A stretch of 64,000 nucleotides of DNA. Source: Notolepis coatsorum. Taxonomy: Eukaryota > Chordata > Actinopteri > Aulopiformes > Paralepididae. The stretch covers positions 96,787,776 to 96,851,775 of the forward strand of contig OZ020599.1 in the NCBI GenBank assembly GCA_963971535.1, given 5' to 3'. The notes under the pieces were generated by a model. It had not been told where the DNA came from. It saw only the letters and a list, made by a program, of their open reading frames with translations, and did no database searches. Shown here piece by piece: positions 1 through 64,000 of this stretch. The position numbers and the translations under genes are program-made. Within the stretch, counting starts at the first letter, position 1. Each line of letters opens with the position of its first letter.

Positions 1-60
1 TGGCGCTAAGCTAGGCTAGCCAATTTCCCAAAAAGTTGGCATGTTCCTTCAACTTCAGCT
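1..60. repeat. Partial end of a MITE-like repeat
   Basis: The first ~60 bases resemble, in reverse complement, the left end of the element at about 62728-63221 (shared pieces include AAGTTGGC and TGTTCCTT). Only the end is in the window, so its size and target duplication cannot be seen. Confidence 0.5.
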
Positions 61-125
61 GTGCACTGTGTACACCGTTAACTGCAGAGACAAAAATGGC
101 CACACAGGCAACTTTGACAACTAAC

Positions 126-264
126 CAATGGTGGTCTCGCAAAACTTCTCATCTGCGACTTCGTTGGCAATGTTGGCCCCCATCAGCACACTCATGGTGA
201 TGCCCAGCTTCTCCTGGATCACGTCGGAGATGAGCTTCAGTCCGTCGGGCCCCTCGTCCACACC
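126..264 (-). CDS. gpd1: gpd1 exon 4 (glycerol-3-phosphate dehydrogenase, internal exon)
   Basis: Exon of cytosolic NAD-dependent glycerol-3-phosphate dehydrogenase, which interconverts dihydroxyacetone phosphate and glycerol 3-phosphate. The 139-bp exon encodes residues matching the family block [20 protein letters not shown] followed by [20 protein letters not shown]. It starts after a cag acceptor (266-265 on the minus strand) in phase 0 and ends at a GTTAG donor (125) in phase 1. It joins the ...SLIK end of the exon at 1687-1827, giving the family's SLIKGVDEGP. Later exons lie left of the window. The frame is clean, so the gene looks functional. The gpd1 assignment rather than gpd1l rests on sequence likeness plus linkage to asic1. 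Confidence 0.92.
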
Positions 265-499
265 CTGTGGAATGAAGCCATGGGTTCCAAATGGTTTTTG
301 GGCAGGTGATCTAATTTTGAGGTTGGATCATTCTTGTGATCATTCTTTCTGCTTCTCACACAATTCATTCAAACCTTTATTTATTCTCGAAAAGACAATT
401 GAGGTCACCCTCATTTTCAATGCTGTCGAGACTTTACACATTTCAATGCACACATTTCTACAATGTAACAATAACAATAACTATCTATAATTAGTACTT

Positions 500-975
500 T
501 TTTTCCACACATGGACCGCAGTCCAGAGCGCCCCACAGCAATTAGTATGAAATGAACATAGGCATAAAATAAACACACAATTGACAGAATAAAAAAACAA
601 TGCATGAATTGCAGACATAAGAATGCTTAAGAAGAACAATGTCGCTCGAAGGCATGTGAACCCCCCCGGAACAGTCAGTCCCCCAAAGACCCCACACATC
701 AATCGCTACCAGATCCCCATCCAAGAGACACACCCCGATAAAGCACATCAGATTCATGACCGAAGGAAAACACAAACAGCCCGCGCCACTCACACCGCCA
801 TGCACGATGATGGGAATGCCACCCCTGGTGCATTTATATAGCGATTTTATCCAAACAACACATTCACCCATTCACTCACACACCATGTGACCATACGAGG
901 TGCCAACATATAACATAACCGGGAACCTTCCGATTACCAGACGACCGTCTCTCTACCTCCTACTCGCCCGAGTAC
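500..975. repeat. Low-complexity stretch and partial interspersed repeat in gpd1 intron 3
   Basis: From about 826 to 975 the sequence resembles the repeat at 28185-28413: a GTGCATTTATATAGC start, CACCCATTCACTCAC, then TTACCAGACGACC and CTCTACCTCCT. No coding content is seen in 500-825. Confidence 0.5.
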
Positions 976-1014
976 GTTTGTAAAACATTGTACGAGTAAA
1001 CTACCTGGGCGTTT

Positions 1015-1483
1015 TTTTTATTTTTATTTTTTATTATCTTTTTCCCCTTCCTTTTTTCCGATTTTTCTCCCATCCCACTGTTAGTCGTTATGCCAATTCC
1101 CAACCCCCTTCCTGGTTGTTGCGCACCCCCCCCCTACTGTTGGTCCGGGAGGCCGGAGACTGTCACATGTTTTCCTCCGACACACGTGCAGCCAGCCGGC
1201 AGCCAGCCTGGCCGCGCAGATTCTCACTGGGAGAGTGTAACGTGTGGAAGGTCGCACTACCTCTCTCCAGATTCTACCCTCGCTGTGCAGGCGCCCCGAC
1301 CGAACTGTAGGGGTCGCTGTCCACAACGCCCAGGACCCAGCCACGGCTTCCCTCCCCCTAACTCAGCCAAACGAGTTAGTATAGCGATCAGCCCGAGCCA
1401 AGGCAATGCTGACTCTCCGGGAGTCGAGACCGCAGCCTCTTGCATTGGTGACGAGCACAATCTCCGCTACGCCACCTGACCGC
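1015..1483 (-). mobile_element. tRNA-derived SINE, copy A
   Basis: Read on the minus strand it begins GGGCGGTCAGGTGGCGTAGC, a tRNA-like A box region, followed by a B-box-like GGTCTCGACTCC. It has a ~350-bp body and an A/T-rich tail. It is flanked by a 14-bp direct repeat, CTACCTGGGCGTTT, at 1001-1014 and 1484-1497, which supports LINE-mediated retroposition. It is homologous to the copies at 3218-3705 and 61669-62160. Confidence 0.85.
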
Positions 1484-1686
1484 CTACCTGGGCGTTTGAG
1501 AATAATGATCACATGACAACAACCGTGTGGTTATGGACCCAGCTTCCACCCAGGAAGGGAAACAAATCACAGGCACAGAAAATGTGTTTTTAGAACACAC
1601 TGGCTCAATGGTTAACCCAAAGTGATAATGGAGGTCAGAATAAAGAGGCTGTGGGTTGAAAGATCAAACCAAACGGAGAGCCTTAC

Positions 1687-1827
1687 CTTAATAAGGGACA
1701 TGCCCAGAGCGTCACTCTTGATCTTCCCCTTCATCGTGTCACACGCCCTCCCGATGAACTGGTGTGGGATTACAAACACCAGAATGTCTGCATCACTGGA
1801 CGCCTCCACCAGGTCTGCGACAGCCAC
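1687..1827 (-). CDS. gpd1: gpd1 exon 3
   Basis: A 141-bp, 47-codon exon in phase 0 at both ends. It encodes [20 protein letters not shown], then PHQFIG, and ends in SLIK; this is the part of the NAD-binding domain containing the conserved PHQF motif. The SLIK lysine belongs to the substrate site in this family. The acceptor is CAG before 1827 and the donor is GTAAGG from 1686. Adjoining exon 2 and exon 4 rebuilds the family sequence without a gap. The intron to exon 4 carries SINE copy A. Confidence 0.93.
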
Positions 1828-2062
1828 CTGGGGGGGGGTCAGACAGGGTCAGAGATCTGTAGAGACTGATAAACAAACTGGGCGTAAGCAGTCACACCTG
1901 TTCCAGGACACCACCGCAGCAACGGGATTTCACAGCAGTTAGTTAAATGAACTCAAAACATAATGGAGTGTTCAGTTGGAAGAAGCCTACTTACAGCAGC
2001 GAGGACCGCTGTCGCAACACAGTCTGTACACTATGATCATAAGTTAACATGTCCATTAATAC

Positions 2063-2440
2063 TAGGGGTGTAACGGTACACAAAAACCACGGTTCAGTAC
2101 GTACCTCGGTTTTGAAGTCACGGTTCGGTACGGGTTTTCGGTACAGTGGGGGAAAGTTTGGCTTTCCATGTTCCACTCAGGGGTGATGTAGTGTGCAGTA
2201 ACTAATTGTACTTGTAGGGCTGTCAACGAATATTCTATATTGAAATTAATAATCGACTTGTAAAGAAAAAATAAAAAAATAAAAATTATATTAGATTGTG
2301 AAAAAAAAACAGCCCCCGGTGGGCGGTCGTTAGTGGTTAACATACCGGTGTATTAGTTCGGTACACAGCCGTTCGGTACGGTACGGTACACACTGACACG
2401 GTTCGGTATGGATACGTGTACCTTAACCTTTACACCCCTA
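2063..2440. mobile_element. hAT-like MITE in gpd1 intron 2
   Basis: A 378-bp element with terminal inverted repeats TAGGGGTGTAA...TTACACCCCTA, flanked by a perfect 8-bp target duplication, ATTAATAC, at 2055-2062 and 2441-2448. The 8-bp duplication is the hAT superfamily hallmark. The ends are rich in CGGTAC motifs (repeated TTCGGTACGG). No transposase is encoded, so it is non-autonomous. Confidence 0.88.
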
Positions 2441-3217
2441 ATTAATACACATCTCCATTTAATGGTTGTTTAAATTGACATAATATGCCCTCAGTCAAAA
2501 TTGTATGGCGTTAACATTAACATATTGTTCTGGCAGCAGACTTCCGGGGTTATTGCACGGACTACAGCGTATGATGTACTGTGTATATCATGCCAGTTAG
2601 GGTACCTTGTGTATACGGCTTACTTTTACTCTTAAGTCCAAAGCACACAGCGGGGCGCGCGACAGCAGTTCAGGACCGTTTACAACCTAATAATACGGAT
2701 CGTCTATTGGCTGAGCGAACTTGGGCATTCGAGTGACATCACGTCCCGAATCAAAGAGGAAATAACTAACACTAGTTGTTGTTGTCGTCGTCGAAGATTT
2801 ATAATAATCACAAAATGCATTCAGTGCTGGATCTAACTAAACGGATTTATGGAAAGTTCAAGGCCGGACCACAAAGCTTCTGGAAGGGTTAGCGCGACAC
2901 GCTATGATTCGTACAGTGATGGTCTACCGGCAGCTGAAAAAGTGAGAACAATTCCCCCCCCACCAGTTAACCTGAAAGGTGTGCTGATCAGCAGTAATGC
3001 AATGTCATGATTGATGAGAGTATTGATAAATTTAAATAGACAAATTCGTTAATGTAGGCTATATTATTAAGGTTTATTTTGTCTCATATTTTTATATTCA
3101 GAGTTCATTATATTTATACATTCAGATTTAAATTGTATTGCCTATATTTATGTATTCCTACCATTACCCTGCCCATACCTGTACCTCCCCCATGCTGCTA
3201 TGACGTCTGAATAAAGA

Positions 3218-3705
3218 TTTTTTTTTTTTTTTTATCCACTTTTTCTCCCACTTTTCTATATTTTCTCCCATCCCAATTTCGTATCATCCAATTCAACCCT
3301 CCCCTGTCACGAACGCTGTTTCTTGCCTCCCACAAGCCGGCTGCAATGTGGACTAAGTCATACATAGCACAAGTCCCCTCCGGTACTTGAGGTAACAGCA
3401 GTCGCATCTTTTCACCTGCGCAGCTCGATCTCTCAGTGGCGAGGAGTAACGCGTGGGAGGCTCACGCTGCCCCCGACACTTCCTGATTCTACTGCGCAGG
3501 CGCACCAACCGACCTGTAGGAGTCGCTGTCCACAACGCCCGATCCCCACCCTTCAGTTTCCCTCCCCGTAATACGGCCCAATGTGTATTACTGTGGACGA
3601 CCAGCTAAACTGAAAGCAAATGTGGAGCGCTGGGCTCGAACAGGCGAGCCCAGCGTCTCCAGATTTCGTGGTGAGCGCCTTGCCCACTACGCCACGTAGC
3701 CGCCC
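3218..3705 (-). mobile_element. tRNA-derived SINE, copy B
   Basis: Same family as copy A. On the minus strand it starts GGGCGGCTACGTGGCGTAGT and has a B-box-like region, CTGTTCGAGCCC. The poly-A tail reads as T17 on the plus strand. Flanked by AATAAAGA at 3210-3217 and 3706-3713. It lies only ~100 bp downstream of gpd1 exon 2, in antisense-tail orientation. Confidence 0.85.
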
Positions 3706-3807
3706 AATAAAGAAACATCTTATCAACCACAACATCAGACTAAATGGAGCCCAAAAGCGTCCGATGAGATGAAGTTCTATTTGAAACCAAGCGTTCTCCT
3801 ACTGTAC

Positions 3808-3985
3808 CACGTTGGGGGGCAGCTTGTGTCCGGGGAGGTACTTCACGTTCACGTGGTCAGTGTTGATGATTTCCGTCAGTTTGCGCCCATCCACCATCTC
3901 CTCAAACACCCACATCTTCACCGTGTCGTCGAACCGCGCGTTCTGAGCGGCGTTGGCACCCACTATCTTGGCGATGGCAGAACCC
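3808..3985 (-). CDS. gpd1: gpd1 exon 2 (NAD-binding domain)
   Basis: A 178-bp exon encoding the N-terminal Rossmann fold of glycerol-3-phosphate dehydrogenase. It begins in phase 2 (G|GGT) with GSAIAKIVG, continues through KMWVFEE and [20 protein letters not shown], and ends in LPPNV with a GTACAG donor at 3807. This phase matches the vertebrate gene, where exon 1 supplies the start methionine and the GSGNW part of the nucleotide-binding motif. I could not find that short exon 1 in 4-15 kb. A LINE fragment begins about 60 bp upstream of the acceptor, close to a good branch-point candidate (CCTAAC). Confidence 0.93.
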
Positions 3986-4045
3986 CTGTTATTGTTGAAC
4001 AGTTGATGGTTAGGATGGTACATTCCACTCACACTACTTCCACTC

Positions 4046-5450
4046 CCACAGCCGTAAAAAGATGTGAATCCCTACCCACATTCAAAACCGCTCTTAAAGA
4101 GCACCTACGGGAGGCTGCAATTAGAAACTGGCCACCGTAAAGGTCCAACCCCCCCCAAATAGACAGTCTCCTTCCCACCGTATGTATATTTTTTTCTCCC
4201 ACCCCCTCCTAATGTACAGTCTCCTCCCCACCGTATGTATATAATCTCTGTTAGGATCTATGGGTAACAGTACTGTATATTTGCATATCGTATGTCACAA
4301 ATGTAACAGTACTATATAGCTGTATGTCATGTATGTCCCTCCCTATGTCAGAAATGTCATGATGTCATGTATGTCATAAATGTCACTATGAATTGAAAAT
4401 GGGGGACCCTGATGTAAACAAGACAAACGTGTTTTTCTCTGGTCTGCATCCCCTTAACACTTTGGATACCAGCCACGACATAACACGTGTTATCAGCCCG
4501 CCCCCTAAATGCCCAGCACGACAATTATCGTGATTTTTTTTTTATTAGCGATCTGAATTCATATTTCATCAACCGAGTCTACCGTTGGGAAACCAGTCCC
4601 ATCAGGAGCTCAGATGTGAAAAAGCGCCCCCTATCGTCTCCCAGATGGTAATGCACCCTTTTGGAATGGACAATGAAAATGGATGAGAAAAAAAAATCCG
4701 GAATCCACATTTTACTTCTCACGCATGTAACCGGAGATGATCCCAGTCATTGTGGACCATCAGAACAGCGTGTAATAATGTGTTTACAGTATGTAGCATT
4801 GGATCAATAAAAGGATCGATTTTTGGAATGGCTATCAGGAATTGGAATAATCTTTTTGAATACCATCTGATCTCAGGTAAGGAATCGATTTGACCAGTCT
4901 TAGGATAATCAGACCTGTTTTCACGGAGATATAAGCTTTTCCCCTATGTGTGATATGGCTGTTTGGCTGTGCGAGCGATCAGGAAATATATCAGATCAGA
5001 TATCAGATCGCCTATATAGCGTGTATACGTACACATATACTATCGATAATCTAGCGTTTATTTGAAAACGATTCATAAATAGGCCGAGAAATGAGAACGT
5101 TTTTTGTGTATTCTAGAATATTCCGTTTATTATGGAATATTTTTATTTTCCTTGAAAACGAGGGCGTTTCAAGATGCTATAAAACGGAAATGAACCGATA
5201 AAAAAACAATCCGCTTCGACAATGTTGACTGGAAAATGAGTCATTGATAAGCGACGGGCAGATTAGACACATAGCCATAATTTAAAACATAGATTAGGCG
5301 ATATTAACGGCAACATTGAAGTGGATGCTGGGCATTCAAGCACTAAATCGTGCGCCCCCTGCTGGCACTGAAAGTGTTAACAATTGTGTGTATTGAGCCG
5401 TACTGTATTGTACCCATTCTGCAATCTGTTAAATAAAGTTTTCATTCATT
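4046..5450 (+). mobile_element. LINE 3' fragment, family 1, interrupted by a piggyBac-like element
   Basis: Homologous to the 3' end of the LINE at 59608-61530. The C-terminal reading frame ([20 protein letters not shown]...) ends in a stop near 4140, and an A/T-rich 3' UTR with GGGGGACCCTGATGTAAACA follows. The tail resumes at 5377 (TTAACAATTGTGTGTATTGAG) and ends in ATTCATTCATTC. The gap 4458-5376 is a separate TTAA-flanked insertion. Confidence 0.8.
4458..5376. mobile_element. piggyBac-like non-autonomous element, copy 1
   Basis: A 919-bp insertion in a LINE tail. It is flanked by TTAA on both sides (4454-4457 and 5377-5380), and removing it with one TTAA restores the LINE sequence. Terminal inverted repeats are CACTTTGGATACCAGC and (reverse complement of the right end) CACTTTCAGTGCCAGC. 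The TTAA duplication is the piggyBac hallmark. No transposase is seen. Related to 10843-11754, with shared internal pieces such as TTGGAATA...TTTTTG. Confidence 0.82.
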
Positions 5451-5451
5451 C

Positions 5452-5512
5452 ATTCATCCTTATAGCCGAATTTCCCTCGGGATGAATAAAGCAATTCTAT
5501 TCTATTCTATAC
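5452..5512 (+). repeat. LINE 3' tail fragment
   Basis: GAATTTCCCTCGGGATGAAT followed by AAAGCAATTCTATTCTATTC. This is the classic tail of a Rex1/CR1-group LINE in fish; the reverse-complement counterpart is at 63721-64000. Confidence 0.65.
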
Positions 5513-6104
5513 GTTTCACTGCTGTTTTAGGTATCTGAAAAAGCGGCGTCACTGTGGGTACTAGACCCGTGTGACACAGGAAACCACTGTGGTTTTGATT
5601 TTAGTCACAGTGCTCATCAACAGACCGCTCTCAGTCTCATCTCACATCAGTTCAGCAGTTCAACACACCAATTATTAATGGCTGTGGTTGTTTCATTGCC
5701 AACACCTGTTGCTTACTTAGCCAGATAACCATGTGGTGATGTATTACAATAGAAGAAGACTATTCATAGTTTTCTCTTGTCTTGCCAGCCAAGCTCCTCG
5801 GCCTGGTCATTTAATGATGAATAACCACCACCTGTTTGCCAACCAAGATGTCTGTGATTTACACCAATCACTGGACTGGTAATCAGTGATCACCATCACC
5901 TTGCACTAAGCACAGCAGCGGAGATCCACTCAGCAGCATGGGTGTGATTATAAATGCCCAAAATGTCCATGGCTGCTTTTTAGGCTCGTTTGGCTGAAAG
6001 AGAAGCAGGTTCTCCACTCAAAGCCTTTGCCAGCCTCGTCTACGTTCCAAAGATTTAGAACACATTGGACACAGGCGGGTTGAGCTGTGATTGATTGATA
6101 GAAA
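5513..6104. other. Stretch with no recognisable feature
   Basis: No gene, repeat family or open frame recognised. It is probably intron 1 of gpd1 or the asic1-gpd1 spacer. Confidence 0.4.
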
Positions 6105-6770
6105 ATTGTATTAAGAGATTGCAGAATGGGTACAATACAGTACGGCTCAATGTGAACATAAGCCTGTTCAGACTTCAGAGCCTATTGTACTCCATGTTAT
6201 ACTGCACACCTCTGGTTTAATTATAGCACAGCAAAAATCTAAAAACTGCAGGTAGCATAATGATGCATTTAGGATCCTCCTTAAGCTCCCAAGGCGGACT
6301 AGTGCAAGCCATCTGTTTGTGACTACAAATGTCCCCACCTTCCATGCTCTGTTGAGGAACTTGATGTTTAAATGTATGTGTCGATTATTAGAGTAAAAAA
6401 AAAAGATAATAGGTGCCATTAGTGATGTAAAACAAAGTGATACAAGGTAGGTACTCCTCTGATTTGTGGAAACATTGAAATCGATGCCTTTATGTACTTT
6501 AATCTATGTTGTTGTTGGCCTTGTTTCTTTTGTTATTGTATTCTCGTTGTTGTTTTGTATATTATGTGTAATATGGACCTTGAGTCTGAAATAAAGTCTT
6601 CATCATCAATACACACAATTGTTAATAAGGGGATGCAGACCAGAGAAAGACTTTCGTCTTGTTTACATCAGGGTCCCCCATGTTCAATTCATAATGACAT
6701 ACTACACACAACATACAGATATATCATGACATACAGATATACAGTACTGTTACATTTAACAATGAGACTG
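6105..6770 (-). mobile_element. LINE family 1 tail (minus), split by another retroposon
   Basis: 6105-6148 and about 6603-6770 together match, in reverse complement, the 3' UTR of the LINE at 59608-61530 (GCAGAATGGGTACAATACAG; GGGGATGCAGACCAGAGAAA). The interval 6149-6602 is foreign. It ends in GAGTCTGAAATAAAGTC plus TCATCATCA, the look of a plus-strand LINE 3' end. The flanking TCAAT on both sides may be its target duplication. Confidence 0.65.
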
Positions 6771-7096
6771 TAGAATCTGGACACAGCAGGACGGGTCACA
6801 AACCACAATGACCTCAAGGGAGGGGGGTTGAAAGGGTATTATATATATGTTACGATGAATAACACCTCATGAATGCATGGTAGTCGTCTGGGCATTGTGA
6901 ATGTATCCTGGTATAATGCGTGTGAGAGAAAGATAACAAACTAGAGCAATTGATCGATGACGATAATTATTCGACCACTTGTGGTTTGATCATAGCCTGC
7001 AGTTGCTTAGCTAGTTGTTCAGCAGGTGTCCCTCCCCATGGGGCTAAAGCTGGCTAGCGTGCTGCTAGCTACGTGTCATAGTTAGCCTGTAGCCCC
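6771..7096. other. Stretch with no recognisable feature
   Basis: A/T-rich unique sequence with short runs of GCTAGC-type words. Nothing supported. Confidence 0.35.
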
Positions 7097-7643
7097 TTTC
7101 GTGACTGTGATGCACCGAGTGAATCCACAGTCACTTGCTCCTCAATAGGAAACCAACCTAGATTTACCCTGAAGGACTGGTTCTAACCGAACCGTTCGTT
7201 ATACAAGAATCACAGAGACATTTCAAAGGTATTCACAGTTGCACGAGGGTGTCGGACAGAGATGCGGGATGGTTTGAAAGCTCGGCGTTGCTAATAAACA
7301 TTTTAAATATTTTTTATAAACTGGTCAACACTGCATTACTTCCGGCGTTGGGTGCATGATGCGCATGCGCTGTGATCACACCAGGCAGCCAACGCCGGAA
7401 ATAATGCCGTGTTGACCAGTTTATAAGAATTATTTAAAATGTTTATTAGCAACGCCGAGCTTTCAAACCCTAGCGTATCTCTGTCCGAAACCCTCGTGCA
7501 ACTGTGACTACCTTTGAAATGTCTCTGTGATTCTTGTATAACGAACGGTTCGGTTAGAACCAGTCATTCAGGGTAAATCTAGGTTGGTTTCCTATTGAGG
7601 AGCAAGTGACTGTGGATTCACTCGGTGCATCACAGTCACGAAA
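7097..7643. repeat. Large near-perfect palindrome (foldback element)
   Basis: Two 255-bp inverted arms, 7097-7351 and 7389-7643, around a 37-bp spacer. The outer ends are TTTCGTGACTGTGATGCACC and its complement. Each end also contains a small internal hairpin (GTGACTGTG...CACAGTCAC). Arms differ at only a few sites (for example CTGAAGGACTGG versus CTGAATGACTGG). No coding capacity. It is most likely a foldback-type MITE; no clear target duplication was found. Confidence 0.9.
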
Positions 7644-8204
7644 TTGGCTAAGTTAGCCAGCTGCCACGCAGCGCTAGTTTCTATGTAATAACAACGCTGT
7701 TACTGTGTAGTGCTAGCTAGCCAACGCGATGATGGGTGACGGTAACGCAATCTATATATAACTAAACTTGGGTTTTTAGTCATGAGATCACGATCAAGTA
7801 CCACCACCCTGTTATGTTAGTGTTATTAACCTACCAATTTCCAGAGCCAATGATGCAGATTTTCTTTGGAGCTGCCATTCTGAAGTCGTGGTTGTTACAC
7901 AAATCAAACCTCGACGAGCAAAAGGATTGTTGTTTCCAGCGAGTTTGAGTTTTGCAACACAGTTGGTTTCAGCGGTGGCTGCAGTTACAGTACGAGGTGC
8001 ACAGAATCTAACAAAGCAACAGCTCCTGTTCCATTGGTCTGTCTGGCAGGAGGGGAGACTCTGCCCCGCCCACTATGTTGGCCAAGTGGTCGTTTGGGGT
8101 CATAGGTCAGTAGGCTCAAAGTAACTTGGACAAATGTTTCTTCCATGTGTCTCTGCTTTATAGGATCTTGACTTTCAAAATGCAAAACGAAATTAACACT
8201 TTAA

Positions 8205-8357
8205 TAACCCTTTAACTGCCACACAGGACAGAAGGTTAACCCTTTACTATCATCACACAACCAACCGGCTGTCGTGTGGCAGTGAAAGGGTTAACCTTCT
8301 GTGTGTTGTCGCAGTGAAAGGGTTAACCGTTTGGCAGCGCGGCAGTGAAAGGGTTAA
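8205..8357. repeat. TTAA-bounded palindromic repeat, locus 1
   Basis: Units of ~29-35 bp of the form TTAACCCTTTCACTGCCACAC: two in forward orientation followed by three in reverse (GTGTGGCAGTGAAAGGGTTAA-like). The same layout appears at 27669-27852 and 44223-44571 plus 51911-51997. Confidence 0.75.
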
Positions 8358-8379
8358 ACACTCAACACTACACCATATT

Positions 8380-8632
8380 TTGTATCTATTAATTACAAAA
8401 AGGTGTGCACATCCCTACCTCATGTTTGCATTTTAATAAAAAGGTTGCATTTGTACTTCACTTTGTAATCTAGTTTTGTATATTGTATATTTTGTATAGT
8501 GTTTGGCCTTTATTCTTTTTACCTTTTACTGTATGAAGCACAATCTCAGGAGGCTCATACAGAACCAAGCATTTCACTGTAATGTACATTATATGTGACA
8601 AATAAAGAAAACTTGAACTTGACTTCTTATAG
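8380..8632 (+). repeat. LINE 3' end fragment
   Basis: Ends GTGACAAATAAAGAAAACTT then GAACTTGACTT, the 3' tail of a jockey-group fish LINE. It abuts, tail to tail, the reverse-oriented fragment at 8640-8830. Confidence 0.6.
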
Positions 8633-8639
8633 ATTCAAG

Positions 8640-8830
8640 ATTCAAGAGGTTTATTTGTCACATACATACCAGGGCATACAGAAAATGCGGGTGGCCATGC
8701 CCGCTTTGATTGTGCAATAATACTAAAATCGACATAATAAACAGGTAATAAAATAGACATAAAATAAGCATGATAAAATTGACATGCTAAAGTCCTGAAA
8801 TAATGCAATACAATGTTAGCTATAGATGTG
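8640..8830 (-). repeat. LINE 3' end fragment (reverse)
   Basis: TTCAAGATTCAAGAGGTTTA...TTTGTCACATAC and AAATGCGGGTGGCCATGCCC match the 3' end, on the minus strand, of the LINE at 54125-55110. Confidence 0.65.
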
Positions 8831-9647
8831 TTGTTTTTGTCCTCTGTGTGAGCAAGCCGTAAGCCAAATCCCTTATGTGTGACTTATACTTGGAAAATAT
8901 ACCTTATTCCGATTCTGAAATGTATGCATTTTGCATTGTGGCTGTGTGGTAGGGGGCTACTCTAAATCATCAAAGGTGCACTTCACAAAACAAAAACAAT
9001 ACGGATTTATTTTGCACATAATCTCACACACATCCAAAAACTAAACTGTGTCATGGAGTTGAAATTAACACAACACAAGGATCAAATGACATCACTGGTG
9101 GCCATTATTCAAACTCCTTTACTCTCAATAACTGTCAAACTAAATAAAAAAAAAATTGAAGTGCCCCTTTAACTGATTAAAAAGCAGAATGACAGAAGGA
9201 ACATTGTGAGATCCATTCTGCAGACTGTAACTCTGGAACAAAGGGGGCCGTGTTGTGAAAGAGGTGCATGGTCGTCACAAGAGACAGAAATACCAGAGGA
9301 ACTGAATTCAGCACTTTAGTTTCTTCAAGACACATTGGGGAATGTTTAGTTCACTCCACAAAATACGTATATTTTCAGATATGGAACGGATACCAGCCCC
9401 CACCCTTGAAAAGAAAAACTGAACAGGCCAGTTTATTACTCACATGGAATTCCTCATACGATTTACATTCCAGAGAGTATTTCATGTAGTACCAGTAATT
9501 AAAGGTTGCCAAGCGTTTATCTGGTTATGTCATTCCACATTCTGACCAAATTGAACATGTTACCAATGCATAATACAGACCACAGGATTGCTGCTTCATA
9601 ACAAAACATTGTTGAAATAGAGCCATACTGTACTCCTGTAAGTGTAA
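8831..9647. other. Stretch with no recognisable feature
   Basis: A/T-rich sequence without recognised repeats or conserved open frames. Confidence 0.35.
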
Positions 9648-9652
9648 GTTGC

Positions 9653-9995
9653 TGTAACGTTCTGGGTTTCTGTCCTCAGGAGGGGAAACCATAATGCCAT
9701 TCTGGAGTATTTCACCCTGTTCTCTGTAATTACCACTGATTGACTGTCACCTGTGGTTTGTTGTCACTAATTACTGCATGTGGTTTGCTGGGAGTTTGCC
9801 TTTATAGTAATCCCTTGTTTCTCTGTCTGTTGTCGGATCTTCAACAGAACTACGGCGAGCAGTCGGCCACGGACAAGAAATGGGACCTCTTGTCTTTGCT
9901 GTTATTATTTAGTTTCTCTTGTCCTTCTTTACACACATCTCCGTCTCCTTATTACCTTCTACTATTGGACTCAACTCCTACCTTGAATCGTAACA
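9653..9995. mobile_element. Solo LTR
   Basis: 343 bp beginning TGTAACGTTC and ending ATCGTAACA (TG...CA termini with inverted TGTWACG ends). Flanked by a perfect 5-bp duplication, GTTGC, at 9648-9652 and 9996-10000. This is the signature of an LTR retrotransposon reduced to one LTR by recombination. It is not related to the Gypsy or BEL LTRs in this window. Confidence 0.82.
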
Positions 9996-10000
9996 GTTGC

Positions 10001-10838
10001 AGAGGAAATGTGTTTCAATGGTAGTACAAGTGTAGGCCTACATGTTGCAACAGCAAGTTCACGTTGGTATTTCTGCTGCAGTTATCAAACTTACATTTCA
10101 CATCAAAATATGCATATATATGGGCCTCATATTATGAGACAGAAACTCAGACTTACAAGAGAACAGCTTCTGGGTTGATCTTCTTTTGACTCTGTCACGT
10201 TTAGATTTAGCATAACCTTTTGACACGGAATAACTCGAGAATTCTGAAATCATGGGAGAGAGAGCGGGGGGAGACAATTAATGAATGTGGATGAGAGCCT
10301 TGACATTAAGTGGTTGTAGCTACGGCTGTGGGGGTGCGGGAGACATGATCCAATAGCGTTTTATACGCCTGAGTCTCCTGAACACGGAGAGACCAATTCC
10401 AAGTTGATCAGCACTCTCTCTGCCGATCTATAGTCACTTTTCCACACTATATAAAAGGTGAAAGACTCACACTCACAGCCATGCTGACATCCAGACGTTT
10501 TCGTTTGAAACTACTTTTAGTCAGGGGAGTAAAGTGTAAAGTGTGTTTGTCAGCGGGGTCTTTTAAGGTTTTTCTGCAGTTTTTCATGTAAAAAAAGTTA
10601 CCATTTAGCTCAGCATAAATACAATACATTAATCTGTTAGATATGGGGCATAAAATGAGACATATAACTCTATTAGTATCGACGTGGCATCTGTTAGACC
10701 CACGTTTGATATTCTGGAAAGTTGTGAACGTTTTCTGTTAATCTGGTAAACTGTTGGTTGTATTGGATTTATGCAGAGCTAAATGCTAATGTGGCTAACT
10801 AACAGTAAACTTTTGTACATGAAATACAGCCCAAAACT
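10001..10838. other. Stretch with no gene; short repeat paired with 11759-11785
   Basis: No gene recognised. GTGTGTTTGTCAGCGGGGTC near 10540-10560 recurs in reverse complement just right of the element at 10843-11754. This may mark the ends of an older element. Confidence 0.4.
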
Positions 10839-10842
10839 TTAA

Positions 10843-11754
10843 CTCATTCCCTGCCAACAACGATTTTATACGTGTTTGTCCGCCAATCGTTGAACGCCAA
10901 CCATGTATATATACGTTATTTGATCGTTATTTCTTTTATTCGCTATTTCCAATCGTTATCCATCCAGGGAGCCTGTTTTACCATAGGGAATGAGTCTGAG
11001 ATCGCAAAAGTCCAATACCGCCGCCTGGTGGTATGCGGCCGATGTTGCACTTCCTTTGAGACTGTGTATGGGGCTGTGCGTCGATGAAATTCCTCCGGGC
11101 GGACTTTTCTAGTAACCTGGACAGATGGCTTCACCCGATCGCATTGAATAGTTTTCGGGACCCCCGATTCATTATGCTGTGGTGGGTTATGTCGTGGCCC
11201 AAATTGACATACGATCTACCAGATGGCAATCAAATAATTGGAATATTCTTTTTGGAATCCCACCGGCCACAGGTAAGAGCAATTTAACGTAGATTTCAGC
11301 TTGATTGTGCCTTGTTTTCATAGCCATCTCCCTGATCAGCATATGGGGTTGTACTAACGAATGCCGTTATTAATCATGCATTCATGATGGAACATAATAC
11401 CGATCATATGCATTTGAATTTTTAAGTGTGGCGTGTGTAGGGACGAAATGCCAATGGATTTAATATAATACACGTATCGGGCTATTACTAGCCTCTGAGG
11501 AATTACCCTAAAGCGCTCTAAAACCATACTTATATTCACCACGGTATAAAACGGGAACGTATGGATGGAGAAATTATTTATTTTTCACACTTGAACGATA
11601 GATACTTGATGTCAAATGGGCCATAGTATTGCATCCATATAGCTATAATATAGAATATAGTTATAGCTCTGCAAACAAGGTGACCGCCCCCATTGGTTTA
11701 ATAATGCATGGCAGCACATAGCCATATCCCGTTCCCAGCGTGGCAGAGAAAGAG
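10843..11754. mobile_element. piggyBac-like non-autonomous element, copy 2
   Basis: 912 bp between TTAA tetranucleotides at 10839-10842 and 11755-11758. Ends are CTCATTCCCTGCCA and (reverse complement) CTCTTTCTCTGCCA. It shares length, termini and internal pieces with 4458-5376, so both are diverged copies of one family. Non-coding. Confidence 0.75.
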
Positions 11755-11925
11755 TTAAAAGACCCTGCTGACAAACACACTTTACAAACGTTTGCTTATT
11801 AAATAATTTTTAAAAGTAATTCAAAAAGAAATAAGTGACGATAAAGTTGTTTGTGCAAGTACCCCACCTTGTTGTGCAAGTGGAGAATTGACATGTCAGA
11901 GAAACACCACATCAAGTAATGGAAG

Positions 11926-12068
11926 CAGGGGCGTAGCTGGGGGGGGGGGGGGTAGCTTAGGATGATTCCAAGGGCCCAGCACTGGGGGGGGCCCCAACAT
12001 TTTTTTTTTTTACTAGACATCACTCAGGTGTATTATTGATGCTCTCATTGATACTATGTTTGTTTCTG

Positions 12069-12113
<45 letters not shown>

Positions 12114-12389
12114 ATATATAGAGAGAGAGGGGGGGGCTTTGGTAGACTATTGCATTGGTCCATTCATTGAAGATGAACGCAATGCGACATCCTTTACTAG
12201 GCTCACCCACCAACAGTGCAGGTGCTGAACTGCTGATCCGAATGTATAGGTAAAAACCATATTATGCATTTTCATCAATAAAAAAATGGCACAAAAAAAT
12301 TCTGCTTGCGCGCTTACGCGCGCTCGCATTCACTGGGGGCCTACAAATACATTCTTTCAGGGGGCCCAGAATCTGGAGCTACACCCCTG
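11926..12389. mobile_element. hAT-like element with microsatellite core
   Basis: 464 bp with ends CAGGGGCGTAGCTGGGG and (reverse complement) CAGGGGTGTAGCTCCAG. Flanked by a perfect 8-bp duplication, AATGGAAG, at 11918-11925 and 12390-12397. It contains a (TG)n run at 12071-12111. Non-autonomous. Confidence 0.88.
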
Positions 12390-12397
12390 AATGGAAG

Positions 12398-13733
12398 AAC
12401 ACACAAATATCAAAGCATTAACACTTTTCATAAGAAATATAGACAAAAATCAAATGGCCTCATACTTTATTGTTGGCTTATAAATATTTGTATTGTTATT
12501 TTAGATAAATAAAACATTTGAAAACATGTAAACTGTAGGCATCATATTTATAGAAAAAAAAATCACATAGGCTACGGTACAATATAGTCTACAATAAGTA
12601 GTTACAACAACAAAAGACAGACAAGACTATGCAATCACAATAAGATCATTAACCATAGTCCTTGCACTATTTACATTGTTTTACAGTCGATACTGTTGTG
12701 CTTGATAATAACACTAGACAGCAAGACACACTTCTTTTTTTTCACGAGTAAAAAGTCACTCCATTTCAGTAAGATACAGTAAGACAGATCTCCAACCATC
12801 AATATTTTATCCTCAGTAACTAAATCGTAGGGTGTTATTACCTTGGTCACGGAGAGCATTCATTTTGTTTTGTAGACACCATCTTATATAGATACCTTCA
12901 CACAACTAGTAAATGGAACAAACTCATAAACGTGCACAGACTAAACCTTTACCAAACTCTTCCCTTGCTACCGACTACCTTTTAAAAGATACAGTGTATT
13001 GGATATGGGCGCAATTTTAAATAGAATCTTTAGCAACTTGACAATGTGGTGTATGTGTTTTTAGCAATACGGTATGCACGTACAAACACGTGCACACACC
13101 CATAATCACACACACACATTGTCCATGTGATATTGCACACAGGCACGCACACACACACATACTGTACAAGCTCATAATACACAAACCTACACATAGACAA
13201 ATGATGAAACATACAGACAAACATGCCAATATACTGCTCACTGATGGACTACAAAGCCCATAGGTCACATGCAACCCACTAGGAGCCCTGAAGATGAACA
13301 TTCAAGGAAACATCTAGATGGGAAGCAGATTATTCCACATCTCACATCCCCAAAGATACATCATTATGTTTACACGTATCCCACATTACATTCTCGTGAA
13401 GCAATGCCTCACGTTCCGTTTCATATCTGTGACAATTGGAGTTGCATTTTTAAAACCATTTTTATTATTGTGATCTGATCTGTATAATAATGATTGTCAT
13501 CGAAGGCCAAAGCAATGGATCACAAGTCTGTCCTATAGCACCTGGGAGGCCAGAAGAGAAGAGCCGTTGAAGGAATGATCAGGTGTATGTGCTACAGGGG
13601 ATCTTTCGTTGTTCATCCATCCTTTTTAAGACATACTCATGCTACTGCTTTATGCATTTCACAAAAAATCCTCTCAGACATTGATGATGTATAGATTATA
13701 TCATTGCTGCTTAATCTACAGTATGTGGAATTG
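12398..13733. other. Stretch with no recognisable gene
   Basis: A/T-rich sequence with a CA-rich patch near 13080-13160. No conserved coding signal or known repeat recognised. Confidence 0.35.
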
Positions 13734-13847
13734 ACCTCTCTCAAACCTCTCTTTTTTCTTCATCCTTCAATCACAACGTTTGGTCCAAGGGAAGCAACGG
13801 TTGTGATTGGAGGATCAAGGAAAAGAGGGGCATGGTTTGAGAGAGGT
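13734..13847. repeat. 114-nt hairpin
   Basis: Outer arms ACCTCTCTCAAACC (13734-13747) and GGTTTGAGAGAGGT (13834-13847); inner arms CAATCACAAC (13768-13777) and GTTGTGATTG (13800-13809); 22-nt loop. The middle pairs imperfectly (CTCTTTTTTC with GAAAAGAGG). It could be a pre-miRNA-like foldback or a tiny MITE. Confidence 0.65.
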
Positions 13848-14018
13848 AAATTCTCCACTTTGCTGTTTCCTTTCCGATTGGCTGAAGTAGAATGTTGGTG
13901 ATGAGCATGATGAGGTAGCATATTGGCAGAGTATGAGGAATGTGGTGCAAGGCACCTATTAACATATAACCTGACACATCACAGCAGCCACATGGCAGCT
14001 TGACATCTCAGGCTACTA

Positions 14019-15042
14019 TTAACGCTCTTCCATCTACATGGGAAATGGTTATCTGGTGAGTAGGGGACACAAAACGACAAGTTAAACTAAACTTTGAAAA
14101 GAAAATCAGCAAAGAACCGTCGAGCTCAGCTGGACGACTTACAATCATGCACATTCTTTACACATCATACAACGTAAAATCATAAGAAATTCATAGCTTC
14201 TGTATGTGTAGCTACACTCCTATCTGTAGCCACTGCACTGTCCTTCCCATTCAAGCCTTGACCCTGCAACCATTTTGAAGTCCACTTGCCATCTAATTGG
14301 CCAGGACATCCAAACGATGGCCCAAAAAATCTGTCAAAATGAGCATTTTTCTGACACTGATGTTATTTCAACATTGTTTAAAGAGAATAATGAGGATTTC
14401 AAATGCACATTTTAGTATACAACACAGGTGGCTGGGTCGGGGCTGCATTTTCCGCCAATCATGTAATATAGCGTTCGAAAGTTGAATTTGCCGCCTTTCG
14501 AACTCCACCTCACTCTACCAATTGCGTGCCTCGGTTCTCGAGTTACATGATGATATATCAGGCGAGCGTCTTTTTACAGGCCGGGCATCAAATGACCACA
14601 TCTGACTGTATATGCTCTAGAACTGAACATTCACCGCTGATGGTGAAAATGATCAGCGTTGTAGCCAACGAGCGTCCGCTTCCAACGATACCCCATGTGG
14701 GGGGGGTGCAAGTGGGGGAAGTAGTGGATTTAAAAAAAGGTTTACCTGTACTACATACTGTAAGACTTCAGACTATGGAACCGCAGTGTTTTCCAGCTCA
14801 TACCTCTATGCTGGAACTTAAAAACAGGAATCTGGCAACCACTAAAGAGAAATGTGAGTACACAAGTTCAAGTTCAACTCAAGTTCAAACCTCTGTTACT
14901 CTATTTCATTAGCACTAAAAGTGATCTTTCAAAAGAGACCAGGCTCATGCATGTGCTAAAAGTATAAAGCTAAGCTTTGCAAAAAAAGTATGCAGTCCTC
15001 AAAAACAAAAATGGCCACTTTTTGGCCCACCTGTTAAGAGGT
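14019..15042. repeat. Interspersed repeat related to 53600-55215
   Basis: Its right half (14840-15042: TTACTCTATTTCATTAGCAC, CAGTCCTCAAAAACAAAAAT, CCTGTTAAGAGGTTAA) recurs at 54045-54125 plus 55110-55216. The left edge near a TTAACGCTCTT at 14019 is a guess. TTAA at both ends would suit a piggyBac-like element. Confidence 0.5.
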
Positions 15043-15298
15043 TAACAAATCGTTAAACACGCGCCTAACAGCATTTCCAGCGTTTCCGGGAAAGTCTTCA
15101 CTACAGTACATAACGCAACATCAGTTGGACTCAGGTCGGCCAGATGTCTGTGGGAACCGGGTACAGAGTATGAGAACAAATCCTCTTTGTTCAACCCGGC
15201 TCGATGCAATGAACGATGTCCACCGAATGGCTTCACTTGGAGATGACGACGGAGTGTGGCTGCTCCCTCCTCCTCCTCCTCCCCGCAGCGGGAGAAGT

Positions 15299-15424
15299 TC
15301 AGTGAAAGTTACTGACGTGACACTTGACGTCGTCCAGGCTCAGGACAGTGCCCTGGTCGTTGTTGTTGTTGTTGTTCTGCTTGTGTTTCTTATCGGAGCA
15401 GCGGCACAGCTTGTGCTTCATCAC
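15299..15424 (-). CDS. asic1: asic1 cytoplasmic C-terminal exon
   Basis: Encodes the start of the cytoplasmic tail of the acid-sensing ion channel: VMKHKLCRCSDKKHKQ, six asparagines (an AAC repeat), DQGTVLSLDDVKCH. The acceptor is CAG before 15424 and the entry phase (YIYE|V) fits the TM2 exon. Two endings are possible. The frame runs to a TGA at 15301-15299, giving ...CHVSNFH; or a GTCAGT donor at 15316-15311 splices after CAC to a last exon starting like the ASIC1 end NPCESLRG. I could not find that last exon between 4 and 15.3 kb. Boundary uncertainty is therefore 15299 versus 15317. Confidence 0.85.
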   Translation of the reverse strand: MMKHKLCRCSDKKHKQNNNNNNDQGTVLSLDDVKCHVSNFH

Positions 15425-15679
15425 CTGAGAGGAAGGAAAGTAGTTTAAGTCACGGCGGTCAATAACTTGGATAATTCTGGTGGGAAAGGATGGGAAGCCG
15501 TGCGATTAGTCCCTTTAGAACCCCTTGATTGGGGTTCTGATCTGAGTTTTTGTCAAAGCAGACGCTCGACACAACATTATAAACCGAGGTCCTGACTGAA
15601 TCTCGGTTGTTAAAGAAGAGTAGGGGGTTCCCCGACGTTCCTGGCCAAATATCCATTCAGGTCTCTGACATCAAGGCCA

Positions 15680-15905
15680 CCCTCCCCCTTAATTGGCTGA
15701 TATCAATCCCCGTCTCCTGAGCCGTTCAGCCATTGTGTAGTGTGATGTGTGCCGGGTGCCAGTGTATGGCAGCCATTGAGCCTGCATAGCCCAAGGTTGG
15801 GTGCTACCAGTGGTGGTGAAGGAGGCAATTTCCACCCTACATTGTGTGGAGCGCTTTGAGTGTCTAGAAAAGCCCTATATAAATGCAATGAATTATTATT
15901 ATTAC
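15680..15905 (+). repeat. Retroposon-like 3' end with (TTA)n tail
   Basis: GTGGAGCGCTTTGAGTGTCT...AAAAGCCCTATATAAATGCA followed by ATTATTATTATTA. This is a common fish interspersed repeat tail. It lies in an asic1 intron. Confidence 0.55.
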
Positions 15906-15954
15906 GTGGAGGAAAAACAATCCATATGAAAATTATTCTGCTTTCAGAATATAG

Positions 15955-16865
15955 CCACCCAACACGTAGTCTGATCCACCCAGCACGTATAGACTGATCC
16001 ACCCAGCACGTAGTCTGGTCCACCCAGCACGTATAGACTGATCCACCCAGCACGTATAGACTGATCCACCCAGCACGTAGTCTGATCCACCCAGCACGTA
16101 TAGACTGATCCACCCAGCACGTAGTCTGGTCCACCCAGCACGTATAGACTGATCCACCCAGCACGTAGTCTGATCCACCCAGCACCCAGACTGATCCACC
16201 CAGCACGTAGTCTGGTCCACCCAGCACGTATAGACTGATCCACCCAGCACGTAGTCTGGTCCACCCAGCACGTATAGACTGATCCACCCAGCACGTAGTC
16301 TGGTCCACCCAGCACCCAGACTGATCCACCCAGCACGTAGTCTGATCCACCCAGCATGTATAGACTGATCCACCCAGCACGTAGTCTGGTCCACCCAGCA
16401 CCCAGACTGATCCACCCAGCACGTAGTCTGGTCCACCCAGCACCAAGACTGATCCACCCAGCACGTAGTCTGGTCCACCCAGCACGTATAGACTGATCCA
16501 CCCAGCACGTAGTCTGGTCCACCCAGCACCCAGACTGATCCACCCAGCACCCAGACTGATCCACCCAGCACGTATAGACTGATCCACCCAGCACATAGTC
16601 TGGTCCACCCAGCACGTATAGACTGATCCACCCAGCACGTAGTCTGGTCCACCCAGCACGTATAGACTGATCCACCCAGCACGTATAGACTGATCCACCC
16701 AGCACGTAGTCTGATCCACCCAGCACGTATAGACTGATCCACCCAGCACACGTAGACCGGTCCACCCAGCACGCAGACTGATCCACCCAGCACGCAGACT
16801 GATCCACCCAGCACGTAGACTGATCCACCCAGCACATAGACTGATCCACCCAGCATATAGACTGA
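15955..16865. repeat. 21/23-bp minisatellite in asic1 intron
   Basis: About 40 units built on GATCCACCCAGCACGTA followed by TAGACT or GTCT, or CCAGACT; units are 21 or 23 bp. The whole array is free of stop codons in all three minus-strand frames (open runs of 404, 313 and 307 codons), which is a composition effect. No evidence that it is translated. Confidence 0.93.
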
Positions 16866-17212
16866 TCGTTAACCTCTGGCTGCATGCACCACCACCAGAG
16901 ACCACCAGGCTTCTCAACTCATCATCAAACCACGACTGCTGCTATTGAGCCTGGGCTGCTACACACCGATGTGCAAAACTGTTGCATACACTCTTTCACA
17001 CAAATCCCCTTTTCATATTATGTATATAGTGCTATAGTTATTTACCTCATACCATTCTGTCTGTGTATGTATATATATACATTTTCTTTATCTTTTTAAC
17101 TTTATATGACTAGTGCTCTATTGTGGCTTGTGCGCTTACTGCTGAGCTGACCTGTTTCTCTTGTCAAATGCAACATAATTACGTCTATGTCCTCCTATAA
17201 CGTGTTTCCTCA

Positions 17213-17329
<117 letters not shown>

Positions 17330-17364
17330 TCATCAGAGACATACTTCATAATAAAACACACAAC

Positions 17365-17740
17365 TAGGGATGCTCGATATTGGCTTTTTTACCGATACCG
17401 ATATACCGATATTGTCCAACTCTTAATTTCCGATACCGATATCAACCGATATCAACCGATACCGATATATGCAGGATTTCCCCCCTCCCCAAAAATGGAA
17501 TAATTTCAGGTAATTAACATTACATATCTCTTGTTGTGGAATTAACACAACATTATGCATACTTTTGACAATAAATAAAATCAGAATTTGTTCTTACTTG
17601 CTTGCCTGGGTAAATAAAGGTTATAGAAATGTAAAAAAAATAAGAATAAAAAAAAATATATGCCGATATTTTCCGATATCACATTCTAATGCCGATATCG
17701 GCCGATAATATCGGTAGGCCGATAATATCGGACATCCCTA
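17365..17740. mobile_element. hAT-like MITE in asic1 intron
   Basis: 376 bp with ends TAGGGATGCTCGATATTGGC and ...GGACATCCCTA. Flanked by a perfect 8-bp duplication, CACACAAC, at 17357-17364 and 17741-17748. Interior is rich in CCGATATCGG-like palindromic words. Non-coding. Confidence 0.88.
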
Positions 17741-17800
17741 CACACAACCAATCAAGTGGTCCATAAAAGACAATCGCACGTCTTTAGAATGAAAGTAGTG

Positions 17801-18650
17801 TCCCTCATCAGCGTAGATATACACCACCTAGAAGATAATATATATACAGTAATTAGAAGATAATAGATATACAGTACCTAGAAGATAATAGATACAGTAC
17901 CTAGAAGATAATAGATACAGTACCTAGAAGATAATAGATACAGTACCTAGAAGATAATAGATACAGTACCTAGAAGATAATAGATATACACCACCTAGAA
18001 TATAATAGATATACAACACCTAGAAGATCATAGATATACAGTAGAAGATAATATATATACAGTACCTAGAAGATAATAGATATACAGTACCTAGAAGATA
18101 ATAGATACAGTACCTAGAAGATCATATATATACACCACCTAGAATATAATAGATACAGTACCTAGAAGATAATAGATACAGTACCTAGAAGATAATAGAT
18201 ATAAAGTACCTAGAAGATAATAGATATACAGTAACTAGAAGATAATAGATATAAAGTACCTAGAAGATAATAGATATACAGCACCTAGAAGATAATAGAT
18301 ATAAAGTACCTAGAAGATAATAGATATAAAGTAACTAGAAGATAATAGATATAAAGTACCTAGAAGATAATAGATATAAAGTACCTAGAAGATAATAGAT
18401 ATACAGTAACTAGAAGATAATAGATATAAAGTACCTAGAAGATAATAGATATACAGCACCTAGAAGATAATATATATAAAGTACCTAGAAGATAATAGAT
18501 ATACAGTAACTAGAAGATAATAGATATACAGTAACTATAAGATAAGATATAAAGTACCTAGAAGATAATAGATATACAGCACCTAGAAGATAATAGATAT
18601 ACAGCACCTAGAAGATAATACATATACAGTGTCTCATCAGCGTAGATATA
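17801..18650. repeat. ~25-bp tandem array derived from an exon-intron junction
   Basis: More than 30 units of the type CTAGAAGATAATAGATATAC plus AGTAC. On the minus strand each unit contains CTTCTAG followed by GTACTG, GTACTTT or GTGCTG. The first form is identical to the end of the adjacent asic1 exon plus its splice donor. The left edge repeats the intron start (CTCATCAGCGTAGATATACA), which also stands at 18634-18653 beside the exon. Confidence 0.92.
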
Positions 18651-18656
18651 CAGTAC

Positions 18657-18748
18657 CTAGAAGTCCAGCTACTTCGTAAGCCTTCTTCTGTTCAATAGTC
18701 TCATAGTTTAGGGCCTCAAAGAAGATATCCAAAACCAGGATGTTGTCC
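18657..18748 (-). CDS. asic1: asic1 exon before TM2
   Basis: A 92-bp exon encoding [20 protein letters not shown] then [10 protein letters not shown], the segment of the extracellular domain leading into TM2. The acceptor is CAG before 18748. The donor is CTAG|GTACTG at 18657/18656, weak relative to consensus and copied many times in the flanking array. Phases 1 and 1 fit neighbours (YIA|D and LLG|D). Confidence 0.95.
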
Positions 18749-18938
18749 CTGTTGACAGAAAGATCATGACAAGTTATATATATTTAGCCTACTGTGACTT
18801 TACCATCTCGAATATGGAGAATCTATCAAGGACACTTTGAGGATGAATCTTGCAATAATCCATGACAGCAAAATCTGGAATCAAATGGATCAAATGTAAT
18901 AAATATGACAGATTTATATCAGGCAGGTTAAGACTCAC

Positions 18939-19092
18939 GCGATGTACTGCTCGGACTTGTTGTATTTCTTGGCTAGATACTTAGCAGAGGCCTTGCTGGG
19001 GATCTTGACGAAGGACAGTTCTTTGCTGAATCGAGTCATGTTGCACGGAGTCTCACACACACAGAAGTCATTGTCTCTCTCCACCAGGAAGT
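18939..19092 (-). CDS. asic1: asic1 extracellular-domain exon
   Basis: A 154-bp exon encoding [20 protein letters not shown], then [20 protein letters not shown] and [12 protein letters not shown]. The CVCETPCN cysteines form part of the disulfide-rich extracellular domain of ASIC/DEG/ENaC channels. Acceptor TCAG before 19092; donor GTGAGT from 18938. The sequence fits ASIC1 better than ASIC2, which reads LLAEKD...CLCRTPCN here. Confidence 0.95.
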
Positions 19093-19172
19093 CTGAGGGC
19101 AAAGAGCAGAGGATCTCTTTTAGAATATATGTTGTTTTTAGATCAGCCTGATCACTTATAGAATTCATGAGA

Positions 19173-19537
19173 CAGTGTGTGTGTGTGTGTGTGTATTTCT
19201 CTGTGCGAGTGTGTATGTCTGTGTTTGTGTGTGTGTGTGTGTGTGCACTGTGTATATATGTCTGTGTGTGTAATGTATGTGTGTGTGTGTATACTGTATA
19301 TCTGTATCTGCGTGTATATGTCTGTATGCGTGTGTATGTACGTGCGTGTGCATGTGTGTGTGTCTGCGTGTGTACTGTCTATATTTGTGTGTGTGTGTAT
19401 ATTTGTCTGTGTGTGTGTGTATATTTGTCTGTGAGAGTGTGTGTATATTTGTCTGTGCGAGTGTGTGTATATTTGTCTGTGTGTGTGTGTGTGTATATTT
19501 GTCTGTGCCAGTGTGTATGGCCATTGGCACGTGTGTG
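19173..19537. repeat. TG-rich microsatellite
   Basis: Imperfect (TG)n with TATATTTGTCTGTG interruptions in an asic1 intron; the Gypsy element at 19543 inserted at its edge. Long open frames here are low-complexity (Cys-Val) artefacts. Confidence 0.9.
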
Positions 19538-19542
19538 TATAT

Positions 19543-19912
19543 TGTGGCAACCCCAAGCCACCCCTGGGCTTGGTGATTGATGGGCGCTATGTGGCGACCC
19601 AATGGCTGGGCGCTGCCCATGTTTGGGCGTCCGCTTCCGGACGCACCTGTCACTAAATACCCATCAGAGTGATTACCTGATTAGCGAATCACGGCGCGGT
19701 GCGCCTGTTGGAGAGGGGGGACTTAATGGAGCCGAGGAGCCTCCTCTCAGTCCCCCGTAGCAGCGCAAGGCAAAAGGCCACAGAGCGGAGACGCCGCCCG
19801 GCCGACAGCAAACCGTTATTATTTGATTAAGAAAATAAAGAGTATGATTTTGGGAACTGCAACCTGTCTGTGTGTTGTTTATTCTGCCACCCCTACACCT
19901 GGAATTGCCACA
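19543..19912 (+). repeat. 5' LTR of the Gmr1-like element
   Basis: 370 bp with TGT...ACA ends. It contains an AATAAA-like signal (GAAAATAAAGAG) about 80 bp from its end. Identical by eye to the 3' copy. Confidence 0.95.
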
Positions 19913-19999
19913 GTGGTGGAGAATGCGGGCATAGTCTACTGGCAATCAGGGGTGCAGAATAAACAACAATAGACTTTATCAGAATAGAATAAAAGAAAT

Positions 20000-20037
<38 letters not shown>

Positions 20038-20059
20038 TAAATTTAATAACGGAAAAAGC

Positions 20060-23000
20060 ATGGACGCGCTGGTGCAGCAGCTTGTACAGGCGAGCATGGA
20101 ACAACAGACCCGGCACGAAGAGGCCCTGCACGAACAGAGGAAACAGACGGGGATGATCCACGCGGAGCTCCAGCGGATGGCCGCTCACCGGCAGGAGGAA
20201 GGGGCCGCCGGGACGCGGCCTAACCCCGGGCGCTTCATCCCCAAGCTGACGGAGCAGGAGGATATAGAAGCCTATCTCCTGGCGTTTGAGCGCACCGCCG
20301 GCCGGGAGGGCTGGCCCGAAGACGACTGGGGGGGACTGCTGGCCCCCTTCCTGTCGGGTAATGCACAAAAGGCCTACCAGGACCTGCCACCGGAGCAAGC
20401 CGGGAACTACACTCGGCTAAAGCAGGAAATTCTGTCCCGGTACGGCCATAGTCTGCAGTCCCGCGCGCAGCGGTTCCATGACTGGGTGTATGACGCACAG
20501 GCCTCCCCGCGCTCCCAGATGCACGACCTGGTCCGCACAAGCCGAGCCTGGCTAATGACCGACCCCGGAGGGCCCACGGTTTTGGAACGGATTGTTATGG
20601 ACCGCTTTGTCAGAGCCCTCCCCTATGACTCGAAGAAGCAGGCGAGTCAAGCGGACCCCCGCTCCGTGGAGCAGCTGGTGAATATTGTGGAGGCCCACCA
20701 GGTAACGCGGGAGTTACTCAAAGGGGGGCGAGGGGAAAAGCCAGAGCGGCCGAGAACAAGGAGGGGTCCCGACGAGCCCAGCCCAAGGGGCCGGGTAGGG
20801 AACGCAGGTGAGCCCGAACTACCCCGAAGAAGACCGCTGTTCGACCAGGACCAAAGACGCTGCTACGACTGCGGCGAGCCCGGGCATCTCTCGTGGAACT
20901 GCCCAGGCCGGGATGTGTCCATGCCATCGGCGGCAGCTTCAGACCCCCGCGGAAAGACGTGCAACTATGGCGCAGCCTGTTGGGCCCATAAGGAAACATC
21001 GGCGACACTTTTACCCGTGCGCGTCAACGACAAAGATGCCGTAGCGCTCCTGGACTCGGGTAGTGCCATAACGCTGGTTCAGCCTCATTTGGCACACTGC
21101 GACGCAGAGGCTCCGCAAGTGTCAGTGTCCTGTGTGCACGGGGACACAAAGTTGTATCCTACAGCGCCGATCACCCTGACAACCACCAAGGGGGCCTGCT
21201 CGATGACAGCCGGCGTCATACCTAACCTGCCGGTAGCGCTGCTGATTGGTCGAGACTGCCCCCTGTATCGCCAGCTGTGCTCAGCCGTCATCTCCCCGCG
21301 CACCCCACCCTCTACGGGTAAACCGAGGAAGAAGAAAGGGTTACGTCAGCCGAAGGTGTGTGCTCTGAACGTAACGGGGAGTGAGACTGAGACGGCCTCA
21401 GATGTAGGTGACGACGCGCCGGAACCCCTGGATATACCGGGGAGTGAGACAGAGACGGCATCAGGTGTGGGTGACGACGCGCCAGCGCCCCAAGCGGGCC
21501 CCGAGACGGATAACAGTGACGAGGACCCCTTTGCGGAGTTCCCCCAGGCGGACGAGGTGGGGAGGGACCTGGCGGGTCAGTTCGGAACGGCCCAGCTGGA
21601 AGACCCAAACCTAACGCAGGCCCGGGCGAATATCAAGACCATAGATGGAAATCCCGTGGAGGGGGTGAGTAACCTGCCATATCCTCACTTTGCAATAAAA
21701 AGACAATTGCTGTACCAAGTTGTAAAAAAGAATGATGAGGTTAGGGATCTATTGCTGGTACCGAAGTTCTTTATTCCCACTGTACTCCAGCTGGCGCATT
21801 CACATATCCTCGGAGCGCACCTGGGCGTGGACAAAACCATGGAGCGCATAAGGGCGCGTTTCCATTGGCCGGGCATGAAGAGAGCGGTAGAGGACTATTG
21901 CCGGAGCTGCCCAGAGTGTCAACGAGCAGCACCAAAGGTACAATATAAAAGTCCTCTGATCCCGCTGCCCATCATTGAGACCCCATTCTCGAGAATTGCC
22001 CTCGACGTAGTGGGCCCTCTAGTTAAATCGTCCCGAGGCCACCAGTATATACTGGTAATCATAGATTATGCTACCCGTTACCCCGAAGCCATCCCGTTAC
22101 GCACGGTGACGGCCAAAATTGTGGCACGGGAGCTCTTTCATTTGTTTAGTCGGGTGGGAATTGCCGACTCTATTCTCACGGATCAGGGCTCGTGCTTTAT
22201 GTCGCGGGTCATGAAGGAAATGTGCAAACTAATGAAAGTGGAACAGCTACGAACCTCCATCTACCATCCACAGACGGATGGACTGTGCGAGCGCTTTAAC
22301 AAGACCCTGAAAAGCATGCTAAGGAAGGTGATGGAGAAGGATGGGAAGAATTGGGATCAGTTGTTGCCCTTTCTGATGTTCTCTGTGCGTGAGGTCCCAC
22401 AGGCCTCCACTGGCTTCTCGCCATTTGAGCTGCTCTACGCCCGCAAGCCGCGGGGTCTCCTGGACATCGCAAAGGAGATTTGGGAGGAACAGCCGTCGCC
22501 CCACCGGTCTCTCATAGAGCATGTGCAGGTAATGAGAGACAGGATGAAGGCGCTCTGGCCAGTGGTGAGAGAACACATGCAACAGGCCCAAGACGCACAG
22601 AAGCGCATTTATGACCGGGGCGCACAGCCACGGGAGTTTAATGTGGGGGACCGAGTCCTAGTACTGGTACCGACAGCAGAGTGCAAATTCCTAGCCAAAT
22701 GGCAGGGACCCTACGACATAATCGAGAAAGTGGGTCCCGTCAACTACAAGGTCCACCAGCCCGACCGTAGGAAGCATCGACAGTTATACCATGTTAACCT
22801 GTTGAAGAAATGGCATGCCCGGGATGTGTTGCTCTCGCCCCCCCCTCTTCCCCCTTTTGCGCAGCAGGTGGCAGAGGCGGCCGATGTTCCCATCGGGGAA
22901 CAGTTGTCCCCGACCCAACGGCAGGAGCTTCGGGAGCTGGTCCAACAGAACCGGGACGTGTTCTCGGCCACGCCGGGCCGCACCACATTGGCCCAGCACC

Positions 23001-24445
23001 ACATCATTACCAGCCCGGGAGACAAGGTAAAGTTGAAGCCCTATCGTATCCCAGAGGCAAAAAGAGAGGCAGTCAGAAGAGAAGTGCGGGTCATGCTGGA
23101 GATGGGAGTAATTGAGGAGTCTCATAGCGGGTGGTCCAGTCCTATTGTTTTAGTGCCAAAACCCGACTCAACAACCAGGTTCTGTAATGATTTCAGGAAG
23201 CTTAATGAAATTTCAAAGTTTGACGCCTATCCCATGCCTAGAGTGGATGAGCTCATTGACAGACTGGGCCTGGCCAGATTTATCACGACACTAGACCTAA
23301 CGAAGGGTTATTGGCAAGTCCCTCTGGCCCCCGCCTCAAGGGAGAAGACGGCTTTCTCCACCCCAGATGGGCTGTTCCATTATAAAGTTCTCCCGTTTGG
23401 CCTGCATGGGGCGCCATCTACCTTTCAGAGGCTGATGGACAGAGTACTACGGCCCCATCGGGTGTATGCAGCCGCATATCTCGATGACATTATCATCCAC
23501 TCGTCAGATTGGGACACCCACCTCCAAAAGGTGAGAGCGGTGTTGGGGGCCCTCCGGGAGGCGGGTCTCACCGCCAACCCAAAGAAATGCAGGCTGGGAT
23601 TAGAAGAGGCAGAGTACCTGGGGTTCACAATAGGCCGGGGCAATGTGAAACCGCAGAAGAGGAAGATTGATGCAATAAGGGAGTGGCCTCGCCCTTTAAC
23701 CAAGAAGCAGGTCAGGACATTTAATGGGCTAGCGAGCTATTATAGGAGGTTTATCCCTAACTTTGCTGCTCGCGCTGCTCCCCTCACAGATCTGACCCAG
23801 GCGCGGCGGCCGTTCACGGTGAAGTGGACACCGGAGGCGGAGGCGGCGTTCGAGGACCTCAAGACTGCCCTCTGTTCGGGACCGGTGCTGATCTCCCCGA
23901 ACTACGACAAGGAGATGACGGTACAAACAGACGCATCAGAGGTGGGACTGGGAGCGGTCCTCTCCCAGCAACTGGAGGGTGAGGAACATCCGATTTTATA
24001 TGTGAGCAGGAAGCTGCTGCCACACGAGCGCAACTATTCTGCGGTGGAGCGCGAAGGTCTGGCAATTAAGTGGGCACTGGAGACGCTCCGCTATTATCTG
24101 CTGGGGAGGCGTTTCACGCTGGTGACGGATCACGCCCCCCTAGTCTGGATGGCCAAGACAAAGGGGACCAATGCCAGGGTGACTCGATGGTTTCTGGAGT
24201 TACAGTCATTTAACTTTTCTGTCATTCACAGGTCAGGGGTGGCGCATGGCAACGCAGACGCCCTCTCCAGGAAGGATGCCTGTTGGGCGGCGGACGCTCT
24301 TCCCCGACGGTCGGAGCTGGAGGGGGGGTACTGTGGCAACCCCAAGCCACCCCTGGGCTTGGTGATTGATGGGCGCTATGTGGCGACCCAATGGCTGGGC
24401 GCTGCCCATGTTTGGGCGTCCGCTTCCGGACGCACCTGTCACTAA
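20060..24445 (+). CDS. Gag-Pol polyprotein of the Gmr1-like element (integrase before reverse transcriptase)
   Basis: A single uninterrupted 1461-codon frame; ATG at 20060, stop inside the 3' LTR. Order: SCAN-like gag (about 55-220, with PKLTEQEDIEAYLLAFE and RTSRAWLMTD), CCHC knuckle CYDCGEPGHLSWNC (~268), aspartic protease ALLDSGSAITLV (~327), then integrase: HHCC zinc finger (~579-625) and DDE core with D ~648, D ~708 and E ~744 (35 residues between the last two), a GPY-type module (KWQGPYDIIEKVG, ~880), then reverse transcriptase with YLDDII (~1138), and RNase H (QTDASEVGLGAVL, ~1290). Placing integrase upstream of RT is the defining trait of Gmr1-like Gypsy elements; normal Gypsy has it last. 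No frameshift or stop, so it could encode active enzymes. Confidence 0.96.
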   Translation: MDALVQQLVQASMEQQTRHEEALHEQRKQTGMIHAELQRMAAHRQEEGAAGTRPNPGRFIPKLTEQEDIEAYLLAFERTAGREGWPEDDWGGLLAPFLSGNAQKAYQDLPPEQAGNYTRLKQEILSRYGHSLQSRAQRFHDWVYDAQASPRSQMHDLVRTSRAWLMTDPGGPTVLERIVMDRFVRALPYDSKKQASQADPRSVEQLVNIVEAHQVTRELLKGGRGEKPERPRTRRGPDEPSPRGRVGNAGEPELPRRRPLFDQDQRRCYDCGEPGHLSWNCPGRDVSMPSAAASDPRGKTCNYGAACWAHKETSATLLPVRVNDKDAVALLDSGSAITLVQPHLAHCDAEAPQVSVSCVHGDTKLYPTAPITLTTTKGACSMTAGVIPNLPVALLIGRDCPLYRQLCSAVISPRTPPSTGKPRKKKGLRQPKVCALNVTGSETETASDVGDDAPEPLDIPGSETETASGVGDDAPAPQAGPETDNSDEDPFAEFPQADEVGRDLAGQFGTAQLEDPNLTQARANIKTIDGNPVEGVSNLPYPHFAIKRQLLYQVVKKNDEVRDLLLVPKFFIPTVLQLAHSHILGAHLGVDKTMERIRARFHWPGMKRAVEDYCRSCPECQRAAPKVQYKSPLIPLPIIETPFSRIALDVVGPLVKSSRGHQYILVIIDYATRYPEAIPLRTVTAKIVARELFHLFSRVGIADSILTDQGSCFMSRVMKEMCKLMKVEQLRTSIYHPQTDGLCERFNKTLKSMLRKVMEKDGKNWDQLLPFLMFSVREVPQASTGFSPFELLYARKPRGLLDIAKEIWEEQPSPHRSLIEHVQVMRDRMKALWPVVREHMQQAQDAQKRIYDRGAQPREFNVGDRVLVLVPTAECKFLAKWQGPYDIIEKVGPVNYKVHQPDRRKHRQLYHVNLLKKWHARDVLLSPPPLPPFAQQVAEAADVPIGEQLSPTQRQELRELVQQNRDVFSATPGRTTLAQHHIITSPGDKVKLKPYRIPEAKREAVRREVRVMLEMGVIEESHSGWSSPIVLVPKPDSTTRFCNDFRKLNEISKFDAYPMPRVDELIDRLGLARFITTLDLTKGYWQVPLAPASREKTAFSTPDGLFHYKVLPFGLHGAPSTFQRLMDRVLRPHRVYAAAYLDDIIIHSSDWDTHLQKVRAVLGALREAGLTANPKKCRLGLEEAEYLGFTIGRGNVKPQKRKIDAIREWPRPLTKKQVRTFNGLASYYRRFIPNFAARAAPLTDLTQARRPFTVKWTPEAEAAFEDLKTALCSGPVLISPNYDKEMTVQTDASEVGLGAVLSQQLEGEEHPILYVSRKLLPHERNYSAVEREGLAIKWALETLRYYLLGRRFTLVTDHAPLVWMAKTKGTNARVTRWFLELQSFNFSVIHRSGVAHGNADALSRKDACWAADALPRRSELEGGYCGNPKPPLGLVIDGRYVATQWLGAAHVWASASGRTCH

Positions 24446-24701
24446 ATACCCATCAGAGTGATTACCTGATTAGCGAATCACGGCGCGGTGCGCCTGTTGG
24501 AGAGGGGGGACTTAATGGAGCCGAGGAGCCTCCTCTCAGTCCCCCGTAGCAGCGCAAGGCAAAAGGCCACAGAGCGGAGACGCCGCCCGGCCGACAGCAA
24601 ACCGTTATTATTTGATTAAGAAAATAAAGAGTATGATTTTGGGAACTGCAACCTGTCTGTGTGTTGTTTATTCTGCCACCCCTACACCTGGAATTGCCAC
24701 A
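24332..24701 (+). repeat. 3' LTR of the Gmr1-like element
   Basis: 370 bp, identical by eye to the 5' LTR. The polyprotein stop lies ~110 bp inside it. Confidence 0.95.
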
Positions 24702-24834
24702 ATATGTATATTTGTATATGCATGTATGTGTGTGTGTGTGTGTACTGTGTATATTTGGTCACAGGCCTGGACTGGTAATCTGGCATACCAGGCATTTTCC
24801 CGATGGGCCGACACATCCTTGGGCCGTTATAATT

Positions 24835-25172
<338 letters not shown>

Positions 25173-25236
25173 GCCCCCCCCTTCTCTCTCACCTGTTTCT
25201 CGTGTAAGAACAGATGCCGCTCAGAGCAAAAAATAA

Positions 25237-25453
25237 AAATGGATAAAGAGAAGAAGCGTAAGGGGGGTGCGGAGAAATTGCATGAAATCTAGAGGCGGAT
25301 GCTGCCAAATGTACTAAAATAACAGGAATGTTTGCTGCAGCTTCAACGTCATCATCCACAGTAGTGCAGCAACAGCCTCAGGTGGCCCACTGCCAGGCAG
25401 ACACAGGCAGTGGAGCAGGGCCAAGGGACAGAGTGAGCAGGAGGAGCCTGAGG
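25237..25453 (+). pseudogene. hAT-type transposase 5' exon relic
   Basis: Starts MDKEKKRKGGAEKLHE, then stops after a frameshift. In another frame it continues DAAKCTKITGMFAAASTSSS. The lysine-rich start followed by AAKC and GMFA resembles the N-terminus of fish hAT (zinc-finger MYM-like) transposases. At least one frameshift and no downstream domain. Confidence 0.55.
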
Positions 25454-25738
25454 TAGTGTGTGTGTGTGCCATGCCATGATGATTAATTCAATTAATGTCG
25501 ATAATAATATGAATGATAACATACTCGTCAACTACTGCTGGTGGTCTCTCAGTCAGTCAATGTCAAATAGTGCAGCATAAGCTATTGGCATTGTTTTTGT
25601 AGCTAATGCAGTTAACTAGCTAACGTTATTTTGTCAGCATCGCATTAAGCTAAGCCCATGTTGCTGTGAGTGACCTGACCTAGGGCCATATCGTATCATC
25701 ATAATGTTATTTAAAAAATCATTAGGATAAGAGTTCCC

Positions 25739-25835
25739 TTGATACAGTACGGCTCAATACAAAGGGGATGCAGACCAGAGAAAGACTTTAGTCTTGTTTA
25801 CACCAGGGTCCCCCATTTTCAATTCATCAGGACAT
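25739..25835 (-). repeat. LINE family 1 3'-UTR fragment
   Basis: GATACAGTACGGCTCAATAC and GGGGATGCAGACCAGAGAAA match the reverse complement of the LINE tail at 61380-61500. Confidence 0.7.
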
Positions 25836-25846
25836 TATGGGGGGTG

Positions 25847-25883
25847 GTGTGTGTGTGTGTGTACTGTACTGTGTATATTTGTT

Positions 25884-25939
<56 letters not shown>

Positions 25940-26072
25940 ATTGTTCATGTGTGTGTGTGTGTATATTTTTTCATGTGTCTGTGTGTGTGTGTGTACTGTG
26001 TATATTTGTTCATGTGTGTGTGTGTACTGTGTATATTTGTTCATGTGTGTGTGTGTACTGTGTATATTTGTT

Positions 26073-26107
<35 letters not shown>

Positions 26108-26138
26108 TTGTTCATGTGTGTGTGTGTGTATATTTTTT

Positions 26139-26192
<54 letters not shown>

Positions 26193-26239
26193 GTGTATAT
26201 TTGTTCATGTGTGTGCGTGGTGTACTGTGTATATTTGTT

Positions 26240-26286
<47 letters not shown>

Positions 26287-26339
26287 GTGTGTGTGTGTGT
26301 GTGTTACTGCAGCAGTGGGGGGGGGGGGGGGGGGGGGGG
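25847..26339. repeat. TG microsatellite cluster ending in a G tract
   Basis: Many (TG)n runs with TATATTTGTTCA spacers, ending in G23 at 26317-26339, only 18 bp from the asic1 exon's splice donor. Open frames here are low-complexity. Confidence 0.93.
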
Positions 26340-26356
26340 CAGGCGCCTCTTCTTAC

Positions 26357-26413
26357 CCAGAGCAGGATCAGCACATTCCTTGTACAGCTCAGGGGTGCAG
26401 TACGGAGCATCGC
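26357..26413 (-). CDS. asic1: asic1 57-bp exon
   Basis: Encodes [20 protein letters not shown] across the junctions, matching the ASIC1 extracellular segment DAPYCTP. Acceptor TGCAG before 26413; donor GTAAGA from 26356. The G23 tract lies 18 bp inside the downstream intron. Confidence 0.95.
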
Positions 26414-27469
26414 CTGCAGAGCAAAGCAACAGACTCATAAGAAACATGTGCATTAAAATATAACTATCATTTGTGGCTCATATCTGGGTTCTACGTCATT
26501 TGTAATAGTCTTGATATGAGTTCATATCAGACCTTTTGTTCAATAGGCGTTTCTATTTGTGTAGTTGGTTTATCATTATTTCCCCGCTATTTTGCACTGA
26601 GTCATCACTTACATACTTTTCCAGTGTTTTTGACTATTTACATAGTCAATACAATGTTGTTCAGCCTCACAATGCTATTGGATAGTAAATGTGTTTATAG
26701 GTCCCACATTCTGGCCTCTGAAGTTGATAATGTCAATTTAATTTGGGCCTTACATGGTTGGAAGTCTATGGAAGCGATGAATCAGCACAAAATGGCTACA
26801 AAATATCTCTATAAGGGAAAAGCATGAATAATGGTCTGATGAACTCTTTAGGGTAAGAATTACATGGATCATGCATGTCAAAAAAAGGTAGTAATGCATT
26901 AATTATTTTCTTAATTATTAATGATTACCATTAGAGGGCAGTATGGAGCCACTCGAAACAACTAAACCCAAAATGAAAGCCTCTTCTTGTTGATCATTTT
27001 AAATACACAATCTTGTAAATAGAGATTGGCTGAAAAAGATAATCACTTTGGTGCATGAATTAGTAGATTTCAACTACAATAAATACTTTCTCTTGGGTAT
27101 TTCCTGGTTGTTAAATAGTAAATACTTCAACTACAAACATAATACACTACAAACCTTTTTATTTTATTTCAAGAAATCTTGCCAAGCCTAATTTTGCCAC
27201 AATATCTTACTTGGTTCAAGCACATTTGCTCAAAACTCATTTTTATTTCTTATTTTTGCAGCAGTGCACAGAGTTCTCTCTCCTGATTGGTACTGAGACC
27301 TATGTTACTGACCAAACACACTATATCAGTGATGTCTGTCGGAATGTAGAGCTATTGTTATAACATGTAGAGCACTTGTTTGAACCAAATAGTACCTTAA
27401 GTACCTTTTCTAAGTTTAAAATAACAAAACATCTGATAATTCTCCATGTTGTCCACCAGGGGTCCCTAC
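26414..27469. other. asic1 intron without recognised elements
   Basis: 1056-bp intron, A/T-rich, no recognised repeat. Confidence 0.5.
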
Positions 27470-27620
27470 CGGGCATGTGCACCATGCGGCAGTTGCAGTT
27501 GTCCACCAGGTAGCGAGTTTCACAGTCTATACGACAGGCCGTGATGCTGTAACTGTCAAAGAAGTCCGAGTCCATCGGAGATACCTTACAGTCTCCCCAG
27601 GGCGGAGGCAGGTATATCAG
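27470..27620 (-). CDS. asic1: asic1 extracellular-domain exon
   Basis: A 151-bp exon encoding [40 protein letters not shown] and [18 protein letters not shown] and RIDCETRYL are hallmark ASIC motifs, and the DFFDSYSIT form matches ASIC1 rather than ASIC2 (DFFPVYSIT). Acceptor CCAG before 27620; donor GTAGGG from 27469. Phase 0 in, phase 1 out. The upstream intron (27621-57378) is ~29.8 kb and packed with transposons. Confidence 0.96.
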
Positions 27621-27668
27621 CTGGAACAAACACAGTAAAGTCACAGTGAATGTCACGGAATAGTGACT

Positions 27669-27852
27669 TTAACCCTTTCACTACCAAACTACAGAAGGTT
27701 AACCTTTTACTACCACACTACAGACGGATAACCTTTTGTAGTGTGGTTGTGAAAGGGTTAATACTTTGTCTTGTGGCAGTGAAAGGGTTAACCTTCTGTA
27801 TTGTCGCAGTGAAAGGCTTAACCCTTTGGTAGTGTGGTAGTGAAAAGGTTAA
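27669..27852. repeat. TTAA-bounded palindromic repeat, locus 2
   Basis: Starts TTAACCCTTTCACTACCAAA and ends TAGTGAAAAGGTTAA. Two forward units, then four reverse units of about 30 bp, each joined by TTAA or ATAA. Same layout as 8205-8357 and the repeat flanking the DIRS element. Confidence 0.8.
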
Positions 27853-28184
27853 TGTTCCGTTCCTCCGCAGTACAGTTCTGCCTCTGTAACGGGGAAGCCC
27901 GTGAGTCCATCCACAGTCACAGAAACAGGGGTGTTGACAAGTGACTGTGGCATTACGGGCTGGTAAGTTAAACTCACTTCCTCATAATAGGGTTAACAGA
28001 CGCATAGGTACGGTACATAGGGGTGAATTCACTTCTTAGTGCAGCGGCCTGTGTCGTCGCCCGCGGTGCGGGAGCATCCCCTGTTCGACTCCCCCTCGGG
28101 ACATTAACATTTAACATCAACACAACGCAGACCAATATGATCCGTCACACCTCCCTTTGTTACCGTAGAAACATAAATGGTAAA

Positions 28185-28413
28185 TGGTGCATTTATGTAG
28201 CACTTTCATCCAAAGCGCTTTACAATTTGTTCCTCACATTTTTACCCATTCACTCACACATTCACACACTGACGGCGGAGGCGACCGTGCAAGGTGGTGA
28301 CCTGCTCATCGGGAGCAGTTTAGGGGTTAAGTGTCCAGGACACTTCGACACGCTGCCCGGGAGGAGTGGGAATCCAACTGGGAACCTCCGGATTACCAGA
28401 CGACTGCTCTATC
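28185..28413 (+). repeat. Interspersed repeat interrupted by a hAT-like element
   Basis: GTGCATTTATGTAGCACTTT...CCAAAGCGCTTTACAATTTG...ACCAGACGACTGCTCTATC. It resumes at 42295 (GCTCTATCTCCCGAGCCACT). Common fish repeat; related partial copy at 826-975. Confidence 0.7.
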
Positions 28414-28556
28414 CAGTGGCGGCTCTACCACTAGGGGCGCTCGGGCGCCGCCCCCCCTCAGCTCCTACCCTGGTTATATGAGAGAACAAGAAAAATAAGT
28501 TTTTAGTTTTTAGTTTTAAAGCCCTATAAATAATATAAACATGTTTAAAATTAATA

Positions 28557-29762
28557 TGTGCTGAAGGGTCTGCAATTAGGTAAAATTAGACCTAAAATAA
28601 TCCCCCTTTAAGTTAATATGTGGGAGTTAAGTTATTATTTACCACATAATGTTACACTGTCTGCCTATTGATGGCATCTCAGGTTATATGACGGTGCTGC
28701 CATCTAGTGGGCCAGAGGTGGTAGTGTTCCCTCGTATCTGCGTCACTTCCTCTAATGAGCTTGTTGACGTTGAACTTGACCGGACACCCAGCGAGAGCAG
28801 ACGTACACCCAGCGTTGCTCTCGTTAACGTTATAGTTTGACGGTGACCAAGTATGTAAAGTGGCTTACCAAGCGGACATTATACCACCAAGAGAGAGTGA
28901 GTTTTAGTACCCAGCTAATTTGATGTTTAGTAAACGTCTGGGATTAGCATATTACAGCGGACTATAGTATTCCCCATCTATCGTTACCAGTTAGCCGAAG
29001 CTAGCTAGCTCGGCGCTAATACCTAAAGTAGCTTCGGCTCATGCTTCGATAGCTGCTCTATACTGGACATATCAGTCGATATATAACACAGACCAGAGAA
29101 CATTTAGATAGGGTCTGTGTCGCTGTAAAAGGACACAACTAGTCCTAAGAAGTAGCCATAGCAGTAGCCTGTGGTACAGAGGGGACCAGCGTGTCTGCAG
29201 CAGCTGTCGGCGTGCGCCGTGCAGCACCACGGAGCGGAGCGAGACACTCGGATCCACCACAGCGGTGCATCTGGTCTGCAGGAGCAGACTGGTGGCGCCT
29301 ATTGGACCGGGCAGCGTCTTCCCGCCCTCATCACCACGCAGCGGTCTACTACTCCTCATCACAGAACTCATCCGGGTCCTTTTCTCACCCCCCAGGATTA
29401 TTAACTCTCTCCATCTCTCTCATCCTGCAGAGGGAATTGTTCCTCTGACAGTGGTAACCGCGGCAACGTTTGGCCAGAACACTTTAATAGAACTATTTGG
29501 GCGCCCATCTAAATTTAGTAATAGTATTTAATTAGGCATTGTGTAACGTGATAACAATATTTTGTATGTATCTTTTTTCCCCTTTTTTGCTTATATAAAA
29601 GCATTATGATTCAAACAGTTTCCTCGCTCTTTCTAGTTTAGGTGACTCCATTTTAAGTTATTCACTCAGTTGTGTATTTGGTACAATTAGTTTAAGAGTT
29701 AAGGCATCCTACCACACCCCCTAAGGTGATAATTATATACAGTCCTCTAAGCTCCCGCACAA
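28557..29762 (+). repeat. 5' LTR of the BEL element
   Basis: Begins TGTGCTGAAGGG, ends CTCCCGCACAA. Small open frames within it (up to 99 codons) recur in the 3' LTR and are not taken as genes. Confidence 0.93.
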
Positions 29763-29947
29763 TTTGGTCCTTCGAACCGGATTTAAACCAGATAGGATGT
29801 CACGAAAGAGCGAGGTAGGTTCAAAGGGTCCCCCCCCCCTTCCCTGAAGGGAAGACACGTGCTCCTAGGGAGCGTAGATTACCCTCCCGACTAGATGACT
29901 GTGTCCTGGGTACACCCAGTAGCCCTAGTTCGGAGAGCAATCAGCAT

Positions 29948-32900
29948 GTGCTAAACACATCAGCTGACCGGACAGTAGGGGACTTTACAACCCAGACGGC
30001 AGGCACACCCCAGCTAGTAGAGGGTGCTGCTGCCACACCACAGTTAGATCAGACGGCAGGCACACCCCAGCTAGTAGAGGGTGCTGCTGCCACACCGCAG
30101 TTAGATCAGACTCTGAGAACAGAGTCAGACCCGACTGACACCCCCCAGCGGCCTGAAGAGAAGAAGAGACACCAGGTGGCAGTCTCGTGTAGTAAAGACA
30201 TAACTACCTTCTCGCCACTGGATACCGCCAACCAAGATGAGTATGAGCAAGATGAGCCTGAAGAAGAAGAGGAGAGTGACTCCGCTGAAAACGACTCGCA
30301 ACCTGGAGAGGATATCAATCCCCCAGACAGAGTGGAGCCACGCGGCAGGCAGGACTTCAATCACTTCCAACCAGGAGAGTTCTTCCTAGACACTCGCAGA
30401 ACTAGTAGGCCCCCCAGCAGAGCACAAAGCAGAGGGAGCGTTACCAGCCAAACAGAATTCATATTCCAATGCATGCAACAACAACGCGAAGATGCGCTCG
30501 ACAGAGAGAGAAGAGCCGCGGAAGCACTGGAGCGGGAGCGCGATAGAGCGGCAGCCCAGGCCTTGGAGTACACCCGGCTCGCTACCGCCCAACTGCAATC
30601 GGCCTCTGCCTCCAGGCAATCATCAAGAGCATCCACTAGGAATAACTCACCCCAGCGCCGCCAGCCTGAAAGGGAGGAGCACCCGGCTACGTATCCCCGA
30701 CCCCGAACAAGGGACAAGGCCGACTCCGAAGACCTGGAAAGGCGACTGGCTCGTCTGCAGGAGGAATATACGGCACCAAGAGAGGTGCCACCCCGCTCTC
30801 AATGTGAGCGGCTACCCGCCACACACAGAGCAACCTCCAGATCCCATCAACATTGGCCCGTAACTGCACTGGCCCCTAGGTACGACCCGCTCCCACAGCG
30901 CCCACCAGGGAGCGCCATCCCATTCTTCAAAGACAATTCTAGAAGTCAGTACCATGACATGAGGATGTGTCTGGAGTTCCTCCTGGGCGCCGCCAACCAC
31001 AGCGAGCAACAGAAGTTCCTCGAGCTGTCTATGCACTGTACGCTGCCTGCGGCCAAGCTCATATGCACTGCCAACGCATACTCCCCCACCCCCTATACTT
31101 CGTCTCTCCAGGCCCTGGACGAGCGCTGGGGACGCCCGTGGGACCACATATTGGAGGAGATCCACGAGCTGGGAGAAATGGCAGACATAAAGGACGACCA
31201 CGCCCTGGACGCATACTCCTTGAAGGTACAGGCTCTGGTGAGCCTCCTGACGTTTCAAGGAGCCGCCGGCCGCACTGAGCTCTATGCAGGCTCCAACGTA
31301 GAACGCTTCGTCAGGAAGCTTCCAAAGGAAAGGGAAGAGAGGTTCCGACGGGAACACGAGCGTCTCCACCCCCAACAGCCACTGTCTACCCTGATGGAGC
31401 TCTCAGAGTTCCTGAAGTCGGAGATGAGGCACATCCGCCTCCCCAAGCGGGAAGAGCCGAGAGGCAGTGGACGAGACAAGTCCGACCGAACGGGGCGGCC
31501 CGTTAGGGTGCTGACCACCGTACATGAAACCAGATCAAAGGAGCACCAAGGGCCCCCGAAAGGCCAACGAGGCTTCTCCTCCCAGAAGAAAGGAGAGAAG
31601 AAGACTCCGCCGCCATGCCAGTGCTGCACAGAGGTCCACTGGCTAGACAACTGTCCCGTGTTCAAGGAGAAGACTACAGAGGAAAAGAAACAGTGGATAA
31701 TAGAGAATAAGCGGTGCTGGAAGTGCGCCCGTGAGCACAGAGCAAAGGACTGCACCCTCAAGGGACCCTGCAGACAGAGCGGGTGCGGGAAGATCCACCT
31801 CACGGCCCTCCACGACCTCAACAATAGAGACGACAAGGCTAAGCCTTATGTGGCGGAAGTCCGTGATGAGCCCTCTAGAGAGCTACGCAACTACTACGTG
31901 GGCCCCGTGAGGGGCAGCACTCCCCGCGTGCTGTTGAAGATTGTGCCGGTGGTCCTGCGGAACCGCGACAAGACTCTGGAGACCTACGCGGTTATTGACG
32001 ATGGCTCGGAGCGCACGCTGCTGATGCGTGAGGCTGCCATCGCCCTTGGACTCGTGGGCGACGCAGAGGAGCTGGATCTCCTCACCATCCAACCAGGGCG
32101 CACCACTATTCAAGGAGAAAGTGTGGCCCTCACCCTCACACCGGCCGGACGGCCGAAGGAAGTCTTCAAAGTGAGCCGCGTATTCACAGCTGCCGGGTTG
32201 TGCCTCTCCAGTTACGGCTACCCGATGGAGTCCCTCATGAAGAGGTACCCACATCTCCGTAATCTGGGGATCAACGCTGCAATGGAGGTGAAGCCCACCC
32301 TCCTGCTCGGCTCCGATAATGTGAACCTCACTTTACCCAAGCACATCATCCCGGGTCCACCCGGATGTCCCGTCGCCCTGGAGACTCCGCTAGGCTGGAC
32401 CCTGCAGGGCCCCATCAGTCTAAGAAATCTGAACGCCCGTCAGACCCACTGCCTCTTCATTGGAGCGGGGCACGAAGACGAGGCATTGCTGGAGAATGTT
32501 CAGAGGTTATGGCAGCTGGACATTGCTCCATACAAAAATGAGAAGATACACACTCGCTCCAAAGAAGATAAGGCGGCGATGGATCTTCTCCAAGCCAAGA
32601 CCAAGCGTGTCTGCGTGCGCGGTGTCCTCAGATACGCCACACCGCTCTTGAGAAGAGAGCCCATGCCGACCTTCAAGGTTCCCCCAGGAGTAGCGAAGCC
32701 GTGTCTGCTTAGCACTGAAAGAAGACTCAGCAGAGACCCCGAGACGGCTGCCGCCTACGCCACAGAAATGAGCAAGCTCATAGAGTCTGGACTCGTCAGG
32801 AGGCTGAAGCCTGAGGAGGCGGAAAGGAGTACCGAGTCATGGTACCTTCCACACCATAACGTTAAGCACAACGGAAAGAACAGAGTGGTCTTTAATTGCA

Positions 32901-35824
32901 GCTTTCAAGTGCGCCAGCAGAACCTCAACCGCTATCTCCTGCCCGGTCCGACTCTGACCCCTCCTCTCCTCGGAGTCATGGTGCGCTTCCGACGACAGAA
33001 GACCGCCATCAGTGGCGACATCAAACGCATGTTCCATCAGGTGTGTTTGCTCGACGAAGATAAGCCACTCATGAGGTTCTTGTGGAGAGAAAACCCAGAC
33101 GACCCGGAACCGTCCATCTATCAGTGGGAGGTGCTGCCCTTCGGGACGACCTGCAGCCCGTGTTGCGCCACCTACGCCCTGCAGCTTCATGTCGACGACG
33201 GCGCCGCACCCCCCGGAGTCTCCGATGCTGTCCACCACAGTTTCTATGTGGACAACTGCCTCCACAGCGTGGAGACCGCGGAAGAGGCCTACAAGCTGGT
33301 GCATGACATACGCACCTTCCTGGCCACCGCTGGCTTTGAGGTCCGCCAGTGGGCCACCAACGACCCTGAGGTCGTCCGAGACCTCCCAGACGAAGCGAAG
33401 GCTGACAGCAGCGAGACCTGGCTCTCCCAGTCAAGTGAGGACGCCCAGGAAATGACTCTGGGTCTCCTCTGGCGTTTCAAGTCTGACACCCTGTGTTACC
33501 GGCAAAAGAAAATCGAAACTCGCCATTACGTAACCAGGAGGTCGATCTACAGTACTCTGGCGAGTCAATATGACCCGTTGGGTTACATCAACCCCTACAC
33601 GACTCGTGCCAAGGCTCTGGTCAGCGAGCTGTGGACTGAGGCGAAGGGATGGGATGACCCCCTACCAGAGACACTCGGGGCGAAGTGGAAGAAGTGGGAA
33701 GAAGAGCTCCCCACCCTCCAACAGATCGAGTTTCCCAGGAGCTACTTTCCCTCGAGCGTCAGTCTGACCGGCAGCCAGCTCTCCCTTCATGTATTCTGTG
33801 ACGCGTCTGAGAAGGCATATGGTGCAGTAGCGTACCTGCGCGCGGTGGAGCCCGACGACACAGTCCACGTCTCCTTCATTCTTGCACGCTCAAGAGTTGC
33901 ACCCAAGAAGCAGCAATCCATTCCCCGGCTGGAGCTCTGCGCAGCTCTAAGTGGAGCCCAGTTGGGAAAGATGCTGAAGGAAGAGCTGCACCTCCCCCTT
34001 CACGTGGTGTCGATGTGGTCTGACTCCACAACAGTCATCCAGTGGATCCAGTCGACTTCGTGCAGATATAAAGTATTCGTGGGAACAAGGGTGACAGAGA
34101 TCCAAGAACTTGTGGGGATCAGCTGCTGGCGATACGTTTCGACAGATGTCAACCCGGCGGACGTGATCACCAGAGGTGCGACCCTCGAGGAATTGGCACG
34201 TCCCAACCTCTACCACCGTGGACCCGACTACCTACGCAAGCCAGAAGAAGACTGGTCTTCTCCTCCAAACTTGGAGAACGCAGAGGTGGAGGTGGAACTT
34301 AAGAAGTCCATCTTCTGCGGCCTCACTGGACTCCAAGACCCTTCAAATACTGACGGTCCCAAGGTTGAGGATTGCCAGACCCTAGAAGAGCTCCAAGTAC
34401 GTACCTTCCACCACCGGAACCCCGGTCCCGGAGACCCGACCCCTCTCAGCGCCGACGACTACGCCGCAGCTGAGATCATGTTGCTGCAGAGGGTGCAGCG
34501 TGAGGTCTTCCAGATCGAGATGGCGTGCTTGGGACGGAAGATGGAGCTACCAAGAGACAGCAAGCTGAGGCTACTGGCCCCCGAACTGGACGAGAAAGAC
34601 CTCATACGTGTCGGAGGCCGCCTACGACGGGCTCAGGGCCTCACTGAGGACAGCAAACACCCCATCCTACTCCCCTCGAAGCATCCGGTGACTAACTTGG
34701 TGATTCGTCACTATGACACCAAATTGTATCACCCTGGAGCGGAGCGGCTCTTCGCGGAGCTCAGGAGAAGGTTCTGGATACTTCGCGGCCGGGAGGCTGT
34801 GCGGCGTTACCAACGGTCATGCACAGACTGCCAGAAGCTCAGAGCCCAACCCATCATGCCACGAATGGCTGACCTCCCATCCTGCCGCCTCCGTCTCCAA
34901 GAAGCGCCCTTCCACAACACGGGCATGGACTGCTTCGGGCCCTTCACCATCAAGGCGGAGATCGGGAGAGCAACTGCTAAGAGATGGGGAATCATCTTCA
35001 AGTGCCTCACCACGAGAGCCTTCCATCTCGAGGTGCTGGCTGAAATGACAACAGACAGCTTCCTCCAGTCATTCCGTCGATTTACTGGAAGGAGAGGGCG
35101 ACCCCATACCTTATGGTCTGATCACGGGATGAATTTCAAGGGAGGAGAAGCTGAACTCATCAAGAGTTACCACCAGATGAGTGAGGAGTTGAGGGACGAG
35201 CTGGCCTCCCAACAGGTCACCTTCTCCTACAACCCTCCAAATGCACCCCACTTCGGTGGAACGTGGGAGAGAGAGGTCAAGTCAGTAAAGGCTGCTCTAG
35301 CAGCCGCGCTCAGAGGACAGGTTCCGAAGGCAGAGGTCTTCAACACCGTGCTGGTGGAGATTGAAGCCATTCTGAATTCCAAGCCACTGGGGTACGTCAG
35401 TAGCGACGCGGCCGATCTCGACCCCATAACACCCAACAGCCTTTTGATGGGGCGGCGAGACGCGGCCCTTCCCTTTGCGGTCTACGCCTCCACCGAGATC
35501 ATCGGCAGAAGACAATGGAGGTATAGTCAGGCTTTAGCCGACCAATTCTGGAAGAGGTTCACCACCGAATATCTCCCATCGCTGCAAGGCCGCCGCAAGT
35601 GGATCACTGAAAGAGGCAACCTAGAACCAGGAACCCCAGTCATGATCGTGGATCAGGCGCTTCCCCGAGCCCGCTGGCTCACCGGAGGGGTGAAGAGTGT
35701 GGTAAAAGGGCAAGACGGAAGAGTCCGCTCGGCTATCGTGGATGTCGGAGGAAGAACATACCACAGACCAGTGGCTCGACTGATCCGACTACCCCCGTAC
35801 TCTGACTCTGACCAGCCTGAGTGA
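29948..35824 (+). CDS. BEL/Pao Gag-Pol polyprotein
   Basis: A 1958-codon open frame. The coordinate start is a GTG; the frame stays open upstream to a stop at 29816 but contains no ATG there. Order: acidic and coiled gag region (with a 19-residue direct duplication at the N-terminus and an ERERDRAAAQALE coil), zinc knuckle CWKCAREHRAKDC (~589), aspartic protease YAVIDDGSERTLL (~680), RT with SGDIKRMFHQV and FYVDNC (~1100, the form I recall from other fish BEL copies), RNase H VFCDASEKAYGAVAYL (~1280), integrase with MDCFGPF (~1660), SDHGMNF (~1724) and GGTWEREVKS (~1773), and a C-terminal region of the DUF5641 type. No internal stop. Confidence 0.95.
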   Translation: MLNTSADRTVGDFTTQTAGTPQLVEGAAATPQLDQTAGTPQLVEGAAATPQLDQTLRTESDPTDTPQRPEEKKRHQVAVSCSKDITTFSPLDTANQDEYEQDEPEEEEESDSAENDSQPGEDINPPDRVEPRGRQDFNHFQPGEFFLDTRRTSRPPSRAQSRGSVTSQTEFIFQCMQQQREDALDRERRAAEALERERDRAAAQALEYTRLATAQLQSASASRQSSRASTRNNSPQRRQPEREEHPATYPRPRTRDKADSEDLERRLARLQEEYTAPREVPPRSQCERLPATHRATSRSHQHWPVTALAPRYDPLPQRPPGSAIPFFKDNSRSQYHDMRMCLEFLLGAANHSEQQKFLELSMHCTLPAAKLICTANAYSPTPYTSSLQALDERWGRPWDHILEEIHELGEMADIKDDHALDAYSLKVQALVSLLTFQGAAGRTELYAGSNVERFVRKLPKEREERFRREHERLHPQQPLSTLMELSEFLKSEMRHIRLPKREEPRGSGRDKSDRTGRPVRVLTTVHETRSKEHQGPPKGQRGFSSQKKGEKKTPPPCQCCTEVHWLDNCPVFKEKTTEEKKQWIIENKRCWKCAREHRAKDCTLKGPCRQSGCGKIHLTALHDLNNRDDKAKPYVAEVRDEPSRELRNYYVGPVRGSTPRVLLKIVPVVLRNRDKTLETYAVIDDGSERTLLMREAAIALGLVGDAEELDLLTIQPGRTTIQGESVALTLTPAGRPKEVFKVSRVFTAAGLCLSSYGYPMESLMKRYPHLRNLGINAAMEVKPTLLLGSDNVNLTLPKHIIPGPPGCPVALETPLGWTLQGPISLRNLNARQTHCLFIGAGHEDEALLENVQRLWQLDIAPYKNEKIHTRSKEDKAAMDLLQAKTKRVCVRGVLRYATPLLRREPMPTFKVPPGVAKPCLLSTERRLSRDPETAAAYATEMSKLIESGLVRRLKPEEAERSTESWYLPHHNVKHNGKNRVVFNCSFQVRQQNLNRYLLPGPTLTPPLLGVMVRFRRQKTAISGDIKRMFHQVCLLDEDKPLMRFLWRENPDDPEPSIYQWEVLPFGTTCSPCCATYALQLHVDDGAAPPGVSDAVHHSFYVDNCLHSVETAEEAYKLVHDIRTFLATAGFEVRQWATNDPEVVRDLPDEAKADSSETWLSQSSEDAQEMTLGLLWRFKSDTLCYRQKKIETRHYVTRRSIYSTLASQYDPLGYINPYTTRAKALVSELWTEAKGWDDPLPETLGAKWKKWEEELPTLQQIEFPRSYFPSSVSLTGSQLSLHVFCDASEKAYGAVAYLRAVEPDDTVHVSFILARSRVAPKKQQSIPRLELCAALSGAQLGKMLKEELHLPLHVVSMWSDSTTVIQWIQSTSCRYKVFVGTRVTEIQELVGISCWRYVSTDVNPADVITRGATLEELARPNLYHRGPDYLRKPEEDWSSPPNLENAEVEVELKKSIFCGLTGLQDPSNTDGPKVEDCQTLEELQVRTFHHRNPGPGDPTPLSADDYAAAEIMLLQRVQREVFQIEMACLGRKMELPRDSKLRLLAPELDEKDLIRVGGRLRRAQGLTEDSKHPILLPSKHPVTNLVIRHYDTKLYHPGAERLFAELRRRFWILRGREAVRRYQRSCTDCQKLRAQPIMPRMADLPSCRLRLQEAPFHNTGMDCFGPFTIKAEIGRATAKRWGIIFKCLTTRAFHLEVLAEMTTDSFLQSFRRFTGRRGRPHTLWSDHGMNFKGGEAELIKSYHQMSEELRDELASQQVTFSYNPPNAPHFGGTWEREVKSVKAALAAALRGQVPKAEVFNTVLVEIEAILNSKPLGYVSSDAADLDPITPNSLLMGRRDAALPFAVYASTEIIGRRQWRYSQALADQFWKRFTTEYLPSLQGRRKWITERGNLEPGTPVMIVDQALPRARWLTGGVKSVVKGQDGRVRSAIVDVGGRTYHRPVARLIRLPPYSDSDQPE

Positions 35825-35880
35825 CTACTAGACATTCAGCAGACCTCAGTACTGATTAGCGCCGCAAATCAGGGGGCGGC

Positions 35881-37086
35881 TGTGCTGAAGGGTCTGCAAT
35901 TAGGTAAAATTAGACCTAAAATAATCCCCCTTTAAGTTAATATGTGGGAGTTAAGTTATTATTTACCACATAATGTTACACTGTCTGCCTATTGATGGCA
36001 TCTCAGGTTATATGACGGTGCTGCCATCTAGTGGGCCAGAGGTGGTAGTGTTCCCTCGTATCTGCGTCACTTCCTCTAATGAGCTTGTTGACGTTGAACT
36101 TGACCGGACACCCAGCGAGAGCAGACGTACACCCAGCGTTGCTCTCGTTAACGTTATAGTTTGACGGTGACCAAGTATGTAAAGTGGCTTACCAAGCGGA
36201 CATTATACCACCAAGAGAGAGTGAGTTTTAGTACCCAGCTAATTTGATGTTTAGTAAACGTCTGGGATTAGCATATTACAGCGGACTATAGTATTCCCCA
36301 TCTATCGTTACCAGTTAGCCGAAGCTAGCTAGCTCGGCGCTAATACCTAAAGTAGCTTCGGCTCATGCTTCGATAGCTGCTCTATACTGGACATATCAGT
36401 CGATATATAACACAGACCAGAGAACATTTAGATAGGGTCTGTGTCGCTGTAAAAGGACACAACTAGTCCTAAGAAGTAGCCATAGCAGTAGCCTGTGGTA
36501 CAGAGGGGACCAGCGTGTCTGCAGCAGCTGTCGGCGTGCGCCGTGCAGCACCACGGAGCGGAGCGAGACACTCGGATCCACCACAGCGGTGCATCTGGTC
36601 TGCAGGAGCAGACTGGTGGCGCCTATTGGACCGGGCAGCGTCTTCCCGCCCTCATCACCACGCAGCGGTCTACTACTCCTCATCACAGAACTCATCCGGG
36701 TCCTTTTCTCACCCCCCAGGATTATTAACTCTCTCCATCTCTCTCATCCTGCAGAGGGAATTGTTCCTCTGACAGTGGTAACCGCGACAACGTTTGGCCA
36801 GAACACTTTAATAGAACTATTTGGGCGCCCATCTAAATTTAGTAATAGTATTTAATTAGGCATTGTGTAACGTGATAACAATATTTTGTATGTATCTTTT
36901 TTCCCCTTTTTTGCTTATATAAAAGCATTATGATTCAAACAGTTTCCTCGCTCTTTCTAGTTTAGGTGACTCCATTTTAAGTTATTCACTCAGTTGTGTA
37001 TTTGGTACAATTAGTTTAAGAGTTAAGGCATCCTACCACACCCCCTAAGGTGATAATTATATACAGTCCTCTAAGCTCCCGCACAA
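35881..37086 (+). repeat. 3' LTR of the BEL element
   Basis: Same length as the 5' LTR with one visible substitution. The right flank TAATA matches the left target duplication. Confidence 0.93.
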
Positions 37087-37091
37087 ATAAT

Positions 37092-37846
37092 ATTTACTCA
37101 TTTTAAGTATGTTTGTGTTTCCAATGCACAATATAACGTTATTATATTAAAAAAGAAATACTTGTTTTCTTGAACAGGAAGTGACTTTTTTTTTTATTTT
37201 TTCGTATTTCTCGCCCGGGCTAGAAGCGATAGCGCTCTGAGTGCGCGTCACAGTTTGATCGCTGTCTCCGTCACAGCCAATCAGTGCATACGGCGTTGTG
37301 CGTTGAAATATGACTATTATGTTGGAATCCGAGCGCGATTTGAAGCGGTCTAGGCAGCAGCGTGAACTTCCGTGAAGAATTTCCATAGCCGCATTTCGCG
37401 GAGATGCTCTCTGATTGGCCGACGCCAGTATTTTTTTCCATGGCAGAATTTCACAGAGACGATCTCTGATTGGCCGAATCCAATTTCTAATGTTCCAATT
37501 CTAGCTTCTAGCTTGGTTCCTAGGTTGGTCCTAGGTTGGTCGGTGGAGATAGTTGTGTTGTTGTGAGATGCATGCAGCTGTTTGTCTTAGACGAGCGTGC
37601 CGTGACTGCAAGTTCTTTAGACTGTTAAGCTTAGGCACTCTTTCAAAGTTGGTTAAGGTTAGAGTTTGTCTTAGAGCATGGCGATAGAACGCCAGGTAGT
37701 TTGCAGTCTGTTCGAGCGGAAATGGACAAAGGAATGTACTTGTTGAGTGTTGTGCTAACGAGCTCAGCTAACACTTGGCTAACAAGCTATATGGCGGATT
37801 ATACACGTTTATCAAGCTCTCCTGCCCTGGACGTTTCAACTAAACA

Positions 37847-37849
<3 letters not shown>
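37092..37849. other. hAT-like element interior with a shared repeat
   Basis: Contains two similar segments with CTCTGATTGGCCGA and a stretch (37605-37725) recurring in reverse complement at 57128-57250 (TTGGTTAAGGTTAGAGTTTG; GCGATAGAACGCCAGGTAGT). No coding signal. Confidence 0.6.

Positions 37850-37938
<89 letters not shown>
37850..37938. repeat. (CT)n microsatellite
   Basis: Pure CT dinucleotide, about 90 bp. Confidence 0.97.
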
Positions 37939-37943
<5 letters not shown>

Positions 37944-38623
37944 TAACGTTAACGTTTGTAAATAGTTTTTTTTAGGAGCAGTACTACTGCTGGCCATTCA
38001 TGAAGCGAGACATTGCTGATTGTTTATTTATTTTATAACACAAGACTATGACTACCAACTGCCTAGCCAGCCGTGTATCAATCTTGGATGCAATAATAAC
38101 GTTACTTACCACACTCAAGTTCAAGTTCAAGTTCTTTAATAGTTGTCATACAGAAGTACAGAATACTTTCATACAAAATGCTTCTTACTGTTACGCTCCA
38201 GAGACTGTGCTAGACAAGATAGTATCAAATAACATAATAACATAATATAGCATGAATTTAGAAGAAGAAAATGAGGTCACAGTTGTTCGGTATAGACATA
38301 TGTACAATGTTCTGAGTTACCATATAATATACAATACACAATACTATGCAGTGTACTAATGTACAGTACTATCTAGTGCAAAGCAGAAATGGGATGAGGT
38401 ACAATTTTAGGTACAATTTACAGTAAGGTGTACGAGTTGTAGTGCAATCCTTCATCCATAAATATAAAGTGTGGGGAGTGGGTGCTACAGTGTGTTTGTT
38501 TAAAGTGGGTGTGTGCTATAAAGTGTGTGTAGTGGGTGCTACAGTGTGTTTGTTTAAAGTGAGTGTGTGCGTGTGGATGTGTGTGCTATGTGTGTTTGGT
38601 GGTTGTTGTTGTGTAGTGTTCAT

Positions 38624-40105
38624 TCATTGTTCGTTTAGCAGCCTGATGGCCTGGGGATAGAAGCTACTTCTGAGTCTTTCTGTGCTCGCCTTGAGACTCC
38701 TGTATCGCTTGCCTGACGGCAGCAGTTCAAAGAGGCAGTTGTTCGGGTGGCTCGAGTCCTTAATAATTCTCTTAGCCTTCCCCTTGCAACGCTTGTAGTA
38801 AATGTTCTGGAGGGTGGGGAGCCCCCCTCCAATTGTGCGTTCGGCTGAACGTGTCACTCTTTGTAGTCTGCTTTGGTCTTTTGCAGTGCTATTCCCAAAC
38901 CAGGAGGTGATGTTGCCGGTCAAGATGCTCTCTATTGTACATGAGTAGAAGTTCTTAAGGATCTTCTGGCTGACTTGGAACTTCCTTAGGCGCCTGAGGA
39001 AGTAGAGGCGTTGTCGTGCCTTCTTCACCACACTGTTAATGTGTATGGTCCATTTCAAGTCCTCGGATATGTGGGCTCCGAGGTACTTGAAGCTGTTGAC
39101 TCTCTCAACCGGTGCCCCGTCGATGCTGAGGGGGCTGTAGTCCTTGACCCCCGACCTCCTGAAGTCCACAATCATCTCCTTTGTTTTGCTGACGTTCAGG
39201 GAGAGGCTGTTTTCCTGGCACCATCCCGCCAGGACCTTGACCTCTTCCAGGTAGGCCCTCTCGTCGTTGGCAGAGATCAGGCCCACCACCACTGTGTCGT
39301 CAGCAAATTTGACGATTGTATTGCTACTCCACTGAGCCACACAGTCGTGTGTGTACAGGGAGTAGAGGAGGGGACTCAGAACACAGCCCTGGGGGGCCCC
39401 TATGTTGAGGGTGATGGATGAGGAGGTGCAGTTGCCTGCTCTCACCACCTGGGGTCTGCCAGTCAGGAAGTCCAAGACCCACTGGCAGAGGTCATAGCCC
39501 AAGCCCAGGTCCCTGAGCTTGGCTATGAGTATGGAGGGGACTATGGTATTGAATGCCGAGCTGTAGTCGATGAATAGCATTCTCACATAGTTCCCCTGCC
39601 TCTTGTCCAGGTGTGATGCTGCTGTGTGCAGCACATGGGATATGGCGTCCTCCGTGGACCTGTTGGGGCGGTATGCAAATTGCAGGGGGTCCATGTTGAT
39701 GGGGAGGGAGGAGCAGATGTAGCCCTTTACTAGCTTCTCAAAGCACTTCATGGCTATGGAGGTGAGAGCTACAGGGCGGTAGTCGTTGAGGCAAGCAGGC
39801 TTGGATTTTTTGGGTACAGGGATAATAGTGGACTTCTTCAGGCAGGTGGGGATGACAGCCTGTTCTAAGGACAGGTTAAATATGTCAGTGAATACTGGGG
39901 CCAGTTGGTCGGCACAGACTTTTAGGACGCGGCCGGGGATGCCGTCCGGACCTGCTGCCTTCCTGATATTCACTTTTTTAAAGGTCCGCCTCACCTCATG
40001 CTCTGTTACCCTGAACACTGCGCCTCCATCAGCAGCCGACCCCCCCCCCCCCCATTGCCGAGGCTTGTGAGCTGGTGTTGTTATCACCAGCATCAAACCT
40101 CGCAT
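38624..40105 (-). CDS. LINE reverse transcriptase part
   Basis: A 493-codon frame. It includes [20 protein letters not shown] (RT motif 0/1), [31 protein letters not shown], the catalytic [20 protein letters not shown] and the C-terminal [12 protein letters not shown]. It lacks its own natural start: it overlaps the endonuclease frame and the two are joined in other fish copies. The break is in the G/C homopolymer at 40041-40054. Confidence 0.9.
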
Positions 40106-41624
40106 AGAAGGTATTGAGGTCGTTTGCTAAGGAGATGTCATTGTTCAGTTTGAGGGAGGCGCCTTTGTAGTCTGTCATCGTTTTGAGCCCCTGCCACATA
40201 GCTCTAGAGTCAGCTTGTTCAAACTGGAGTTCAATTTTATCCCTGTAGCGCCGTTTGGCCTCTGACACTGTCCTCCTTACGTTGTGTTGCGCCACCTTGT
40301 GGTCATTCATGTTGCCTGCCACTAGGCCGTCATTGTATGCTTTGGTGCGCTCTCTCAGAGCTTCACGGACGGATTTGTCTACCCAGGGTTTTTGATTTGG
40401 GTAAACTTTCATTTTGGTAGTGGGGATTGTTTCTTTCACCCTAGTACAGACATAGTCCAGCACTGTCTCCGTGTAGGCATTAATGTTATCTGTGTCGCGG
40501 AATACAATCCAGTCTGTGTTGTGGAACACTGACCGGATCGTATCCTCTGACGTCACATCCCATTTCTGCACCTCTCGCGAGACTACGGGAGTACTTTTAA
40601 TTCTTTGTCTGTACTTTGGTGTAAGGAAAATGGATGCGTGATCTGACTTGCCAAAGCCACTATCAGAATGAGCCTTGTAGCCACCTTTAAATTGCGTGTA
40701 ACAGTGATCTAGGATGTTACCGCCTCTGGTGTTGCAAGTCACATGCTGGTAGAAATCAGGCAATACCTTTCTCAGATTGGCGCTATTGAAATCTCCCAGT
40801 ACCAAAATGGCGGCGTTAACGTTCGTCGCTTGTATACTATTTACCTCGTCATGGAGTCTGGAGAGCGCGGCGTTGTTGTTGGCTTGCGGTGGAATATACA
40901 CTCCGACCAGGATGATCGCCGTTAACTCCCTCGGGAGGAAGAAAGGACGACACTTGATGGTTATATATTCCAGTTCTGGGGAGCAGTGATTGGATAATTC
41001 CTTCACATTCGTTGGATCACTCCAATTTTTGTTAAACATGAAGGCAATACCTCCACCACGTTGTTTACCGGACTCTGATTGTGTCCGATCCTTCCTATGG
41101 ATAAAGAAGTGATCCACTGGTTGAATCGCGTGATCTGGAACCTCCGGTGTTAGCCATGTTTCGGTGAAGCAAAGGACATTGCAGTCCCTAACGTCTCTTT
41201 GATATTGAATCCTTGCTCGGATGTCATCCAGTTTATTGTCTATTGATTGTACATTGGCTAGCAATATACTGGGAAGTGGTGTACGGTGTCGTCTGGATCT
41301 CAGTCTGTTCCGGACCCCGGCTCTCTTTCCTCGTCTTCGCGGCGGCTTCTGGTGGTCTTGTCCATGGCCGGCATAACAAAGGATCTCGGCGGGCCATTTC
41401 TGCTGTTCAGCGATCCGATCCAGAGAGCAATCCAAACGGTAAGTTTTTCTTAATCCAATGTCAATGATTGACTGACGGTCATACACATATAATGCACCAA
41501 CAGTTGGTGCAAATAAAACTCCTAATACTATAAAAATTAACAAAATAAAGCACAGTCTCGTCGGAGCGATCAGAAAGGCAGCCATCAGAGCAGCGCCAGG
41601 TTGACGACTATGTCGATGGCTCAT
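40029..41624 (-). CDS. LINE endonuclease part (APE type)
   Basis: A 531-codon frame from ATG at 41624. Endonuclease motifs: [41 protein letters not shown] and [10 protein letters not shown] (the SDH catalytic end). The N-terminus carries a strongly hydrophobic stretch ([16 protein letters not shown]) before a basic region, unusual for this enzyme. Ends by frameshift in the G-run, just before the RT frame. Confidence 0.88.
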
Positions 41625-41701
41625 TGATTTAACTACTGCAGCTCTCTCGGATTGAAAATATGTGGATTATGGCTTGTTCAATATCGTCTATGTTTGAATG
41701 A

Positions 41702-41850
41702 ATGAATGAATGAGAACTTTATTAACAGATTGCAGAATGGGTACAATACAGTACAGCTCAATACACACAATTGTTAAGGGGATGCAGACCAGAGAAAGAC
41801 GTTTGTCTTGTTTACATCAGGGTCCCAGATTTTTGATTCATATCGATAGT
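41702..41850 (-). repeat. LINE family 1 3'-UTR fragment
   Basis: Tail AATGAATGAATGAATGAG, then GATTGCAGAATGGGTACAAT and GGGGATGCAGACCAGAGAAA: reverse complement of the LINE tail at 61380-61520. Confidence 0.75.
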
Positions 41851-42439
41851 TTAATAGCTAGCCTTGGCTCGTTTAACAATATGCAAAATATGTGTACAGC
41901 CCTGTACTCATACTGAAGTTATTCTTGGTATATAATAGGTCTGATTGTGTAACGAATCGATTCCACGTCGCGCTGTGTGTGAGAGAGAGAAGGAGAGAGG
42001 GAGAGATCTGCCTGTGTTTGTAGACGGGCGAGTTTTGTTTCTAACTTTTCTATTTATATATTGTGTTTCAAGTTGTGAATTAGAGTCTAGACTATACTTT
42101 ATTTGACTGGTTGTGTGTTGTTGTAGTAACAGCTGAGCGACTCGTTCATAAGAGCCGATTCATTGCCGTGAGCGTGAGTCGAATCGCTCACGTCTTGCCA
42201 TGAGTGTTGTGTGGTACTGTACTGTACATGTTTGCATTTTGCAAAATGTTTGGTATAGCGCCCCTAGTGGCGAAGTACCCACCGGCCGCCACTGGCTCTA
42301 TCTCCCGAGCCACTGTCGCCCCAAACATCAAACAGCCAACTAACTTGTATAGTGAAGTCACTACCCGGCCTCTGTGGATTACCACACTGGCCTCCAGACA
42401 CATTAATAGTGTGTGTTGTAAAAGTCCAGAGATAGTACT

Positions 42440-42640
42440 GTCACCCTGTGCTCAGTGATGCAGTGATGCATTGTAAAGTCTGATGGCTGTCGGAATGAAG
42501 GACGTCCTGTGCCGTTCAGTGCTACAGTACATCTTGGGAGTCTGAACGTGCTCCTTCTGTCAGCCAAGTCTGTGTATAGTGGGTGGGAGGGGTTGTCCCT
42601 GATGGCATGGGTATTGGTTGCTACACAGTATGTCAACCAA
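42440..42640 (-). pseudogene. LINE C-terminal remnant
   Basis: Minus strand reads RDNPSHPLYTDL and, in a shifted frame, a PSFRQPSDF-like end; CTGTGCTCAGTGATGCAGT recurs at 63980-64000. Decayed Rex1/CR1-group LINE 3' end. Confidence 0.6.
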
Positions 42641-42683
42641 TCAGTGTTTCCCCTGTTGATTGTGCATGGGTTTCACACATGTG

Positions 42684-42742
42684 CGTGCACACATGCACAC
42701 ACACGCAAACACACACAAACACACACAGACATACACACACAG
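42684..42742. repeat. CA-rich microsatellite
   Basis: Imperfect (CA)n with ACACAAAC variants. Confidence 0.85.
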
Positions 42743-43079
42743 ATGATTTCACAGCAGCGTTGCAAAATATTCAGCAGTGGCACTGGTGACACATGAGGGG
42801 AAACACTGTCAATGTGTTGTCAATGGTCAATTGCACTGCTGCTGTTTCTAGTGTAGAACATTAATTCAATGAGAAGTTTTTGAATGGATAGCCCCTTGAG
42901 ATGTAGCATGTCATTTTCAAGGGTAAAACACATCGCAAATACACAGATGATAATACACAGATACAGATAATAATACACAGATACAGATAATAATACACAG
43001 ATACAGACAGCCCACCCTCTCTCACCCACACCCCCAGCCCTCAGCTGTTGTACAAGAAACATTGGCTACAATGACCAAA

Positions 43080-44220
43080 ACAACGAATCAATTACATTCA
43101 CATAAGGAGCAATCAAACAACTAAACACAAATAAACTGAAGAATGTAAGTATGCACTCATTAAAAGCACAAACTGGTTGTTTGTCCTGAAGCAGTGCAAA
43201 AGAGGTAATAGATCTCAGAGAAAAATATTATTCCAGTCGGATGGAGTTTTGTATTGGAATGACCTGCGTTTGACTGATTTGAAAAAAATTGATATTGCAT
43301 CTGTCTGAGTGGATCTACTGTACATGGAGCCAAAAACGGTTTCAAGTAAGAAGGACAATTTAAATAAACACATTTGAAGATGAACCAAACCCAGTGAAAC
43401 TGTCTTCTACTGTATATTTAGGCTGCGACCAATTAAGCGATTCATACATGAAACAATAGTGAGTTCTATATGGACACCTCAAAACACATCTACATCTGAA
43501 TCATAATATACACCATTAAGGGGCCTAAGATACGTGTCCGAGGTGTTCTGATAGACAATGTCAGCATGATCAATAGTAGGTAGTATCGACTGAGAAATTC
43601 CTCTTCTAACTTGAAATGTAAAACAATTAATTGAGCTGTGGGAGTGCAAGAAGGATTAAACAGCGGTTGAGTTCTTTCCTTTACTTCCCAACATACATTT
43701 ACATACATGCATAGAGTGCAGAGACGTTGACGTTAGTAGTAGTAGTGGTGACAGCAGCCAGCTGACAGCTGACATATGTACACAATAACACCCCCCCCCC
43801 GTTTCCCAGAATCCCGAGTGTTAAAGGAGCCCTCCCTCCGCTCCTAAAGTCCAGTGAATGTCTGCACCATTGTGCGTGATGAGTCACCACAGAGCGATGA
43901 AGTGAACTCAGAAAACCTTATGTTATCTTTATAATAAAATCAACAACAAAGTCCAAGATATTTCAATGAATCAACTTTCTCAAGGGACGACCCATCATCA
44001 AGAGTAATGGAAGGGATATGAGAGCGTGGTGCCAAACACCATGTTGCAGGACTTCTTCCTATTCAAGTACGTTGGTAAGAAACCATTTTTTGGACCAAGT
44101 TAAAATCGAACTGTAAAGAATTCTGGATTTGTAGTACATCAGAATTAGACGTGTAAATAACAGTGTCATCAGCATTAACGATGAACAAGACAATTTGAGA
44201 AAATATTATTTGAGGGAAGT
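43080..44220 (-). pseudogene. Decayed LINE, C-terminal half of RT and 3' part
   Basis: Minus-strand translation shows VLFIVNADDTVIYTS (RT catalytic core), then DDGSSLEKVDSLKYLG, with stops and frameshifts. A C-terminal-like stretch is near 43200-43330. It begins at 44220 exactly where the fragment at 55216-55700 stops (GVPQGFTLGPLLSSICIN), so both belong to one LINE split by later insertions. Confidence 0.75.
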
Positions 44221-44222
44221 CA

Positions 44223-44571
44223 TTAACCCTTTCACTGCAAAAATACAGAAGGTTAACCCTTTCACTGCCACACTACAGACGGTTAACCGTGTAGTGTGGT
44301 AGTGAAAGGTTAACCGTCTGTTGCGTGGTAGTGAAAGGTTAACCGTGTAGTGTGGTAGTGAAAGGTTAACCTTCTGTAGTGTGGTAGTGAAAGGTTAACC
44401 GCGTAGTGTGGTAGTGAAAGGTTAACCGTCTGTAGTGTGGTGGTGAAAGGTTAACCGTGTAGTGTGGTAGTGAAAGGTTAACCTTCTGTAGTGTGGTAGT
44501 GAAAGGTTAACCTTCTGTAGTGTGGTAGTGAAAGGGTTAACCGTCTGTAGTGTGGTAGTGAAAGGGTTAAC
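44223..44571. repeat. TTAA-bounded palindromic repeat, locus 3 (left part)
   Basis: Two forward units (TTAACCCTTTCACTGCCACA...), then about ten reverse units of 27-30 bp (TTAACCTTCTGTAGTGTGGT plus AGTGAAAGG). The array continues at 51911-51997 after the DIRS element and ends GTGAAAGGGTTAA. Confidence 0.9.
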
Positions 44572-45155
44572 GTAAGGTTATGTATATAACCTAGTTATAT
44601 GAGTACTGGCTAAGCGTCCCGCTCTTAAAGCCTATCGAGATATACCTCATCTCATGTACCTATTGTACTCCATCAACGAAAAAACACATACACCTACACC
44701 TGCCGGGTCCCGCCCCTATGGAGGCGTAGCCTATAAGACAGTGGGCCTGGTCACCAAACACTCTTCCTCGCCAAAAATCCTGTTTCCAGTAAAAGATCCC
44801 TCAAAAGGGAACTCAGGGCCGCTTAAGAGCGGGATGCTTAGCCAGTACTCATATAACTAGGTTATATACATAACCTTACGTTATATTATCGTACTTGGCC
44901 ATCGCGTCCCGCTCTTAAAGCCTATCGAGATATGGGTTAGAGCGGACGCGAGGCCCGACAGATGCACCCCCTGAGGACCCGTAAGCCCACATCAAGGGGT
45001 TTGGGGAGCCCCATCACCCCATCCTTCCTAATGAAGGGGGGGCGCAGTCAACTCCACCTGAGTGCGAGCAAGAGGGAACTAGAACCCCTTGAACACACAG
45101 CACAGGCGGAACCACGTGTGACCTACACACTGTGGCCCATACCCACACACTCCTG

Positions 45156-46970
45156 CTACCCTACCAAAGGACGGGAAGCAGGAAAGGCCACAGACCCCAG
45201 AACCACCTGGGAGACAGAACCCCCGGTCATGTCCATGAGGTAGGGATGTCCCGATCGCCTTTTTTTGCTTCCGATCCGATCCCGAGCATGTGATTTTAAA
45301 TATCTATCGATCCGATCGTTTCCGATCCGATCTTTCACATTAGTAATCAATTTTGACGCATTTTTGTCAGAAACTGGCAGAGCGAGACAAGCCCATCTGT
45401 TGCTTATAATAGTCCGGGGCGCGAGAGCGGAGGCTTTTGTTATTACATTCACCCTGAGAAATGTGCTTCTGCTTCATATGAGAAATATTAAAAGTTTCAA
45501 TATATGTTTGCACATTAGTATACATTCAGTGTTCGACTTACGTAATGGTCCATTCTGGTCTGAAACGCCGACGATAAACCTCAGTCACGTAACGTTATCC
45601 TCCAGGTGAAAATTTAGTCTGAAAACTTCGCCTCCAGCCTGCTGCTTCATGAGTTTTTCCTCCACGCGGAATCTCCTCCTTGCAAACATTGCAACTGGCT
45701 TGACTTTCTTTTAAAATGCTTAGTTCCAAACCTCTGACATTAAGTCTAGCTGCTCAAGTCAGTGGATATTAACCGTGTTTCGGGAGCGACGTGTTGTTGT
45801 TGTGGTCGCGTGTAGCGTGTAGCGTCTAAATTAAAGGGAATGTTTGTTGCAACGGTGAAAATTAAAGGGGAATGTGTTTGTTGTGGATAATTATTCTGCT
45901 CTGTGTGACAATAAATACATTAATGATGATATATTATATGTACTTTAAAACCAAAACTAAGGCCTCCGTATGAGTTTAAGACGTGGACATGGTCATGTTT
46001 GTTGAATAAAATTTTTCTTTTTTTGACTGCCGATTTTTATTATTATTTTTTCCCGATCCCCGATACTCTGAAAAGCACGTGATCGACGCCGATTCCGATC
46101 ACGTGATCGGATCGGGACATCCCTAGGTAAAACCTTACAAAGGGGCCCGGGGAGGACCATGAAGCTGCAGCACAGATGTCCTCCACCGAGGCCCCACCCA
46201 GGAGAGCGGCAGAGGCAGCCATCCCACGAGTGGAGTGCACCCTGACGCCCCCAGGGGGATCCTGCCCAGCCAACGTGTAGCAGAGGGCAATGCCCTCGCA
46301 CAACCAATGGGACAGGCGCTGTTTCGTGAGGAGGCGGATGAAACGCCTGAACCACAATATCCCTGGAGCGGAAGAACTCCGGATATTTACAGGCACGAAG
46401 GCAGGATTAGGCCGCAGAGTGGCACCGCAATCGGAACGAAAGACAGTCACTCTGGTCGTACCGAGAGAGCACAAAGCACACCCACGCATTCAGCGGAGGT
46501 GACGGCCAGCAAGAACGCGGTCTTGAACGACAGCTGTTCCAACGGCGCTTGCTCAAGAGGCTCAAACGGGGCCAAGGACAACCGACCGAGGACCAATTGA
46601 AGATCCCAACTCGGAGCCAAAGAGCGTTGCACCGGCTTAACGCGTCGAGCGCCAAGCAGGAAACGCTTCACAAGAGGGTGGCTGAACAAGACATCCCCCT
46701 CAAATCCCTCATGATAGGAGGATATAGCTGCTGCATATACCCTCACCGTCAAAGCCGACAGTCTATCAAGGAGAGACTGGAGGTAACTAAGGACAGCATC
46801 CAGGGGGCAGAAGACTGGGTCCCGGCCCCCCGCCTTACACCACACTTGGAACATACGCCATCTGCCCGCGTAAAGCGCGACAGTGGAGGGAGCATGCGCA
46901 TTCCGGATGGTATCACCATCAGGATCAAGAACCTGCGCCCCTCAACGTACCCGTCCCAACAACTGACCTA
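45156..46970 (-). pseudogene. DIRS tyrosine recombinase, split and frameshifted
   Basis: Pieces in order: RDPVFCPLDAVLSYLQSLLD and LTVRVYAAAISSYHEG (core-binding), LAVTSAECVGVLCALSV (box A), HSTRGMAASAALLGGASVED and ICAAASWSSPGPFVRFYL (box B with H-S-T-R and the tyrosine in RFYL), then MDMTGGSVSQVVLGSVAF after the inserted MITE (45242-46124). At the box A position where I would expect the catalytic arginine there is a cysteine (AECVG). Frameshifts near 46447-46489. Inactive. Confidence 0.88.
45242..46124. mobile_element. MITE inserted in the DIRS recombinase gene
   Basis: 883 bp with inverted ends AGGGATGTCCCGATC. AGGT stands on both sides (45238-45241, 46125-46128). Removing one copy restores the codons F-Y-L-M of the recombinase. 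Ends resemble the hAT-like element at 17365, but the duplication is 4 bp or less rather than 8. Confidence 0.85.
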
Positions 46971-47300
46971 ACAGATGTATGGGGAAGAATCCCAGGCGGC
47001 ACGGCATCGGTCCCAGACCTGCCTGGCTATGTCTGGACGTAACCCCCACCCGTCAGGATGAAGACCGCCCCGCGACAGTACACCTGTACCCACATTCACC
47101 CTGCCGGGGATGTGGGGAGCCCTCAGGCCGCGCAGATGGAGGACGCCCATAGCCAGCCGCCCGCCGCCTGGTGACTGGGAAGAGGAGTACTCTACTTCCA
47201 GTCTACAGCAAACCCCAGGTTGGTAGGGACCTGCCTGGTACGAGACCCGACGATCCACCTTGACCGCGAAGGACCAGAACGTCGTCAGGGCAGAATACAC
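46968..47300 (-). pseudogene. DIRS RNase H region
   Basis: HIPGRVNVGTGVLSRGGLHP and DIARQVWDRC match the end of the DIRS RNase H domain (IPG.vN..AD.LSR). Upstream frames broken. Confidence 0.8.
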
Positions 47301-47468
47301 TTCGTAACCCCTGACGACGCAGAGGCCCCAGTGCGGCCTCCACGCACTTGGTGAAGATGCGGGGAGCCAGAGAAAACCGAACGGCAGCCTCTGGTACTCA
47401 TACGCTAACCCTGCAAAGGAAGCGTAGGTAAGCCCTAGGATGGAAGATCGGAGATGCGAAAACGCATC

Positions 47469-48106
47469 CTACAGGTCTATGGAGGAGAACCAGACCCCCA
47501 CCTGACAGTGTTCAACAGGTAGGAGACGATCCAAAAAATGCTGAACCTTCCCATGGGACAGGTCCAGCATGTGTCTGACACCCCCCCCCTCCCGATTTCT
47601 CAGGCACCAGAGAACACCGGGAGGAGAACGCCACAACGATGGCTTGCTTCGTCCACAGAGATTGGATCTCATTGACCAGAGCTGTCACTGCTGGTGACCC
47701 TGACAATAGGGTCTGTACCAAACCCGAAAACGGGTGGGGTTGTGTAAACACAAGTCCCCGCCTCAGCATTCTCTCCATCCACCTCGACATATGGTACTGC
47801 CGTAGTCATATGTGATGACACTCCCAACGCACCCGCCGCCATGTGGCGCAGGTCCGCCAGGAACTGTAGATAGTTGGCCCGGTCCCACCCGCTGTGCGTA
47901 GCCAACCCTGGACCCTTGCGAGCAGAGCGTTCCGTGGAGTCGGGTCGGAACCTGACACTACCCACGAGGCAATCACACCCAAGGGGGGACCCCGACAGAA
48001 AGGGCCGGTTTGATACGGGGGAAGCTGACATCAATCTAGGTGACAAAAGCCCCCCCACTGAACACCCCTCCAGAACATGCTGAGGAGTTGTTCTGCAGCC
48101 GGACAT
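47469..48106 (-). pseudogene. DIRS gag-RT junction and reverse transcriptase remnant
   Basis: RHMLDLSHGKVQHFLDRLLP and VGVWFSSIDL correspond to DIRS RT motifs (rpILDLRgLN..., WftSIDLKDAY). Upstream open frames (48106-47669) look like gag-RT linker but are shifted. Non-functional. Confidence 0.7.
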
Positions 48107-50242
48107 GCAAGGTGTGAGGACCCCATGGGTTCCTACACACCGTAGCCCTGCAGTGATATTACTACCACCTAAATCACGCGCACCTCTTCATTTCAGACCA
48201 CTGCCGATCTCGCGGGAGTGGGAGGTACCAACATGATACCTGGCCTGGCGAAGGCGAGGCCGGGGAAGCCCGCACTGTGTGCCTCAAAAGGTTTCGAGCC
48301 CCCCTGCTGACAACACTTATAGTTGACAGACGTAACGCCAGGCTCAACCAACACAGCTTATGGTGTGGGAGCCGCTTGACAGCACAACATTCTCACGGAC
48401 AGACCCAGGCTCAGCCATCAACTGGGTGTCAGCCCCTGTCCCCATGAGAAGCGAAAAGTGGGGCCGCCCGCGCTTCAACGAAGGCACGCGGCCCGCAGCC
48501 AAAGGAAACAATCAGAGCCCCCTTTTTCCGCTGGTGTTGGGGGAGGGAGTGATCGGAGAGCGGGCTGCTCGCGGCAGGACGGCGACGGCTTGTTGTTCAA
48601 GCCGAGCCCATCCAACATGGCCGATCCCTCGGCCGCCAAGGCTGTCGGCCTTGTGGACACCTGTCGAATCAACGCCCAGGATACCTCTGGCGGGGGAAAC
48701 ATGGCCGCCTGTTGAGGGCCTCGTCATCGCCGCTGACGAGGCCGTGCTCTCTCTTCTTCTGGCTGCGCGGTGTGAGGCGGTGTGGGGCCTAGGACAATAC
48801 CGCCCGCGCTCCAGCAGAAGACCAAAATCCCCTGCGGAGAGGGGAACCCTGAGCGGTTATAGCTTGCGGCTAGGTCAAAGCTAATAACGTCAACAACCTC
48901 GCGCGATGTGTCGACGTCGGCTGGCCCTCAAGGCCCCGCCACCAGACACCATTTTTTTGATAGAAAAAACAGCAATTCGAACACAGTTCTAATCGCTGCC
49001 AATTCCATACCGTGGCGGTACAGGCTTTAGCAGCCCACCAGCCACTCGCCAAGCCGACCCACCCATGGCGTCGGCCGGGCGGGGCACTGTTTCAATATGT
49101 CAATATGCAAACAGCAACCTCCACTGTGGTGTGCACCATGAAGGGGTTAAATGAATAAAAGAACTAACACCACAAAATACTGTAGAATGAGCAAGCCCAT
49201 ATACACAACGTTAAGGGGAGGCGGACCAGAGAGAACCAGTCCCGCATTAATTCAAAATATTCACAACAGCACACCAGCCCCAGCTTAGCCCATTTACCAA
49301 AAAAGGTAAACAAAGCCCCCCCCCCGCACTACTCCCCCAATAGACACCGATTGACCGTCAGCATGAATGGTTGAGAGAAGAGAAAGCTGTAGCATAGACA
49401 GACCTTCTCATAGCAGAGAGACAGAACAAAACAGTAGCCCACTACACTACTATAGCATAGCGTTCAACGCTACTATGGACAGAAAACAGTCAGCTGAGCC
49501 ACAACACGGGCCGCCGTTAAGTCCCATCCTGCAGTAGTATAGCTCTACTGCTACCCGCCGAGCCTCAAGCATCGGCTCCCAGGTGGGAACACCGTTCAAC
49601 AAACCCCACCGGGACACAGGAGTAACGCTACCTGGCTAGGCTACCTAGCCACGGCCTACCCTGTTGTCAACCCATTTACCCGTAAAAAGGTAAATAGGAC
49701 TCAGCAAAACCCCCACATCAGCTACCGACTGACCTTCATTGATGAACCGAGCAAGAGGAGGGAAAAGCGACAACATCCCACGGCGGAGACATTAGAACAG
49801 CGTAGCAGTAGTGTTAGCATGTAGCATTAGCATTAGCATGTAGCGTTAGCATTAGTTGTTTAACAGCACGGAGCACGCTTCCAGGACCGTTTGGAACCCG
49901 TTCACTGCAGTGAAACGTCCACCAAACCATCCCGCCCCTGGCGCCGACACACAACATGGTTGTGTAACAAAACAACCCAGCATTACTAACACTAATACCC
50001 ATGCCTGATGACACAGGGCCTACCTGTGTACAAGCCGGCCCGATAGCCAACCTTGCACGCTGCTCCTGGATCTGCTGTCACCAGACGAGGAAACATCAGA
50101 ATAGGCCCGACGTGTCGCTGAAACATGCCCCGAAGATTCCAGGGGTAAGCAAACTTTCAACATTACGCAATTTCTCATAATCTTTTCATAACAACTAGTT
50201 TACATAAGGTGCACTGCGACCGTTATGATGGAAACGAAAATA
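48107..50242 (-). pseudogene. DIRS gag and 5' region, decayed
   Basis: No intact frame. Minus strand gives proline- and serine-rich pieces (for example SWALIRQVSTRPTALAAEG) consistent with a DIRS gag. Contains reiterated TAGCATTAGCATG near 49810-49855 and no host gene. Confidence 0.55.
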
Positions 50243-50280
50243 GAGGAAGAGTGTTTGGTGACCAGGCCTACTGTCTTATA

Positions 50281-51777
50281 CATTTACATTTACATTTAGT
50301 CATTTAGCTGACGCTTTTATCCAAAGCGACTTACAAGTTCTGTGCGACAAGACAGCAAGAAGGGTATAACTCTATCAGCTGAGTAACAATGTTCATCAAA
50401 GTGTTGCGTGTTACAGTGTAGGTTAGTTTATTAGGACAAGTGCATGACATTAAGGTTAGTCGGGGTTAGATTTTTTATTTATTTTTTTTATTATCATTTC
50501 AGATAATGGTTGAAGAAGTGAGTCTTTAGTCGACGGCGAAAGATTGGACGGGATTCGGCTGTCCTAACTGGGATGGGTAGTTCATTCCACCATTGTGGGG
50601 CAAGGACTGAGAATAGGCGGCTTCTCTTTGATGACCCTCCGGGAGCTTGGATAGGAGTAGATCTGAGGCGGCCAGAAGATGCAGAGCGTAGGGGTCTTGA
50701 GGGTGTGTAGTTAGAGACCATTGACCGGAGGTAGGCGGGAGCGGTTCCCTTTGCCGCACGGTATGCTAGGTCGAGGGCCTTGAAACGGATACGTGCAGCA
50801 ATGGGGAGCCAGTGCAGGTCCCTAAGAAGTGGGGTGACATGGGCCGACTTCGGTAGGTTTGAGATCAGGCGGGCCGCTGCATTTTGAATGAGTTGAAGAG
50901 GCTTGGTGGCAGTGGCCGGGAGGCCAGCTAGCAGTGCGTTGCAGTAGTCGAGGCGGGAGATGACTGTTGATTGGACGAGGAGTTGGGTGGCTTCTTTTGT
51001 CAGGAAGGGGCGTATCCTTCTGACGTTGCTCAGGAGGAATCGGCAGGTTCTGGTTGTCGCTGCGATGTGAGCAGAGAAGTTCAACTGGTCGTCGAGGACA
51101 ACACCAAGGTTCTTGGCGGTCGGCGACGCGGTCACAGCTGCATTCTCGACTGTGATGGAGAGGTCGGTCAGGGGGGAGGATTTGGCCGGCAGGTGGAGCA
51201 ATTCTGTTTTGCTTAGGTTCAGTTTGAGGTGGTTGGTCGTCATCCAGGCGGAGATGTCGGACAGACAGGCCGAGATCCGCTCAGAGACGTGGATATCTGA
51301 GGGAGGGAAGGAGAGGAAGAGTTGAGTATCATCGGCATAACAATGATATGAGAAGCCATGAGACGTGATAATGTTACCCAGTGATTTAGTGTAGAGGGAG
51401 AAGAGAAGGGGTCCTAGGACCGAGCCCTGGGGGACACCCGTCCGGAGGAGGCGGGTGGCCGACAGAGTCCCTCTCCATGACACTTGGTAGGAGCGGTCAT
51501 TGAGGTATGATGTCAGCCATGTCAGCGCAGATCCAGCCACTCCCATTCCTGCGAGGGCCGCGAGGAGGATCTGATGGTTGACTGTGTCGAAGGCTGCAGA
51601 TAGATCTAGGAGAATCAGGACAGAGGAGAGGCCTTTCGCTTTTGCTAAGTGAAGTGCCTCTGTGACCGCAATGAGGGCCGTTTCTGTGGAGTGGCCAGTC
51701 CGGAAGCCAGACTGATTGGGGTCTAGGAGGTCATTCTGTAAGAGATAAGCAGTAAGTTGGTTGGATACAGCACGTAT
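50281..51777 (-). mobile_element. 5'-truncated L2-type LINE inside the DIRS terminal repeat
   Basis: 3' end CTTTGGATAAAAGCGTCAGC then TAAATGACTAAATGTAAATG, the tail of fish L2 elements. Insertion removed about 10 bp of the DIRS repeat (GGCTACGCCT in the other copy), with no target duplication. Confidence 0.9.
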
Positions 51778-51846
51778 CCATAGGGGCGGGACCCGGCAGG
51801 TGTAGGTGTACGTGTTTTTTTCGTTGATGGAGTACAATAGGTACAT
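50494..51846 (-). CDS. L2 reverse transcriptase, fused to DIRS repeat sequence
   Basis: A 450-codon frame. The first ~24 codons are DIRS terminal-repeat sequence. From RAVSNQLTAYLLQNDLLDPN on it is L2 RT: QSGFRTGHSTETALIAVTEA, ILLDLSAAFDTVNHQIL, GVPQGSVLGPLLFSLYTKSL, catalytic YADDTQLFLSF, and the C-terminal PRLRSASSGRLRS-like region. Endonuclease and RT N-terminus are missing. The join is accidental but leaves an intact frame. Confidence 0.9.
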   Translation of the reverse strand: MYLLYSINEKNTYTYTCRVPPLWIRAVSNQLTAYLLQNDLLDPNQSGFRTGHSTETALIAVTEALHLAKAKGLSSVLILLDLSAAFDTVNHQILLAALAGMGVAGSALTWLTSYLNDRSYQVSWRGTLSATRLLRTGVPQGSVLGPLLFSLYTKSLGNIITSHGFSYHCYADDTQLFLSFPPSDIHVSERISACLSDISAWMTTNHLKLNLSKTELLHLPAKSSPLTDLSITVENAAVTASPTAKNLGVVLDDQLNFSAHIAATTRTCRFLLSNVRRIRPFLTKEATQLLVQSTVISRLDYCNALLAGLPATATKPLQLIQNAAARLISNLPKSAHVTPLLRDLHWLPIAARIRFKALDLAYRAAKGTAPAYLRSMVSNYTPSRPLRSASSGRLRSTPIQAPGGSSKRSRLFSVLAPQWWNELPIPVRTAESRPIFRRRLKTHFFNHYLK

Positions 51847-51910
51847 GAGATGAGGTATATCTCGATAGGCTTTAAGAGCGGGACGCGATGGCCAAGTACG
51901 ATAATATAAC

Positions 51911-51997
51911 CTTCTGTAGTGTGGTAGTGAAAGGTTAACCGTCTGTAGTGTGGTAGTGAAAGGTTACTCTTCTGTAGTGTGGTAGTGAAAGGGTTAA
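51911..51997. repeat. TTAA-bounded palindromic repeat, locus 3 (right part)
   Basis: Resumes CTTCTGTAGTGTGGTAGTGA after the DIRS element; joined to GGTTAAC at 44571 it forms a regular unit. Ends GTGAAAGGGTTAA. Confidence 0.88.
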
Positions 51998-52390
51998 AGG
52001 TGCTGTATTCCACATTATACAACGGCATGCAAATTTCTCGATTCTGATTGGCCATTTACACGTCTTTATTGGCAACAATCCACGGTCCTGGGCTCAGGAC
52101 CCGCCCACAACCGAATCACATATCACTCCCCGGCTCACTCCGGGAGAAAACAAGATCGCGGACAACAAATGGTTATGTTGAAAGCACCATAACGACTAAA
52201 TATGAAGCGATTCTGTCAAGGGGAATGTGTTAGTCCTTTAAACAATGTTGGATGATGTAATTGATGGGTCTTGAGTCAATCTAGAACAAAAGAAAAATCG
52301 CGGATTGATTGATTGATTAATTGATTGATTTAAATTTCTTCCTTCCTACTTTCTACTGACTGCAGCGTTCTCTCTCACACTGTCCGACGC
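51998..52390. other. Stretch with no recognisable feature
   Basis: Unique-looking sequence with CTGATTGGCC words and a GATTGATTGATT run at ~52302-52330. Confidence 0.35.
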
Positions 52391-52395
52391 TGGCG

Positions 52396-52413
52396 TACCC
52401 ACAAACACACACA

Positions 52414-52452
<39 letters not shown>

Positions 52453-52532
52453 ACACACACGCACGCACACACACACACACACACTGTGACACACACACAC
52501 ACACACACACGCACACACACACACACACACAC
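52396..52532. repeat. (CA)n microsatellite
   Basis: Interrupted CA dinucleotide array. Confidence 0.95.
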
Positions 52533-52798
52533 ACTCCTGTCTGCAACAGCGGGGGAGTCAGACTGAGAGAGAAGCAGCGCTGTTTTAAGTGAGCATGGTC
52601 TATTGAATTGATTGATTGGTTGATTGCTAATTTTATTACTGTACCCCTGGTTTCCAACTGGTTAAGTTTAGGCTAAAAGAAATAAATAAAAAAATAGGGC
52701 GAAGAAAACGTTTTTTTCCTATAGGGCAAAGAAAACGTTTTAATTTGTTTTACCTACTTTATATAGAAGCATCTAAGAATGAAGTTCTATGGAAAGTA

Positions 52799-52890
52799 GG
52801 TCTGCATTCCCTTAACAATTGTGTGTATTGAGCCGTACTGTATTGTACCCATTCTGCATCTGGTAATAAAATTTTCAATCAATCATTCCA
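52799..52890 (+). repeat. LINE family 1 3' tail
   Basis: CCCTTAACAATTGTGTGTAT...GTACCCATTCTGCATCTGGT, ending TTTTCAATCAATCATTCC. Confidence 0.7.
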
Positions 52891-53045
52891 ATAATACACA
52901 GTTGGATGTGTTAGTTGGTTGGATGCACTTCAAGCTGCTTCCACATGAGGCAACTTCTCTCAATCATTCCAATAATACACAGTTGGATGTGTTAGTTTGG
53001 TTGGATGCACTTCAAGCTGCTTCCACATGGAGGCAACTTGTCTTT
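52884..53045. repeat. Tandem duplication of ~78 bp
   Basis: CAATCATTCCAATAATACAC...GGATGCACTTCAAGCTGCTT...GGCAACTT occurs twice in a row with small differences. Confidence 0.9.
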
Positions 53046-53177
53046 TTTGTAGTTGTGGGAACTACTTTTTCTGGCGGATGGTTTTTTCAATAAATCTTCG
53101 ATTAATGTGTGTTTATTGTATAGAAATAAGGTTGGATGAATCTGGCAGTTGTATAAAAGCTTTACACCACTTGTAGT

Positions 53178-53283
53178 CGTGATTTGTGACCAATAAACCA
53201 TGCCTAGGGGGGTCTAACGACCCTCGGCTGCGCCTCGGGCCTAACGACCACCCCTAGGCATGGTTTATTGGTCACAAACCACT
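53178..53283. repeat. ~106-bp palindrome
   Basis: TTTGTGACCAATAAACCATG plus CCTAGGGG on both arms, with an imperfectly paired TAACGACC...GGTCGTTA interior and a CTCGGCTGCGCCTCGG centre. Probably a small foldback element. Confidence 0.85.
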
Positions 53284-54124
53284 CCTGCGCGTGATGTAAT
53301 GCTTAAATATTGGGGATTATGAACATTAATATAGCAACAACCAGCTATTGCTATGTAACAGATATAGTGGAGTAATGTTGCCCTGAGCAGAGAATGAAGT
53401 GACACTCCCTCTGTGTGTTGTAATCCAAGCATCTCTGTTCTTTGTTTTGGTAGCTTGCTCGCTCAGCTCTTCTTCAATCTAAAGTTGGACCTAAAATATG
53501 TTTCTGACAACATTTTATGGGAGAAATAGGATATACATTTGTAGGATCTTGATTCATATTTGATCGGCAACGCCTAGTTTTGACAGTTTAATCTGAACTT
53601 AGTTTGATGGTACAACATACGAAACGTACCCCACAGTATGTAAGCACACCATTGTTTTGGTCTGACATGCTGGTGCTCTAGTGACATCTAGTTGCAGACT
53701 TTAAATTTTTTCAAATACCACTCCCGACTCTCGAGTCTCTACCTCTGTCAATCATTTGGCGATCTCGGACAGGGTTGTAACCAATGAGTCGGGCTTTCCA
53801 ATGGTACCCGACCTGGGAATGAGCGAATCATGGATCTAGGTGAAAAGTCACAAGCCAAAACAGGAAGAGAATTCTCCGTTGAATGCATTGAAGTCTGTGA
53901 GAAAATCGTTTTCTGAGCTCTCTCACCTTTTACCAAAACCGCTTCTAATCACTCATTTCTGAACGGAATTTTATGAAATTCGGACATGTACTACACAAGA
54001 CCTCAGGCTATGTACCCAGTGTGTCTTTTGTGAGTAACAAGTTTTTCTACAACTCAAGTTCAGACCTATGTTACTCTATTTCATTAGCACTAAAAGTGAA
54101 TTTTCTTTCAAAAGAGAACAGGCT
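53284..54124. repeat. Repeat related to 14019-15042, left part
   Basis: No gene. From about 53720 it is similar to 14660-14990 (GTAACCAATGAG, TTACTCTATTTCATTAGCAC, CAGGCTCATGCA). The remainder of this repeat lies at 55110-55216. Confidence 0.5.
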
Positions 54125-55110
54125 CATGCAAGTCAAGTCAAGTCAAGAGTTTTATTTGTCACGGCATACAAGTATACAATGAAATGCGGGTGGTCTTGCC
54201 CGCAACGATGTGCAATACAGTAGTAACAACATATAATAGAATCCAATAAAACAACATTGTGCAATAAACAAGTAACATAGTAGGGCATATCGGTATTTGT
54301 ACATAAGTTATTTACAGAGCATGGAGGACATGCTAGGTCCTTTGGTAGTGCAATACACTGTTACTGTTACTATACTATTTTTAAAGTGACCTTTCCTTAG
54401 TGGCCATAAGTGTGGGCGTGTGCAGCATGAGTGTGTGCTTGCTCATGTTAAAGTGGCTGCTAGTGTGTGAGCGTGTACAGTGTGTGTGTCGTGTGTGTGC
54501 TCATGTGTGCTTGTGTGTGGAGAGTTCAGTGTTCAAGGCTCTGATGGCCTGGGGGAAGAAGCTGAGCCGAAGTCTCTCTGTCCTCGTAGCTGGGGTTCGC
54601 AGGCCTGACCTCTGACCTCAGCAGCATGAACAGGCTGTTGTTGGGGTGGTGTGGGTCTTTCATTATTCTGCAGGCTCTGGATTTGCACCTCTTGTTGTAT
54701 AGAACCTGCAGGGGTGGTAGTGCAATACCCGAGGTACGCTCGGCTGAGCGCACCACTCTCTGTAGGGCCTTCTTGTCCTGTGCCGTGCTGTTTCCATACC
54801 AGTCAGTGATGTTTCCAGTCAAGATGCTCTCTACAGCTCCGGAGTAGAAGGACTGGAGTATCTTCCCAGATACTCTGAACTTCCTTAACTGTCTCAGGTG
54901 GTAGAGGCGCTGCTTCGCCTTTTTTACGACTGAGTCTATGTGTGTTGTCCATGTCAGATCCTCTGAGATGTGGACCCCCAGGTACTTAAAGCTGCTCACC
55001 CTGTCCACGGTAGCCCCGTTTATACTCAGTGGTGTGTGTGTCTCCTGCTGTCCTCTCCTATAATCCACGATCAGCTCCTTGGTTTTACCAATGTTCAGGA
55101 GCAGGCTATA
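54125..55110 (-). mobile_element. 5'-truncated LINE
   Basis: Minus strand; tail at the low end is AGTCAAGTCAAGTCAAGAG (read CTTGACTTGACT). 3' UTR with GCAAGACCACCCGCATTTCA. Its C-terminal RT frame is at 54526-55068. Interrupts the repeat that continues at 55110. Confidence 0.82.
54526..55068 (-). pseudogene. LINE RT C-terminal fragment
   Basis: A 180-codon open piece: [66 protein letters not shown]. Closely related to the C-terminal part of the LINE at 38624-40105 but from a different subfamily; the catalytic core is missing. Confidence 0.85.
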
Positions 55111-55215
55111 AGTGTGCTATAAGTATAAAGTATAGTATATTGGTTTGCAAAAAAAATATGCAGTCCTCAAACACGAAAACTAAAATGACCACTTTTGGGG
55201 ACGCCTGTTAAGAGG

Positions 55216-55750
55216 TTAATACAAATAGAAGAAAGAAGTGGTCCCAAGGTGAAACCTTGTGGAACACCCTTTTCAACAATTCAATAGTCAGATTGAGAAC
55301 CAGCAAATACAACACACTGATATATTATGAAGATAAGCAATAAATCAGAGGATAGCATTTTGAGTTAAACCAATAGAAGGTGGAGGTGGTGATCAACCAT
55401 ATGAAAAGCCTTGGAAAGATAGATCAAAACTGCACCTGTGAGTTGGCCTTTATGAAAGGATGAGAACACAGTGAGTTTAAGAAGAGTTGTGGTGGTGGAA
55501 AAGTTAGGTCTAAAACCTGATTGGAAATTTGGGATGGAGATCAAATATTGAACAGATTGATGTAGTGTGATGATTGATTAAAATATGTTTCTCAAAGATT
55601 TTAGCAATAGTACAAATGATACAAATAAATATTGATACATATTCACATCGGATGGGTCTCCAGTCCACCTTTGTAAAGAGAGGTAACTCTGGCACATTTC
55701 CATACAGGGGGAATTGAATAAGTAGAAAGTAGATGGAGGCAAGTTAAATA
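55216..55750 (-). pseudogene. Decayed LINE, N-terminal half of RT
   Basis: Minus strand, several stops: ARVTSLYKGG, FQSGFRPNFSTTTTLLKLTV, VLIYLSKAFHMVDHHLHLLL, VEKGVPQGFTLGPLLSSICI. Continues at 44220 (RT core) and is preceded by the linker at 56560-56920. Confidence 0.75.
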
Positions 55751-55764
55751 AATCTACAAGGGGA

Positions 55765-56550
55765 TACATTGTGCTTTGCCAAACCCCCGCAACACTGAGG
55801 CACATCCTCACCGGCTGCAAAACCAGTTTGTCCCAAGGGCGCTACACCTGGAGACACAACCAGGTCCTAAGACAACTGGCAATCACCCTGGAAGGAAGGA
55901 GAACTACCAACAATGCCCTCCCTCCCCCAATGCCTAGACACTCAAACACCACTTCTTTTGTAAGAGCAGGACAGCTCCCAGCAAAGCCATCTGCAAGAGT
56001 GGAGGCAACCCTCCTGGACACTGCCCGGGATTGGAGAATGCAGGTTGACTTGGACCAGAAACTAATCTTTCCGCCTGAGATAATTACAACTAACCTCAGG
56101 CCGGACCTGGTCTTGTGGTCAACCTCCCAGAAGTCTGTATTCATTGTGGAACTAACTGTACCATGGGAGGCTGCAGTTGGTGAAGCATATGAACGTAAAC
56201 GACTGAAGTACTCCGACATAGCAGCCGAGGCAGAACAACGCGGCTGGCGTGCCCAGGTGCTTCCGGTGGAGGTTGGTTCTAGAGGATTTGTTGCCATGTC
56301 CACAACCAAGCTTCTTAAGGGGATGGGAGTGCGAGGACAGGCATTCCGACAAGCTGTCAAAACACTGTCAGAGGCTGCCGAACGAAGCAGCAGATGGCTA
56401 TGGATTAAGAGAAAGGACCCCAATTGGGCTGCAAAATAACCATCGAGGGGTAAAAGGGACGCCAGGTGTTGCCGTTGAGCCCTTCGGAGGTGTCGTGGGC
56501 CTGTCAACGAAACACCAATGAAGGAGGGTGCCCACCTGAAGACCCCAGTG
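55765..56550 (+). mobile_element. 5'-truncated LINE with restriction-like endonuclease
   Basis: Plus strand, inserted into the old minus-strand LINE. Contains the C-terminal endonuclease frame and a short 3' region with an imperfect hairpin around GGTGTCGTGGGCCTGTCAAC. Confidence 0.8.
55771..56439 (+). CDS. PD-(D/E)XK-type endonuclease end of an RLE LINE
   Basis: A 222-codon open frame. Zinc-binding part CQTPATLRHILTGC and YTWRHNQVLRQLA; nuclease core RPDLVLWS, then FIVELTVPWE (PD...ELT), AYERKRLKYSDIAAEAEQRG, WRAQVLPVEVGSRGF. This arrangement (CCHC, then PD-ExxK-like) is the C-terminus of the early-branching non-LTR elements (R2/R4/NeSL-type). RT and N-terminal DNA-binding parts are absent. 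The start Met is internal; clade unassigned. Confidence 0.82.
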   Translation: MLCQTPATLRHILTGCKTSLSQGRYTWRHNQVLRQLAITLEGRRTTNNALPPPMPRHSNTTSFVRAGQLPAKPSARVEATLLDTARDWRMQVDLDQKLIFPPEIITTNLRPDLVLWSTSQKSVFIVELTVPWEAAVGEAYERKRLKYSDIAAEAEQRGWRAQVLPVEVGSRGFVAMSTTKLLKGMGVRGQAFRQAVKTLSEAAERSSRWLWIKRKDPNWAAK

Positions 56551-56559
56551 AAGCTTTTA

Positions 56560-56920
56560 CCACTACCCCATTCAAAAAAGTGCTGATTATCTAAGGGATT
56601 GTAATATCTAGTCCTATAAGCTCAACTTACATGAGCTGCACATTTGTTCCAAACAATCTGGACCAGCACTACTACTTACTGTACTTTTATAGCATGAAAA
56701 ACATCAGTAGGCAAGCTATTTCTAAAGGAAAATGAACCGTTAGAAGTAATAACGGAAAGCATGGGAGATAAGTAAGGAAGGATCAGAAATAATAGTATAT
56801 AATAGCTGGATTTTGCATTCCTTGTTTTGGTCTTACATAATTTCCTCAAGTATCTGTAGGTTTCCCAATCAGCAGCATATTTAGCAGCAGATTTGTTATT
56901 AAAGGCTGAGCTGATCCAGG
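56560..56920 (-). pseudogene. Decayed LINE, endonuclease-RT linker
   Basis: Minus strand: PWISSAFNNKSAAKYAADWE, TYRYLRKLCKTKTRNAKSSY, the typical linker between endonuclease and RT. It is the upstream part of the LINE continuing at 55750-55216. Confidence 0.65.
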
Positions 56921-57127
56921 GTAAATTATCTGATGCAGGGTAAATGAGCTGTTCCAGGGTAAATGTCTACCTTTAACTCTTAATTGTTTTCATGGGAGAA
57001 ACACATTAGTAAATCCCTTCCAGGCCGCGTGAATACTTTCGACAACAAATGTTTGTTTCCGCGTGCGAGTTTTGCGCTCTGATTGGCCAGGTCATGTGAC
57101 ATGTGCGCCAATCGTGGGACAGCAAGT

Positions 57128-57250
57128 TCTGCGCCTATTTCCGCGTCTAACAGCCTGCAAACTACCTGGCGTTCTATCGCCATGCTTTAAGACAAACTCT
57201 AACCTTAACCAACTTCGAAAGAGCGCCTAAGCTTAACCAGTGTAGACACT
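57128..57250. repeat. Shared segment with 37605-37725 (inverted)
   Basis: CTACCTGGCGTTCTATCGCC and CAAACTCTAACCTTAACCAA match the reverse complement of 37605-37725. Confidence 0.8.
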
Positions 57251-57306
57251 TGCGGTCCCACGATTGGCCGTACATGCCACATGACCAGAAATGACCTGGC
57301 CAATCA

Positions 57307-57537
<231 letters not shown>

Positions 57538-57647
57538 TCAGCTATTTTCACTAATGAGTCCACTGTCTGCATTAAGCACCTAGAGGAGTCGGGCTGTGTG
57601 ACAGAGCAGCACATAATGAGGCACGGGTTGGCAGAGTAACATGCATG

Positions 57648-57828
<181 letters not shown>

Positions 57829-57883
57829 CACAAGTCATGAGAGACAGAAGAGGAAAGAGAGAAGAAGGGGGATGAAAGCTTGA

Positions 57884-58005
57884 GAGAGAGAGAGAGAGGA
57901 ATGTGAGAGAGAGACAGAGAGAGGAAGAGAGGGATGAGAGAGAAAGACAGAGAGAGAGACAGAGTTGAGAGAGGCAGATAGATAGATAGATAGATAGATA
58001 GATAC
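57884..58005. repeat. GA-rich and (GATA)n stretch
   Basis: GAGAGA runs leading into TAGATAGATAGATA. Confidence 0.9.
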
Positions 58006-58449
58006 AGACGCAGCGCTCAAAAATCAAACCAATTCTGCTGCTTGTCTGCTGCTTGTTGCTGCTTGTGTGCCACTTAAGTCTACTCAGGTGTTAATTTTCC
58101 GGGGGTGTTGGCTGGGGGAACAAAGGGAGGGTAGTTAACTTAAGTGCTTCCCCAGGGAGGGGGTCGGGGGCTACTGCCCTCAGACCCCCAAAATAATTTT
58201 TATATGGGCAGTCTGACTTGGGGTACTGACCATATATTAGTGTTGCAATGCATGATAAGTAAACAGTGAAAAAAGCTAAGAAATCTGATGGGGCTGGGAC
58301 ATTTGGGACGAATAAAAATTTAAGATGAAAATCTGCCCAGCCTGTGGGAGGAAGTGGAGGTGTGAAATCTGGCCCGGTCAAGAACAATAGAGGAGTGGTA
58401 GAGAGTGGTAGAGAGGCATGAGAGGTTTGAGTTTTGAGTGCTGTATCTG

Positions 58450-58583
<134 letters not shown>

Positions 58584-58639
58584 TTATACTGTAAGAGAGA
58601 GACAGATAAGAGAGCTGAGAGAGAGATAGATAGACCGTA

Positions 58640-59400
58640 GAACTAGGACCGTTACTGTTCCTAATTTATGCAAATGACATGTCGTCAGCTTGTGACTGCA
58701 ACTTGTTCCTGTTTGTGGACGACTCAGCCCTTACTCCTAGAACCCACCTCACCCCTGCCCATTTTGACATCCTAGGATGGCTTAGAGTAGACGACAGAGT
58801 ACAGCAGCTTGCAATGGGCCTGGTCTACAAGATACACAACACCACTAAGATACCCATGTACATGTCGAAATATTTCCCAAAGGTCAGTGAATACCACGAC
58901 CACAACACCAGAGGGAGTTCCACAAATCATGTGCCAGATTCGGCTCAAACAAGGGACTAAACACGTTTAGCAATTATGCCACATCAATGTGGAACGCCCT
59001 ACCCACAGCCGTAAAAAATCCCTACCCACCTTCAAAACCGCTCTCAAAGAGCACCTACGGGAGGCTGCTATTCGAAACTGGCCCCCGTAAATGTCCGAAC
59101 ACCCTCCCACCCCCTCCTAATGTACCCTCCCCCTTATATATTTACTGTTAGGATTTCTGTTTAACAGTACTGTATATTTGCATATCTTGACTTGTATGTC
59201 ACAAATGTAACAGTACTGTTTATCTGTATGTTGTGTATGTCATAAATGTCATTATGAATTGAAAATGGGGGACCCTGATGTAAACAAGACGAAAGTCTTT
59301 CTCTGGTCTGCATCCCCTTAACAATTGTGTGTATTGAGTTGTACTGTACTGTACCCATTCTGCAATCTGTTAATTAAAGTGTTCAATCAATTCAATCAAT
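58640..59400 (+). mobile_element. LINE family 1, internally deleted copy
   Basis: Starts in the RT core (CTGTTCCTAATTTATGCAAA; FLFVDDSAL). At ~58733 it jumps to the C-terminal region (ACTCCTAGAACCCACCTCAC), skipping ~475 bp present in the copy at 59608. Ends TCAATCAATTCAATCAATC. FADD is changed to FVDD. Confidence 0.85.
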
Positions 59401-59448
59401 CAGATAAGAGAGAGAGAGGAACATAGATACGAGAGGCAGATAGATAAG

Positions 59449-59584
<136 letters not shown>

Positions 59585-59607
59585 TAAGAGAGAGACAGAT
59601 AGGACTT

Positions 59608-61530
59608 CAAAATAGCGAGAGTAACACCCCTGCACAAAAAGGGCAGCAAATTAGACCCAGGCAACTACCGCCCTGTTTCTATCCTTACATCCATCTCGAA
59701 AGTCATGGAAAAAATAGTATACGAACAGGTCGAAAAGTACCTTACGGATAAAAATCTAATCTACGAATTCCAATCTGGCTTCAGAACATCCCACTCCACT
59801 GACACATGCCTTCTCTATTTGAACGACCACATCAAGCAAGAGGTGGACGCGGGCAAATACTGCGGCATGGTCATGCTAGACCTACAAAAGGCCTTCGACA
59901 CTGTCAATCACACCATTCTGATTGACAAACTAAAAGCAATTGGTTTTGATAGTTTATCAGTGAGCTGGATACAATCCTACCTGGAGGGGAGAGAACAGAT
60001 GGTGGAGGTAAACGGTACCCTATCCCCCCCCCTCACAGTGAACTGTGGTGTTCCACAAGGAAGCATACTAGGACCACTACTGTTCCTAATTTATGCAAAT
60101 GACATGTCGTCAGCTTGTGACTGCAACTTGTTCCTGTTTGCGGACGACTCAGCCCTGCTGGTCTCTGACAAGAACAAGTTACAGGTTGAAAAAACCCTCA
60201 GCTCGGAACTAGGCAAAATCTGCATATGGCTCGCCGACAACAAACTATCATTACACATGGGCAAAACAGAGTCCATTCTCTTCGGTTCAAATAACAAACT
60301 CAGCAAGACGAACGCCTTCTCTGTTACAGTGGCTGACAATATTGTCACAAGGAAAGATGAAATTACCTACCTGGGGTCCATCCTAGAGGCTAATCTTTCC
60401 TGTGACAAAATGGCATCCAATGTAATAAAAAAAGTCAATCAACGAACTCGATTCTTGTACCGGATCTCCTCCCTGGTAAACAAGAATACCCTGAAGACTC
60501 TGGCAGGAGCACTCATTCAAGGGTACTACGACTATGCTTGCACCTCATGGTACCAAAGCACCTCAAAGGCACTAAAAACCAAATTACAAACATCTCAAAA
60601 CAAACTAGTCAGACTACTGCTTGACCTGACTCCTAGAACCCACCTCACCCCTGCACACTTTGCCAACCTAGGATGGCTTAGAGTAGATGACAGAGTACAG
60701 CAACTTGCAATGGGCCTGGTCTACAAGATACACTACACGACCAAGGTACCCATGTACATGTCAAAATACTTCCCAAAGGTCAGTGAATACCACGATCACA
60801 ACACCAGAGGGAGCTCCACAAATCATGTAAAACCCAGATTCGGCTCAAACAAGGGACTAAACACGTTTCGCAATTATGCCACAACAATGTGGAACGCCCT
60901 ACCCAAAGCTGTAAAGGAATGTGAATCACTACCCACCTTCAAAAACACTCTCAAAGAACACCTACGGGAGACTGCAATTCAAAACTGGCCCCTACAAATG
61001 TCCTAACCCAGTTGTACAATAAAGACCAAGCATGGCTTTGTCAGTATTCCAATGTACCCAACCCCCCCCCCCCCCCCACCTCCAATGTACAGCCCCACCC
61101 AACCCCACCCCACCTACCCAACCTCCTCCAATGTACAGTTTCTATGTTAAATGTAGGTCAGTATTCCAATGTACAGTGTGTGTCCCCCCCCCTCCAATGT
61201 ACAGCCCCACCCCACCTACCCAACCTCCCCCAATGCACAGTTTCTATGTCAAATGTATATACACTCTTTTTCTGGATTTTTTTAGTATCACAAACAGTAC
61301 TGTATTTGAAAATCTGGTATGTCATAAATGTATAGATGTAGCAGTACTGTCTATCTGTATGTCGTGTGTGTCATATGATGAATTGAAAATGGAGGACCCT
61401 GATGGAAACAAGACGAAAGTCTTTCTCAGGTCTGCATCCTCTTAACAATTGTATGTATTGAGCTGTACTGTACTGTACCCATTCTGCAATCTGTTAATAA
61501 ACTTTTCAATCAATCAATCAATCAATCAGA
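59608..61530 (+). mobile_element. LINE family 1, longest copy (5'-truncated)
   Basis: Begins within RT (KIARVTPLHKKGSKLDPGN) and ends in a CAATCAATCAATCAATC tail. Reference copy for the fragments at 4046, 6105, 25739, 41702, 52799 and 58640. In antisense to asic1. Confidence 0.9.
59705..61006 (+). CDS. LINE reverse transcriptase
   Basis: 433 codons without stop: [60 protein letters not shown], catalytic FADDSALLV, EITYLGSILE, and the C-terminal [20 protein letters not shown]. The frame is open upstream of this Met to the 5' truncation near 59608. Endonuclease lost. Jockey-superfamily; exact clade not assigned. Confidence 0.9.
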   Translation: MEKIVYEQVEKYLTDKNLIYEFQSGFRTSHSTDTCLLYLNDHIKQEVDAGKYCGMVMLDLQKAFDTVNHTILIDKLKAIGFDSLSVSWIQSYLEGREQMVEVNGTLSPPLTVNCGVPQGSILGPLLFLIYANDMSSACDCNLFLFADDSALLVSDKNKLQVEKTLSSELGKICIWLADNKLSLHMGKTESILFGSNNKLSKTNAFSVTVADNIVTRKDEITYLGSILEANLSCDKMASNVIKKVNQRTRFLYRISSLVNKNTLKTLAGALIQGYYDYACTSWYQSTSKALKTKLQTSQNKLVRLLLDLTPRTHLTPAHFANLGWLRVDDRVQQLAMGLVYKIHYTTKVPMYMSKYFPKVSEYHDHNTRGSSTNHVKPRFGSNKGLNTFRNYATTMWNALPKAVKECESLPTFKNTLKEHLRETAIQNWPLQMS

Positions 61531-61668
61531 TACGAGAGTTGAGAGAGACAAATAGATAAGAGACAGATAGACAAGAGAGCTGAGAGAGAGATAAGAGAGA
61601 GAGGAATATAAATAAGAGAGAGGCAGATATATAAGAGAGAGAGGACTATATAGAAGAGAGGCAGATAG

Positions 61669-62160
61669 GGCGGTCAGGTGGCGTAACGGAGATTGCGTTT
61701 GTCACCAAACCCCGGAGCGGCTAGATTCGCCTGTTCGAATCCAGCTCACAGCTCCGGGGTTGTCACCAGCTTGGCTGGCCGTTCACACTAATACAATTGG
61801 CAGTATTAGAGGGTGGGAGAAGCTGGCGGGGTGGGTCCGGGTCGTTGTAAACAGCGACTCCTACAGTTCGGTCGGGGCGCCTGCTAAGCGCGGATAGGAC
61901 TTGAGGGGGATAGTGTGATCCTTCCACACGCTACGCCCTCTCAATGAGAATCCGCGCTGCCAGGTGAAAAGAAGCGGTTGATTGGCTGGACGTGTGTCGG
62001 AGGAAGCACGTGATAGCCTCCACTCTCCCAGACCGACTGTGGGGGGTAGGTGCGCAGTGACCAGGAAGGGGATTGGGAATTGGCATAACGACTAACATTG
62101 GGATGGGAGAAAATCGGAGGAAAATGGAGGGGGGAAAAGACCAATAAAAAAAAAAAAAAA
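61669..62160 (+). mobile_element. tRNA-derived SINE, copy C
   Basis: Starts GGCGGTCAGGTGGCGTAACG (A box) with CTGTTCGAATCC (B box) at ~61732, and ends in A16. Perfect 16-bp duplication, GAAGAGAGGCAGATAG, at 61653-61668 and 62161-62176. Best copy of the family. Confidence 0.92.
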
Positions 62161-62214
62161 GAAGAGAGGCAGATAGATAAGAGAGAGAGGAATACATAGA
62201 AGAGAGAGGAATAT

Positions 62215-62218
<4 letters not shown>

Positions 62219-62306
<88 letters not shown>
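62219..62306. repeat. (GA)n microsatellite
   Basis: About 85 bp of GA dinucleotide, 47 bp from the asic1 exon's donor. Confidence 0.96.
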
Positions 62307-62311
<5 letters not shown>

Positions 62312-62352
62312 GTACAGCAGTGACTAAATTAATAACAATGAAGTCTTCTCAC

Positions 62353-62503
62353 CTGTCTCTCCCCAGACAGGCAGGTACTCATCCTGCTGGATGTCCAGCA
62401 TGAGCTCCAGTCCGTTGCCCATCCCTCCCTTGGTGGTGGTGAGTGGAGAGATTCCATCTCCTCCGGCGTTAAACGTGTAACACTTCCCATAGCGCGTGAA
62501 AAC
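62353..62503 (-). CDS. asic1: asic1 extracellular-domain exon (most 5' in window)
   Basis: A 151-bp exon encoding [40 protein letters not shown] and [21 protein letters not shown] and [14 protein letters not shown] are ASIC hallmarks. Acceptor TCAG before 62503, phase 0; donor GTGAGA from 62352, phase 1. The first exon or exons (N-terminus, TM1, start of the extracellular loop) lie right of the window. Confidence 0.96.
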
Positions 62504-62514
62504 CTGACAGGACA

Positions 62515-62530
62515 AACAAACAAACAAACA

Positions 62531-62564
<34 letters not shown>
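62515..62564. repeat. (AAAC)n/(AATC)n microsatellite
   Basis: ACAAACAAACAAACAA then TCAATCAATCAATCAA, just upstream of the asic1 exon's acceptor. Confidence 0.9.
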
Positions 62565-62566
<2 letters not shown>

Positions 62567-62727
62567 CATTGAGCAGATCTGGCAAAGGGAAAATGTACTT
62601 GTGTTTTTGTGTTTCTCCCTTTTTTTACATTCTCTTCCAGTGATAATGAAAGGAGAATGTGTACGAGTACATCCCTTGGTTGGTGCAGGGCTAAAGGTGT
62701 CACAAGTGAGAAGGAATCCTTTCAAGC

Positions 62728-63221
62728 TTAAAGGAACACGCCAACTTTTGGGGAAATTCGCTTATTTGCCATCTACCCTGGAGTTAGTCATTCACTGGAA
62801 GTAGGTGTGCCAGTGTAGCCTAGTTCCCAACAGTCACGAAATACACTTCAAATACAACTCCAAAACGTTCCTGTAAACATGTTGTGACCAGATATATACT
62901 CTGAACTATTTTTTGCCGAACCACTGCTGCCTGGGTGCAGTGATTGCATCACCTCAAAAGCCCCGTTTTTCAAAAAGCAACAGGGCTTTTGAGGTGATGA
63001 AATCTATCTGTATATACAGTATCTGCTTAGAAAAACGAAAATATCTAAATTATTTTAAATGTTTCTCCATGTGGTAAATACACAGGTCACAACATGTTTA
63101 CAGGAACGTTTTTGAGTTGTATTTGGAGTGTATTTCGTGACTGTTGAGAACTAGGCTACTCTGGCACACCTACTTCCAGTGAATGACGCTAAGCTAGGCA
63201 AACAGTGTGGTTGTTCCCTAA
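62728..63221. mobile_element. MITE with long inverted arms
   Basis: Arms at 62784-62892 and 63070-63190 are inverted copies (CAGTCACGAAATACACTTCA; AACGTTCCTGTAAACATGTT). A central hairpin, ATCACCTCAAAAGCCC...GGGCTTTTGAGGTGAT, is at 62948-62998. Approximate ends AAGGAACACGCCAACT and (reverse) AGGGAACAACCACACT. Confidence 0.82.
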
Positions 63222-63394
63222 CAGACCCGGCGCCATGGGCGGGCATTAGGGGGCCGGGCCCGCCCACTGAGTCAGCTGTGCCCACCCTGGTAAATTTTTT
63301 TTTTTTTTGTCAATCAAAGTCGACTATCCAAATCCTTAGTCGGGGACAGCCCTAGTGGGCACTGATGTCAACAACAACATTACTGAAGCTAGCA

Positions 63395-63600
63395 CGGCAC
63401 TCTGTGAGAATTCGTTTTCTACCCTCAAGAACGTCTTTACAGAACATCGCCTTAGTATGCTTCATCGACGCACAAGACCAATTTAATTCAGTTGGCATTT
63501 GAGAAGGACTTAAAAAAGTTCAGGAATGAGTGGAGGGGCAGTGTTTTAAGAAGATTTCACTCTGTCCCCCAAAACGCAGCTTGCCCGCTCTACTAATGAT
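63395..63600 (+). pseudogene. hAT transposase C-terminal (dimerisation) relic
   Basis: CENSFSTLKNVFTEHRLSML then, after one frameshift, QLAFEKDLKKFRNEWRGSVL and a stop after NAACPLY. ENSFS(T/A)L and the helix after it match the C-terminal hATC dimerisation region of fish hAT transposases. A hAT-like terminus, CAGACCCGGCGCCATGGGCG, is at 63223. The middle of the gene is deleted. Confidence 0.65.
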
Positions 63601-63719
63601 GGTGAGTAGCCTGTGGAGGAATTTTGTTTGCTTTTTTATGCACCTTATTTTTGTCAGTTCAGTTCAGTTTGTCAGTGAATTCAGAAGTGTTGAATAAATG
63701 GAGACTTTTCAAAGATATA

Positions 63720-64000
63720 GAATAGAATAGAATAGAAATGCATTATCCTGAGGGAAATTTGACACAGCAAATCACTCAACATTAAACATTTAGACAGAAC
63801 AAGTCACGAATAAGAATAACAAAACAAATGGCCTAAGAATAGAATAAAATTAAATAGAATAAAAATAGAATAAAAGATACAGTAAATAAATACAGTAAAC
63901 ATATACTGAAGTCTACAGTAGGTGTAATATTGCACAGTGCTGTTTAAAAAGTAAGAGTCCAGGAAGATGGTACCTGTCACTCTGTGCTCAGTGATGCAGT
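63720..64000 (-). mobile_element. Rex1/CR1-group LINE 3' end (runs off window)
   Basis: Minus strand ends in ATTCTATTCTATTCTAT after TCCCTCAGGATAATGCATTT. The interior matches 42440-42470 (CTGTGCTCAGTGATGCAGT). Confidence 0.7.

Follow-up and report, generated by a model that had tools for sequence, protein, structure and literature searches.

The window, as we call the whole 64,000-nucleotide stretch of Notolepis coatsorum DNA analyzed here, carries an ASIC1-type gene on its minus strand, whose exons, as located with a tblastn probe, descend from about 62.5 kb to 15.3 kb. One of them, an exon of 92 nt (18657..18748, minus strand), encodes a peptide that matched 13 distinct solved ASIC chains, with a best E value of 8.2e-14 (2qts). 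It ends in ...GGACTTCTAG, and its last base is the first base of a Gly codon. When this exon was used to search the genome (one assembly), its own locus was matched once, together with one 81% paralog. The next ASIC1-type exon, of 80 nt (17231..17310, minus strand), was recognized by protein match and compatible phase; it starts with GTGATATCGG after ...CTCCCAG, and the split codon G/GT is rejoined across the intron (here and below, a slash within a motif marks a splice junction). We take the 80-nt exon to encode TM2, the second transmembrane segment. The intron between the two exons is 1346 nt long (17311..18656, minus strand) and opens with the authentic 5' splice site TAG/GTACTGTAT (18648..18659, minus strand; first intron base 18656), which was assigned by phase and protein match. 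From the frame and the homology with the next exon, we infer that the productive donor is TAG/GTACTG at 18656. The intron divides into a stretch of 829 nt between its first base and the last junction copy of a tandem array, a transposon-like insertion of 376 nt, and the remaining 141 nt. The 376-bp transposon-like element (17365-17740, minus strand) has the ends TAGGGATG...CATCCCTA and is bordered by an 8-bp direct repeat, GTTGTGTG; we take it to resemble a short hAT-type element.

The array occupies positions 17804..18663 on the minus strand, both end copies included, and each copy consists of seven exon bases followed by the intron start. A previous sequence-only reading had described an exon ending CTTCTAG and an intron starting GTACTG on the minus strand, followed by more than 30 tandem units of about 25 bp. 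We found this junction at 18657/18656 and 33 copies of it thereafter, and TRF reported a 25-bp unit in 34.8 copies at 17814-18663. When the array was split by its junction motif, the true donor and the 33 junction copies reached down to 17827, and the 33 steps between junctions measured 25 nt in 23 cases, 23 nt in eight, and 21 nt in one, with a first step of 49 nt. The usual unit reads GTACTG TATATCTA TTAT CTTCTAG, in which 14 bases equal the intron start, seven equal the exon end, and four (TTAT) equal neither; mean identity to the consensus was 93% over 32 units. Within the window, the exact word CTTCTAGGTACTG occurred 11 times on the minus strand (the true site and 10 decoys) and not once on the plus strand, CTTCTAGGTACTT, the ...GTACTT variant, occurred eight times, and CTTCTAGGTGCTG, the ...GTGCTG variant, occurred four times, the last two on the minus strand only. 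AG/GT is retained in 26 of the 33 copies; six have TT at +1/+2, and one is without those bases. These motif counts agree with the many exact repeats and the GTGCTG, GTACTT, and broken +1 forms reported previously. The 13-mer that had been called exon derived is indeed copied exactly, but the match extends just seven bases into the exon, and TTAT matches neither side.

The two ends of the array share a 31-bp junction segment made of seven exon and 24 intron nucleotides. Its first copy lies at 18633..18663 and its last at 17804..17834, both on the minus strand, and the two are identical at 29 of 31 positions. Only the last copy continues into nonrepeat intron, and it again carries the first bases of the intron, as had been claimed for the far-left unit, with GTATATCTACGCTGATGAG present as in the first unit.

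We then searched the 3.42-Gb assembly with a 32-nt probe consisting of the unit plus CTTCTAG, allowing up to three mismatches. All 22 matches fell within the array, and the reversed 32-nt control probe gave no match in the same assembly; repeat counts from this search are lower bounds, with very common words skipped. Insertion of a dispersed repeat or of a satellite at the exon is therefore disfavored, the unit having been found only in this array. A protein search identified five ASIC loci in total, the four others lying on contigs C32, C9, C8, and C30. All four have the homologous intron, equal in position and phase to the array intron, and a tandem-repeat check detected an array of such units in none of the four. 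The check did detect other repeats in the paralog introns, namely a CTTT microsatellite, which takes up most of the intron on C32, and a small number of repeats with two copies; none resembles the unit. Since the intron is present in the four paralogs, and not absent from the homologues, the locus does not fit a new intron gained by tandem duplication. Separately, the paralog intron on contig C9 (L003) contains a tRNA-like, SINE-type stretch, GCGCAGTGGGCAAGGCGCTCGCC...GGGTTCGAGCCC, identified by eye.

Together, these observations support the proposal that the array grew by duplication of the exon-intron junction. Because the array ends share a segment, the unit occurs only here, and the paralogs are array free, an origin in place from the junction is the most likely one for the array. 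Most simply, the paralogs would have split first, and the duplication would then have occurred at the junction of the array-bearing copy. Copying may have run from exon to array, but the last bases of the exon could instead have been overwritten by the array, because all four paralogs differ there; only the exon copy of the junction must code for Leu-Leu-Gly. We envisage that a tandem duplication in place of the junction, taking in seven exon bases and about 14 to 24 intron bases, founded an intronic minisatellite. Later slippage or unequal exchange may then have enlarged it, and it would halt at the exon border because changes deeper in the exon would alter the protein.

Donor strength was scored with an approximate matrix of human frequencies, not MaxEnt, and U1 duplex energies were calculated with ViennaRNA. 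On this matrix the true donor is weak, with 2.62 bits of a maximum of 12.86; it ranks 20th, tied with ten identical copies, among the 100 GT sites in 18760-17300. The donors of the four paralogs (GTAGGT on C32, GTGAGA on C9, GTAAGA on both C8 and C30) are consensus-like and score 6.35 to 7.41 on the same approximate matrix. Seven further donors of the array gene, located by eye with the protein match as a guide, range on it from 4.22 to 10.49. Relative to the true donor, 11 of the 33 decoys score higher, 10 equal, and five lower on the approximate matrix, and seven are without AG/GT. U1 pairing ranks the decoys differently: three of the 33 copies, all GTGGTG, exceed the true donor, compared with 11 by the matrix, and ten equal it. 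In the eight copies of the GTACTT variant, the matrix score rises and U1 pairing falls. The description of dozens of look-alike donors thus holds at the level of sequence, with 26 of 33 copies bearing AG/GT, many of them no weaker than the true site by the approximate matrix. As candidate 3' splice sites, 12 of the 33 copies outscore the true acceptor (8.53) in a simple, approximate model. PMC11732430 describes two classes of 5' splice site, one preferring to pair with U5 loop 1 and the other with the U6 ACAGA box. We would place TAG/GTACTG in the U5-type class.

RNA structure offers the decoys no evident shelter. The segment 18700-18450, which takes in the exon end and roughly 200 nt from the start of the array RNA, folds less stably than its shuffled versions (z +2.70; all 200 shuffles folded as well or better), so the idea that structure hides the decoys in this segment is unsupported. 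There was also no clear sign of selection to disarm the decoys: five of 11 variant types fall in positions +1 to +6, which make up six of the 25 columns (p 0.096).

To follow the consequences of decoy use, we modelled the products. Each of the 33 decoys leads to one common stop, ...LLGTVYLR-stop, ahead of the exon that we presume to encode TM2, and the modelled products are without the second transmembrane segment because it would be encoded past that stop. A stop located more than 50 to 55 nt upstream of an exon junction is expected to trigger mRNA decay, and by this usual rule the decoy mRNAs should be decayed. The earlier suggestion that slippage is tolerated thanks to in-frame stops is therefore unsupported; because every modelled product meets the early stop, decoy use would be unproductive and not tolerated. 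By exon definition, the spliceosome would mostly take the first AG/GT, at the coding exon, and would select decoys rarely; the decoy products, sharing an early stop, would be removed by nonsense-mediated decay. The explanation as a whole, an in-place minisatellite born from the junction, with the first AG/GT mostly used, decoys used rarely, and their products decayed, is in our judgment probably correct, and its growth mechanism, first-site use, and decay of decoy products are the parts reached by inference.

A close counterpart has been described in people. According to De Roeck et al. 2018 (PMC5954066), human ABCA7 intron 18 carries a variable-number tandem repeat (VNTR) of 25-bp units; the exon 18 donor supplies the first GT of the repeat, which has about 12 to 427 copies in people and 23.7 units in the human reference. 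In the same paper, a decoy donor one unit downstream causes one-unit retention, a frameshift, and a stop in a minor isoform; two frameshift isoforms amount to 14 ± 6 and 2 ± 1%, the latter being the one-unit retention by order of the text, and transcripts with premature stops increase under cycloheximide. Skipping of the next exon ranges from 12 to 45% by tissue, the top value coming from one brain area. Longer arrays have more of it but the same levels of the two frameshift isoforms, and in brain, alternative products can outnumber the canonical one (PMC5954066). The ABCA7 result is repeated in PMC6660495. The ASIC1-type array likewise consists of 25-bp units that begin at the exon border, the first GT is the exon's own donor, the units repeat a donor-like GT (26 of 33 copies as AG/GT), and modelled splicing at a decoy one unit further on shifts the frame and meets a stop. 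It thus belongs to a kind already described in people. The ABCA7 repeat is C rich, human, and accompanied by RNA and length data, whereas the ASIC1-type array is A/T rich and known from sequence. Two features are added over ABCA7, which is compared here by its published description. The ASIC1-type unit includes seven exon bases, so that in most copies an acceptor directly abuts a donor; and the authentic donor is weak, scoring below that of each of the four paralogs. The minor decoy isoform of ABCA7 and its response to cycloheximide provide a functional precedent for rare decoy use followed by decay. Because the true donor is weak, with 11 of 33 decoys scoring higher and 10 equal, decoy use could exceed that in ABCA7. 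By analogy, such an array need not be harmless, because skipping of the next exon in ABCA7 is heavy and length dependent.

Other readings of the locus were weighed against this explanation. Tandem repeats are common here, with 49 TRF rows in the window, some of them overlapping, and an ordinary A/T-rich minisatellite might simply abut the exon and resemble its end by accident. However, the seven exon bases are matched exactly and in register, which has a chance of about 4^-7 (CTTCTAG occurs three times elsewhere on the minus strand of the window), and the 31-bp segment is present at both ends; on these grounds we rejected chance similarity, which strikes us as scarcely credible. A better case can be made that the array overwrote the donor, with unit conversion or contraction replacing a GTRAG-like site by GTACTG in a gene copy that splices poorly or is under relaxed constraint. 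All four paralog donors carry G at +5 and have the higher scores given above, and among the five loci A at −2 (CTA G) is confined to the array copy; the difference is synonymous and would suit an AG/GT site. The exons at 18748-18657 and 17310-17231 are nevertheless intact and conserved, and the last copy, which adjoins nonrepeat intron, is also without the +5 G (GTGGTG), which could mean that the donor was already weak before the array formed; we regard overwriting as possible but doubtful. The array might also be a regulatory device, with ASIC1 output set by donor competition or splicing-factor binding and repeat number acting as a dial. The effect of ABCA7 VNTR length on next-exon skipping offers a parallel, and the poor folding of 18700-18450 makes the sites look accessible, but the weak clustering of variant types at +1 to +6 gives no clear evidence of selection on the decoys, and the common GTACTT variant improves the matrix score yet weakens U1 pairing. 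We consider such a device unlikely.

A more elaborate possibility treats each unit as a 3' splice site fused to a 5' splice site (TTATCTTCTAG/GTACTG), making the array self-correcting and the intron removable stepwise. Splicing inside the array would drop whole units and restore the exon end, sometimes with GTACTT, the better donor by matrix, and the GT...AG remnant left by a wrongly chosen donor could be removed in a second round of splicing. The retention of AG/GT in 26 of 33 units and the 12 copies that outscore the true acceptor are consistent with this, and in 10 of 33 cases the remnant from the true donor to the copy's AG is at least 74 nt long, ends in AG, and has a YTNAY motif 18 to 45 nt upstream, eight of these 10 also having GT next. 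On the other hand, the donors are weak, and the other 23 of the 33 remnants are too short, do not end in AG, or have no branch-like motif in that range. Two published systems bear on this scheme in both directions. Zhu and Niu 2013 (PMC3629103) described two fission-yeast genes with 24-nt tandem repeats that acquired introns built from the repeats, and those repeats resemble the present units in being short and carrying proto-splice sites. However, these proto-sites are AGGC and not AGGT (a summary of the case in PMC4974935 gives AGGT), the authors themselves call for more work on one of the two introns, and exon-shared repeats there became new introns, whereas here a preexisting intron common to five loci was enlarged. 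Recursive splicing ratchet points in Drosophila are defined by juxtaposed AG/GT (PMC8605326), and the array likewise holds intronic AG/GT sites that would restore a donor. Ratchet points, as described there, act in long introns, require a cryptic exon, and mostly restore strong donors, in contrast to the many weak sites of this 1.3-kb intron, where the best restored donor scores 3.82 bits of a maximum of 12.86 on the approximate matrix. If stepwise removal were true, mis-chosen donors would be repaired by a second splicing step, but we think it improbable.

The array is a natural experiment in 5' splice site choice: the spliceosome has to settle on one among more than 20 near-identical candidates, the true site is weak, and the paralogous introns of this genome can serve as controls. 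The array also suggests how such repeats may start, namely by duplication of the junction itself. A minisatellite in IFI6 (6-16) reportedly contains multiple splice donor sites, going by the title of the work of Turri et al. in 1995, cited in PMC4526556, PMC3618361, and PMC2572611, and to that extent resembles the present array as a repeat that supplies several splice donors. With this array, the ABCA7 type of repeat, in which length has been tied to splicing and to disease risk in humans, gains a second anatomy. A VNTR in miR-137 alters splicing too, but its novel donors sit in the pre-miRNA, outside the repeat, according to PMC6692358.

Additional tandem repeats were observed in the window. 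TRF reported a second large minisatellite at 15955-16867, in the next intron of the array gene, with about 42 copies of a 21-bp unit. Because its printed consensus is without AGGT on either strand, it does not look junction derived. Arrays with units of about 29 bp lie at 8278-8357, 27669-27871, 44223-44571, and 51907-51997; they are TAACCTTCTGTAGTGTGGTAGTGAAAGG-like (TRF, with the likeness judged by eye) and scattered through the window as if one minisatellite family had dispersed.
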